Assembly (NCBI GenBank): GCA_013375355.1
Contig: JABXJV010000184.1
Location: forward strand, 1-41,022
DNA length: 41,022 bases
Source of the DNA: Candidatus Helarchaeota archaeon
GTDB lineage: Archaea > Asgardarchaeota > Lokiarchaeia > Helarchaeales > JABXJV01
Direction: 5' to 3'
The position numbers and the translations under genes are program-made. This document shows, in pieces, positions 1 through 41,022 of the stretch. The notes under the pieces are model-generated. The model was not told the origin of the DNA and ran no database searches. It was given only the letters and a program-made list of their open reading frames with translations. The first letter of the stretch is position 1. Each line of letters starts with the position of its first letter.

Positions 1-1005
1 GGATTTAAAGGATATGCTATAAGTTTAGGTTATTTTCAAGATCTAGATACAGAAATTCATTACGATAAATGTAAAGATGCAGGCATCTTAGTAGGGCGTA
101 GATCAGGAGTTGGGGGAGGTACTATCTTTGTGGACCGATCTAGCATGGCTATGGCAATGGTCGCTGACGAAAATAAAGAAGTTGTAAAGAAAGCCTTTCC
201 TGATATGGATACTGCATTTCATAAATTAGGTGCTGTTATAAAAAATGCATATGAGATTCTTGGAGTAAAAGATCCTTGGTATAAACATATCGGAGACATA
301 AAAATCGGAAAAGGGAGTAATGAAAGGAAAATAACAGGATTTGGTTTTGTAAACTTCGGTAATCTATTAATTTGTAATTGTATACTTTCAATTGGAGAGA
401 TGGACATCGATAAATTTATAGACTGTGCAAATATCCCTCCAGAAAAAATTAAAGACAAGAATTTTACTCAAATCGCAGATTATTTAAAGGGAGGGATCAC
501 AAGCATCGAAAGGGAAACTGGTTACTGTCCAACATTTGAAGAAGTTAAAGATGCATTTTATGATTCTTTTAAAAATGAGTTAAATTTTGATTTTGAAATG
601 CATAAACGAACTGAAAAAGATATTAAGCGAATTGAAAAATCTATTGCTCGTGATGAACGTAAACATGGAGAAACTTTTCTTTTTGAGTTTTCTAGTAAGA
701 AAAAATTTGCCGATATTCCCAAAGAATGGAAAGTAAATTTTGGAAGATATAAATCACGAAAATTACTTGTTGCCCATTTGGTTACTAACCAAGAAATCAT
801 TGAAGATGTAATGTTTTCAGGAGACTTTTATTGTAAACCTACTGCATACTTATTTGAACTGGAGAGATCTTTAAAGGGATTGAATTATAAAGATCACAAA
901 TCTATCGAAAAAAAGATAAAAGAAATATTTAATCGCGAAGATTGGGAAATGCCCGAAGTAAATCCAGAAGATTTTATAGAAGTAATCAAAACAACAACAA
1001 AATAA
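1..1005 (+). CDS. lplA: Lipoate-protein ligase A family protein (5' truncated by window edge)
   Basis: The reading frame is open from base 1, so the gene begins before the window; the ATG at 130 is internal. The first visible residues hold the biotin/lipoate ligase nucleotide-binding signature GRRSGVGGGTIFVD (codons from about 97 to 138), a variant of the family's RRxSGGGxVFxD. The following 100 residues continue the catalytic fold, including FGFVNFGNLLICNCIL. The last 110 residues resemble the lipoate ligase accessory C-terminal domain, with the typical VMFSGDFYCKP and a helix ending SLKGL. Known role of the family: ATP-dependent activation of lipoate and transfer to a lysine of 2-oxoacid dehydrogenase E2 or glycine-cleavage H protein, in the cytoplasm. 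Catalytic and accessory domains are fused, whereas many archaea encode them separately. It converges with the RING gene, with no gap between their stop codons. Octanoate or biotin as substrate cannot be excluded. Confidence 0.8.
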   Translation, partial: GFKGYAISLGYFQDLDTEIHYDKCKDAGILVGRRSGVGGGTIFVDRSSMAMAMVADENKEVVKKAFPDMDTAFHKLGAVIKNAYEILGVKDPWYKHIGDIKIGKGSNERKITGFGFVNFGNLLICNCILSIGEMDIDKFIDCANIPPEKIKDKNFTQIADYLKGGITSIERETGYCPTFEEVKDAFYDSFKNELNFDFEMHKRTEKDIKRIEKSIARDERKHGETFLFEFSSKKKFADIPKEWKVNFGRYKSRKLLVAHLVTNQEIIEDVMFSGDFYCKPTAYLFELERSLKGLNYKDHKSIEKKIKEIFNREDWEMPEVNPEDFIEVIKTTTK

Positions 1006-2310
1006 TTACCAAATACTAATGTGTTCTTGACATATTGGACATTTTTGAGAGTGTTTTACATATTCTTTCCAACAACATTTATGGAAAATTCTTTTACAAT
1101 GCGTACACCTTATTTGACATTCAAACTCTCCCTGAACTCCAGGAATTGTTCCTGAAACATTTTTTGAGCAATAAGGACAAACCAAATTTTTACATGTACT
1201 GCATACGAATTTAGAGGTTTCTGCCATACTATCTCTTAAAATATTAAAAAATTCAGCTAAATTAGAAGCAGGAAACCATTCAATAATGAAATCATTAATT
1301 GCATTTTGAAATTTTTCTGAAAGTTGTTGATCTTCGGGTAAAGTAACTAGGTTTATAGCTGGTGGAGAAGAAGGATAGTTATTAGGAATTTGAATATCAA
1401 ATTTATATTTTTTAGGATTTGTTTTAGATTCTGTAAGAGAAACATGAATGATATTATTAACTGATTCAAATACCGCATCTAAATCTTTTTGTTTCAAAAG
1501 TTTCAATTCTAAATTAATTCTTAATTTCTTATCTAAAATCCCTGAAATTTCTCTAAGTATGTGAACAACATGACTACTAGTCGGATTCCAAGATCTTATT
1601 GATTTTAAACTATCTAAAAAAATGAATTTTTCCATTTTTTGAGAGGGAATGATTTTTGGGAGTTGAGGAAAGTCTTTCAAGTCAACTTCAAGATCAAATT
1701 CTTCAGCATCCAAACTGTAAATATGAATTTTTAATTTAGTTGATAATTCTGTGGGTTGTTCAACATCAAATTCATGATAAAGACTTTGGACTTCCTCATC
1801 TAGTCTTGATTTTCCCAGAATTTCTTCTTCAATTGTTCGAAGAATATCAACAAGATGAGCTGGAGGTTGTTGCGGAAAATCTTTAATTATGGCAATTGAA
1901 TTTGGAGGTCCGAGGAGATCTGTCAGTCCTGGAGGAAATGAAATTTCAATTCGATTTGGATAATTTTGGCATTTAAGTTCTACTAGATAATAAGTGCCAA
2001 TTGAGGAATAAAAATCTACTTTAATATGAGTTACATTTTCAGGATTTAATTCCACTTGAAAATTATTAATTACTGATTCTATCTCTTTTTTTAAAATTTT
2101 TTCTTGTTCAGACAAATTTTTTTCTATTGAAGTAATTTTATTTGAAATTTCTTTATTTTTCTTTTCTATTTCTTCTACTTTTGAGGTATATTGAGATAAA
2201 TTAATTTGTCCTGAATTAAAATCACTTTTTAATTCAAAATTCTTTAGATTATTTTTTTCAATCTCTTCTTCTAATTTGAAAATTAAATCTAAAGGTTTTA
2301 AAGAATTCAT
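1006..2310 (-). CDS. Coiled coil, three E2/RWD-like domains and C-terminal RING: putative ubiquitin E3 ligase
   Basis: A 434-residue protein. Residues 1-70 are Lys/Glu/Asn-rich and predicted coiled coil. Three segments follow (about 85-165, 175-265, 270-362), each ending in the E2/RWD-type closing helix (PPAHLVDILRTIEEEIL; SWNPTSSHVVHILREISGIL; EWFPASNLAEFFNILRDSM). The third has the RWD hallmark YPSSPP. No segment shows an E2 catalytic Cys, so they look like non-catalytic UEV/RWD folds. The C-terminus has zinc ligands C370, C373, C378, C381, C398, C402, C405, H410, C412, C413, C424 and C427, with GTIP before the central Cys and FHKCCW and CPIC after it. That pattern is close to the RINGs of FANCL and listerin, and E2-like x3 plus RING is the FANCL layout. 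It is last in an operon behind the roadblock and 90-aa genes; an AGGT lies upstream of the ATG. The E3 role is inferred. Confidence 0.72.
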   Translation of the reverse strand: MNSLKPLDLIFKLEEEIEKNNLKNFELKSDFNSGQINLSQYTSKVEEIEKKNKEISNKITSIEKNLSEQEKILKKEIESVINNFQVELNPENVTHIKVDFYSSIGTYYLVELKCQNYPNRIEISFPPGLTDLLGPPNSIAIIKDFPQQPPAHLVDILRTIEEEILGKSRLDEEVQSLYHEFDVEQPTELSTKLKIHIYSLDAEEFDLEVDLKDFPQLPKIIPSQKMEKFIFLDSLKSIRSWNPTSSHVVHILREISGILDKKLRINLELKLLKQKDLDAVFESVNNIIHVSLTESKTNPKKYKFDIQIPNNYPSSPPAINLVTLPEDQQLSEKFQNAINDFIIEWFPASNLAEFFNILRDSMAETSKFVCSTCKNLVCPYCSKNVSGTIPGVQGEFECQIRCTHCKRIFHKCCWKEYVKHSQKCPICQEHISIW

Positions 2311-2359
2311 TGAAATTTTAACCTGGAAAATTTCTTTACATGTTTTTAAAAACGGATTT

Positions 2360-2632
2360 TTAAGAAATTTTTTGCTCTCTCAATGCTTTTCCTAGTGTTT
2401 TTCCCCATTTCTCTGCTAAATCTGCCATTATGCCATCAATAGGATCCTGAATTACATCATAACCCCTTAAATCATCTAGAAATTTCCATAGCTGTAATTT
2501 AGTTGCTTTTTTACGAAGATCTCTTCTCGGAAATCTCTTTAAAAACCCATCAATTTTTCCTTTAATTTCAAGACTTAATTTAGTCTTCTTACTTAATTCC
2601 ATAAAATTTTGAATAATTGTACGTGAATTCAT
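2360..2632 (-). CDS. Small basic helical protein of unknown function
   Basis: A 90-residue protein that I do not recognise. It is rich in Lys, Leu and Arg, has no Cys, signal peptide or membrane segment, and reads as an all-helical fold, with a very basic stretch around residues 31-47 (KRFPRRDLRKKATKLQLWKF) and an amphipathic C-terminal helix. Its ATG lies only 5 bases after the roadblock stop codon, and the RWD/RING gene follows 49 bases later, so the three are almost surely co-transcribed. The basic character would suit an adaptor or nucleic-acid-binding role, but the sequence does not show one. It is probably a real gene because of its tight spacing and its lack of competing frames. Confidence 0.6.
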   Translation of the reverse strand: MNSRTIIQNFMELSKKTKLSLEIKGKIDGFLKRFPRRDLRKKATKLQLWKFLDDLRGYDVIQDPIDGIMADLAEKWGKTLGKALREQKIS

Positions 2633-2637
2633 TTAGT

Positions 2638-3087
2638 TCACATCGTATGAATTTTTAAATCTGAAAAATCTACATCTTTTTTCATTGGTTGTTTAGGACT
2701 TAAAGGTAATTTGGCGATTTCTGTAGCTGCTTGATTTAAGGCTAAGAGAGTGATTCCTAAAGATGCACCAGCTGGCAAATTTACTAAAATAAGTGCGTTT
2801 TTTCCTGCACTTTTGACAATCATTTGTCCATTTTCAGAATCGATTAACATTTTAGATAAAGTTCCATGTTCATACATGTCTGTGCTTCGTGTGGCTAAAG
2901 CAAGGATACTAGCTCCTAACCCCGCAGCCACAATTTCAGTCTCATTATCTAGGGGTTTATTTGTTTCCTTATTAAATGAAGTTATTGGTAGTCCATTTTT
3001 ATCTATAATTACTGCAGATTTTATGGCAGTAGTTTCAAGCATCTTTCTTAGGATATCATGCAGTTGCATCTCAATTTTTTTTGACAT
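2638..3087 (-). CDS. Roadblock/LC7 domain protein
   Basis: A 149-residue single-domain roadblock/LC7 protein. The first helix (KIEMQLHDILRKMLETT) leads into the typical AVIIDKNGLPITS strands, the central helix EIVAAGLGASILALATRS, and the paired strands MLIDSENGQMIVKSAG and NALILVNLPAG. The last 25 residues form a charged tail. Roadblock proteins dimerise and act as platforms or GTPase-activating partners for small GTPases (MglB with MglA in bacteria; Ragulator and dynein light chains in eukaryotes), and they are much expanded in Asgard genomes. It is the first gene of a minus-strand operon with the 90-aa and E2-like/RING genes, which hints that the platform may recruit the putative E3. No GTPase gene lies in the operon itself; the nearest is about 6 kb away. 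A GGACGG stretch lies 14 bases upstream of the ATG. Confidence 0.85.
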   Translation of the reverse strand: MSKKIEMQLHDILRKMLETTAIKSAVIIDKNGLPITSFNKETNKPLDNETEIVAAGLGASILALATRSTDMYEHGTLSKMLIDSENGQMIVKSAGKNALILVNLPAGASLGITLLALNQAATEIAKLPLSPKQPMKKDVDFSDLKIHTM

Positions 3088-3276
3088 TAAAGTTTTCCGT
3101 CCATAACAGTAATAAGAAATAACGATGTTTGGATTATTTTCTAATATTTCATAATATTTTAAATTATTTTTCCCTATCTGGATAATATCTAAACATTATC
3201 ATAAATATAAAATGTTGACAAAAAAAAGAATTTTATAAGATTATAATAATATTTATCGAGTTTAGTTCTCTTATTA

Positions 3277-4149
3277 TTAGATTCCTACATCTATATCTCT
3301 AAAAAATTTTCTAGCAAATTCTTTGAATGCGAATATTTCATCATTCGACATAGGATTTCCATCTATTTCTACATTACCTAGTGTTTCAAATGAATGTAAA
3401 TAATCAACATTTTGAATTTTATTATTCCTCAGATACAAATATAGATTGTTTCTTTCTTTATCTAGATGAGATAATCCTTCTAACTTTGAAATTAAGTTAT
3501 TATCAAGATTAATCCATTTTAAATTCTTAAGATTTTCGAGATTTTCTATTCTTTGTATGTTATTGTGACTTAAACCAAGGTTTTTTAATGATATTAATTT
3601 CCCTAATGCTTCAATTTTCTGGATATTATTTTCATCTAAATCTAAATAATTTAAACTCCTCAAATTTTCTAAATTTTCAATTTTAGAGATTTGGTTATTT
3701 ATAATTGATAGAGATGTCAGATTCTCTAATTTTTCAAGTCCTTAGATTTTACTAATATAATTTACATCCAGTTTCAGAATCCTCAAGTTTATTAGGTTCT
3801 CTAACCCTGTTATTTTTTTAATTTTATTTGATCTCAAATCTAATGATTGTAAATTTACAATTTTTTCTAGGTTCTTAATCTCCTTAACTCCACAATTTAG
3901 AAAAGATAATCTTATGATTTCTCTCTCGTGATCCATATTTAATCTGGTTAATAAATCTAAAATATCCCCTTCTCTAACTGCTACATTCTCGAAATATAGA
4001 CTTTGAAATGGTCTTAAATTTTCTATTCCTTTAATTACATGAAGATTTAATAAAGTTAAATCTCTTACTTTAAGCTGAAGTTCATTGAATTGATTCTCTG
4101 TTAGGAAAAATTTCTCGTTATTAATTTCTACATAATTTTTAAACTGCAT
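3277..4149 (-). pseudogene. SDS22-like leucine-rich-repeat protein, interrupted by an in-frame TAA
   Basis: One 290-codon LRR frame runs from the ATG at 4149 to the stop at 3277 but is cut by TAA at 3742-3744. Both halves are in the same frame, and the repeat register continues across the stop: ...NYISKI, stop, GLEKLENLTSLSI.... The normal residue there is Glu (compare SKLEGL and ISKIENLENL elsewhere in the protein), so one G-to-T change of GAA explains it. The N-terminal 50 residues (MQFKNYVEINNEKFF) are a separate cap. About eight 22-residue repeats of the type L-x-x-L-x-L-x-x-N-x-I-x-x-I-x-x-L-x-x-L follow, then a C-terminal cap (GNPMSNDEIFAFKEFARKFF). LRRs of this type bind proteins. An ATG at 3663 could restart the second half. 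This is a recent nonsense mutation, a sequencing error or, less likely, readthrough. Confidence 0.75.
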
Positions 4150-4510
4150 AATTATTAATATGACATAATAAAATATAAAGTTTTTAATATATTAAGGTCA
4201 ATAGAATGCGCAAATTTTAAAAATATTCGTATTTTATATGAAATTTTTTTCTATCGCTAAAAATATATTTTCTATTAACCCGAATTATGCTTTATATTTT
4301 GGTAAAAGCAAATTCAAAGGAATTTTTTATGTATGAGCTTTTACTGAAGTTTCAAAAATTTCTTATCATTAATTACTACATAATTTTTTAATGACATAAG
4401 TGTTTTAATGAAATAATAAAATCCATAAAAAGTTTTAAAAATGTTCAATCTCTAATTGAAATCTTACATAAATATATTAAATTTTATCATTATAACTACG
4501 AGGAAACAAG
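4150..4510. promoter_or_regulatory. Divergent intergenic region between the LRR gene and UbiA gene
   Basis: This 361-base AT-rich spacer separates divergent genes and should hold promoters for both. It contains the decayed LRR 5' copy (4341-4440). Just before the UbiA ATG the sequence ACGAGGAAACAAG gives a plausible Shine-Dalgarno (GAGG). A TATA-like AAATATATTAAAT lies at about 4471-4483. I see no RNA gene or further conserved ORF. Confidence 0.4.
4341..4440 (-). pseudogene. Degraded duplicate of the LRR gene's 5' end and upstream region
   Basis: Reading the minus strand from an ATG at 4397 gives MSLKNYVVINDKKFLKLQ followed by TAA at 4341-4343. This matches the start of the adjacent LRR gene (MQFKNYVEINNEKFF) at most positions. 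The bases upstream of the two ATGs are also related: both have an ATGA(A/C)ATAATAAAAT-type block followed by AAGTTTT. No further LRR coding sequence follows, so this is a truncated tandem copy that kept its promoter-proximal part. It could still be transcribed towards the LRR gene. Confidence 0.55.
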
Positions 4511-5563
4511 ATGTCTAAACTTAGAAAATATATTATGCTTCTAAGACCGCAACAACAATATAAGAACGCTTTAATTTTTATGGGACCTATTTTTGGTTTA
4601 AATTTTTTAAATTTAGATGTGCTATGGAAACTACTAAACTTTCATTTAATCGGTCCCTTAATTTTCAGAGTTAGTCCCTATGATTCGCTATTTAATATTA
4701 ATTTGTACATCACTCTTATTATCGGATTTTTTTGTCTTTCTGGAGTCTCGGGAGCCAACTATATAATCAACGATATTATCGATATAGAGAAGGATAAACT
4801 GCATGAGGATAAAAAAGAAAGACCGCTTCCGTCCGGCGAAATATCAGTTAGATCTGCAAAGATTCTTTGCGCTATTCTTTTGATCGGAAGTATTAGTGCC
4901 GCTTTCTATTTCAATCCTTACTTTTTATTCGAACATCCTGTATTTGGATATTTGATATTTCCCGATATCATATTTGGGTTCCCATGGTCGGGGGTGATGG
5001 TTATACTCGTATTTTTGACAGGTCTTCTTTATAATCTTAAATTGAAAAACATAGCTTTTGCAGACGTGATAACTATATCTGTTAATTATGTATGGAGGGC
5101 GATAACTGGTTGTTTTTTAGCCTTAATAGATATCTCTGCATGGTTAATTATAATAATATTTTTAGCAGCATTGTTTATTTCTCTTTGTAAGAGAAAAGCA
5201 GACTTGGATCTTCTACAAGAAGATGCTCAAAAACATAAAGCTATCTATGAATATTATTCTCCAACATTAATTGAAAATTATATCGTTATAAGCGGAACAA
5301 GTTTTCTGCTTGTATACCTTTTATACACAATCCAAAAAGAAACTTATTTTGGGTTTGGATGGCTATCAATTACGTTACCATTTGCATTTTTCTTTATTAT
5401 GAGATATATGTACCTTGTGTATTCTAAAACATCTATTCCTAGAAAATTTCAAAAAGTTTTTTTCGACAGACAAACATTATATAACTTTATTTGCTGGGGA
5501 AGTATTGTCGTTTTTGTTTTATATTACTCTCAAATAGGCTTTTTCTTGAGTCTGATATTTTAA
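4511..5563 (+). CDS. UbiA-family prenyltransferase, decaprenyl-phosphate phosphoribosyltransferase-like
   Basis: A 350-residue integral membrane protein with about eight or nine hydrophobic segments. The first Asp-rich motif is NDIIDIEKDKLHEDKKERPL followed by PSGE (about residues 86-109), which matches the UbiA signature NDxxDxxxD and continues as in DPPR synthases (HPxKxxRPLASG). The second conserved region is SLCKRKADLDLLQEDAQKH, again like the KRxAEL segment of DPPR synthases rather than the DxxxD of quinone-pathway enzymes. UbiA enzymes transfer a polyprenyl group at the membrane; this subgroup joins polyprenyl phosphate to phosphoribose or related sugars, which would fit the surface-sugar genes downstream. 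The bulky loop around residues 130-160 (FNPYFLFEHPVFGYLIFPD) is longer than usual. A geranylgeranylglyceryl phosphate synthase role is less likely. It converges with rtcB, with a shared terminator. Confidence 0.72.
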   Translation: MSKLRKYIMLLRPQQQYKNALIFMGPIFGLNFLNLDVLWKLLNFHLIGPLIFRVSPYDSLFNINLYITLIIGFFCLSGVSGANYIINDIIDIEKDKLHEDKKERPLPSGEISVRSAKILCAILLIGSISAAFYFNPYFLFEHPVFGYLIFPDIIFGFPWSGVMVILVFLTGLLYNLKLKNIAFADVITISVNYVWRAITGCFLALIDISAWLIIIIFLAALFISLCKRKADLDLLQEDAQKHKAIYEYYSPTLIENYIVISGTSFLLVYLLYTIQKETYFGFGWLSITLPFAFFFIMRYMYLVYSKTSIPRKFQKVFFDRQTLYNFICWGSIVVFVLYYSQIGFFLSLIF

Positions 5564-5592
5564 AAAAGAAAAAAATAATTTTTTTATTCTTT
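5562..5592. terminator. Shared convergent terminator between the UbiA gene and rtcB
   Basis: The 29-base gap between the two stop codons is an imperfect A-run/T-run inverted repeat (AAAAAAGAAAAAAATAA against TTTTTTTATTCTTTTT). It gives each strand a poly-U tract right after its stop codon, which is the usual archaeal termination signal. Called from base composition and position only. Confidence 0.5.
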
Positions 5593-7056
5593 TTATCCTT
5601 TAGTAACCCCAATCGGCACCATTCTAACTAATTTTTTTGCTATTTCTAGTTTATCACTAACTTTGGCAACCAAATCAATATCTTTATAGGCTTTTGGAGC
5701 TTCTTCGCTTATAATTTTCATAGATGCAGCTTTTACATAAGTCCCTCTACTTTGAAGTTCTTTTTTTATAGTTTCGCCCCAAAATCTTCTCTTAGCCGCA
5801 GATCTAGATAAAACTCTGCCTGCACCATGTGCTGTTGAACCAAAAGATAATTCTAATGAACGTTTTCCACCAAGTAACAAATATGATGCTGTTCCCATGC
5901 TACCAGGAAGTAATACTGGTTGTCCAATCTCCTTATATGCGGTATTTAATGCCGGATGAAAAGGAGGAAATGCTCTTGTTGCACCTTTACGATGAACACA
6001 AAATGTTTTCTTTTCGCCATTAATTTTATGTTCTTCTATTTTAGCAATATTGTGGGCTACATCATAAATAAGATTTAAATCTAAGTCTTCAGCTGAGGTA
6101 TTAAATAATTTCGCAAAACTGCTTCTAACCCAGTGCATAATCATTTGTCTATTTGCCCATGCAAAATTTGCTGCGCAAGCCATTGCTTTTAAATATCGTT
6201 GACCTTCAGCACTAGAAACTGGTGCACATGCTAATTCTCTGTCTGGTAATTTTATTTTATATTTATGCATTGCTCGCTCCATTTCCCTCAAATAATCTGT
6301 GCATATTTGATGCCCAAAACCTCGACTTCCCGAATGAATCATGACTAGAATTTGCCCTGGCTCATATATTTTCATTTTTTTTGCAATTGCTTCATCATAT
6401 ATTTTGTCTACTTTTTGAATCTCTAAAAAGTGATTTCCAGACCCCAAACTACCTAATTGTGGAATCCCTCTTTCTTTTGCTCTATTTGAAATGGTGTGTG
6501 CGTCAGCTCCAGCCAATTTTCCACCTTCTTCTGCATGATTTAAATCTTCTGGCCACCCATAACCATTTTCTACAGCCCATTCCATACCAGTTTCCGCTGC
6601 TTGGTCTAGCTCATTTCTTGATAATCGAATTTTTCCTTTAGAACCTAATCCTGATGGAACATTTCTAAAAAGTGAATTTATTAATTCCTTTAATTGTTTA
6701 ATATCTTTTTGAAAAAGGTTGGTTCTAACTAATCGTACACCACAATTGATGTCGTACCCAACCCCTCCTGGCGAAACTACTCCCTTTTCTACATCTATAG
6801 CAGCAACTCCGCCTATAGGGAAACCGTAACCTTGATGTGCATCAGGAAGAATAGCGGAAAACTTAGTAATACCTGGTAGAAAAGTGATATTAGACGCTTG
6901 CTGGAGTGTTCGATCCCTTTTCATAGCTTCCAGCAATTGCTCATTACAATAAACTCTAGCAGGGACCTTCATTCCTTGCTTAAAAGTTGGGGAAATTTCA
7001 TATACGTATTCCTCTAACTTTTTAATCGGAATGTTCGATCTGTCAATTCTTGACAT
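5593..7056 (-). CDS. rtcB: RtcB tRNA-splicing ligase (3'-phosphate RNA ligase)
   Basis: A full-length 487-residue RtcB with no intein. Mn and GTP site motifs are all present: PDAHQGYGFPIGG (71-83), GGVGYDINCGVRL with D102 and C105, GSLGSGNHFLE, HSGSRGFGHQ, the VHRKGATRAFPP loop, PGSMGTASY, and STAHGAGRVLSR, which carries the His that becomes guanylylated. The enzyme joins RNA 2',3'-cyclic phosphate or 3'-phosphate ends to 5'-OH ends, and in archaea completes tRNA splicing in the cytoplasm. The archease gene lies 190 bases upstream on the same strand, the common RtcB-archease pairing. The window also holds an intron-bearing tRNA-Ser, a likely substrate. The gene reads to an ATG at 7056; TAATATG context with weak SD suggests a short-leader or leaderless transcript. 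Confidence 0.97.
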   Translation of the reverse strand: MSRIDRSNIPIKKLEEYVYEISPTFKQGMKVPARVYCNEQLLEAMKRDRTLQQASNITFLPGITKFSAILPDAHQGYGFPIGGVAAIDVEKGVVSPGGVGYDINCGVRLVRTNLFQKDIKQLKELINSLFRNVPSGLGSKGKIRLSRNELDQAAETGMEWAVENGYGWPEDLNHAEEGGKLAGADAHTISNRAKERGIPQLGSLGSGNHFLEIQKVDKIYDEAIAKKMKIYEPGQILVMIHSGSRGFGHQICTDYLREMERAMHKYKIKLPDRELACAPVSSAEGQRYLKAMACAANFAWANRQMIMHWVRSSFAKLFNTSAEDLDLNLIYDVAHNIAKIEEHKINGEKKTFCVHRKGATRAFPPFHPALNTAYKEIGQPVLLPGSMGTASYLLLGGKRSLELSFGSTAHGAGRVLSRSAAKRRFWGETIKKELQSRGTYVKAASMKIISEEAPKAYKDIDLVAKVSDKLEIAKKLVRMVPIGVTKG

Positions 7057-7246
7057 ATTATTTTACCTCAGATATGTTATTAAAATAGAATTTTCAAACA
7101 TACTTATCTAATAAAATTCTAAAAATTAGGATCTTATGATATATCTGATAATTAATCAGCTTTAATTACCATATTATTTCAATTTATAAAATTGAATTAG
7201 TTTATTTAAGAATTTTGTTTTTAAGACAAATTTACATGAAAATTCT

Positions 7247-7675
7247 TTAAATATCCAGTACAAATCTTAAAATTACATTGTCAGATAATATTTTAATTTC
7301 CATTAAACTGTAAGTTGGAGCTTTTATTTCTGTTTTTGATTCATGCTTTTGGGGATCAAATTCTTCACCCCATAATTCCCCATACAACTCAATTTTCCCA
7401 TTTATTAATTTTAATTGATGTATTTTAATTTTAGAAAAAATAAGATTCTTTGTATCAAAAATATAAATCAATTCTCCAAGCCAATCAAAAAGCAAAGCCT
7501 CTCTATCCTCGGCTTGCAATCTAACTTCAAGTTTGATTATTGGTTCTATATGCTGTAGATTCGTCATTGTCGCAAAAACTGCTTTACCTGCTTCTTCAAA
7601 AGCTTCGCTCAAATTTCTAGCTTGTACTTCAATATATACATCGCTTATATGCTCAAGAAACTTAAAGCTTCCCAT
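7247..7675 (-). CDS. Archease, RtcB-activating protein
   Basis: A 142-residue archease. The family start is clear: FKFLEHISDVYIEVQARNLS then EAFEEAGKAVFATMTN, where the H-x-S/A-D motif (HISDV) supplies a metal ligand. The acidic C-terminal residues VLDI complete the typical fold, and the conserved EREALLFDWLGELIYIFDT-type segment is present as DREALLFDWLGELIYIFDT. Archease speeds RtcB guanylylation and lets it turn over more than once. It sits just upstream of rtcB on the same strand; the 190-base gap may allow separate promoters. Its start faces the longin-like gene on the other strand across a 167-base divergent promoter region. Confidence 0.93.
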   Translation of the reverse strand: MGSFKFLEHISDVYIEVQARNLSEAFEEAGKAVFATMTNLQHIEPIIKLEVRLQAEDREALLFDWLGELIYIFDTKNLIFSKIKIHQLKLINGKIELYGELWGEEFDPQKHESKTEIKAPTYSLMEIKILSDNVILRFVLDI

Positions 7676-7842
7676 TTTAAGTCAGTTCTAAATTCTTAAG
7701 TTAAAAAATTATTGTTTTGCATTAAAAAATCAATTTAAAATATACCTTTACCTATATAATTATATAAAAAACCAATTCAATTTGTTAACTTAAAATTATT
7801 TAATATTCACCTCCAAATATTATGTAAGATTCTAGAAAGAGA

Positions 7843-8670
7843 GTGGAAAAGATTCTTCAAGAGTTTTGGATTGTTGAAAAGAAATCAGGCAGATGTATGT
7901 TTAATAGAAGTTATGGTGATGTAGCAACAGATCCAGATCTTTTGACCAGTTTCTTGAGTGCTTTATATCGATTCTCTGAGGAAGTTTCTACTAAACAACA
8001 AGGTATAGAATCTGTAGAAATGGGCGGTTTAAAGTGGGTTTATATTGATAAAGATAACCTATTATATATTGCAGCTGCAGAGAAAATCGATAAAACTTCT
8101 AATATTCGTTCTCAGGTAAATGTAGTAAGGATAAATTTTACTAAAAAATATCCAGAATCTAAAGAGGATGACTTTAGTGAAAAATGGGATGGTAATATTA
8201 CCAAATTTGAAGTATTTACTGAAAAAATTGATGAATTAACAGATCATTGGAAAAAACTTGAAAAAGTTACTGATGCTGCTGAACTGATGGACATTTTGGA
8301 AGTATTTCAACACATTTTTAATCGTTTATCTAAGATAATACATACAATAAAAAAAGGAAGGGAACAACTCGATGAAAAGATGCGACATTTAAAAGAGGTT
8401 TTACCAGAATCTTTTCAAAAAATTTCCTATTCCGATTCCGGATGGGATCTTTTAACAATGAACGTTTTTCAACGAGATATTAATGATCAAGAGCTTATAA
8501 AAGGTTTAAGCACTATGTTAAAATATTATATGGATCTATTGCAGGAGATATTTAAGGAAAAAATGCCACAAATAGTAAGATCTCTTATATTTCCTTATTT
8601 ACGTTCCGATTGGGGCAGAATTTCAAATTTAAAATTAGATAAATTGCTTATAGACCTATTTTTAACTTAA
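7843..8670 (+). CDS. Longin-like domain protein
   Basis: A 275-residue soluble protein that begins at a GTG preceded by AGAAAGA. Residues 5-120 look like a longin fold: WIVEKKSGRCMFNRSYGD, then helix DPDLLTSFLSALYRFSEEV, then GIESVEMGGLKWVYIDKDN, LLYIAAAEK and a second helix with VNVVRINFTKKYPE. This order of sensor strand, helix, two strands and long helix is shared with longin domains of SNARE, adaptor and MON1/HPS proteins and with Asgard longin/roadblock proteins. Residues 120-275 are mostly helical and partly coiled coil (LEVFQHIFNRLSKIIHTIKK). Longin domains act in GTPase regulation and membrane traffic in eukaryotes; the role here is unknown. Its location near the V4R and GTPase genes is suggestive. 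Not proven to be longin without structure prediction. Confidence 0.6.
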   Translation: MEKILQEFWIVEKKSGRCMFNRSYGDVATDPDLLTSFLSALYRFSEEVSTKQQGIESVEMGGLKWVYIDKDNLLYIAAAEKIDKTSNIRSQVNVVRINFTKKYPESKEDDFSEKWDGNITKFEVFTEKIDELTDHWKKLEKVTDAAELMDILEVFQHIFNRLSKIIHTIKKGREQLDEKMRHLKEVLPESFQKISYSDSGWDLLTMNVFQRDINDQELIKGLSTMLKYYMDLLQEIFKEKMPQIVRSLIFPYLRSDWGRISNLKLDKLLIDLFLT

Positions 8671-8801
8671 AAGGTTTTCATATTTTGTTTAAATAAATAG
8701 ACTGTCTTTGATATTTTTATTCGACAGATTATTATACATTAGTAAATTCTTTTCATTGAATCTAAGAAAAAATATGAGAACTTAAAAAATCAAAAGGAAA
8801 A

Positions 8802-8899
8802 GCCGGGGTAGCCAAGTGGTTTACGGCGCGGGCCTTGAGTTTTTTAAGAAAGTCCGTGCTCTTCGGAGCGCGAGGGTTCAAATCCCTCTCCCGGCGCCA
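8802..8899 (+). tRNA. tRNA-Ser (anticodon TGA) with a putative 11-nt intron
   Basis: Acceptor stem GCCGGGG (8802-8808) pairs with TCCCGGC (8889-8895); discriminator G8896 and an encoded CCA follow (8897-8899). The D stem is GCC/GGC (8811-8813/8825-8827), the anticodon stem CGGGC/GTCCG (8829-8833/8852-8856), the long variable arm GCTC-TTCG-GAGC (8858-8869), and the T stem GAGGG/CCCTC around TTCAAAT. The anticodon loop is 18 nt (8834-8851) instead of 7. Splicing at the canonical 37/38 site removes 8840-8850 and leaves CTTGAGA with anticodon TGA. The long variable arm and G73 agree with serine rather than leucine. Within the loop, CTTGA can pair with TTAAG, as the central helix of a bulge-helix-bulge would. 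Confidence 0.9.
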
Positions 8900-8979
8900 A
8901 TATAACTGATAAAATAAAAAAAATGTTATTTATCAAACGAAAATACTTTTCTAACCAAAAAAAGATTCAAAATTTATAT

Positions 8980-9492
8980 TTATTGTCTATTAAGCAATGT
9001 TTTTGCAATATTGTTGAATGCATCAACCACTTTTGTTCCATTTAGAGCACTAGTTTCGAAAAAATGGCAATTTAATTCTGAGGCTAGTTCTGCTCCCTGG
9101 GTACTATCAATTTTTCTTTTATCTTTTAGATCTACTTTATTTCCGAGTAAAACCTTAGGAATAGCCCCTGCATTTTTTAATAATTCCCCGTGCCATTTAG
9201 TTATTGAGTTAAAAGTTCCAGGTCTTGTACAATCATACACAATTATTGCACCCTGCGCTCCTTTATAATAAAGTTGCCTGACTTCTGACCATTTCATTTG
9301 TCCAGCGATATCGTATAGAAGTAATTTAATTAAAATGTTTTCAATTTCAACTTCCTTAATTAGAATATTTGCACCCAAAGTCGGCTTATATTCAGTTTCA
9401 AACTTATGTTCTGAAAATCTCTTTATAAGAGATGTCTTCCCAACGGCTGGATTGCCTATTACAATGACTTTGAATACAAATTTTCTTGACAT
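8980..9492 (-). CDS. Ras/Rab-like small GTPase
   Basis: A 170-residue single-domain Ras-superfamily GTPase with all five motifs: P-loop GNPAVGKTS (13-21), switch I Thr in YKPTLGANI, DIAGQ (61-65), NKVD (118-121) and ETSAL (147-150). Switch II Gln is kept, so intrinsic hydrolysis should be possible. The Rab-type WSEVRQLYYKGAQGAIIVYD segment is present. There is no C-terminal Cys or CaaX box, so it is not lipid-anchored in the eukaryotic way. It lies 30 bases downstream of the V4R gene on the same strand and is probably co-transcribed with it. V4R belongs to the TRAPP (Bet3) fold family, and TRAPP is a Rab exchange factor, so the pair may be functionally linked (inference). Confidence 0.93.
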   Translation of the reverse strand: MSRKFVFKVIVIGNPAVGKTSLIKRFSEHKFETEYKPTLGANILIKEVEIENILIKLLLYDIAGQMKWSEVRQLYYKGAQGAIIVYDCTRPGTFNSITKWHGELLKNAGAIPKVLLGNKVDLKDKRKIDSTQGAELASELNCHFFETSALNGTKVVDAFNNIAKTLLNRQ

Positions 9493-9522
9493 TACAAAAA
9501 AACTCTTTTCATAAGTTAATAA

Positions 9523-10104
9523 TCAACTAATTTTTTCTTTTATTTTAGTGGCTTTCTCAGGTTTAATGATAAATTCACAAGTTTCATTCCCCATAGCAAT
9601 ACACATTATTTCTTTGACAAGAAATTTTTCGCCTGTTGCCTCTTCTTTGAATCTCGCGAGGGTCCCACTAATTATATGGCAAACAGGGTTAGATGAAGTG
9701 ATACCCTGGCTAATAGGATTATTCTTAACTGTAATATGTATTACATCAGGATCATCTATATCTTTCTGGATTGACCATTCTCCTCCTAACCACTCCTCTA
9801 ATTTTTTAATAATATCTTTTAAGGAAATGCCAAATGGGGATAGGTAAAGTGCGAATTTTCTTCCAGACTCGTAAAGAATTGCATGAGTTCCATGACCAAG
9901 AAGAGAATTCATAGATTTTAAAAGTGCACTAAATTCGTCAAACGAGATCGACTCACTAAGGCTGGGTTGAACCTCTTTGTTAATGTATTGAGATAAACCC
10001 GCAAATCGGAGTATACTTTTTTTCCCATCTTCGCCCATTATATCTTTTAGGGCTGTTAATAAAGCTGAAAATACGACCTTCTTTACACTTTGGGTTACAC
10101 TCAA
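9523..10104 (-). CDS. V4R-domain protein (TRAPP/Bet3-fold relative)
   Basis: The open frame extends to 10134, but a strong Shine-Dalgarno, GGGAG, lies inside it, 7 bases before a TTG at 10102-10104. The likely protein is therefore 193 residues, starting MSVTQSVKKVVFSALL. The N-terminal half is helical, with FDEFSALLKSMNSLLGHGTHAILYESG. The C-terminal half has the V4R signature: NPVCHIISGTLARFKEEATG, then FLVKEIMCIAMGNETCEFII, where paired Cys residues can bind metal or a ligand. V4R is homologous in fold to TRAPP subunits Bet3/Trs33 and to ligand-sensing domains. It is followed by a Rab-like GTPase after a 30-base gap. A ligand sensor and a GTPase regulator are both possible. Confidence 0.78.
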   Translation of the reverse strand: MSVTQSVKKVVFSALLTALKDIMGEDGKKSILRFAGLSQYINKEVQPSLSESISFDEFSALLKSMNSLLGHGTHAILYESGRKFALYLSPFGISLKDIIKKLEEWLGGEWSIQKDIDDPDVIHITVKNNPISQGITSSNPVCHIISGTLARFKEEATGEKFLVKEIMCIAMGNETCEFIIKPEKATKIKEKIS

Positions 10105-10262
10105 AGTTAAACTCCCGAATATAAATGATCTCAAATAGATTGAAATTTTGTTATATCTGTTATTAAACGAATTTTTTTTTAAATATGTTTTAAACTAGTT
10201 ATTAATTCTTTTAGAAAATCTCTATAAAAAGTTTTAATTTACAATCTTAAAATATAATAAAT

Positions 10263-11204
10263 CTAGATTTTGCCAATTTTTTGTTGAAACCAATTAATTT
10301 CATCAGAAAGTGCTTCAGATAATGGAGTGAACTTTTTGATATTAAGATCCTTTTTCAATTTATTTGGATTTGAGATTAATTTCAAAATGTCTCCTTTCCA
10401 ACTGAAACCAGTGTAGGTTAATTTAGTATTATTTAGGTTTAATTCTTTCAAAATCTTTATAGCAAGCTCTGTTATAGAAATACCAACGCCAGTTCCCAAA
10501 TTATATGCTTCTCCATCAGAAATCGCTTTTTCAGCACAATCAATAAAAATTTTTACCACATCACCCACATAAATAAAATCTCGAATATTTTTTCCAGTAC
10601 CTAAAATATCTAAATTCGAATTATCTTTTTTCAATTTATTTAAAAAATCAAAAATTACATATCTTGGTTGACGTGGACCGATTGCGTTAAAAATTCTTAA
10701 AGATGTAAATTTTATTCCATAAGTTTCTTGAAACGCAAACCCATACAATTCCGCTGCTAATTTGGAGGCACCATAAGGCGATATTGGCATTTTTGAATGT
10801 TCTTCATTAATTGGTAAATATTTAGGTTCTCCAAAAATAGCTGCACTTGAAGCATAGACTATCTTTTTTACTTCAGAATCCAAACAAGTCTTGAGTAAAT
10901 TAAAAGTACCTGTCATATTTGACATATAATCTAGTGTTGGATTTTCAACACTCATGGGAACACTAGCATTTGCAGCTATATGAAAAATAATATCAATATC
11001 AGAAACGACTTTTTGGATTACATCAAGTTTGGATATATCCTCTTCTATGAATTCAATCTTATCTAAATGTTCTAAATTTTGTTTGAACCCAGAAGATAAA
11101 TCATCTATAACCCTAATTGTAACCCCATTCTTGACCAAAGCATCAACTAGATGTGAACCAATGAATCCTGCGCCTCCAGTAACAAGAACACGAGAGTATT
11201 TCAT
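10263..11204 (-). CDS. NAD-dependent sugar epimerase (GalE/UDP-glucose 4-epimerase family)
   Basis: A 313-residue extended SDR. Evidence: N-terminal VLVTGGAGFIGSHL (NAD Rossmann GxxGxxG), VIDDLSSG, the DI pair in FIEEDISK, HIAANASVP, the catalytic SSAA Ser region and YGASK (Tyr-x-x-x-Lys), then LRIFNAIGPRQ and the RDFIYVGDVV substrate segment. The best match is archaeal GalE-like UDP-glucose/UDP-GlcNAc 4-epimerases or dTDP-glucose dehydratase relatives; exact substrate not determined. It acts in the cytosol on nucleotide sugars for glycoconjugates. It is divergent from a second extended SDR (11384 onward) across 179 bases, and a GT2 and a GT-C-like gene follow, so this is a surface-glycan locus. 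Confidence 0.85.
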   Translation of the reverse strand: MKYSRVLVTGGAGFIGSHLVDALVKNGVTIRVIDDLSSGFKQNLEHLDKIEFIEEDISKLDVIQKVVSDIDIIFHIAANASVPMSVENPTLDYMSNMTGTFNLLKTCLDSEVKKIVYASSAAIFGEPKYLPINEEHSKMPISPYGASKLAAELYGFAFQETYGIKFTSLRIFNAIGPRQPRYVIFDFLNKLKKDNSNLDILGTGKNIRDFIYVGDVVKIFIDCAEKAISDGEAYNLGTGVGISITELAIKILKELNLNNTKLTYTGFSWKGDILKLISNPNKLKKDLNIKKFTPLSEALSDEINWFQQKIGKI

Positions 11205-11383
11205 TTTTTATACCTTAATGAAAAACCTATTTAATCTTAAAAAATGTATTTGGTTGTTTTATAAAAATTTATAAATTGATTATTTACTTCAAAAAAATAA
11301 AAGTTAAAAGATTTATTTGACTCGTAAAGTTTTTAAAAATAAGTCGTATTTGTCGAAATATATTTAACTTGGTTGTAATCTAA

Positions 11384-12511
11384 ATGCCAAATAGACTCGA
11401 TGAAATTAAACAGAAATTGCGTAAAGAAGGATATTTAGTTGATCCTGACAATATGGAACCATATTTAAAAAAATTTGAAGGTATCAAATTTAAAGATCTA
11501 ACAAAACCAGAATATTGGAAAGATAGCAGGGTTTTTATAACAGGAATAAGTGGCTTTGTCGGGAGTCACCTAACTGATAAATTATTAGAATTTGGTGCTA
11601 AAGTAGGGGGGTTAATTCGGAGACATAGCGTTCCAGAATACCCCAATATAAAGCATGTCATGGAAAAAATAACCACATTTGAGGGAGATTTAAAATATTT
11701 AGATCCCATCATTGTTGCTTTTAGAAAATTTGAACCAGAATATGTTTTTCATCTAGGTGCACAAAGTTTTGTTCCTACATCAATACGAAATCCTATAGAA
11801 ACTTACGAAACTAATGTAATTGGGACTTCTAATGTACTCGAAGCTGTCAGAATTCTTGATGGCATTAGTATTGAAGCAGTACAGATGGCATGCTCGTCGG
11901 AACAATATGGTAGGGTATATATCGATGAGTTGCCAATAAAAGAGACCAATCCTATACGCCCATTATCTCCTTATGCTGCCTCTAAACAAGCATGCGAACA
12001 TATTTGTCTTACACATTTCGAAAATTATAAAATTCCGGTCAGAATTACTCGAGGATTCAATCACACAGGTGCCAGACGTGGATTACAGTTTGTTACATCT
12101 GTAATCACAAGACAAATCGCCCGTGCTAAAAATTCTGATAATAAGAAGATAATTATTGGTAATCCTGCACCAGTTAGAGATTTCACTGATGTCCGAGATA
12201 TTCTACAAGGATATTTGTTAAGCGTAGAAAAAGGTAAAAATGGAGATATTGTAAATTTGGGTCATGGAGCTGGTATATCAATAGGAGATTTAGTTATATT
12301 ATCTGCAAGAGTTGCCAACTTGGAAAAATATGATCTTATTATAGATAAAAGTCGATTTCGTAAAGCAGATGTTGAAGTATTAATATGTGACTATTCCAAA
12401 GCAAAAAAAGAATATGGATATTATCCTCAATTACCAATAATTAAATCAATAAAGGATAGTATAGAGTACTTCGAGAAAAATCCAAGATTAATGTATATGG
12501 AAAGACATTAA
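11384..12511 (+). CDS. NAD-dependent nucleotide-sugar dehydratase/epimerase, GDP-mannose 4,6-dehydratase-like
   Basis: A 375-residue extended SDR with an extra 45-residue N-terminal segment (MPNRLDEIKQKLRKEGYLVD) before the Rossmann motif VFITGISGFVGSHLTDKL. Other motifs: FHLGAQSFVPTSIRNP, ETNVIGTSNVLEAV, the CSSEQYG segment, PYAASKQACEH (Tyr-x-x-x-Lys), TRGFNHTGARR and VRDFTDVRD. The GAQS...S and FNHTGARRG elements are typical of GDP-mannose 4,6-dehydratases, which make GDP-4-keto-6-deoxymannose, the precursor of deoxy sugars. CDP-glucose 4,6-dehydratase is an alternative. The 45-residue N-terminal extension is unusual and could be an oligomerisation arm. It belongs to the sugar locus shared with the neighbouring epimerase and glycosyltransferases. 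Confidence 0.78.
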   Translation: MPNRLDEIKQKLRKEGYLVDPDNMEPYLKKFEGIKFKDLTKPEYWKDSRVFITGISGFVGSHLTDKLLEFGAKVGGLIRRHSVPEYPNIKHVMEKITTFEGDLKYLDPIIVAFRKFEPEYVFHLGAQSFVPTSIRNPIETYETNVIGTSNVLEAVRILDGISIEAVQMACSSEQYGRVYIDELPIKETNPIRPLSPYAASKQACEHICLTHFENYKIPVRITRGFNHTGARRGLQFVTSVITRQIARAKNSDNKKIIIGNPAPVRDFTDVRDILQGYLLSVEKGKNGDIVNLGHGAGISIGDLVILSARVANLEKYDLIIDKSRFRKADVEVLICDYSKAKKEYGYYPQLPIIKSIKDSIEYFEKNPRLMYMERH

Positions 12512-12661
12512 AAATTCAACAAGATCTTATAATCTTTTATTTCTTCAATTTTTCCTAAATCGTAAAATTGATTAATAACTTTTAATAAGGATTTTATCAA
12601 TAAAATCTAAACAATTAAAACAGTTCATAACCAGAATTTATTTACCTCCGGGCAAAGGAAA

Positions 12662-13900
12662 ATGGCTTTAACTCTATTAGACAACATAACAATTGCAGTT
12701 ATAGTTGTTAGTGTATGGTATATAATATATCATTTTGCTATCTATTACGGCATATACCACCGAGTTCAATGGAATGAATTTTTATATGGTGAAGGTTTTA
12801 AACCAGCTATTTCTGTAATCATAGCTTCCAAGAATGAAGAAAAAGATATTGAAAATTGTTTAAATGCTATTCTTAATCAGGATTATCCAGAAAACAAGTT
12901 TGAAATACTAGTTGTTGATGAATCCACCGATAATACACCTAATATTATTAATAATATTGCCAAAAGGTATCCTGAGGGAAAAATCAAATTAATTAGACCT
13001 CCCCCACCCCCTCCGCATATTAATGGTATCTCTTATTCAATTACTAAAGGTGTAAGAGCCGCTAAAAACGAAGTAATTGCAGTTACTGAAGCTGATTGTA
13101 TACCTTCGCGCGAATGGCTAAAATTTATTGTTTATCCTTTAACTCCTCATAATCCTGATGAAGTAGGAATAGTGGGGAGTCATGGTATAATTATTGGTGA
13201 TAGTTTAAGTGCAAATCTTCAAAGACTCGAATTCAGTGGATTTTTATTTGCATTTTTAGGAGCACTTGATAGAGCGAGACAGTCTGTGGGGGTAGGTGGT
13301 GCCTCGTGGGGTGGTAGTATGTGCTTTAGAAAGAAATCATTCGAACAAATTAGGGGATATGAAGGTGTCGAACATATCCATTTACAAGATATCGCACTTA
13401 CTTGGAAATTTGCTAAAGCCGGTTTTAAGACTGCATTTCTATTCAATCAAAGGGTTAAAGTAGTAACTAGACCTCACCCACAACCAATTAAGCAACGACT
13501 TAGATGGTTTCGAGGTGGATGGCAATGTCGTTTTCACTATACTTATCATATTGGCGCAGTAAATATATATGGAGTTCCCTTAGCAATCGAGATGTTTTCC
13601 TTAATTTTAATAATTTTAGCAATTTTTGAGATAATACCTATGCATTTAGGCCATATCGGGTTTATTTTACTTTTAATCACTACTCTCATGAAATATTTAA
13701 CTTTATTACAATTCACAAAATCTAAATTGTTGTTAGGAAACTACAAACATAGCTGGAAAGCGATTCTCCTTTATGGATTTTGGATGTTTATAATACAATG
13801 GATTTGGTTCATTAGTATATTTACAAAGCCAAAATACAAATGGAAAGAGGTAGAAAAATACAAGGATGAAGAAATTTCTTCTTATATGAATACTATATGA
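12662..13900 (+). CDS. Membrane-anchored family 2 glycosyltransferase
   Basis: A 412-residue GT2 with one N-terminal membrane helix (about 8-30) and about three C-terminal ones (about 302-385), so the catalytic domain faces the cytosol. The GT-A core shows ISVIIASKNEEKDIENCLNA, ILVVDESTDNT, the metal-binding E-A-D of VTEADCIPSREW, and LQDIALTWKFAKAG with the catalytic Asp. QRLRWFRGGW is the Q/RxxRW motif found in processive enzymes such as cellulose, chitin and hyaluronan synthases. An oddity is the run IRPPPPPPHINGIS in the loop where most relatives have a basic donor-binding stretch. The start is ATG at 12662 after GGGCAAAGGAAA. It probably builds or extends a surface polysaccharide or lipid-linked glycan; the sugar is unknown. 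Confidence 0.85.
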   Translation: MALTLLDNITIAVIVVSVWYIIYHFAIYYGIYHRVQWNEFLYGEGFKPAISVIIASKNEEKDIENCLNAILNQDYPENKFEILVVDESTDNTPNIINNIAKRYPEGKIKLIRPPPPPPHINGISYSITKGVRAAKNEVIAVTEADCIPSREWLKFIVYPLTPHNPDEVGIVGSHGIIIGDSLSANLQRLEFSGFLFAFLGALDRARQSVGVGGASWGGSMCFRKKSFEQIRGYEGVEHIHLQDIALTWKFAKAGFKTAFLFNQRVKVVTRPHPQPIKQRLRWFRGGWQCRFHYTYHIGAVNIYGVPLAIEMFSLILIILAIFEIIPMHLGHIGFILLLITTLMKYLTLLQFTKSKLLLGNYKHSWKAILLYGFWMFIIQWIWFISIFTKPKYKWKEVEKYKDEEISSYMNTI

Positions 13901-13949
13901 TAATTTATCTAGTTTTTAGCTTTTATTAAGAAGATTTTTATAATCAATA

Positions 13950-15125
13950 TTAGTGAGTTTCTAATTCTTTGTAAAAATCTTCTTTTTTATAGTAAAATAA
14001 TAAAGGAATTAATAAAATAAACCAATAGTGATATAATCCAGTCTGATTAGCAATAATTAAAGCACAATACGTTATAATCATATAGTCAAATGTTCGATCT
14101 CTATCATTACTAGTGAAATTATGAAGTAACAAAATACAAAGGGTGATTATTGCTAGGATTGTTAAATACGTACTAATTTGAATACCAAAATCAAATTGAA
14201 AATTAAAAGGATATAGTAACCATATAAGGGGAAGAGGTTCAGAAGTTAAATTATTTAAAGTGCAAAATAATTGGTATGCAGGTACATTTAACCCACTTCC
14301 AGTCATATTATATACCAATGCAGGTATTGAACAAGCGTAAGCAATTGGAACATCCTTAGCCCAAATACTTGTCCAGGGAATATATTGGCGTCCGAATTGC
14401 ATTAAAAAAACATCATTAGTAAAAATTTTCGGCCCCAATACAAAAAAAATCCCAAGTACGATTATGGCGGGCACTAATCCAATAATAAATTTTTTCAATT
14501 TATTCCTATGATATATAAAAATAAAACTTATGAAAATCAAGATATATTGATATGATATAGCTGCTAGGGCGAAATAAAAGGATGATAATTTAGTGTTTTC
14601 AAGATTAATAAATCCTAATGCCATTAAGAAGAATAATGAATTAAAAAAACTGAAGGCTCCAACCAACACCATGATTGGATTTGCCCAATAAATCCATGAA
14701 ATTTTTTTAAATGTTTCATATTTGTGAAGATGATAAAAAGTAAGAAAGTCAAAAATATTATTCATTAACACAAATGCTGGCATGAAATCCATTGTGCCAA
14801 TGGTAGCAAATTCAGCAGGCCATAATAAGGTCGGTAAATATAAAATAAACATAAATGGACCATAACCAAAATTGTTTTGATTGTGACCTTCGAAATAACC
14901 ATAATTAAAAATCTTTAAAAAATACCATTGCCCATATGGATTGATTCCTCTACCAATATAAATCAAGCCTTTATAGACTATTTCATTCATATCATTTAAA
15001 TCATTTAATAAATTCGCAAGACCTAAAAGGACAAAAATTGATGAAATTCGAATAATCAATCCAAATATAAATGCCCTAGTTCTGATAAGTTCTTTGAAAT
15101 AGTCCAAACTATAATTTAAAGTCAT
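13950..15125 (-). CDS. Polytopic membrane protein, GT-C-like glycosyltransferase candidate
   Basis: A 391-residue protein with about nine or ten hydrophobic helices and very few charged residues between them. The first outer loop contains YIGRGINPYGQWYFLKIFNY and NNFGYGPFMFILYLP, which recalls the NPY and acidic first-loop region of polyprenol-phosphate-dependent GT-C mannosyl/arabinosyltransferases (DUF2029-like). I do not see a clear DxD/ExD, so the assignment is from topology and that motif. It would act at the membrane using a lipid-linked sugar. It converges with the GT2 gene, with 49 bases between stop codons, and it starts back to back with the ribosomal operon. An O-antigen-polymerase-like or other multi-pass function is possible. 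Confidence 0.5.
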   Translation of the reverse strand: MTLNYSLDYFKELIRTRAFIFGLIIRISSIFVLLGLANLLNDLNDMNEIVYKGLIYIGRGINPYGQWYFLKIFNYGYFEGHNQNNFGYGPFMFILYLPTLLWPAEFATIGTMDFMPAFVLMNNIFDFLTFYHLHKYETFKKISWIYWANPIMVLVGAFSFFNSLFFLMALGFINLENTKLSSFYFALAAISYQYILIFISFIFIYHRNKLKKFIIGLVPAIIVLGIFFVLGPKIFTNDVFLMQFGRQYIPWTSIWAKDVPIAYACSIPALVYNMTGSGLNVPAYQLFCTLNNLTSEPLPLIWLLYPFNFQFDFGIQISTYLTILAIITLCILLLHNFTSNDRDRTFDYMIITYCALIIANQTGLYHYWFILLIPLLFYYKKEDFYKELETH

Positions 15126-15406
15126 AAATTCGAATCATCCTTTGATAAATAGGTAATTATTAAATTTTTACTATTGAATATAGTAAAAATGTTAAGAAAT
15201 ATTAATAAAATTATTTAATAATGACTACATTAGAAAAAAGGTAGATCTTAAGAAGAACTAGCAAGATGAATTTGAAAGATAAGAGTTTTAAATTATCCCT
15301 CATCTTCATATATTACACTGATAAAGAAAGAACAAAAAAATAAAATTAGAATATAAGATAAAATTTTATATCTCATATGTAAATTAAATAAAAAAAGGAA
15401 ATCTTT
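15126..15406. promoter_or_regulatory. Promoter region of the uS13 ribosomal operon
   Basis: A 281-base divergent spacer. Near the ribosomal operon, TTTTATAT at about 15364-15371 is a TATA-like box, and AAAAAAAGGAAATCTTT directly before the ATG supplies a Shine-Dalgarno (AGGAAA). ATATAA and TTATAT flank the A/T block as a short inverted repeat. No RNA gene or ORF was recognised. Confidence 0.4.
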
Positions 15407-15874
15407 ATGTCATCGGAATTTCGTCATATAATTCGTCTATTTGGAACAGACTTAGACGGTACAAAACCATTAAAATATGGTTTAATTAAAGTTCGTGGTA
15501 TAAACCAACGCTTTGCTAGTGTGGTTATTAATAAGGCAAATTTGTCTCCAACTGTTCGTCTTGGCACTTTAACTGATAAAGAAATCAAAAAAATAGAAGA
15601 GATCATACTCCATCCACAAGAAAATGGAGTTCCATCTTGGTTATTGAATAGGCAAAAGGATATAATTAAGGGAGGAGATCACCATATTATTGGATCCGAC
15701 TTAATACTGGTAAATAAAAGCGATATCGATAGGCTGAAAAGAACTAGAAGTTATAAAGGAATTCGACACCAACTTGGATTAAAATTGAGAGGACAAAGAA
15801 CACGTACTACAGGAAGGAGAGGTGGAGTTGTGGGAGTACATCGCAAAAGACTAATGAAACAGATGAAGAAATAA
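15407..15874 (+). CDS. rps13: 30S ribosomal protein uS13
   Basis: A 155-residue archaeal/eukaryotic-length S13. The start FRHIIRLFGTDLDG and the helix-two-turn-helix region with SYKGIRHQLGLKLRGQRTRT followed by the basic GRRGGVVGVHRKR tail are diagnostic. It sits at the top of the small subunit head and touches the large subunit and P-site tRNA. It is the first gene of the cluster uS13-uS4-uS11-Rpo3-eL18-uL13-uS9-Rpo10, in the order seen in most archaea. The uS4 ATG follows 13 bases after its stop, preceded by AAAGGTGG. Confidence 0.97.
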   Translation: MSSEFRHIIRLFGTDLDGTKPLKYGLIKVRGINQRFASVVINKANLSPTVRLGTLTDKEIKKIEEIILHPQENGVPSWLLNRQKDIIKGGDHHIIGSDLILVNKSDIDRLKRTRSYKGIRHQLGLKLRGQRTRTTGRRGGVVGVHRKRLMKQMKK

Positions 15875-15887
15875 AAGGTGGAAATTT

Positions 15888-16400
15888 ATGGGTGATCCTA
15901 AAAAACATCGAAAAAAATATTCTAAACCTAGAAATAAATGGCAAAAAGAACGATTAGAAAAGGAATTGAACCTTTTAGGGAAATATGGTCTAAGGAATAA
16001 AAAAGAAATATGGCGTCTTCAATCAATGGTTTCAAAATACAGAGGCCGCGCAAGAAAATTACTTTCACTTACTGAAGAAGAAAGAGATTTAGTTATGAAA
16101 GAACTCAATAGCCGTCTAAATAAAATAGGACTTCTACCAGAAACTGCAAATGTTGAAGACATATTAAGATTAACAATTGAAGATATTCTTGAAAGAAGAT
16201 TACAGACTATGGTATTTAATCTTGGTCTAGCAGTTACTATATACCATTCTCGTCAGCTCATTACCCATGGTCACATCGCAATTGCTGGGCAGAAAGTCAC
16301 TTCGCCAGGTCATTTGGTGAAAAGAAGAGAAGAAAAAAGTATTAATTATTCATCAAATTCGCCTTATAGCAATCCAGATCATCCTATGAGGAATGTTTAG
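15888..16400 (+). CDS. rps4: 30S ribosomal protein uS4
   Basis: A 170-residue archaeal S4 with no zinc motif at the N-terminus, which is basic (GDPKKHRKKYSKPRNKWQKE). The S4 RNA-binding domain is at about 105-150: ERRLQTMVFNLGLAVTIYHS, then RQLITHGHIAIAGQKVTSPG. It is an early 16S rRNA-binding assembly protein. The Shine-Dalgarno AAAGGTGG lies 8 bases before the ATG. The C-terminus YSSNSPYSNPDHPMRNV is the archaeal type. Confidence 0.96.
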   Translation: MGDPKKHRKKYSKPRNKWQKERLEKELNLLGKYGLRNKKEIWRLQSMVSKYRGRARKLLSLTEEERDLVMKELNSRLNKIGLLPETANVEDILRLTIEDILERRLQTMVFNLGLAVTIYHSRQLITHGHIAIAGQKVTSPGHLVKRREEKSINYSSNSPYSNPDHPMRNV

Positions 16401-16429
16401 AATAGAAACTATTTGAGGTTTAAGTTAAA

Positions 16430-16828
16430 GTGAGTAAAGAAAAAGAAATTAAATGGGGCATGGCACATATCTACAGCTCCTATAACAATACAATTGTTCA
16501 TATTACTGATTTAAGCGGCTCTGAAACAATAGCAAGATACTCGGGCGGAATGATCGTTCGTGCTGATAGGGATGAGAGCAGTCCTTATGCAGCTATGCAA
16601 GCAGCAGCTCGTGCCGCAGCTGAAGCTCAAGAAAAAGGAATAACCGCAATTCATATTAAAGTTAGAGCCCCTGGTGGGCATGGTCCTAAAACTCCTGGAC
16701 CTGGAGCACAGGCTGCAATTCGTGCCTTAGCAAGAGCAGGTCTACGTATAGGTAGGATTGAAGAAGTAACCCCTATACCACATGATGGAACTCGTCGCCC
16801 TGGAGGACGACGTGGTAGAAGAGTATAG
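16430..16828 (+). CDS. rps11: 30S ribosomal protein uS11
   Basis: A 132-residue S11 beginning at GTG. Diagnostic stretches are [57 protein letters not shown] and the C-terminal [19 protein letters not shown]. It lies in the platform of the small subunit near the E-site mRNA path. It is separated from uS4 by 29 bases that contain TTTGAGGTTT as a likely SD. Confidence 0.97.
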
Positions 16829-16861
16829 TTATTAATAAAAATTCTATTTTTGGTGTAATAT

Positions 16862-17674
16862 TTGGATATAAAAATTATAGAAAAAAATCATGAGAGTATT
16901 AAATTTATTATAGAGGACTTTGAACCTAGCTTTGTAAACTCTTTACGACGCATTATGTTAGCTGAAGTTCCTACTTTAGCAATTGAAGATGTCTGGATTG
17001 TTGAAAATTCCAGCCCTTTATATGATGAAATTATTGCTAAAAGGTTAGGGTTAATACCAATAAAAACTGATTTAGAATCTTTTGTATTACCTGATGATTG
17101 CTCATGCGGAGGAACGGGTTGTCCCCAATGTCAAGTGGCATTCACCTTAAGGAAAGAAACGGCTGAAGCTGAAGGAAGTACTGTATATTCTGGAGACTTG
17201 GAATCTCAAGATCCTGAATCGATTCCTTCCTCGGCGAAAATTCCAATTGTAAAACTGGAAAAAGGACAAAAAATAGTACTTGAAGCATATGCTAAATTAG
17301 GGCAAGGAATGAAACATGCGAAGTGGCAAGCTGTGGGAACTTGTTCATTTTCATATTTACCAATAATAAATATTAACTATGAGAAATGTACGGGTTGTGG
17401 AACCTGTGCTAAAGAATGTCCACACAATTTAATTCGAATAGTAGATGAAAGAATATTTATAGAAAATATATTAGATTGTTCTCTTTGTAAGATATGTGAA
17501 AATGCCTGTGAAGAAAACGCTATAAAGATTAGTTGGAATAAAAATAATTGTATATTAAAAGTAGAGAGTACGGGTGCTTTACCGCCTGAAAGAATAGTAA
17601 TAGAAGCAGCGACAATTTTAAAAAATAAAGGAAAAGAGTTGCAGGAAAAACTTGAAGATTTAGAAGAATTATAA
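16862..17674 (+). CDS. rpoD: DNA-directed RNA polymerase subunit Rpo3 (D) with two ferredoxin-type clusters
   Basis: A 270-residue subunit D (alpha/Rpb3 homologue) starting at TTG with GGTG 9 bases before it. The assembly domain motif is FVNSLRRIMLAEVPTLAIEDV (residues 24-44, split here by eye). The zinc-like loop is CSCGGTGCPQC at about 80-90. Residues 163-222 form a ferredoxin-like insert with two complete CxxCxxCxxxC sets: C176, C179, C182, C186 and C206, C209, C212, C216, so two [4Fe-4S] clusters can be bound. It nucleates RNA polymerase assembly together with Rpo10 and Rpo11. Many archaea keep one cluster or none. Rpo10 is encoded at the end of the same operon. Confidence 0.96.
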   Translation: MDIKIIEKNHESIKFIIEDFEPSFVNSLRRIMLAEVPTLAIEDVWIVENSSPLYDEIIAKRLGLIPIKTDLESFVLPDDCSCGGTGCPQCQVAFTLRKETAEAEGSTVYSGDLESQDPESIPSSAKIPIVKLEKGQKIVLEAYAKLGQGMKHAKWQAVGTCSFSYLPIININYEKCTGCGTCAKECPHNLIRIVDERIFIENILDCSLCKICENACEENAIKISWNKNNCILKVESTGALPPERIVIEAATILKNKGKELQEKLEDLEEL

Positions 17675-17687
17675 CATGTGAAACAAT

Positions 17688-18047
17688 ATGCCTAAAATCG
17701 ATATATTTAAAACTCCAAATCCCGATAAACAAGATTTATTAAAAAAATTGTGGAGCACAAAAAGAAGAGTTTGGAGAACTGTTGCCAAAACTCTATCAAA
17801 AAGAAGAAAAGATCACATTATAGTTAATTTAGGACGAATAAATAGGTTAGTTAAGCCAAATGAAACAATTGTAGTCCCTGGTAAGGTTCTTGCTACAGGA
17901 GATTTAAATAAAAAAATTGTCTTAGCTGCTTATGCTTTTTCTAATGACTGCGAAGAAAAGGTAAAGAAAGTTAAAGGTGAATGTATAACCATTCAAAAAT
18001 TAATGGAACGAAATCCAGAAGGAAAAAATGTAAAAATAATTGTATAA
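17688..18047 (+). CDS. rpl18e: 50S ribosomal protein eL18
   Basis: A 119-residue eL18 (archaeal L18e). The N-terminus FKTPNPDKQDLLKKLWSTKR and the segment RKDHIIVNLGRINRLVKPNE, followed by VVPGKVLATGDL and AYAFSNDC, match the family. It binds 23S rRNA in the large subunit and has no bacterial counterpart except a fold shared with uL15. It follows rpoD after 13 bases, whose GTGAAACAAT gives only a weak SD. Confidence 0.94.
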   Translation: MPKIDIFKTPNPDKQDLLKKLWSTKRRVWRTVAKTLSKRRKDHIIVNLGRINRLVKPNETIVVPGKVLATGDLNKKIVLAAYAFSNDCEEKVKKVKGECITIQKLMERNPEGKNVKIIV

Positions 18048-18065
18048 GAAGGAGAATCATAAATT

Positions 18066-18512
18066 TTGAAAGTAACTATAATTGATGCTGACGGACTTAT
18101 TTTAGGTAGATTATCAAGTATTGTTGCAAAAAGATTATTATTAGGGGAATATATCAATATTGTAAATGCTGAAAAAGCAATAATATCTGGTAGGAAAAGA
18201 GAAATAATAGAAAGATATAAAACATGGTTAGGAATAAGGACTGCTACAGCCCCTTGGCGTGGACCACTCCATCCTCGTCGACCGGACCTTTTATTAAAAC
18301 GAACTGTTCGTGGTATGCTTCCCTGGAAGAAACAACGTGGAAAAAAGGCTTATAAACGATTAAAAGTCTACATTGGAATCCCTCTTGAATTACAAAATAA
18401 AAAAACCTTATCATTAGAAGACATTAATCTAAATCATATAAGAGGAAACTATATGAAATTAGGTGAATTAGCCCAGGAGATTGGTTGGACACCCTTAGAG
18501 AAAAAAATTTGA
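18066..18512 (+). CDS. rpl13: 50S ribosomal protein uL13
   Basis: A 148-residue uL13 starting at TTG, with AAGGAGAAT placed 8-10 bases before it, a strong SD that supports this start. The N-terminus VTIIDADGLILGRLSSIVAK, then VNAEKAIISGRK and HPRRPDLLLKRTVRGMLPW, is diagnostic. It is an early 23S rRNA-binding protein. The uS9 ATG follows after 9 bases. Confidence 0.96.
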   Translation: MKVTIIDADGLILGRLSSIVAKRLLLGEYINIVNAEKAIISGRKREIIERYKTWLGIRTATAPWRGPLHPRRPDLLLKRTVRGMLPWKKQRGKKAYKRLKVYIGIPLELQNKKTLSLEDINLNHIRGNYMKLGELAQEIGWTPLEKKI

Positions 18513-18521
18513 GGTTTAATA

Positions 18522-18926
18522 ATGGTAAAAGTAGTTCTATCTTCAGGAAAAAGAAAAACGGCTATTGCAAGGGCCACAATTCGAGAAGGAAAAGGCAAGA
18601 TTCGAATAAATAAAAAACCTCTTGAGATATACGAGCCTGAATTTGCTAAATTAATTATTATGGAACCACTTATCATCGCTGGGGAAAAAGTCACTGAGAA
18701 ATTAGATATTAAAGTAAAAGTAGAAGGTGGAGGATTTATAGGGCAATCTGAAGCTGTTAGAATTGCAGTTGCACGTGGATTATATAAATGGACAAATTCT
18801 GAGAAGATTAAGAAAAAATTTATTCAGTATGATCGGACTTTACTATCCGGTGATTCAAGAAGAACAGAACCTAAGAAGTTTGGGGGTAAGAGTGCTAGAG
18901 CAAGAAGACAAAAAAGCTATAGATAA
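18522..18926 (+). CDS. rps9: 30S ribosomal protein uS9
   Basis: A 134-residue uS9. Diagnostic: [59 protein letters not shown] and the terminal ARRQKSYR tail that reaches the P-site tRNA. Its ATG lies 9 bases after rpl13 with TTTGAGGTTT as a SD overlapping the preceding stop. Confidence 0.97.
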
Positions 18927-18968
18927 TTAGTATTCTCCTTTAAAGATATAAAATGTAGGTGATGATAT

Positions 18969-19175
18969 ATGATAATACCTATTAGATGCTTTACTTGCGG
19001 TAAATTAATTGCAGATAGATGGGAAACATTTAGTCAAAGGATTCAACAGGAAGGAGACGAAAATACAAACAAAATTCTAGATGATATAGGACTTAAGAGA
19101 TATTGTTGTCGAAGAATGCTGATTTCTCACGTTCCCTTACTTAAACACATAAGCGAATTTAGTCAAAAAGGTTAA
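18969..19175 (+). CDS. rpoN: DNA-directed RNA polymerase subunit Rpo10 (N)
   Basis: A 68-residue Rpb10-type subunit. The zinc ligands are the CFTCGK pair at the N-terminus (IPIRCFTCGKLIADRWE) and the double Cys of RYCCRRMLISHV. It binds Rpo3 in the polymerase assembly platform. TAGGTGATGAT precedes the ATG. In many archaea rpoK and rps2 follow; here a convergent orphan gene and an AT-rich islet follow instead, before mvk. Confidence 0.95.
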   Translation: MIIPIRCFTCGKLIADRWETFSQRIQQEGDENTNKILDDIGLKRYCCRRMLISHVPLLKHISEFSQKG

Positions 19176-19204
19176 CTTAACAATTATTTCTCTTAATTAA
19201 ATTC

Positions 19205-19954
19205 TTATGGCCAATCCCAATACATCCTATTTGGTGTTGTATTTTCTGCTGACCATTGATAACCTTTTGTTTTTAGGTAGGGTTTTTCCCAAAGAGGCAC
19301 GCCATCATAGAATCCCTCTAAATATAATATTTCAATTTCTGGTAGGAGTATGTTAGGATTAATAAGTATTTCCTTACAAGAATCATAAGAGATATTATTT
19401 TCCTTATTTTCTGGATTGTCAATTTCCCATCCTATAGCATCCCATCCAATAGTATTTAGAATTAAGTAATATTTTCTACTGTTTATTCTTTTTTTTTCCT
19501 CTTTTAAATTGTCTAATTTTTGAACAATCCTCTTAAGATCCCAAAAACGGTAATCCTCCCAAGCTTCTGTATATATATAACAGCTTTTTTTTCTAAGAAC
19601 CTCTCTAACCATGAAATAATTATCAAGAACAATTTTCCAATGAACTGTTTCATGATATTCGTATTCGTTTAAATCAATAAAATTAGTAATAATGTAGGCA
19701 CGGGGATCTTCGTACTTATCATCATCTATTGTATAAAAACCAAACTTAACTTTTTGTAAATTTTCTGCCTGAATATGGAATAATAATTTAAAATTTTTAA
19801 AGTCTAAATTGTCGAGATTATCATTAACGGATACTTTAGTTTTTCCAATGTCTGCTAGAACCCCCCAATCCTCAGCAATTGATTTAGGTATCATTGCAAG
19901 ATAAGTAATCCATTCTCCCATTGTGTTCCGTTCTCCCAATGTATATTCTCCCAT
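19205..19954 (-). CDS. Orphan hypothetical protein in the ribosomal-locus islet
   Basis: A 249-residue protein I do not recognise. It is unusually rich in aromatic residues (many Trp and Tyr, for example IGWDAIGWEIDNPENK and YQWSAENTTPNRMYWDWP) and acidic residues, and has no signal peptide or membrane helix. The N-terminus reads MGEYTLGERNTMGEWITYLA: two MGE starts 11 codons apart, so translation might begin at 19954 or 19921. The predicted fold is mixed alpha/beta with a helical Lys/Glu-rich segment at about 132-158. It converges with rpoN across 29 bases and interrupts a conserved ribosomal gene order. The stop codon lies within one copy of the flanking 18-bp repeat. Origin by horizontal transfer is inferred from location alone. 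Confidence 0.6.
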   Translation of the reverse strand: MGEYTLGERNTMGEWITYLAMIPKSIAEDWGVLADIGKTKVSVNDNLDNLDFKNFKLLFHIQAENLQKVKFGFYTIDDDKYEDPRAYIITNFIDLNEYEYHETVHWKIVLDNYFMVREVLRKKSCYIYTEAWEDYRFWDLKRIVQKLDNLKEEKKRINSRKYYLILNTIGWDAIGWEIDNPENKENNISYDSCKEILINPNILLPEIEILYLEGFYDGVPLWEKPYLKTKGYQWSAENTTPNRMYWDWP

Positions 19955-20492
19955 AACACATCACTTATTTTTCTTATAATATCATAGTTGTTTTAAATAT
20001 TTAAAGTTGAATATGAGTCGATTCTAAACACAGATTCTTGATATTGCTTTTGCCATACAGTATTATTTCCAACCTAATATATAAACTACTTTGAGAAATC
20101 GGTGAAGGCGGGTAATTAATTTGTAAATTTTAGCAACCGCATATATAAATCATTCTAACTTAATAAAATTAAGAAGACTAGAAAATTGGTGTTTTTATAT
20201 TACTGTATAACAAATATATTATGTCATCAATGAAAGTTTTAATGGAGGAGATCTTAGCCAATAACGATTGTCCTTACAGAATATTGAGCATATGATAAAA
20301 ATATAATAGATATAATAAAATAAATTATAATAATAGGAATATTGTATTTGATTTGTCTCTTTATGTTTTGACTTCCACATTTTGAAGAAGAAAGGAAGTG
20401 ATAGCATTCTTAAAAGATGGAACTCGATTAATTGGAGAACCTACGAGAAGACAAATTATTTACTTAATTAAATTCTTATGAGGGGATAAAAA
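19955..20492. other. AT-rich intergenic stretch between the orphan gene and mvk
   Basis: This 538-base region carries the promoter of the orphan gene, an AT-rich centre, the Hsp70-like remnant (20395-20480), the second direct-repeat copy and the mvk Shine-Dalgarno (GAGGGG at 20480-20485). A 24-codon frame starting at 20221 on the plus strand (MSSMKVLMEEILANNDCPYR...) ends at TGA at about 20295; it has codon-like composition but I do not recognise it, and it may also be a gene fragment. Confidence 0.4.
20395..20480 (+). pseudogene. Remnant of an Hsp70/DnaK-like gene
   Basis: From a GTG at 20398 the plus strand reads V-I-A-F-L-K-D-G-T-R-L-I-G-E-P-T-R-R-Q-I, which lines up with the Hsp70 N-terminal block (S)VVAFTKDGERLVGEPAKRQA. 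The frame then gives IYLIKFL and ends at TGA in the direct repeat, where intact Hsp70s have NPENTIFSIKRFMG, so a short deletion is likely. An in-frame TGA lies five codons upstream, and no ATPase GIDLGTT motif is found before it. It is only about 28 codons, so it cannot be functional chaperone sequence. Confidence 0.5.
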
Positions 20493-21470
20493 TTGATATC
20501 TTGCACTGCATCAGCACCTGGAAAGTGCATTCTTGTTGGAGAACATGCTGTCGTCTATGGAACAAAAGCTATTGTCACCGCTTTGAATTTACGTGCATAT
20601 ACTTCTATAGAAATTATTCCTGACAAAAAAATTGACATTGAGGCAATGGACTATCAACTACATAAAGAATTTCCATATATTGCAGAAATTAAGTTGGATA
20701 AAAAACTCGTTCCTTTAAAACCGATAGTAAAATGTTGTCAAATGATGATAAATAAGTTTAAATTAAATAAAGGAATGAAATTAAGAATTTGGTCAGAAAT
20801 TCCACCTAGTGCTGGGTTAGGTTCTTCTGCAGCCGTATTTGTAGCAACCGTTAAAGCAATAGAGACTGCATTTGACCTAAATCTTACTAACGATGAAATT
20901 TCTCAAATGGCATTTGATGTGGAAAAAATCGTTCATACTAAACCATCTGGGATTGACAATTTTATATGTACTCACGGAGGATGTATTCAATATTCTAAAA
21001 GTGAAGAAATAAAACGAGTGGAACTTCCTAAAAATTTCCCTTTAATAATTTGCAATTCAGAAAAACCAAGAAATACTGGAATTTTGGTTGAAAAGGTTGC
21101 AAAATTGCATAAAAATTTTCCCAGAATTACCAAAAAAATCTTTGATGCAATTAATCTATTATCTATGAATGCACTTGAATCATTAAAAAAAGGGGATCTC
21201 GTAAAATTAGGGGAAATTTTTAATTTAAATCAGGGTTTATTGGAGGCTTTGGGTGTATCGACAAGTCTTCTCTCACAATTTATTAATATCGCAAGAGAAA
21301 AAGGGGCTTATGGAGCAAAACTAACCGGAGCTGGAGGAGGAGGCTGTATTATTGCAATTTCACCACCTGCTAAACAAATTAATATTATATCTGCTCTAAA
21401 AAAAATTGGTGGAGTTCCAATTTTAACTGAATTTGCCAAAGATGGTGTAAAAGTAGAAAAGTTAAAATGA
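20493..21470 (+). CDS. mvk: Mevalonate kinase
   Basis: A 325-residue GHMP kinase starting at TTG behind a strong GAGGGG. The three GHMP motifs are present: APGKCILVGEHAVVYG at 8-23, the ATP loop PPSAGLGSSAAVFVATVKAI, and KLTGAGGGGCIIAI near the C-terminus. Also KPSGIDNFICTHGG supplies the catalytic Asp region. The enzyme makes mevalonate 5-phosphate for isoprenoid (archaeal lipid) synthesis. Mevalonate kinase often follows the rpoN/rps2 cluster in archaea, so this position is ancestral and the preceding islet is the intruder. Confidence 0.96.
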   Translation: MISCTASAPGKCILVGEHAVVYGTKAIVTALNLRAYTSIEIIPDKKIDIEAMDYQLHKEFPYIAEIKLDKKLVPLKPIVKCCQMMINKFKLNKGMKLRIWSEIPPSAGLGSSAAVFVATVKAIETAFDLNLTNDEISQMAFDVEKIVHTKPSGIDNFICTHGGCIQYSKSEEIKRVELPKNFPLIICNSEKPRNTGILVEKVAKLHKNFPRITKKIFDAINLLSMNALESLKKGDLVKLGEIFNLNQGLLEALGVSTSLLSQFINIAREKGAYGAKLTGAGGGGCIIAISPPAKQINIISALKKIGGVPILTEFAKDGVKVEKLK

Positions 21471-21565
21471 TTAATTTTATTAATAAAATAGGTATTAAAA
21501 AGAAAAATGAAAAGTTATTATTAATTACTAAAGATGAAGGCTAATGCCAGATAAAGGTAAGAAAT

Positions 21566-21934
21566 ATGTCAAAATTTATACGTTTTGAAACTCCTAAAGA
21601 ATTACAAGATGAAGCTTTAAAAGCTTTAGAAATGGCAAGGGATACTGGAAAAGTTAAAAAGGGTACAAATGAAGCTACTAAGGCAATTGAAAGAGGAATT
21701 GCCAAACTAGTGGTAATTGCAAGTGATGTAGAACCCGCAGAGGTTGTTATGCATCTACCTATTCTTTGTAACGAAAAAAAAGTTCCATACTTATACGTTC
21801 CTGGTAAGAGACAATTAGGTAGGGCAATAGGAATAGAAGTTCCTGCTGCTGCTGCTGCTATTACTCAGCCTGGTGAGGCAGAAAAAATGATTGCAGGTAT
21901 TAAAGATAAACTTGGTACTCTGGGTTTGAAGTAA
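21566..21934 (+). CDS. rpl7ae: Ribosomal protein eL8 (L7Ae), K-turn RNA-binding protein
   Basis: A 122-residue L7Ae. Key segments: KKGTNEATKAIERGIAKLVV, IASDVEPAEVVMHLPILCNE and VPYLYVPGKRQLGRAIGIEV, with the RNA-contacting loop V-P-A-A-A-A-A-I. Besides the ribosome it binds K-turns in box C/D and H/ACA RNPs and RNase P. It heads the eL8-eS28-eL24 cluster; AAAGGTAAGAA precedes the ATG. Confidence 0.97.
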   Translation: MSKFIRFETPKELQDEALKALEMARDTGKVKKGTNEATKAIERGIAKLVVIASDVEPAEVVMHLPILCNEKKVPYLYVPGKRQLGRAIGIEVPAAAAAITQPGEAEKMIAGIKDKLGTLGLK

Positions 21935-21955
21935 TAAAAGGAGCTAAGATAAAAC

Positions 21956-22174
21956 ATGAGTGAAGATACAGATGAAGCAATACCGGGCGAAATAATACAA
22001 CTAATTGGTAGAACTGGAATGACTGGTGAAATATTACAAGTTAAAGTAAGAGTTTTAACCGGTAGAGATAAGGGTAGAATATTAACACGAAATGTGAAAG
22101 GTCCAATTCGAATAGGCGACGTATTAATGATGAGAGAAACCGAACGAGAAGCCAGAAAAATAAAAGCTCCATAG
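21956..22174 (+). CDS. rps28e: 30S ribosomal protein eS28
   Basis: A 72-residue eS28 with the OB-fold core [38 protein letters not shown] and the terminal ARKIKAP. It lies near the mRNA exit on the small subunit. AAAAGGAGCTAAG precedes the ATG. It follows eL8 after 21 bases, the normal archaeal order. Confidence 0.96.
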
Positions 22175-22194
22175 AAATATTAAAAGGTAAAAAA

Positions 22195-22377
22195 ATGGTA
22201 AGAATACGACAATGCGTGTTTTGTGGTCATGATATTGAACCCGGTACTGGATCGATGTACGTTAAGTTAGACGGTACTGTAAGTTTTTATTGTACAAATA
22301 AATGCCGTAAGAATCATATGAAATTGCGTAGAAATCCAAGAAAACTAAAATGGACAAAATTCTATAGAAAAATCTAG
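22195..22377 (+). CDS. rpl24e: 50S ribosomal protein eL24, zinc-ribbon type
   Basis: A 60-residue eL24 with zinc ligands CVFCGHDIEPGTG and FYCTNKCRKNHMKLRRNPRK. It bridges the two subunits. Usually ndk and infB follow in the same direction; here the ndk gene is inverted and converges, 15 bases after the stop, with a T-rich gap (GATTTTTTAT) serving as terminator. Confidence 0.96.
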   Translation: MVRIRQCVFCGHDIEPGTGSMYVKLDGTVSFYCTNKCRKNHMKLRRNPRKLKWTKFYRKI

Positions 22378-22392
22378 AAAAAGTCCGATTTT

Positions 22393-23049
22393 TTATAATT
22401 TACAAGCTTCTATTATTACGTCAGTGAATATTTTTACTTTTTCTTTATCAGATGTGTAACATTCTTCTTTTAATAATTCTATTAATTTTTTTCTAATTTC
22501 ATCTTCTGTATTTTTAGAGTTGACTAGCTCTGAACAACGTTTTTGCAGTTTTTTGGAATAATTGTTATCATTTACTGACCATTTAGAAACATAATCCTCT
22601 ATTTTTTTTTCCACATTTTCATCAATAGTTAATCCAATTTCTTCATTCCATATTTTTAATTCCTTTTTTGCAGTTTCGGAACTATCTGAGGCATGTACTA
22701 AGTTGACTCCTCCATAAATCCCTAAATCCCCACGAATACTCTGAGAATCGGCTTCTTGACACTTTGTAGACCCTGTCCAATCCCTAAACTTCTGAATGTC
22801 ACCCTCAACTATCATTGCTAGAACAGGACCGAGTTTGATAAATTTTAGCAACCATGGAAAAAAATCCTTGCCTTCATGTTCTTGATAATGTCTTTTTGCA
22901 TGTTTATCAGACATCGTAACTTCTTTAAAAGCTAGAATTCTATAATCCTTATTTCTGTGAATATTGTCTAAGATTTTTGCTCCAACATATTTTCTTAAAT
23001 AAGCATCTGGTTTTAAAAAAACTAAGAATTGATCTTTTTTCGAAGTCAT
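22393..23049 (-). CDS. ndk: Nucleoside diphosphate kinase with a C-terminal extension
   Basis: A 218-residue protein. Residues 1-140 are the NDPK fold: FLVFLKPDAYLRKYVGAKIL, FKEVTMSDKHAKRHYQEHEG, and the active-site NLVHASDS with the phosphorylated His. It balances NTP pools using a phosphohistidine intermediate. About 75 extra residues at the C-terminus (from NVEKKIEDYVSKWSVNDN) are highly charged and helical; typical NDPKs end near 140-155 residues. The gene lies 18 bases after the isocitrate dehydrogenase stop on the same strand, and in inverted position relative to the canonical eL24-ndk order. Confidence 0.9.
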   Translation of the reverse strand: MTSKKDQFLVFLKPDAYLRKYVGAKILDNIHRNKDYRILAFKEVTMSDKHAKRHYQEHEGKDFFPWLLKFIKLGPVLAMIVEGDIQKFRDWTGSTKCQEADSQSIRGDLGIYGGVNLVHASDSSETAKKELKIWNEEIGLTIDENVEKKIEDYVSKWSVNDNNYSKKLQKRCSELVNSKNTEDEIRKKLIELLKEECYTSDKEKVKIFTDVIIEACKL

Positions 23050-23067
23050 ATTAACACACGATTTAAA

Positions 23068-24327
23068 TTATAAATTTTTAAATTCCATATTCTTAATAAT
23101 TGCATTTCCATATTCTGAGCATTTAATGGGTTCCACATTTTCCATTAATCTTGCCAAATCGTATGTGACTTTTTTCTGCTTAATGGTCTTTTGAACTGCA
23201 TTTATTATAATTTCACTAGCTTTGTCCCAACCCATATACTCTAACATCATTACACCAGATAAAATGAGACTTGAAGGATTAACCTTATCTTGTCCCGTAT
23301 ATTTAGGTGCTGAACCATGTGTAGCTTCAAATAGACCAATATAATCTCCTATATTTGCACCTGGAGCCATTCCTAAACCACCAATTTGGGCAGCAGCAGC
23401 GTCTGAGAGATAATCACCATTTAAATTTGGAGTTGCAATGACTTGATATTCATTTGTTCTAGTCAATATTTGCTGAAACATACTATCTGCTATTCGATCA
23501 TTAATAAGTATTTTTTCTTCTGGAATATTTCCATTAAATTTTTCCCAAAGTTCGTCTTCAGTTATAATCAGGTCTTTGAATTCTCTACGAGCCAATTTAT
23601 ACCCCCAATCCCTAAAAGAACCTTCAGTATATTTCATAACATTCCCCTTATGAACTATGGTTACTCGGTTCAATTTTTTATTAATCGCATATTTTACAGC
23701 AGCCCTAACAAGCCTTTCGGTTCTTTTTATACTAATTGGCTTAATCCCTATTCCAGAATCGCTAGGAATGTCGATTTTATAAGTATTTTTTATGAAATCA
23801 ATAATTTTTTTGACCTCTGGTGTCCCTTCCTTCCATTCAATACCCGCATAAACATCCTCTGTATTCTCTCTGAAAATTACCATATTCATACGTTCAGGAT
23901 GTTTTACTGGACTAGGTACTCCATTAAAATATCTTACAGGCCGGATGCAGGAATATAAATCAAATTTTTGTCTTAAAGCAACATTTAAACTTCTATAACC
24001 GCCTCCGACTGGGGTTGTTAGAGGTCCTTTAATTGCAACAATAAAATTTTCAATAGCTTTAAAAGTATCTTCTGGTAAAACCTTTCCATAAATTTTTTGT
24101 GCTTTCTCTCCAGCAAAAATTTCAAACCAAATAATCTTTTTCTTCCCTTTATATGCTTTATCAACAGCAGCATCAATGACTTTCCTTGTAACTTTCATAA
24201 TATCGGAGCCTATTCCATCTCCTTCAATAAAGGGTATAATTGGATTATCTGGAATAATTAATTTATAATTTTTGATTTCTATCTTTTGCCCATTTTTAGG
24301 AACTTCTATTTTTTCAAATTTTATCAT
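23068..24327 (-). CDS. icd: Isocitrate dehydrogenase (NADP-dependent)
   Basis: The open frame reaches 24357, but the ATG at 24327 ([13 protein letters not shown]) has GAGGAC 8 bases before it and matches family starts, giving 419 residues. Evidence: [40 protein letters not shown], the substrate loop [55 protein letters not shown] and [14 protein letters not shown]. It converts isocitrate to 2-oxoglutarate with CO2 release in the cytosol. The Ser of RSLN is kept, as in phosphorylatable bacterial-type enzymes. The GTPase gene precedes it after a T-rich gap and NDPK follows after 18 bases. Confidence 0.95.
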
Positions 24328-24375
24328 AGGGAGTCCTCTTTTAATAAAAAAAAACAAAAAATGAAAATAAAAGAA

Positions 24376-25080
24376 TTATTGTTTCAGTTTATCTACAATC
24401 TGTTTAATCGTGGGAGAAAGCCATAGCATCTCTAAAAAATAATCAACATGGATTAATTCACGAACTTCTAGAAATCGCAAATATTTTTTAAGTTCAATTT
24501 TTGTTACTCCCAAATCATTAGATAATTGATCAAAAGATTTCATCTGTCCGTGATATTTATTTAATTTCGAAATTAGAGGCAATACCTTATCTAAACTCCT
24601 TTTTAATAATTCATGCATTGCCTGGTCTAAATGAGTTTTATTTTTAGTACTGGTTTCAATAATTTTACATTTTTTCAAAAACTCAAATGTATTTCTTAAT
24701 TCAGTAGTGGATCGTGAATTTGGAAGATCTTGTTTATTCGCAAGAACAACTATAGGAACATTACCTACATATTTTCTAGCTTCAGCCCAAATTTCTCCAA
24801 CTTCTTTATCTTTGGAAGGATCGGCTGCATCTATAATAAAGACTATTCCATCTGCTCCATTAGATAAAATCTCACGAATTGTGGAAAAATGAGACATACC
24901 AGGTGTTCCAAAAACAAAAAGTTTAATATCTTCGAACTCCTTTACACCGAAATCCATAGCAACAGTTGTAGCCAGACCATCCCTCCCCATTTTATCCAAG
25001 CTCATTGCAGTTTCACCACAAAATTGTTTAACAAATGTAGATTTTCCTGCATGAAATGGTCCGAGAACAACTATTTTCAT
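24376..25080 (-). CDS. Small GTPase (CvnD/MglA-like group) with a C-terminal winged-helix-like domain
   Basis: A 234-residue protein. The G domain has P-loop GPFHAGKST (7-15), TTVAMDFG (38-45), FGTPGM (57-62) and ANKQDLP (114-120). The Walker B Asp of DxxG is Gly58, as in the CvnD-type GTPases of bacterial conservons and many archaeal relatives, where VAMDFG and FGTPG are typical. After about residue 165, a helix-turn-helix-like segment (FDQLSNDLGVTKIELKKYLRF, LEVRELIHVDYFL) forms a winged-helix-like C-terminus not seen in Ras proteins. Roadblock partners are usual for this class. It is followed by icd on the same strand after a T-rich 48-base gap and is probably read as a separate unit. Confidence 0.82.
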   Translation of the reverse strand: MKIVVLGPFHAGKSTFVKQFCGETAMSLDKMGRDGLATTVAMDFGVKEFEDIKLFVFGTPGMSHFSTIREILSNGADGIVFIIDAADPSKDKEVGEIWAEARKYVGNVPIVVLANKQDLPNSRSTTELRNTFEFLKKCKIIETSTKNKTHLDQAMHELLKRSLDKVLPLISKLNKYHGQMKSFDQLSNDLGVTKIELKKYLRFLEVRELIHVDYFLEMLWLSPTIKQIVDKLKQ

Positions 25081-25249
25081 TTTTTTTATTGTCCTACTTA
25101 ATGCTATTGATTATTTTTCAAATTAAGATAAGAAAAATTGTCCTATGAAGTATTTAACAATTATACTATAAATAGTAAAAAGTTTTGCTTTCATTAGTTC
25201 CAAAATCAGTTTTCTAGTAAATTGGCTCATAAAAAAGAGATGAGTTAGA

Positions 25250-26401
25250 TTATTCTTTCCATATATAAGAAATATCTTCTAATTTATCTGATGTAACCCA
25301 AAATTTTTCTAATTTTCGTCTTGCTTCTTCACGCTTTTTTTGGTGATTTTGTAAAAATTGATTAATTCGATTTATTAAATCCTTTTTACAATCTCCGCAA
25401 ATAATTCTTCCAGCTTTACAATCCTCGTAATTCTGTTTATATTCTTTTTCATCCCACATAAATAAGCAGTAATAATATTTGTGTACTGAACAGATGTCGG
25501 GATTTCCGCCCTTTTCTCTTTGTTCTTTTATTGTTGCTTGACCACCAGTTAAAGCGTTGCTTATTTTCTTCCTTACATCTTCTGGAGAATCAGTTGTGAA
25601 AATGGCGCTTTCTTTGATTGAGGCACTCATCTTTTCGGTTTTTTTACCTAACCCCGGTAAAAAAATACAATGAATAGAAGATGGTTTTAAATATCCAAGC
25701 TTTGGTGCAACATCTCGAGTTACTCTAAAATGAGGATCTTGGTCAATAGCATGAGGAATTAAACATGGAATGTTTTTTTTCACCAATATTGAAGGTAAAA
25801 CTGCAGGAACTGCTTGCATACAAGTGTAAAATATTTCACCCAAATTATTCTCATGTTTAAAATCAAAGACTGCTTTAGCTGTTGAAAATGTTATTTTTTT
25901 AGCAAATAATGCTGCAATTGGATATAAATGACTCGCAATTTCAATATTAGAGAATATATGAGTCTTTTTTTCGTCAAAACCCAATGCGATAACATCAAGT
26001 GCATTTTCACGTGCATAGAAGTTTGATTCTTTTAACTCAATATTTCTTTTAAAATAAAATTTTTCATCGTCCGTCATCTGGAACCATAAAGGCACATTGA
26101 ATTTATCCTGTAACCATTTTGTGAAAATCCAAGGCATTAAATGTCCTAAATGAGTGTCCCCAGAAGGACCTCTACCAGTATACAAAAAGAAATTGGACTC
26201 TTTTTCATATTGGTCGATAAGCCAATCAACATCTCTATGAGAGAAAAAAATCTGCCTTCTTATAAGAGGATGAAGGTCCCCGGTAATTTCTTTTATTCTA
26301 AATATCAAATCTGGAGTAATTTTTTTGGTCCCAAAGTCTTTAATCAATTGGTTATAATCTACTTCACCAGAAACTTCCCAAGGTGTGACTTTAAATGACA
26401 A
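25250..26401 (-). CDS. trpS: Tryptophanyl-tRNA synthetase (archaeal/eukaryotic type)
   Basis: A 383-residue class I synthetase. The HIGH-like motif is GRGPSGDTHLGHLMPW and the KMSKS-like motif is KMSAS; FQMTDDEKFYFKR and IPHAIDQDPHFRVTRDVA are typical of archaeal/eukaryotic TrpRS. A Cys cluster near the C-terminus (CSVHKYYYCLF, CKAGRIICGDCKKD) is probably a zinc-binding element. It starts at TTG with GGAAG upstream. The JAMM gene precedes it by 31 bases, so these are one operon. Confidence 0.96.
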   Translation of the reverse strand: MSFKVTPWEVSGEVDYNQLIKDFGTKKITPDLIFRIKEITGDLHPLIRRQIFFSHRDVDWLIDQYEKESNFFLYTGRGPSGDTHLGHLMPWIFTKWLQDKFNVPLWFQMTDDEKFYFKRNIELKESNFYARENALDVIALGFDEKKTHIFSNIEIASHLYPIAALFAKKITFSTAKAVFDFKHENNLGEIFYTCMQAVPAVLPSILVKKNIPCLIPHAIDQDPHFRVTRDVAPKLGYLKPSSIHCIFLPGLGKKTEKMSASIKESAIFTTDSPEDVRKKISNALTGGQATIKEQREKGGNPDICSVHKYYYCLFMWDEKEYKQNYEDCKAGRIICGDCKKDLINRINQFLQNHQKKREEARRKLEKFWVTSDKLEDISYIWKE

Positions 26402-26432
26402 AATTATTGAACTTCCTTCATTTGAAATGAAT

Positions 26433-27311
26433 TTATTGTGGGTAAAAATAATTTACAAATAATTCTTTTAATAATTCTGATAATTCTTGTGAAAAATTTG
26501 CTTCTTCAATATTCAAGACCGCGAAATAATAATTTGTATAAGGATCTTTTGTAACATTCGCTTTATATCCAATATTTTGAAACTTTTTCTCAATTTTTTT
26601 GCATTTTCCTTTAAAATATCCTTTAATTATTAGATCATTTCTTTGAAATCTGCTATAAGATTTTGTGAAAATATGTGACCATATCTTTTTGGGTGTTTGT
26701 TGATAATTTATTCGGTAATTTGTGCCATAATAATTTGGAATAATTTTTCCATCTAACTCATTCTCAATAAAATTCTCAAAATCATTAACAAAAGAACTAT
26801 TACTTTGAGTTAATATTTTTAAATGGCGATATATTCTTTTTAATCCATTTTTTAACTTTAATTTAACTGGAATTTTTATACTTTGAAGTTTTTCCTCTTT
26901 AATATGATAAATATGACAGTCAATATCCTCAAATTTTGATGAGAGCGTAAATTTATGTGGATCAAAAACTAATCCAATTGCTTTTGGTAGAAATTTTTGG
27001 TATCTCTTTTGAGTATTTATGTCAGTATAGGAGAAAAAATGGGCCCCCATCTTTGGATGAGAGTGATACCAACCAATTATAATTTCATTAGTCATTCTTT
27101 TTTCTAATTGTTCTGTAACTTTTATTATTTCTAAATCAATCATTTTTACATGAGTGGAAGTGCCTTTTTGTTGAGTTGTAGCGGTATCTGTAATTTGAAT
27201 AGTTCCTCTTTTTATTTTTCCAATCAAATATCCTGCGATCTCTTTGCTTAAATCTTTGCTAGAATGTTCAATTATCTTGTAAAATGCCATAGGATGAATT
27301 AAAATGCGCAC
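26433..27311 (-). CDS. JAMM/MPN+ metalloprotease, Rpn11/CSN5-like, with C-terminal extension
   Basis: A 292-residue protein starting at GTG with GGAG 8 bases upstream. Residues 1-130 are an MPN domain: E24 in SKEIAGYLIG, then WYHSHPKMGAHFFSYTDINT with H83, H85, S94 and D97, and IGLVFDPHKF. These are the four JAMM zinc/catalytic residues, and YHSHP...DINTQ is very close to Rpn11. The spacing H-x-H-x11-D is one longer than the usual H-x-H-x10-D. Residues about 150-292 are an unrecognised basic extension. JAMM enzymes cut isopeptide bonds of ubiquitin-like proteins; Asgard genomes encode them with Ub pathways, and this window also has a RING/E2-like protein. It lies between Gfo/Idh and TrpRS genes in one operon. 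Confidence 0.85.
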   Translation of the reverse strand: MRILIHPMAFYKIIEHSSKDLSKEIAGYLIGKIKRGTIQITDTATTQQKGTSTHVKMIDLEIIKVTEQLEKRMTNEIIIGWYHSHPKMGAHFFSYTDINTQKRYQKFLPKAIGLVFDPHKFTLSSKFEDIDCHIYHIKEEKLQSIKIPVKLKLKNGLKRIYRHLKILTQSNSSFVNDFENFIENELDGKIIPNYYGTNYRINYQQTPKKIWSHIFTKSYSRFQRNDLIIKGYFKGKCKKIEKKFQNIGYKANVTKDPYTNYYFAVLNIEEANFSQELSELLKELFVNYFYPQ

Positions 27312-27345
27312 TTAAGTTACTCCATTAGATAAAAATTTCTGAAAT

Positions 27346-28290
27346 TTAATCTTTTTTACTAAGTTTCAAAGCTTTTATTGCGATTTCTAGACACTCTACT
27401 CCAAATTTCAAAGGTACTGGATTTTTCTCATCGTATAGGAATGAATTTAATTCCCGTTTTAAAGGTTCTTCAAAAACATAAGGTTGGGAATGAGTTTCGA
27501 TTCTATATGAACGTTCAGCAGATTCCGAGGTACTTTTAACTAATTTAAGCTCTTGGGAGTTATAATCTACTTCAAATACACCTGTCTTTCCATAAATGGT
27601 CATTTTACGATACTTAGTGGGTGTTAACCAATTAACTTCAATTAGACTGTTAGTTCCATTTTTAAATTTTAAAAGAATAAAAGCTGCATCTTCAAACTTT
27701 TTTAACTCCCCTTCATGAAAATACCCAAGCATACTCTCGACTTTTTCAATTTCCCCTAAAAGAGTCTTATGAATATAAATCTCATGGATGCCTAAATCTA
27801 AAATTACCCCGTGATTCCAATGTCTGTGAGGAAATCGCCCAATTCGCCTTGAACTAATCATTAAAATGTCGTCAATTTCCTTGATTTGATTTTTTAGGCG
27901 TTGAACTACTGGATTAAACAGTTCTATAAAACCACAAGTCATCCTAATTTGATTTTCATATTTTAACAGCTTTTTTACTGAATCTAAATCGATCCCCATC
28001 GGTTTCTCTAAAAGTAGATCAATATTATGCTTCGCTAGGTCTTCTGCAACAAAAGGGATGTATTCTGGGGGTAGCACAATACTTACCGCATCTATTTCTT
28101 CATTTTTTAACATATCTGAATGGGTAGGATAGGAATTTACGTCATATTTTTTCGCAATTTTACGCCTAGTCACCTCGTTGGAATCACAAATGGCTTTTAA
28201 ATTAGATATTTCATTATAAATTCGGCAATGAGCTTGACCGAACCAGCCTACACCAATGACTGCTGTGTTTTTCAAAATTTTATCTCCCAC
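27346..28290 (-). CDS. Gfo/Idh/MocA family NAD-dependent oxidoreductase
   Basis: A 314-residue sugar dehydrogenase-type protein. N-terminal Rossmann motif VIGVGWFGQAHCRIY (GxGxxG), then KAICDSNEVTRRKIAKKY, VSIVLPPEYI, and the family-diagnostic EKPMGIDLDSVKKLL containing the catalytic Lys. The middle has the typical FIELFNPVVQRLK and GVILDLGIHEIYIHK with His. It oxidises or reduces a sugar or sugar nucleotide (for example UDP-HexNAc 3-dehydrogenase), which would fit the sugar genes upstream, but the substrate is unknown. It is probably the first gene of the operon with JAMM and TrpRS, with its promoter in the 157-base divergent region shared with the carbamoyltransferase gene. Confidence 0.85.
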   Translation of the reverse strand: MGDKILKNTAVIGVGWFGQAHCRIYNEISNLKAICDSNEVTRRKIAKKYDVNSYPTHSDMLKNEEIDAVSIVLPPEYIPFVAEDLAKHNIDLLLEKPMGIDLDSVKKLLKYENQIRMTCGFIELFNPVVQRLKNQIKEIDDILMISSRRIGRFPHRHWNHGVILDLGIHEIYIHKTLLGEIEKVESMLGYFHEGELKKFEDAAFILLKFKNGTNSLIEVNWLTPTKYRKMTIYGKTGVFEVDYNSQELKLVKSTSESAERSYRIETHSQPYVFEEPLKRELNSFLYDEKNPVPLKFGVECLEIAIKALKLSKKD

Positions 28291-28447
28291 AAATTACTAA
28301 TTTAATGTTCTAAAAATATCTTGATATTTGTTATAACTCCTTGCGTTCTAAAATAAATTATGATATTTTTGTTAACTTATCATTAAAGGAAAATTTTAAA
28401 GCGATTTATTCTATATTTTGATTTTTACACTACGTGTTTTGAGAAAA

Positions 28448-29452
28448 ATGAAGCCATCGAAACAAGTTATTAGGGGTTCCGACTTTATTACAACACAAGA
28501 GTTGGAAAAAGAAAATCTTGAGATATTAATAGAAAAAGCGTTCGAACTGAAAAATGCAAAGGATCCCTCAAAATACAGTGAAATTTTAAAAAATAAAACT
28601 CTAATCATGCTTTTTTTCAACCCATCAACTCGAACACGCACCTCTTTTGAAGTTGCTATGGCTCAATTAGGAGGTCATGCAATTTTTATAAGCGGTAATG
28701 ATATTTGGTTGGGAAAGAATTCAGAATCTGTTAAAGATACTGCCAAAGTCTTCTCTCGCTATGCTGATATAATAGCAATCCGCATGTTTCCTGATATTTC
28801 AAAAGGAGATTATGGAAATATTAATAAAATTATGAGAGAATTTGCTGAATGGTCCGAAATACCTATTATTAATATGGAAGACGATTTATTTCATCCATGC
28901 CAAGCGCTCACAGATATAATGACTATAAAAGAAAAGTTAGGCGGCTTGAAGAATAGGAAAATCGTTATTAGTTGGGCATATCACCCAAAACCTCTTCCTG
29001 TAAGTGTACCTAATTCCATAGTTCTGACCTCTACCCGATTTGGTCTTGATGTGACACTATGTCATCCAAAAGGATTTGAGCTGCAACCATATATAACAAA
29101 AACTGCTGAACAGAACGCAAAAGATAATGGTGGTTCATTTAGAATTGTAAACACAATGGAAGAAGGATACAAAGATGCAGAGATAGTTTACCTAAAATCA
29201 TGGGGTGCTCTACAATATTATGGTAATAATAAAGAAGAAAAACAACTTCGACAACCATACAGAGGCAAATGGATATGTAATGAAAAAATTATGAAAAAGG
29301 CAGATAAAAATTCTATTTTTATGCATTGTCTCCCTGTTTTAAGGAATGTGGTGGTTGAGGATGCTGTAATTGATGGGTCTCATTCTGTAGTATATGACCA
29401 AGCAGAAAATCGATTACATCTACAAAAAGCACTATTAAGCGAAATTGGATAA
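28448..29452 (+). CDS. argF': N-acetyl(succinyl)ornithine carbamoyltransferase-like transcarbamylase
   Basis: About 334 residues from the ATG at 28448; a TTG ten codons earlier is also in frame but less likely. Carbamoyl phosphate binding motif FFNPSTRTRTSFEVAMAQL is present, as is HPCQALTD. The acetylornithine-type motifs are AYHPKPLPVSVPNS, VYLKSWGAL, and HCLPVLRNV followed by DQAENRLHLQKALL. In ordinary ornithine carbamoyltransferases these read differently (for example HCLPA), so the substrate is likely N-acetyl- or N-succinylornithine, made to carbamoyl product for arginine synthesis. The LysK-like amidohydrolase downstream fits deacylation. YgeW/knotted relatives with other substrates remain possible. 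Confidence 0.82.
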   Translation: MKPSKQVIRGSDFITTQELEKENLEILIEKAFELKNAKDPSKYSEILKNKTLIMLFFNPSTRTRTSFEVAMAQLGGHAIFISGNDIWLGKNSESVKDTAKVFSRYADIIAIRMFPDISKGDYGNINKIMREFAEWSEIPIINMEDDLFHPCQALTDIMTIKEKLGGLKNRKIVISWAYHPKPLPVSVPNSIVLTSTRFGLDVTLCHPKGFELQPYITKTAEQNAKDNGGSFRIVNTMEEGYKDAEIVYLKSWGALQYYGNNKEEKQLRQPYRGKWICNEKIMKKADKNSIFMHCLPVLRNVVVEDAVIDGSHSVVYDQAENRLHLQKALLSEIG

Positions 29453-29501
29453 TTATACTCATTTTTATTAAAGATTTGAAAAAAAAGTGAAAAAAATGGG
29501 T

Positions 29502-29681
29502 TTATAATCTTCCTAGTGCAAATCCAATTATAAACTTGCATTTAACACAAGTATAGGTCAAAAAACCCGGCTTTCGAACAATAGCATACATATCTATATC
29601 ATCTTTTGTCAGATCAGCTTCACATTTAGGGCATTTCCCAATAACCTCATTTCCCTTAATTTTTCGAAACAATTTTAACAC
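29502..29681 (-). CDS. 59-residue zinc-ribbon protein
   Basis: A small frame from a GTG at 29681 to TAA at 29502, too short for many gene callers. Residues 17-20 (CPKC) and 45-48 (CVKC) form a two-Cys-pair zinc ribbon (GKCPKCEADLTKDDIDMYAI, then FLTYTCVKCKFIIGFALGRL). An in-frame TAA just upstream fixes the N-terminus near the GTG, although the SD is weak. It lies between an N-acylornithine carbamoyltransferase gene and a LysK-like gene but has no C-terminal EDWGE, so it is not the amino-group carrier LysW. The ribbon pattern resembles small nucleic-acid-binding or accessory proteins; function unknown. Confidence 0.55.
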   Translation of the reverse strand: MLKLFRKIKGNEVIGKCPKCEADLTKDDIDMYAIVRKPGFLTYTCVKCKFIIGFALGRL

Positions 29682-29766
29682 TACTTTATTTTTTTATATC
29701 TCAAATACAATCCAATATTAGATTTTAGAAATGACAATTATTTAACTATTTTATTTTAATTAATAT

Positions 29767-30867
29767 TTAATTTTTAACCTCAAGAAGTAATTTGATTATT
29801 TTTTTATAGACTTTTATTGAATTTAGAAAATCTTCTAATTCTATATATTCATTATCAGTATGCTCAACTTGAGGATCTCCAGGACCATAGCTAATTATTG
29901 GAATTTGCATCTTTTTTCCGATTATATTCATAAAACACGTACCTGTTTTTCGAAGAACTTTTGGTTTTTTATTTAAGACCTCAGAAATGGCATTAATTGT
30001 AGTTTGAAAAATTTTAGATTTCTTATCAGCTCTATATCCCTCAATTCGATTTAAAATTTCATATGAAATTTCAATTTCTTTTTTTTCAATGATTTCTTTT
30101 ATTTTTAGATCCATTTCTTTAATCAAAATTTCAGAGGAAACTCCAGGAGGAAATCTAATATCAATATTCATTGAGCAGCTTTCAGGCACAACATTTACAG
30201 CAGTTCCACCTTGAATTATAGTTAAATTCGGTATTACTGAGAAGAATGGAGACTTTCCTTTATATTTCTGTTCAAGATGGGTTTTCAATTCTGTCCAGAG
30301 TAAATAACTTTCCTCTATTGCGTTAATATAAAGCCAAGAACTAGCAACATGACCTTGTCCTTTTTTCGTTTTTATTGTAAATTTTAATCCTAATCGCCCT
30401 TTATAGGCAGCACCAATTCTATCACTTCCCGCAGGTTCTCCAAAAATAGCATAATCGACCTTGAATTGATTTTTTATTAGTTGGTCTATTCCTTTCAAGC
30501 TAATTTCCTCTTCCACAAGACCTACAAATATGATTTTACTCTTAATGTCTTGCTTTGCTAAAGTTGAAATAGCTAATATCATGGCAGCAATAGAACCCTT
30601 TGCATCAACACTACCCCTACCATAAAGTCTTCCACTTTCTATTTTTACCGGGATTTCTCCGGGAACTGTATCTATGTGTGAAGAAAACAACATTAAGGGC
30701 TTTCCTGAACCTATCTCACCTATTACATTTCCTGCTGGATCATTCCAAACCTCAAAACCTAGTTTTTTCATCTCTTCTTTTAAAAATTCTGCAATTTTTT
30801 CTTCTTTCCCAGATGGACTATAAATTTCCACCAGCTTTTTTAAAAAGTTAATCTCTTCATCATTCAA
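29767..30867 (-). CDS. M20 family amidohydrolase, LysK-like ([LysW]-ornithine/lysine hydrolase or acetylornithine deacetylase)
   Basis: A 366-residue metallopeptidase-fold enzyme starting at TTG with AGGGTG 12 bases before it. Motifs: SHIDTVPGEIP (HxDT, first metal ligand), YGRGSVDAKGSIAAMILA (bridging Asp), GLVEEEISLKGI (Glu base), AIFGEPAGSDRI and the C-terminal EHTDNEYI His. Its N-terminal motif EIYSPSGKEEKIAEFL is close to archaeal LysK. It removes the protecting group to yield ornithine or lysine. The neighbouring N-acylornithine carbamoyltransferase-like gene is on the opposite strand and makes an arginine role plausible. General peptidase T or DapE functions are alternatives. Confidence 0.82.
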   Translation of the reverse strand: MNDEEINFLKKLVEIYSPSGKEEKIAEFLKEEMKKLGFEVWNDPAGNVIGEIGSGKPLMLFSSHIDTVPGEIPVKIESGRLYGRGSVDAKGSIAAMILAISTLAKQDIKSKIIFVGLVEEEISLKGIDQLIKNQFKVDYAIFGEPAGSDRIGAAYKGRLGLKFTIKTKKGQGHVASSWLYINAIEESYLLWTELKTHLEQKYKGKSPFFSVIPNLTIIQGGTAVNVVPESCSMNIDIRFPPGVSSEILIKEMDLKIKEIIEKKEIEISYEILNRIEGYRADKKSKIFQTTINAISEVLNKKPKVLRKTGTCFMNIIGKKMQIPIISYGPGDPQVEHTDNEYIELEDFLNSIKVYKKIIKLLLEVKN

Positions 30868-31477
30868 AATAATGACACCCTAAAAGAAAAGTAAAGTAGT
30901 TCAACAATAAAAAATAATTATAATTTTTGTTTATTTTAGTGCTTAAACCAAGAAAATTGTTATTCATCTAATAATTTTTCGATATTTGTAATTACATTCT
31001 CAAATAACAATATTAAATTCCAAATAGGACTTTCTATAGACAAATTTTTTATTCATAAATTTACAATTTTTAAAATCTTTCATTATAAAAAAAATTGATA
31101 ATTACATTTTTTTTTGAGAAATCTATAATGAAAGTTGAAAAAAATTTAGAATTTCTATTTGTATCAAATGGTTAAATTATCAAAAAAATTTCCATTTAAT
31201 TTCCTTTCCAATTAAAATTTTAATATTACCGTCCTTTTCTTCATTTTAACATATCCATTTTTAAATAATCTTCTCATCTACATAGAATATAAAGATGATA
31301 ATGTGACATATTTATAAAGAAACAAATCCTATAAAAAATAAGTGAATATTTCGATACAAATTCCAAGTTAATAATAATTTGGATTAAAACTTGGATTATA
31401 GAAGTAAACCGCATGGTTCTATAATCTAAAATATTTACGACAAAAAATTAAAATAAAAATAAAAATGGTGGAAATAA
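30868..31477. promoter_or_regulatory. Long divergent spacer upstream of actin
   Basis: This 610-base AT-rich spacer lies between the LysK-like start and the actin TTG. It holds a TATA-like TTTATAAA at 31311-31318 that is likely to drive actin, the hairpin at 31394-31426, and the SD GGTGG at 31467-31471. It has no ORF beyond two chance 15-codon frames and no RNA gene that I recognise. The long untranslated part hints at regulated expression. Confidence 0.45.
31394..31426 (+). promoter_or_regulatory. Inverted-repeat hairpin in the actin leader
   Basis: GATTATAGAA (31394-31403) and TTCTATAATC (31417-31426) are exact inverted copies separated by 13 bases. The interior AACC-GCAT-GGTT can form a nested hairpin, so the element may fold as an 8-bp stem, a 5-base bulge and a 4-bp stem with loop GCAT. 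It lies 52 bases before the actin start codon, after the TATA-like box, so it should be in the 5' leader if that box is used. It could be a translational control element, an RNA stability hairpin or a DNA operator. Confidence 0.5.
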
Positions 31478-32614
31478 TTGGAAGAAGAAATTTTAGGAAA
31501 ACCAGTAGTCATAGATAATGGTACAGGTATTACTAAAAATGGTTATGCTGGTGAAGATCAGCCTCGAAGCGTTTTTCCTACACTTATTGGATATCCTAAA
31601 TATACATCTATTATGACTGATGTTGAGCATTACACACGTGAATACTATATAGGAGAAGAAGCCTTACAGCTTCGTGGTGTATTACGCTTGAACTATCCTA
31701 TCGGTCACGGAATAGTCGAGGATTGGGGCGCAATGGAAAAGATATGGCACTATACATTCTATACTGATTTGAGAATAGACCCAGCTGAACATCCTTGTCT
31801 CTTAACCGAACCTCCTCTAAATCCTAGACCAAATAGAGAAAAAATGTGCGAAATTATGTTTGAAACCTTTAACACTCCTGCTATCTACGTAGCAATGCAG
31901 GCGGTTTTATCATTATATGCCTCCGGTCGTACTACAGGACTTGTATGCGATTCCGGTACTGGTGTAACGCACGTTGTCCCTATTTATGAAGGATTCGCAC
32001 TCACACATGCTATCTCAAGGCTGGACCTTGCAGGACGTGATATCACCGAATATTTAATGCGACTCTTGCGCCAAAGAGGATATTCTTTAACAACTTCGGC
32101 TGAGAAAGAAATTGTCCGAGACATTAAAGAAAAACTTTGTTACGTAGCACTAGATCCTGAAAAAGAGCTTAAATTAGCAGAAAAAGTTAGCGGAATGGAA
32201 AAATCTTACATGCTTCCAGATGGTGAGACTCTAACTGTGGGAGTAGAAAGATTCCTTGCACCTGAAGTAGTCTTCAATCCTAGCGCAGTAGGAAAAGAAA
32301 GTCCTCCCTTTGATGAAGTTATTGTCGAATCAGTTTCTAAATGCGATATCGATTTGCGCCAAGACCTTTATTCCAATATCGTCTTATCTGGCGGTTCAAC
32401 TATGTTTCCAGGTCTTAAAGAACGCTTAACAAGAGAAATAAGCGAAATGATTCCTGAAAACGTAGAGGTCAAGATTATCGCCCCTCCTGAACGTATGTAT
32501 TCAGTCTGGATTGGTGGATCGATTCTATCCTCGCTAAGAACCTTCCAGAAGATGTGGGTAACTCGTAAAGAATATAAAGAAATTGGACCCTCTGTCATAC
32601 ACAGATGTTTTTAA
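31478..32614 (+). CDS. Actin (Asgard lokiactin-type)
   Basis: A 378-residue actin, close in length to eukaryotic actin (375). The phosphate loops are [40 protein letters not shown] and [16 protein letters not shown]. The DNase-loop region has [14 protein letters not shown], the subdomain 3 region [17 protein letters not shown], and the C-terminus [17 protein letters not shown] then SVIHRCF, similar to eukaryotic SIVHRKCF. It has no archaeal crenactin or MreB features. It forms ATP-dependent filaments, with profilin and gelsolin partners known from other Asgards. It begins at TTG behind GGTGG; an ATG 14 bases upstream is out of frame. The gene has richer GC codons than its neighbours, a sign of high expression. 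It converges with the zinc-finger/repeat gene. Confidence 0.95.
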
Positions 32615-32630
32615 TTCCAAAAATAAAAAA

Positions 32631-32650
32631 TACTTTTTTTTCTTTTTCTC
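32631..32650 (+). terminator. Poly-U terminator after actin
   Basis: About 17 bases after the actin stop lies a T-run (ACTTTTTTTTCTTTTTCTC) on the plus strand, fitting archaeal oligo-U termination. Further T tracts continue to 32660. The opposite-strand gene ends at 32758, so the 143-base gap also terminates the convergent transcript. Confidence 0.4.
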
Positions 32651-32757
32651 ATTTTAAAAGAAATTTAATTATAATTAGTTCTGACTAAATCTTTTCTAAT
32701 TTTCCATTATTTCAATTCTTTGGACTATTTTTAAAAAAGTTAGAATATTTAATTAAT

Positions 32758-35475
32758 TTATAGAAGTTGAGGACCTTTCTTCTTTTTTTTCTCTTCTTCT
32801 TCAATATCTTTTTCAATTTTCTTTAATTTTTTTAGGTCTTCTTCTGATAATTCACGGTCTATTTTTAAAAATGTTGGAGCCGCTTTAGCTTTCTTTAATT
32901 TTTTTTCCTTCTCTTTTTTAATTAAATAATCATCAGAAATTTCTGGATGGAGTAGGACTTCTCCTAATAGCATTAGAAACTCGTATAATTCGACTCTTTG
33001 TAACCGTTCCTTTTTATATTCTTCTAATTCTGCCTCTATTTTACGACCTTCATAAGGTCTTGATGCTAACAATCCTTCTTTTTGTTTTTCATGTTTAAGT
33101 TTATAAGTTCGGGTCTCACCGTTCTCGTCCATGTATGTTACATAACTTGCCTTATCTTTAGCAGCTTTCTCTTGCAATTCATCAAAATAGGATTTAGTTT
33201 TTCCTTTCTTAACTTCGCCAACTACACCTGATTCCTCCCACTCTTTCTGACGTTCGGCATCTAAATCTTTAAATGAAGGGTCTTTTACTTTAAATTTTTT
33301 TTCTAATTTTTTAAATGGTTTGTAGTCTTCTGCGGCATATCTTGCAGTGTCCTTTATTTCAAGCTTTCTCTTACCTTTAAATGGAATATAATCTTCAATT
33401 TCATCTTTGTAATCTTCCGAAATCTCTTCTTTTTCTACTTTTTGGTAGGGCTTAAAATCTTCTGCGGCATAACGAGCATCATCTTTAAGCTCCGACTTTT
33501 CCTTTGGCATTTCTTTGACTTCAGGTAATACATAATCCTCTGCTGCGTGTCGAGCATCATCTTTAAGTTCTAACTCTTTCTTTGGAAACTCTTTGACTTC
33601 AGGTAAAACATAATCCTCTGCTTCGTATCGAGCATCGTCCGTAAGTTCCAACTCTTTCTTTGGAAACTCTTTGACTTCAGGTAAAACATAATCTTCAGCA
33701 GCATATCTAGCATCATCCTTCAGCTCAAGTTTTCGCTTGTAATCTTTATATTCTTCTGGGGCAAAATCTTTTATTTCCTCTTTATAATCTTCTGAAACCT
33801 CTTCCTTCTTCACTTTTTGATATGGAACATAATCAGTGGCAGCGTAACGTGCATCGTCCGTAAGCTCCAATTTTCGCTTATAATCTTTGTATTCTTCTGG
33901 AGCGAAATCTTTTATTTCTTCCTTATAATCATCTGTTAATTCTAGCTTCCGTTTGTATTTCAAGTCTTCAGGAACAAAGTCTTTGGCGGCGTAACGAGCA
34001 TCATCCGTAAGCTCCAATTTTCGCTTATAATCTTTGTATTCTTCTGGAATATAGTCGGTTATCTCCTCTTTATAATCCTCTGTCAGTTCTAGCTTCCGTT
34101 TGTATTTCAGCTCTTCAGGAACAAAGTCTTTAGCTTTATAACGAGCATCGTCTTTTAATTCAAGTTTTCTCTTATAATCTTTATACTCTTCAGGGATGAA
34201 ATCCTTAATTTCCTCTTTATAATCTTCAGTTATTTCAATCTTTCTCTTATAATCTTTATATTCTTCAGGAATAAAGTCCTTTATTTCCTCTTTGTAATCC
34301 TCTGAAATCTCTTCTCTCTCTACTTTTTTATAGGGAATAAAATCTTTTATCTCTTCCTTATATTCATCTGTAATTTCCACTTTTTTCTTTTTTGGAACTC
34401 GTTTCCAATCTTTGGCGACAAATCTAGCAGTATCTTCAACTTCTAACTTTTTCTTTGGAACGCCTTTACCCGCTGCTGCATCAAGAATATCTTTACGTTG
34501 AGCATCAATTGTTTTAAAAGTTAAACCAGTTGGAACCTTAATTTTTCCTTTTACTGTTTGTTTTTTCTTAGTAATTACTGTTTCATCTTGTTTCCATTGT
34601 TCTTCCATAGCCGCATCTATTTGTTTAAAAGTAGGTCCAGTATCTTCTAGAAGTTGTTTCTTCATAGCAGGTGTTTCTTGGGGTTGTAATAGATCGGTTT
34701 GTACAGTATCGATTCGTTTATAGGTGCCTTCTGTATCCTTCATTAGTTCTTTCTTTTCAATGACCGGAGTTACTCCGGGTTGTAATAGAGATTCTTTAGT
34801 GCCAAAATCTTTAACCTCATCTTGAGGATACGTGATTGGAGCCTGTTGAGCTTTTAATTTTGTTTCTATTTCATCTTCATATTGGAGGAAAGTCGGACCT
34901 TTAGGTTCTTCTATTTTTTGTTTTGGTTGTTCTGTAGGAACTTGATATTCGATTTGTTCTTCTACTTGTTCATAAGTTGGTGTATATATTTCAGGTATAG
35001 GTTGTTTTGTAATTTCTGGCTGTTCTGTCTGGCTTTGATAACTGATTTTATCTTCTACTTGTTTATATGTTCCTTGATATACCGTTTCTTCTGAGGGAGT
35101 TTGACCATATTCGGGTGAAGGTTGGATGGTTTCTGGTATTTGTTCTTCAACAGTTTCATAAGTAGGTCTATAATATTCTTCTTGTTCAATAGGAGTTTCT
35201 GGGGGTTGAGTCGTTGGATAATCATAAGGTTGCTGTTCCTCAACAGGAGGTTGCTCAACAGGAGGTTGAGCATAAGATATTGTTTCCACTTTAGGAATTT
35301 CTGGGGGTAATGGTTCAACTACTGGCGGTTTAGGAGTACCCTCTTTACATTGTGAAGAACAAAAGTCCCCTTCTATAAAGAAGCATTTCGAGCACATAAA
35401 TCCTCCACAAGTGGCGCATTTATATTTATGTCTTGGTTTTTTTACATTTTTTCCACAACTTGAACAAATTGGCAA
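32758..35475 (-). CDS. Zinc-finger protein with Pro/Gln-rich linker and 16 charged tandem repeats (actin neighbour)
   Basis: The frame is open to 35508, but GGGGGAG inside it lies 5 bases before TTG 35475, giving a 905-residue protein (M-PICSSCGKN). Layout: (a) a zinc finger, about residues 1-46, CSSC, CATC, CSKC and C-x3-C; (b) a Pro/Gln/Glu-rich disordered stretch to about 330 with repeated P-T-F/Y-x-x-I/V/Y-D/E motifs (PTYETVEEQI, PTYEQVEEQI, PTFLQYEDEI, PTFKQIDAAM, LTFKTIDAQR); (c) 16 tandem repeats of about 20-26 residues with consensus K-R-K-L-E-L-T-D-D-A-R-Y-A-A-x-D-Y/F-V/I-P, alternating with E-D-Y-K-E-E-I-K-D-F-I-P-E-E-Y-K-D-Y; (d) a charged C-terminus, with PTFLKIDREL. Highly charged, no membrane segment. 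A cytoskeletal scaffold or filament-binding role is only inferred from the neighbouring actin gene. Confidence 0.75.
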   Translation of the reverse strand: MPICSSCGKNVKKPRHKYKCATCGGFMCSKCFFIEGDFCSSQCKEGTPKPPVVEPLPPEIPKVETISYAQPPVEQPPVEEQQPYDYPTTQPPETPIEQEEYYRPTYETVEEQIPETIQPSPEYGQTPSEETVYQGTYKQVEDKISYQSQTEQPEITKQPIPEIYTPTYEQVEEQIEYQVPTEQPKQKIEEPKGPTFLQYEDEIETKLKAQQAPITYPQDEVKDFGTKESLLQPGVTPVIEKKELMKDTEGTYKRIDTVQTDLLQPQETPAMKKQLLEDTGPTFKQIDAAMEEQWKQDETVITKKKQTVKGKIKVPTGLTFKTIDAQRKDILDAAAGKGVPKKKLEVEDTARFVAKDWKRVPKKKKVEITDEYKEEIKDFIPYKKVEREEISEDYKEEIKDFIPEEYKDYKRKIEITEDYKEEIKDFIPEEYKDYKRKLELKDDARYKAKDFVPEELKYKRKLELTEDYKEEITDYIPEEYKDYKRKLELTDDARYAAKDFVPEDLKYKRKLELTDDYKEEIKDFAPEEYKDYKRKLELTDDARYAATDYVPYQKVKKEEVSEDYKEEIKDFAPEEYKDYKRKLELKDDARYAAEDYVLPEVKEFPKKELELTDDARYEAEDYVLPEVKEFPKKELELKDDARHAAEDYVLPEVKEMPKEKSELKDDARYAAEDFKPYQKVEKEEISEDYKDEIEDYIPFKGKRKLEIKDTARYAAEDYKPFKKLEKKFKVKDPSFKDLDAERQKEWEESGVVGEVKKGKTKSYFDELQEKAAKDKASYVTYMDENGETRTYKLKHEKQKEGLLASRPYEGRKIEAELEEYKKERLQRVELYEFLMLLGEVLLHPEISDDYLIKKEKEKKLKKAKAAPTFLKIDRELSEEDLKKLKKIEKDIEEEEKKKKKGPQLL
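33265..34470 (-). repeat. Tandem-repeat block coding for 16 charged repeats
   Basis: On the minus strand the codons of 16 related 20-26-residue units follow each other. Two sub-types alternate: one with DDARYAA(K/E)D(F/Y), one with EDYKEEIKDF(I/A)PEEYKDY. Base-level identity between units is also high in stretches (for example TAAAACATAATC and CAGCATATCTAGC blocks recurring near 33480-33710), showing recent duplication, so repeat number may vary among strains. These are coding repeats, not a CRISPR array. Confidence 0.75.
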
Positions 35476-35508
35476 CAAAACTCCCCCTTTGGGGTAATAC
35501 ATTTTCAA

Positions 35509-35867
35509 TATATTATAATTAATATTACATTTTATATTTTTTGATCATTTAAATTAGAAATATAAACACTTTTTAAAATATAATTCCTACATTTGAATTT
35601 AGAATAAAAATATCTATTTTTTTAAATCAACTATTCCTACCAATCATTAAATTTATTGGTTTTTATACTGAATTGATAATACCATATTACAAATTATATT
35701 AAATATGGAATTACCTTAAAATCATAATGAATTGGAGATATCAACTTTATTCGATAAAAATATTATAAATAAGATGAAATAAATAATAATGTTAGAAATA
35801 CCATAATTGATTAAATGCTGTTTGCAAAACACGTTTAAATATTGAAAAAAAAATATGGGATATAGAT
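35509..35867. promoter_or_regulatory. Divergent spacer between zinc-finger repeat gene and the CARF-like gene
   Basis: A 359-base AT-rich region with promoters for both divergent genes. I see no ORF or RNA gene in it. AAAAATATTATAAATAAG at about 35756-35774 is the best TATA-like block for the plus-strand gene. The plus-strand ATG (35868) follows ATGGGATATAG with only a weak SD. Confidence 0.35.
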
Positions 35868-36536
35868 ATGGAACGTGTAGATATAGAAAAAATCATTGCT
35901 GGAGTCGAAGCCCGGCGGATTATTCTAAATTGCTTATTGGATGGGCGAAAAACAGGGAGTGAAATAAGATGGGCCCTTGCAGACAGTTTTGATAGACGAA
36001 TTGATGGTGTTTCTGATACTCTTTTATATTTTAACCTCCAACATCTTGAAAACTCTGAAATAATATCTCGAACAAAAGAATGGAAACTTAAATATTCCAA
36101 AATCCACCCAAATAAAATTCAAAGTATTCGAAGATTTTTCCATAAGATTGTCCCTATTACGATACTTGGGGGAATAGATGATGACACCACAGTTATTCGA
36201 AGCCTTCGGAGTCGATTACGCGTTGAAAAATCAATAACCCCACCAGAAAAATTCTTTTTCATCGGACCTGAAAAGTTACGTAGAAAAGTTGCTGGTTTAT
36301 TCCCTGATGTTCAACTTGTATACGCAAAAGAGAATGTTTTCAAAAATCCTGGTGAATTAAGAGATTTTATAAAGTTAGAAATTTTGGATCCTGAAATAAT
36401 GAACAATGAAGTTATTATTGACGTTTCTTCAGGTTCCAGAGTTTGTTCATTAGCATTACTAAGTCTTGCTTATGAATATGGTTTAAGATGTATTTATATA
36501 GACGAAAATGAGAAATTTACTTGGTTAATTGATTAA
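35868..36536 (+). CDS. wHTH plus CARF-like domain protein, putative transcriptional regulator
   Basis: A 222-residue protein. Residues 10-85 form a winged helix-turn-helix: ARRIILNCLLDGRKTGSEIR, then GVSDTLLYFNLQHLENSEII with the wing ISRTKEWKLKYSKI. Residues 95-222 look like a Rossmann CARF-type domain: VPITILGGIDDDTTVIRSL early, and the diagnostic-looking EVIIDVSSGSRVCSLALLSL followed by AYEYGLRCIYIDENE, similar to the IDxTGG/S and Yhx-E motifs of CARF proteins that bind cyclic oligonucleotides. In Csa3/Csx1 the order is CARF then HTH; here the HTH comes first. No cas gene or CRISPR array lies in the window. DUF6293-like and other ligand-binding regulators are alternatives. Confidence 0.55.
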   Translation: MERVDIEKIIAGVEARRIILNCLLDGRKTGSEIRWALADSFDRRIDGVSDTLLYFNLQHLENSEIISRTKEWKLKYSKIHPNKIQSIRRFFHKIVPITILGGIDDDTTVIRSLRSRLRVEKSITPPEKFFFIGPEKLRRKVAGLFPDVQLVYAKENVFKNPGELRDFIKLEILDPEIMNNEVIIDVSSGSRVCSLALLSLAYEYGLRCIYIDENEKFTWLID

Positions 36537-36549
36537 TAAAGGAATTTTT

Positions 36550-37065
36550 TTATTTTTCTAAAATTCTATCTGTAAGGAGCCTAAATGCTTCTTCTACATT
36601 TTCTCCTGAACTAGCTGAAGTCTCGAAAAAGGGGAGTTTTTTCTTATCACCATATTCTTTGCCCATATCTGGAGTAACTTTCCGCTCTTTATCCGCTAAA
36701 TCTAATTTGTTACCGAGTAAAACAACTGGAACATCACCACAATAAGTTCTTAAATTCTCAAGCCAATCATCCAGTTCATGAAAGGTTTCTTTTCTAGTAA
36801 TGTCATAGACTAAAATTGCTCCTTGAGCTTCAGAATAGTAGTCTGGACGTATCCATTTGAATTTTATATCCCCCGCAATATCCCAAATCTGAAGTAAGAC
36901 CCGGATATTTTTATCTGGATAGTCTAAATACTTAATAGTGAAGTCTGCACCAATGGTCTTTAAGTAAGACTCACTAAATTTTCCAGTAGTAAAACGTCGA
37001 ACTAAACTGGTCTTTCCCACTGCGGGTTCTCCAATTGTAACGCATTTAAATCCCAATGTTCTCAT
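36550..37065 (-). CDS. Rab/Ras-like small GTPase with altered switch II (DIAGD)
   Basis: A 171-residue single-domain GTPase. Motifs: GEPAVGKTS (12-20), switch I Thr in LKTIGADF, WDIAGD (61-66), NKLD (119-122) and ETSASSG. Unlike DxxGQ in most Ras proteins, the position of catalytic Gln61 is Asp66, so intrinsic hydrolysis may be slow or need a partner with a catalytic residue. It is Rab-like in WIRPDYYSEAQGAILVYDIT. There is no C-terminal prenylation Cys. It converges with the CARF-like gene (13 bases between stops). A roadblock partner is likely but none is adjacent. Confidence 0.93.
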   Translation of the reverse strand: MRTLGFKCVTIGEPAVGKTSLVRRFTTGKFSESYLKTIGADFTIKYLDYPDKNIRVLLQIWDIAGDIKFKWIRPDYYSEAQGAILVYDITRKETFHELDDWLENLRTYCGDVPVVLLGNKLDLADKERKVTPDMGKEYGDKKKLPFFETSASSGENVEEAFRLLTDRILEK

Positions 37066-37313
37066 TTAATTCCACCACAAATAATTATATTTTTGGATTT
37101 ACTAATTGAGCTCCCTCTTTCTTCAATTTTAATTTACAAGCATAATAAAGGGACTTTTTAATTTTGTATAACCTTCATCGTATATAATTATTTTTTTATA
37201 TCAATAAAATGATCTTGTTTTTTATTTCTGTCGATAGAATATAGCACACTTTATACTATTTTTGAGATTTTGATAAAGTATGATAATTTTTATTATCTTT
37301 CTACACCAAAATT

Positions 37314-37952
37314 TCATTCTATTTTATTGATTTTTACACCATAAGAAATAATTCGAAATAAAGCGGTTAAATTTGAAAATATTGCCAAAAATATTAACCC
37401 TAAAATTGGTAATAAAATCCATGAAGAAATAGTTAGCACTAGTAATCTTTCTGATCTGCCAAAAAGACCAATATCAGTATCCTCTAAACCAACTTTTTCG
37501 GCTAATGAACGGGAATAGCTCGTAAGCAAAATTCCTATTATTGTGATTATTACCCAAATATAGAGAGGCAAATAATAATTGAAATTAGAATCTGACATAA
37601 GATTGGGATCATAAAAAACGATAAAACCAAAAATCAAAATGAAGTCCGTGTAACGATCCATAGTTGAATCGAAGAATCCTCCAAAATTCGATTGACTTCC
37701 AGTTAATCGTGCCAAAGCTCCATCTACTCCATCGAACAACATAATAATGAAGATTGTGATGCCAAATAGAATTGAACCTATTATCACTCCTCCAAAATAG
37801 AATAATATTACAGCTATTATTGCAAATATTGGTCCAATTAATGTAACATGGTTAGGTTTAACATTAATATTAGCGAATTTCTTAGCTATAATATTAACCA
37901 ATTTTCCTTTGAATAAGTTCCTTATTCGAAATTTTGAAGGCAATAAATTCAC
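37314..37952 (-). CDS. CDP-alcohol phosphatidyltransferase family enzyme
   Basis: A 212-residue membrane enzyme with about five or six hydrophobic helices. The family motif D-x2-D-G-x2-A-R-x8-G-x3-D-x3-D is complete, starting at FDGVDGALARL. It joins a CDP-activated alcohol to a second alcohol at the membrane; archaeal members make archaetidylinositol-phosphate, archaetidylserine, or di-myo-inositol phosphate. It starts at GTG 19 bases after the nucleotidyltransferase stop. The pairing with a nucleotidyltransferase recalls the CTP:inositol-phosphate cytidylyltransferase plus DIPP synthase unit, though substrates here are unknown. Confidence 0.88.
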   Translation of the reverse strand: MNLLPSKFRIRNLFKGKLVNIIAKKFANINVKPNHVTLIGPIFAIIAVILFYFGGVIIGSILFGITIFIIMLFDGVDGALARLTGSQSNFGGFFDSTMDRYTDFILIFGFIVFYDPNLMSDSNFNYYLPLYIWVIITIIGILLTSYSRSLAEKVGLEDTDIGLFGRSERLLVLTISSWILLPILGLIFLAIFSNLTALFRIISYGVKINKIE

Positions 37953-37971
37953 TCAAATATTTTGACTAAAA

Positions 37972-39027
37972 TTAACTCAAATTTACATCAATAATTTCGT
38001 TTTTGTAAATTATTTTATTTTTAATTTTAGAATCTTCTAAAACTTGTGAATTTCCAAATACAATTGAATTTTCAACTTCTGAATTGGCTTCTAATCCACA
38101 ACTATCATATAATGAAACATATGGACCTATTCGAGAATTTATTTTTAAATAGCAATTCTCTCCAATTATTATAGGAGGTATGATTTTAGTAGTTGGATGA
38201 AACAAATTTATTCCAGGGAATTTCATATCCTTCACTCTTCCCTCTCTTGTAGGGCTGATATGGTTAGTTGGGGTGATATTATTATTTAATGCAAACTTAT
38301 TTACACTCAGGATATCATTCAAATTATCAATATCAAACCAATAATAATTAGGGATATCAAAATAATTTAAGGGTTTTAATTTTTTAATATAAATATTTAA
38401 AGCAGAGGTTACATTTTTCTCATTTTGTGCTATAGCATTTTCAACATAATCGAAAATGGTAGGAGAACAAATCATTATAGGGATAGCAACTGCAGAAGCT
38501 TCTGATTTATTCAAAACGCGATTATTAAAACCAGATACTTTTCCGTACTTAATGAATTTATGCTGTGAATTAAGGCGCGATTCAGAATAAGTAAATACTT
38601 GAGTTCCCTGTTTTTGTCGTTTAGAAGAGTCAATAGCGATGGAAATAGACCCTTTTTTATGATAGTGTACTAAATTTGAAATTATTTCTGGACTTAGGAA
38701 TAGGTCAGATGGGCTTAAAATGAAATCCTCTTTAAAATATTGATTTCTAGCTGAATAAAATGTGTAAATTGGTCCCTTTTCATAATTTTTAGCTCGGACG
38801 ATATTAATATCTATAGAGGGTAAATCTATTTTTTTAAAAAATTCAATCATTTGATCTTTCAAATGACCAACTAGTATAACAATCTCAGAAACATTAACTT
38901 TTTGAAAACTATTAATTAGATGTTCTATTATTGGTCGATTTGCAATTGGTACTAAAGATTTTGGCGTCAATTCTGAAAGGGATTTCATTCCACTCCCTAG
39001 ACCTGCTGCCAAAATTATAACTTTCAA
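37972..39027 (-). CDS. Sugar/polyol-phosphate nucleotidyltransferase
   Basis: A 351-residue protein starting at TTG with TAGGAG 8 bases before it. The N-terminal nucleotidyltransferase motif is MKVIILAAGLGSGMKSL then TPKSLVPIANRPIIEHLINS, with IILSPSDLFLS for the metal site (here DFILSPSDLFLSPE). Residues about 265-340 are a left-handed beta-helix-like region (INLFHPTTKIIPPIIIGENC and repeated IGPYVSLYDSCGL) that resembles GlmU/GMP C-termini. The signature is GxGSGM rather than GxGTRL, the R being replaced. Likely it makes a CDP- or NDP-activated alcohol for the CDP-alcohol phosphotransferase downstream. The Sua5 gene lies 10 bases upstream. Confidence 0.72.
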   Translation of the reverse strand: MKVIILAAGLGSGMKSLSELTPKSLVPIANRPIIEHLINSFQKVNVSEIVILVGHLKDQMIEFFKKIDLPSIDINIVRAKNYEKGPIYTFYSARNQYFKEDFILSPSDLFLSPEIISNLVHYHKKGSISIAIDSSKRQKQGTQVFTYSESRLNSQHKFIKYGKVSGFNNRVLNKSEASAVAIPIMICSPTIFDYVENAIAQNEKNVTSALNIYIKKLKPLNYFDIPNYYWFDIDNLNDILSVNKFALNNNITPTNHISPTREGRVKDMKFPGINLFHPTTKIIPPIIIGENCYLKINSRIGPYVSLYDSCGLEANSEVENSIVFGNSQVLEDSKIKNKIIYKNEIIDVNLS

Positions 39028-39037
39028 TAAAAATCTC

Positions 39038-39652
39038 CTAAAATGAAATTTTAATGGGTCCTTTACGAATAACTTTTGGAGGTCTTTTTGTTAAATCTAC
39101 AACTGTTGAAGAAACCCCCAATTTAGACGGTCCACCATCTAAGATTAAATCTACTAGCTCACCGATTTGCTGGAATGCTTCTTCAGCTTTGGTTGGGCTC
39201 CTTTGGTTCGAGATATTCGCGCTTGTTCCAATCATTAGCCCATTACTCAAATGTGTAAGAAGTAAGGCAATTTTATTTTGAGGTATCCTAACAGCAACAT
39301 TACGCCGACCTCCGGTAACAATTGATGGTAAACTTTCTAATTTTGGAATAATAATGGTCAACGGACCTGGCCAGTAAGTATTTGCCAAGACTTCAACTTG
39401 CATATTAACCTTTGCAATACGTTTGATTGCATCTAAAGAAGATGCCAATATTGGCAGTCCTTTCTTTTCATCTCTCCTCTTAACTAGTAAAAGATTACTA
39501 ACAGCCGTAATATTCATAGGATCTGTTCCTAGACCATATACTGTATCAGTAGGATATACCACTAATTTCCCTTGTTTGATAAATTCTGCTGCTTTGTTTA
39601 AAACTTTTAGGTCCATTTTATTTGGATCGAGACGAATTATCTTATCAATCAA
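39038..39652 (-). CDS. sua5: L-threonylcarbamoyladenylate synthase, Sua5/YrdC family
   Basis: A 204-residue YrdC-fold protein. Motifs: LVVYPTDTVYGLGTDP, KRRDEKKGLPILASSLD, LANTYWPGPLTIIIPKLESL, RRNVAVRIPQN and SGTSANIS-like IGTSANISNQRSPTKAEE, plus GVSSTVVDLTKRPPKVIRKG. It makes threonylcarbamoyl-AMP for the t6A37 tRNA modification, which KEOPS then transfers. The KEOPS subunit Cgi121 is about 0.6 kb downstream. The C-terminal Sua5 domain is absent, so it is the short YrdC form. TTG start; divergent from the THUMP gene. Confidence 0.94.
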   Translation of the reverse strand: MIDKIIRLDPNKMDLKVLNKAAEFIKQGKLVVYPTDTVYGLGTDPMNITAVSNLLLVKRRDEKKGLPILASSLDAIKRIAKVNMQVEVLANTYWPGPLTIIIPKLESLPSIVTGGRRNVAVRIPQNKIALLLTHLSNGLMIGTSANISNQRSPTKAEEAFQQIGELVDLILDGGPSKLGVSSTVVDLTKRPPKVIRKGPIKISF

Positions 39653-39721
39653 ATTTCTTCAACATATCATTTAATCAAAATGATTTATTTTTTTAGCCCA
39701 GTACTAAAGAATGGAAATGAA

Positions 39722-40255
39722 ATGATAAAAAAATTTAATTTTTTAATATCTTGTCCAAGATTACGTGAACGGGACGCTTGTGCTGAAATGTGGTATTTTT
39801 TCTCCTTTATTGGGGATGAAGAGGCCAAATGTAGAAAATCCAAGTTTCCAGGTCTTTTATACGCAAAAAGTTCTTTGGATCCATTTGATGCTATAAAAAA
39901 ATTAAGAGAAATTGCTGTAGATGATCCCTATTCATTTAGATTTATATTAAAAATTCAACCTATTGAAGAAATCGTCCCATCCGAAATTGATAAAATGATT
40001 GAATGGGTTAAAAAAAGGTCTGGAGCTATCTTAAATTCTCAAACGTTTAGAGTCACAGTAGAGAAAAGAATGACTGATTTTGATAGAGATGAAATTATAA
40101 TGGCATTAGCAGAGTTAATAGATAGAAAAGTTAACTTAGAAAATCCGGATAAAATCATAATGGTTCAAATATTAGGCGATTATACTGGATTATCAATAAT
40201 AGAACCAGAAGATATTATATCAATTCCTAAAATTATAGCCCAATCCCAGAAATAA
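39722..40255 (+). CDS. THUMP-domain protein, Tan1-like tRNA acetylation factor
   Basis: From the ATG at 39722 it encodes 177 residues; an ATG at 39680 would add 14. It begins KKFNFLISCPRLRERDACAE (family start), and residues about 60-170 have the THUMP layout: PYSFRFILKIQPIEEIV, SGAILNSQTFRVTVEKRMTD and FDRDEIIMALAELIDRKVNL, then DYTGLSII. THUMP proteins bind tRNA acceptor regions; eukaryotic Tan1 assists Kre33 acetylation of cytidine 12. The neighbours are t6A enzymes, so a tRNA-modification cluster is plausible. It is too short to be a methyltransferase by itself. Confidence 0.78.
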   Translation: MIKKFNFLISCPRLRERDACAEMWYFFSFIGDEEAKCRKSKFPGLLYAKSSLDPFDAIKKLREIAVDDPYSFRFILKIQPIEEIVPSEIDKMIEWVKKRSGAILNSQTFRVTVEKRMTDFDRDEIIMALAELIDRKVNLENPDKIIMVQILGDYTGLSIIEPEDIISIPKIIAQSQK

Positions 40256-40257
40256 GT

Positions 40258-40854
40258 TCATTTCTCAAAAATTACAAAAGCAATTCGATTCAATATAATT
40301 TCTTTTAGAGCATCCAATTTATCATCTTGCTTTCTAGTAACGGAAGTTGTATCAATTTCTAATTGTTTAATATTAAAATTTTTACATATAGACTCGTATT
40401 TTTTCCCATCAATTTTTAGAACTGATTCATTTTCAGTTCCCTTTATCAACTCTATTATTTTTAATTTTGAATTTTCAATATCATCCATAGAATTTCCCAG
40501 AATAATCATAGCGACATTCTGAATTTCCTCGTTTATTCCAAATCTTTCAATAGCTACTTTAATTTGATGTTGGGCAGAAGCATATAGTAAAATTTCAAGT
40601 TCTAATTTATTAGAGATATTATTTCCCTGATTAAATGCTTTTAAAGAATGAATCACACTAAAAAATAAATGTTCCCAACTAGCAATTAACTGAGAATTAA
40701 AAAATTGAATAATAACGCTATACTTATTTTGGATTTTTTCAATCTCCTCCTCTATTTCTATATAACTAATCTTGATATTTGAGAATCCAGTTATATAAAC
40801 CAATTTGAAAGAAAATTCCTCATCTTGTAGCTTTTTTAACATTTTTTCTAACAC
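40258..40854 (-). CDS. cgi121: KEOPS complex subunit Cgi121
   Basis: A 198-residue protein. Cgi121-like hallmarks: LEILLYASAQHQIKVAIERF, GINEEIQNVAMIILGNS and KLKIIELIKGTE, which match the C-terminal Cgi121 block that binds Bud32. The N-terminal 80 residues (FSFKLVYITGFSNIKISYIE) are the Cgi121/TPRKB fold. KEOPS transfers the threonylcarbamoyl group to A37 in tRNA, using the product of Sua5 (39038-39652). It is close to the upper half of the window's end and 10 bases after a partly visible gene. Confidence 0.8.
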   Translation of the reverse strand: MLEKMLKKLQDEEFSFKLVYITGFSNIKISYIEIEEEIEKIQNKYSVIIQFFNSQLIASWEHLFFSVIHSLKAFNQGNNISNKLELEILLYASAQHQIKVAIERFGINEEIQNVAMIILGNSMDDIENSKLKIIELIKGTENESVLKIDGKKYESICKNFNIKQLEIDTTSVTRKQDDKLDALKEIILNRIAFVIFEK

Positions 40855-40864
40855 TCTAACTAGT

Positions 40865-41022
40865 CTACATAAAATTCAGTAATTTTTTAATAATTTCATT
40901 TTCAACCTCGAGTTTAGATAGTTCTTCTTCAATATCTGTTATATTTTTTTTTGATTTTTGTAAAGCGGTTATAAATTCTTGGAGCTCCCAAGGATAAATT
41001 ATCCAAGCATTAACTTCTTGAA
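40865..41022 (-). CDS. C-terminal end of an unidentified gene (truncated by window edge)
   Basis: A minus-strand frame is open from the window end to TAG at 40865-40867, giving 51 residues: QEVNAWIIYPWELQEFITAL, then a charged, probably coiled-coil helix, ending NEIIKKLLNFM. Its stop lies 10 bases before the cgi121 start, so both are likely one operon. I cannot identify it from this fragment. Confidence 0.5.
   Translation of the reverse strand, partial: QEVNAWIIYPWELQEFITALQKSKKNITDIEEELSKLEVENEIIKKLLNFM

Follow-up and report, generated by a model that had tools for sequence, protein, structure and literature searches.

A Helarchaeota protein built like FANCL, with three E2/RWD-type folds and a RING-like zinc domain, as a candidate ubiquitin ligase

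The window, by which we mean the whole stretch of 41,022 nucleotides that was analysed (Candidatus Helarchaeota archaeon, contig JABXJV010000184.1), carries close to its start, on the minus strand, a gene for a protein of 434 amino acids (1006..2310, with the ATG at 2310 and the stop at 1006), which comprises a helical segment, three UBC/RWD-type domains and a RING-like zinc domain. We take this open frame to be a real gene because its orthologue in LW55_61 (locus L001) is 89% identical, with dN of 0.049 and dS of 0.431; the resulting dN/dS of approximately 0.11 refers to this one orthologue. A conserved protein of 90 amino acids (2360..2632, minus strand) is encoded between this E3-like gene and a conserved upstream neighbour of the Roadblock/LC7 type (2638..3087, minus strand; Robl_LC7 E = 7e-11). 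The trio recurs in L001 and, at greater divergence, in L041 (genome G083); the 90-residue protein, whose position is unchanged, retains 89% identity in L001 and 50% in L041/L010, and its gene is probably co-transcribed with the E3-like gene.

Ras-family GTPases and an actin-like frame (judged by eye), which give the window an Asgard character, are also encoded in it, as is, 24 kb from the E3-like gene, a JAMM/MPN protease (26433-27311; JAB, E = 8.8e-22) that resembles the JAMM genes near the ubiquitin clusters of loci L069 and L070 (34% identity over 146 aa). Two leucine-rich-repeat frames at 3277-4149 occupy a single minus-strand reading frame with a stop between them, and are possibly one interrupted gene. 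The gene at 32758-35508 encodes 916 residues, with many repeats of the form DYKEEI..DDARY and, near the N-terminus, a stretch resembling a zinc finger; Pfam returned no match for it at E≤0.01.

The E3-like protein begins with long helices (residues 1-83, 2062..2310; helical segment 6-83), a probable coiled coil or dimer segment. Three domains follow on the same minus strand: D1 (residues ~86-167, 1810..2055), with an E2/UBC-like fold lacking the catalytic Cys; D2 (residues ~176-263, 1522..1785), RWD-like according to hhalign and to its matches with kinetochore structures; and D3 (residues ~264-365, 1216..1521), UBC/RWD-like and containing the sequence YPSSPP. A preliminary description of this DNA had spoken of three repeated segments that close on a shared motif. 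The repetition stands, as D1 and D2 match each other with an hhalign probability of 99.4, and D3, more distantly, matches them with probabilities of 68 and 69 (0.1 for an unrelated control); the closing motif is shared only approximately (FPQQPPAHLVDIL, WNPTSSHVVHIL, WFPASNLAEFFNIL). The other motifs listed there are all in place (YPSSPP at 312-317, GTIP at 387-390, C398-x3-C402-x2-C405, FHKCCW at 409-414, CPIC at 424-427), and to them we add the helical segment and a further CxxC pair (C370, C373), both of which it had missed. Its statement that there is no E2 cysteine is likewise correct: the sole Cys outside the zinc domain, C114, precedes the YP element and is off the E2 catalytic position, so the three E2-like folds should be inactive; a catalytic Cys after a YPxxPP/HPN element, as in an active E2, is not found in the window protein.

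By their fold D1, D2 and D3 all belong to the UBC/RWD superfamily, and in the structure comparison double-RWD kinetochore chains cover model residues 175-370. In sequence comparisons no Pfam family scores over its cut-off for the window protein, RWD on D3 being below it with E = 0.0017; the family profile of D3 matches yeast E2 13 (2gmi_A, E = 4.4e-6). Matches to BIRC6, Rubicon (RH_dom), Med15 and REX1B were sub-threshold and partial, and were set aside.

When the predicted structure of the window protein (pLDDT 79.5) was compared with the PDB by Foldseek, human FANCL came first (E = 2.4e-8, 396 columns). FANCL is the DNA-repair E3 of Fanconi anaemia and, together with the core complex of that pathway, monoubiquitylates FANCD2/FANCI. 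A poorer model (pLDDT 53.9), built from eight near-identical sequences, was retained as a robustness check: FANCL was again the top match (E = 5.9e-8, 392 columns), and the first four matches were identical. Listerin chains rank next after FANCL in the structure searches, and lone E2 chains reach at best E = 0.01 with the better model and 0.02 with the poorer one. VIA, whose comparison covers its listed families only, aligned residues 74-434 of the model to FANCL 2-369, in order and domain by domain. The order ELF, double RWD, RING is thus recovered by both Foldseek and VIA, with low model confidence for the RING part; the fit is domain-wise rather than that of one rigid body (TM 0.22-0.25, rmsd ~25 Å). 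The E2/RWD folds that had been inferred from the sequence are present in the model.

The preliminary description had called the protein FANCL-like, and domain order and top structural match agree with this designation; the FANCL family profiles do not. Neither FANCL_d1 nor FANCL_C appears among the 17 Pfam families listed at E≤10 for the window protein; FANCL_d1 was recognized in one of 14 family members (E = 0.0021, below cut-off), and FANCL_C exceeds its cut-off in none of 227 Asgard genomes. FANCL is also absent from the PDB sequence-profile searches with D1 (full list of 9 rows) and D2 (full list of 8 rows, none of them an E2 or RWD protein), and from the best 60 rows each for D3, for the fourth domain of longer relatives, for the RING and for the whole protein. 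The window protein is FANCL-like in build and not FANCL by profile. FANCL_C matches at E≤0.01 in 20 of the 227 genomes were all under the cut-off; the places inspected were those in G160, G079 and G078, plus the open frames at one place in G158, and the matches in L057 and L058 (G162, G158) are relatives of a VWA-RING protein.

The zinc domain (residues ~369-430, 1021..1206, minus strand) contains twelve candidate ligands: C370, C373, C378, C381, C398, C402, C405, H410, C412, C413, C424 and C427. Their conservation was counted in the 46 of 47 aligned family rows that include the C-terminus, many of which are near relatives: C402 is kept in 45/46 rows, position 412 carries His in 36 rows, Cys in nine and Ser in one, all the other positions are kept in 46/46, and the full set of twelve Cys/His is present in 44/46. 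The RING assignment of the preliminary description is partly right, in that there is a Cys/His cluster, a putative cross-brace, matched by RING profiles (model confidence is low here, pLDDT ~51-73). The FANCL RING, which binds UBE2T, has eight zinc ligands, and an ordinary RING of that type is not what these twelve conserved positions describe; as read from the alignment, they suggest three zincs. RINGs of the RBX1/APC11 type have a third zinc site, into which the four extra conserved positions would fit, given that residue 412 is H or C in 45/46 rows. When one family RING was aligned to RBX1 by phmmer (E = 0.44), 10 of the 12 positions coincided with Cys/His of RBX1, with C402 opposite a Trp and the alignment ending before the twelfth; the family profile matches RBX1 with E = 8.7e-4. 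This alignment would make C370/C373 the first ligand pair and assign the remaining positions to the third site. However, the ordinary RING of RCHY1 fits the family profile better than RBX1 does (8.1e-5 versus 8.7e-4), starting at C378, and also stands above RBX1 in the phmmer comparison; the hhalign alignment with the A9 family described below takes C378/C381 as first pair, like RCHY1. The best family-profile score belongs to Arkadia-type RINGs (2.6e-5), over the last part only. The GTIP sequence occurs in the FANCL RING and in 7/46 family rows, all of them from sub-group A.

We take the E2-contact Ile described for a C. subterraneum RING to lie in the first ligand loop, and the Arg/Lys conserved in RING E3s to follow the last ligand immediately. 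Provided that C370/C373 form the first pair, the E2-contact position is I, V or L in 44/46 rows, and the window protein has Thr372 at this likely contact. Arg or Lys directly after the last ligand is found in 0/46 rows; one residue later it is found in 38/46. Both residues matter in the C. subterraneum RING, according to the portion of that study available to us (PMC5654768).

Other Asgard genomes were searched, as the preliminary description had proposed. With a close alignment as query, the family was matched in 52 of 227 genomes at E≤1e-3 and in 39 at E≤1e-10. Protein searches returned 14 database relatives of the window protein, and all those with organism names are Asgard (Helarchaeota, Hodarchaeota or Promethearchaeota). 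When 14 family members were scanned with Pfam at E≤0.1, RWD was recognized in 14 and UQ_con in 13 (best E 2e-8 and 6e-11, respectively). Of the 47 aligned rows 44 entered a tree, in which sub-group A, to which the window protein belongs, is one clade (100/100), recognized in 2 of the 227 genomes plus the database relatives; group B (390-429 aa) is another (92/82); group C (27 rows, 95/91) consists mostly of proteins of 546-620 aa, which carry a fourth E2-like domain at the N-terminus (best PDB match UBE2K, E = 1.4e-5). L044, L045 and L049 fall outside the three groups, their placement being unsure on account of long branches.

Several neighbours and partial relatives were recorded along the way. 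Tandem zinc-ribbon/RING-like proteins lie directly downstream of the divergent members in L044 (5545-6675) and L045 (7853-8950), which are from two genomes, and several long group C members (L012, L014, L018, L025 and others) adjoin a large gene that by eye resembles an isoleucyl-type aminoacyl-tRNA synthetase. A 254-residue protein (L004:1111-1875) matches D1 of the family in its C-terminal part (E = 3e-12) and, by eye, looks longin/Roadblock-like in its N-terminal part; Pfam gave no match for it at 0.001. L005:682-1620, from an Asgard genome, encodes an unusual fusion in which a clear RING (zf-RING_2, E = 9.7e-10) is joined to a PCI domain.

Linkage to ubiquitin genes differs among the groups. 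The group B gene adjoins an E1 gene in three of the four loci examined (L039, L042 and L046, with ThiF E-values of 2.9e-57 to 4.4e-62; not in L043). In L039, which is from LW55_61, group B gene and E1 are followed by an E2 (UQ_con, 5.1e-26), a JAMM protein (8.3e-14) and a VWA-RING protein; tblastn at E≤0.01 found neither E2 nor JAMM in L042, L043 and L046, and two ubiquitins used as queries gave no match in these three loci or in L039. Apart from the L039 cluster, LW55_61 has a second one (L074:6911-10551) with ubiquitin, E2, E1, an 87-aa RING protein and a UEV-like protein; over 398 aa the E1s of these clusters share 31% identity. Group A genes are without linkage to E1, E2 or ubiquitin in the visible loci. 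A tblastn search of the window with 12 ubiquitin-cluster proteins matched, below E = 0.1, D3 and the RING of the E3-like gene itself and a JAMM; apart from these, E1, E2 and ubiquitin were all without a match at that level. Overall, ubiquitin was found in 37 of the 39 genomes with strong family matches versus 165 of all 227 (Fisher p = 2.8e-4, a value in which genome kinship and completeness are unaccounted for).

A distinct Asgard family, which we call A9 (286-288 aa), combines two UBC/RWD folds with a RING, and its genes (L068:7203-8066, L069:7329-8186, L070:5326-6183) lie beside E1, E2 and ubiquitin. A9 matches D2-D3-RING of the window family with an hhalign probability of 98.1 (E = 1.1e-13). 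In the five genomes with strong matches (G077-G080, G160) a ubiquitin match is 1.8-1.9 kb away in 5/5, and in the three loci inspected the E2 and E1 genes are placed between A9 and ubiquitin. Across the phylum at least 110 of 227 genomes were matched, five of them at E below 1e-90; beyond those five, the best of the matches listed has E = 6e-12, and the matches are partial. FANCL_C matches A9 just under its cut-off (E = 7.5e-6), RWD, UQ_con and zf-RING_2 are over theirs in L068, and the RING spacing (C-x2-C-x14-C-x4-C-x4-H-x2-C) is one residue off the corresponding FANCL stretch. In the PDB sequence-profile search FANCL is absent from the 55 rows for A9, and listerin appears at E = 0.27. The RING of A9 is closer to FANCL_C than that of the window protein, and A9 is arguably the better FANCL candidate.

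What these computations provide for the window protein is its fold, its domain order, the lack of an E2 cysteine and a set of conserved candidate zinc ligands, together with the operon links of its relatives. We consider it fairly probable that the protein serves the Asgard ubiquitin system as a multi-domain RING-type E3 with a mode of action like that of FANCL. Its ligase activity, the binding of an E2 and of ubiquitin, the role in holding a substrate and the partner are each inferred by analogy. In FANCL the RING recruits the E2, the double RWD binds the substrate and the ELF binds ubiquitin non-covalently, as stated in the section of the article available (PMC4543658). By this analogy, the C-terminal zinc domain of the window protein would recruit a ubiquitin-loaded E2, D1 may hold ubiquitin non-covalently like the ELF, and D2 and D3 would be a double-RWD platform holding the substrate. 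The N-terminal helices would probably dimerise the protein or attach it to another one, for which the Roadblock protein encoded alongside may be a candidate. This reading is favoured by the rank of FANCL in the structure searches, by the RWD and UQ_con matches of the family, by the E1 neighbours of group B and the ubiquitin neighbours of A9, by the ubiquitin counts among the family genomes and, with C370/C373 as first pair, by I, V or L at the E2-contact position in 44/46 rows. Counting against it are the low confidence of the modelled zinc domain, the recognition of sub-group A in only 2 of 227 genomes and its lack of visible E1, E2 or ubiquitin neighbours, the merely domain-wise superposition on FANCL and the failure of every Pfam family to reach its cut-off for the window protein.

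Two features of the alignment, the lack of Arg/Lys directly after the last ligand (0/46 rows) and Thr372 at the likely E2 contact, count against E3 activity. They would favour a non-catalytic scaffold whose E2-like folds bind ubiquitin or partners as in BRE (BRCC45), Knl1 and CENP-O, with a zinc domain that is structural or protein-binding. In the better model BRE (6gvw_C) is indeed fifth in the Foldseek ranking (E = 3.6e-5), Knl1 and CENP-O match D2-D3, and JAMM genes, BRE being a partner of JAMM-type enzymes, occur in the LW55_61 group B cluster and elsewhere in the window. However, BRE is missing from the best 50 matches of the poorer model, and in the better one it is outranked by FANCL, an E3, and by one listerin chain, two others ranking below it; moreover, all 12 Cys/His positions are complete in 44/46 rows and, to our knowledge, BRE, Knl1 and CENP-O have no RING. 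We regard a pure scaffold as unlikely. That the ligase might attach another ubiquitin-like modifier, and not ubiquitin itself, is suggested by the L039 cluster, with an E1, E2, JAMM and VWA-RING of its own and no ubiquitin found by tblastn at E≤0.01, and by the separate L074 cluster of the same genome, which holds ubiquitin, E1 and E2, the two E1s being 31% identical. Yet L039 could still hold a distant ubiquitin-like gene, and the related A9 family lies directly beside canonical ubiquitin, E2 and E1, so that we judge this proposal quite improbable.

The Roadblock neighbour, together with the occurrence of RWD domains in SEA/GATOR complexes, would be consistent with a signalling role in a small-GTPase pathway, whether or not ubiquitin takes part; we attach very little weight to this. 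That an Asgard lineage captured a FANCL or listerin gene from a eukaryote could explain the eukaryote-like overall build, but the spread of a deeply branching family over 39 of the 227 genomes, the extra ligand positions, the fourth domain of the long members, and FANCL profiles that never rise above cut-off make this the most implausible origin of those considered. A widespread Asgard family with the domain order of FANCL, and with relatives in E1/E2/JAMM/ubiquitin clusters, would place the appearance of multi-domain E3 ligases before eukaryotes. Since an Asgard protein has the build of FANCL and its relatives lie beside ubiquitin genes, such composite ligases may well predate the eukaryotic cell. 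We propose only tentatively, and with more doubt than confidence, that ancient Asgard E3s of the multi-UBC/RWD RING type, represented here by the family with three to four such domains and by the two-domain family of the ubiquitin operons, were ancestral to FANCL, listerin and perhaps BRE or other multi-RWD proteins, so that the build predates eukaryotes. With the Asgard family, the question of how ligases of the FANCL and listerin types arose would become accessible to direct tests, and the family offers archaeal substrates and partners to seek.

These results can be set against what is known of prokaryotic ubiquitin systems. Inactive RWD-like E2 domains in bacterial E1/JAB operons have been proposed to bind ubiquitin, and in the accessible text of that study a tandem UBC/RWD plus RING build is not described (PMC1779556). 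Asgard UEV proteins (Vps23), whose E2 fold likewise lacks the catalytic Cys, have been shown to bind ubiquitin; in the part of the paper available the UEV occurs with ESCRT-I parts and a RING is not mentioned, whereas the window family has one (PMC9192718). Archaeal ubiquitin systems are described as made of single-domain proteins, and multidomain E2 homologues are reported in Helarchaeota and other groups, in the available excerpt of a further study (PMC11354881). Single UEV/RWD-like prokaryotic domains and multidomain E2 homologues of Helarchaeota were thus already known; in the literature searched, which comprised openly available articles, in part as excerpts, and neither subscription papers nor preprints, we found, among the entries listed, no account of a multi-UBC/RWD RING protein of this tandem build from a prokaryote. 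A comparable gene context is that of srfp, from C. subterraneum and Asgard archaea, in the archaeal ubiquitin operon: group B and A9 resemble it in having a RING beside E1 and, in places, E2, JAMM or ubiquitin, but srfp are small RING proteins, as far as the portion seen of their description goes (PMC5654768), while the window family adds three to four UBC/RWD folds and A9 two. The zinc domain resembles RBX1/APC11 in its coinciding Cys/His positions and differs in being fused to UBC/RWD domains. Listerin (LTN1), which is bound to 60S, is a long protein of HEAT repeats that terminates in RWD and RING; in the model of the window protein, with 434 residues, three UBC/RWD folds and 12 ligand positions, a HEAT-type helical array is absent. 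With FANCL the window protein shares three E2/RWD folds followed by a RING in the same order, an inactive E2-like first domain and the GTIP sequence of the RING; it departs from FANCL in lacking a match to its Pfam models, and in having 12 conserved candidate ligands, extra N-terminal helices and a prokaryotic host.
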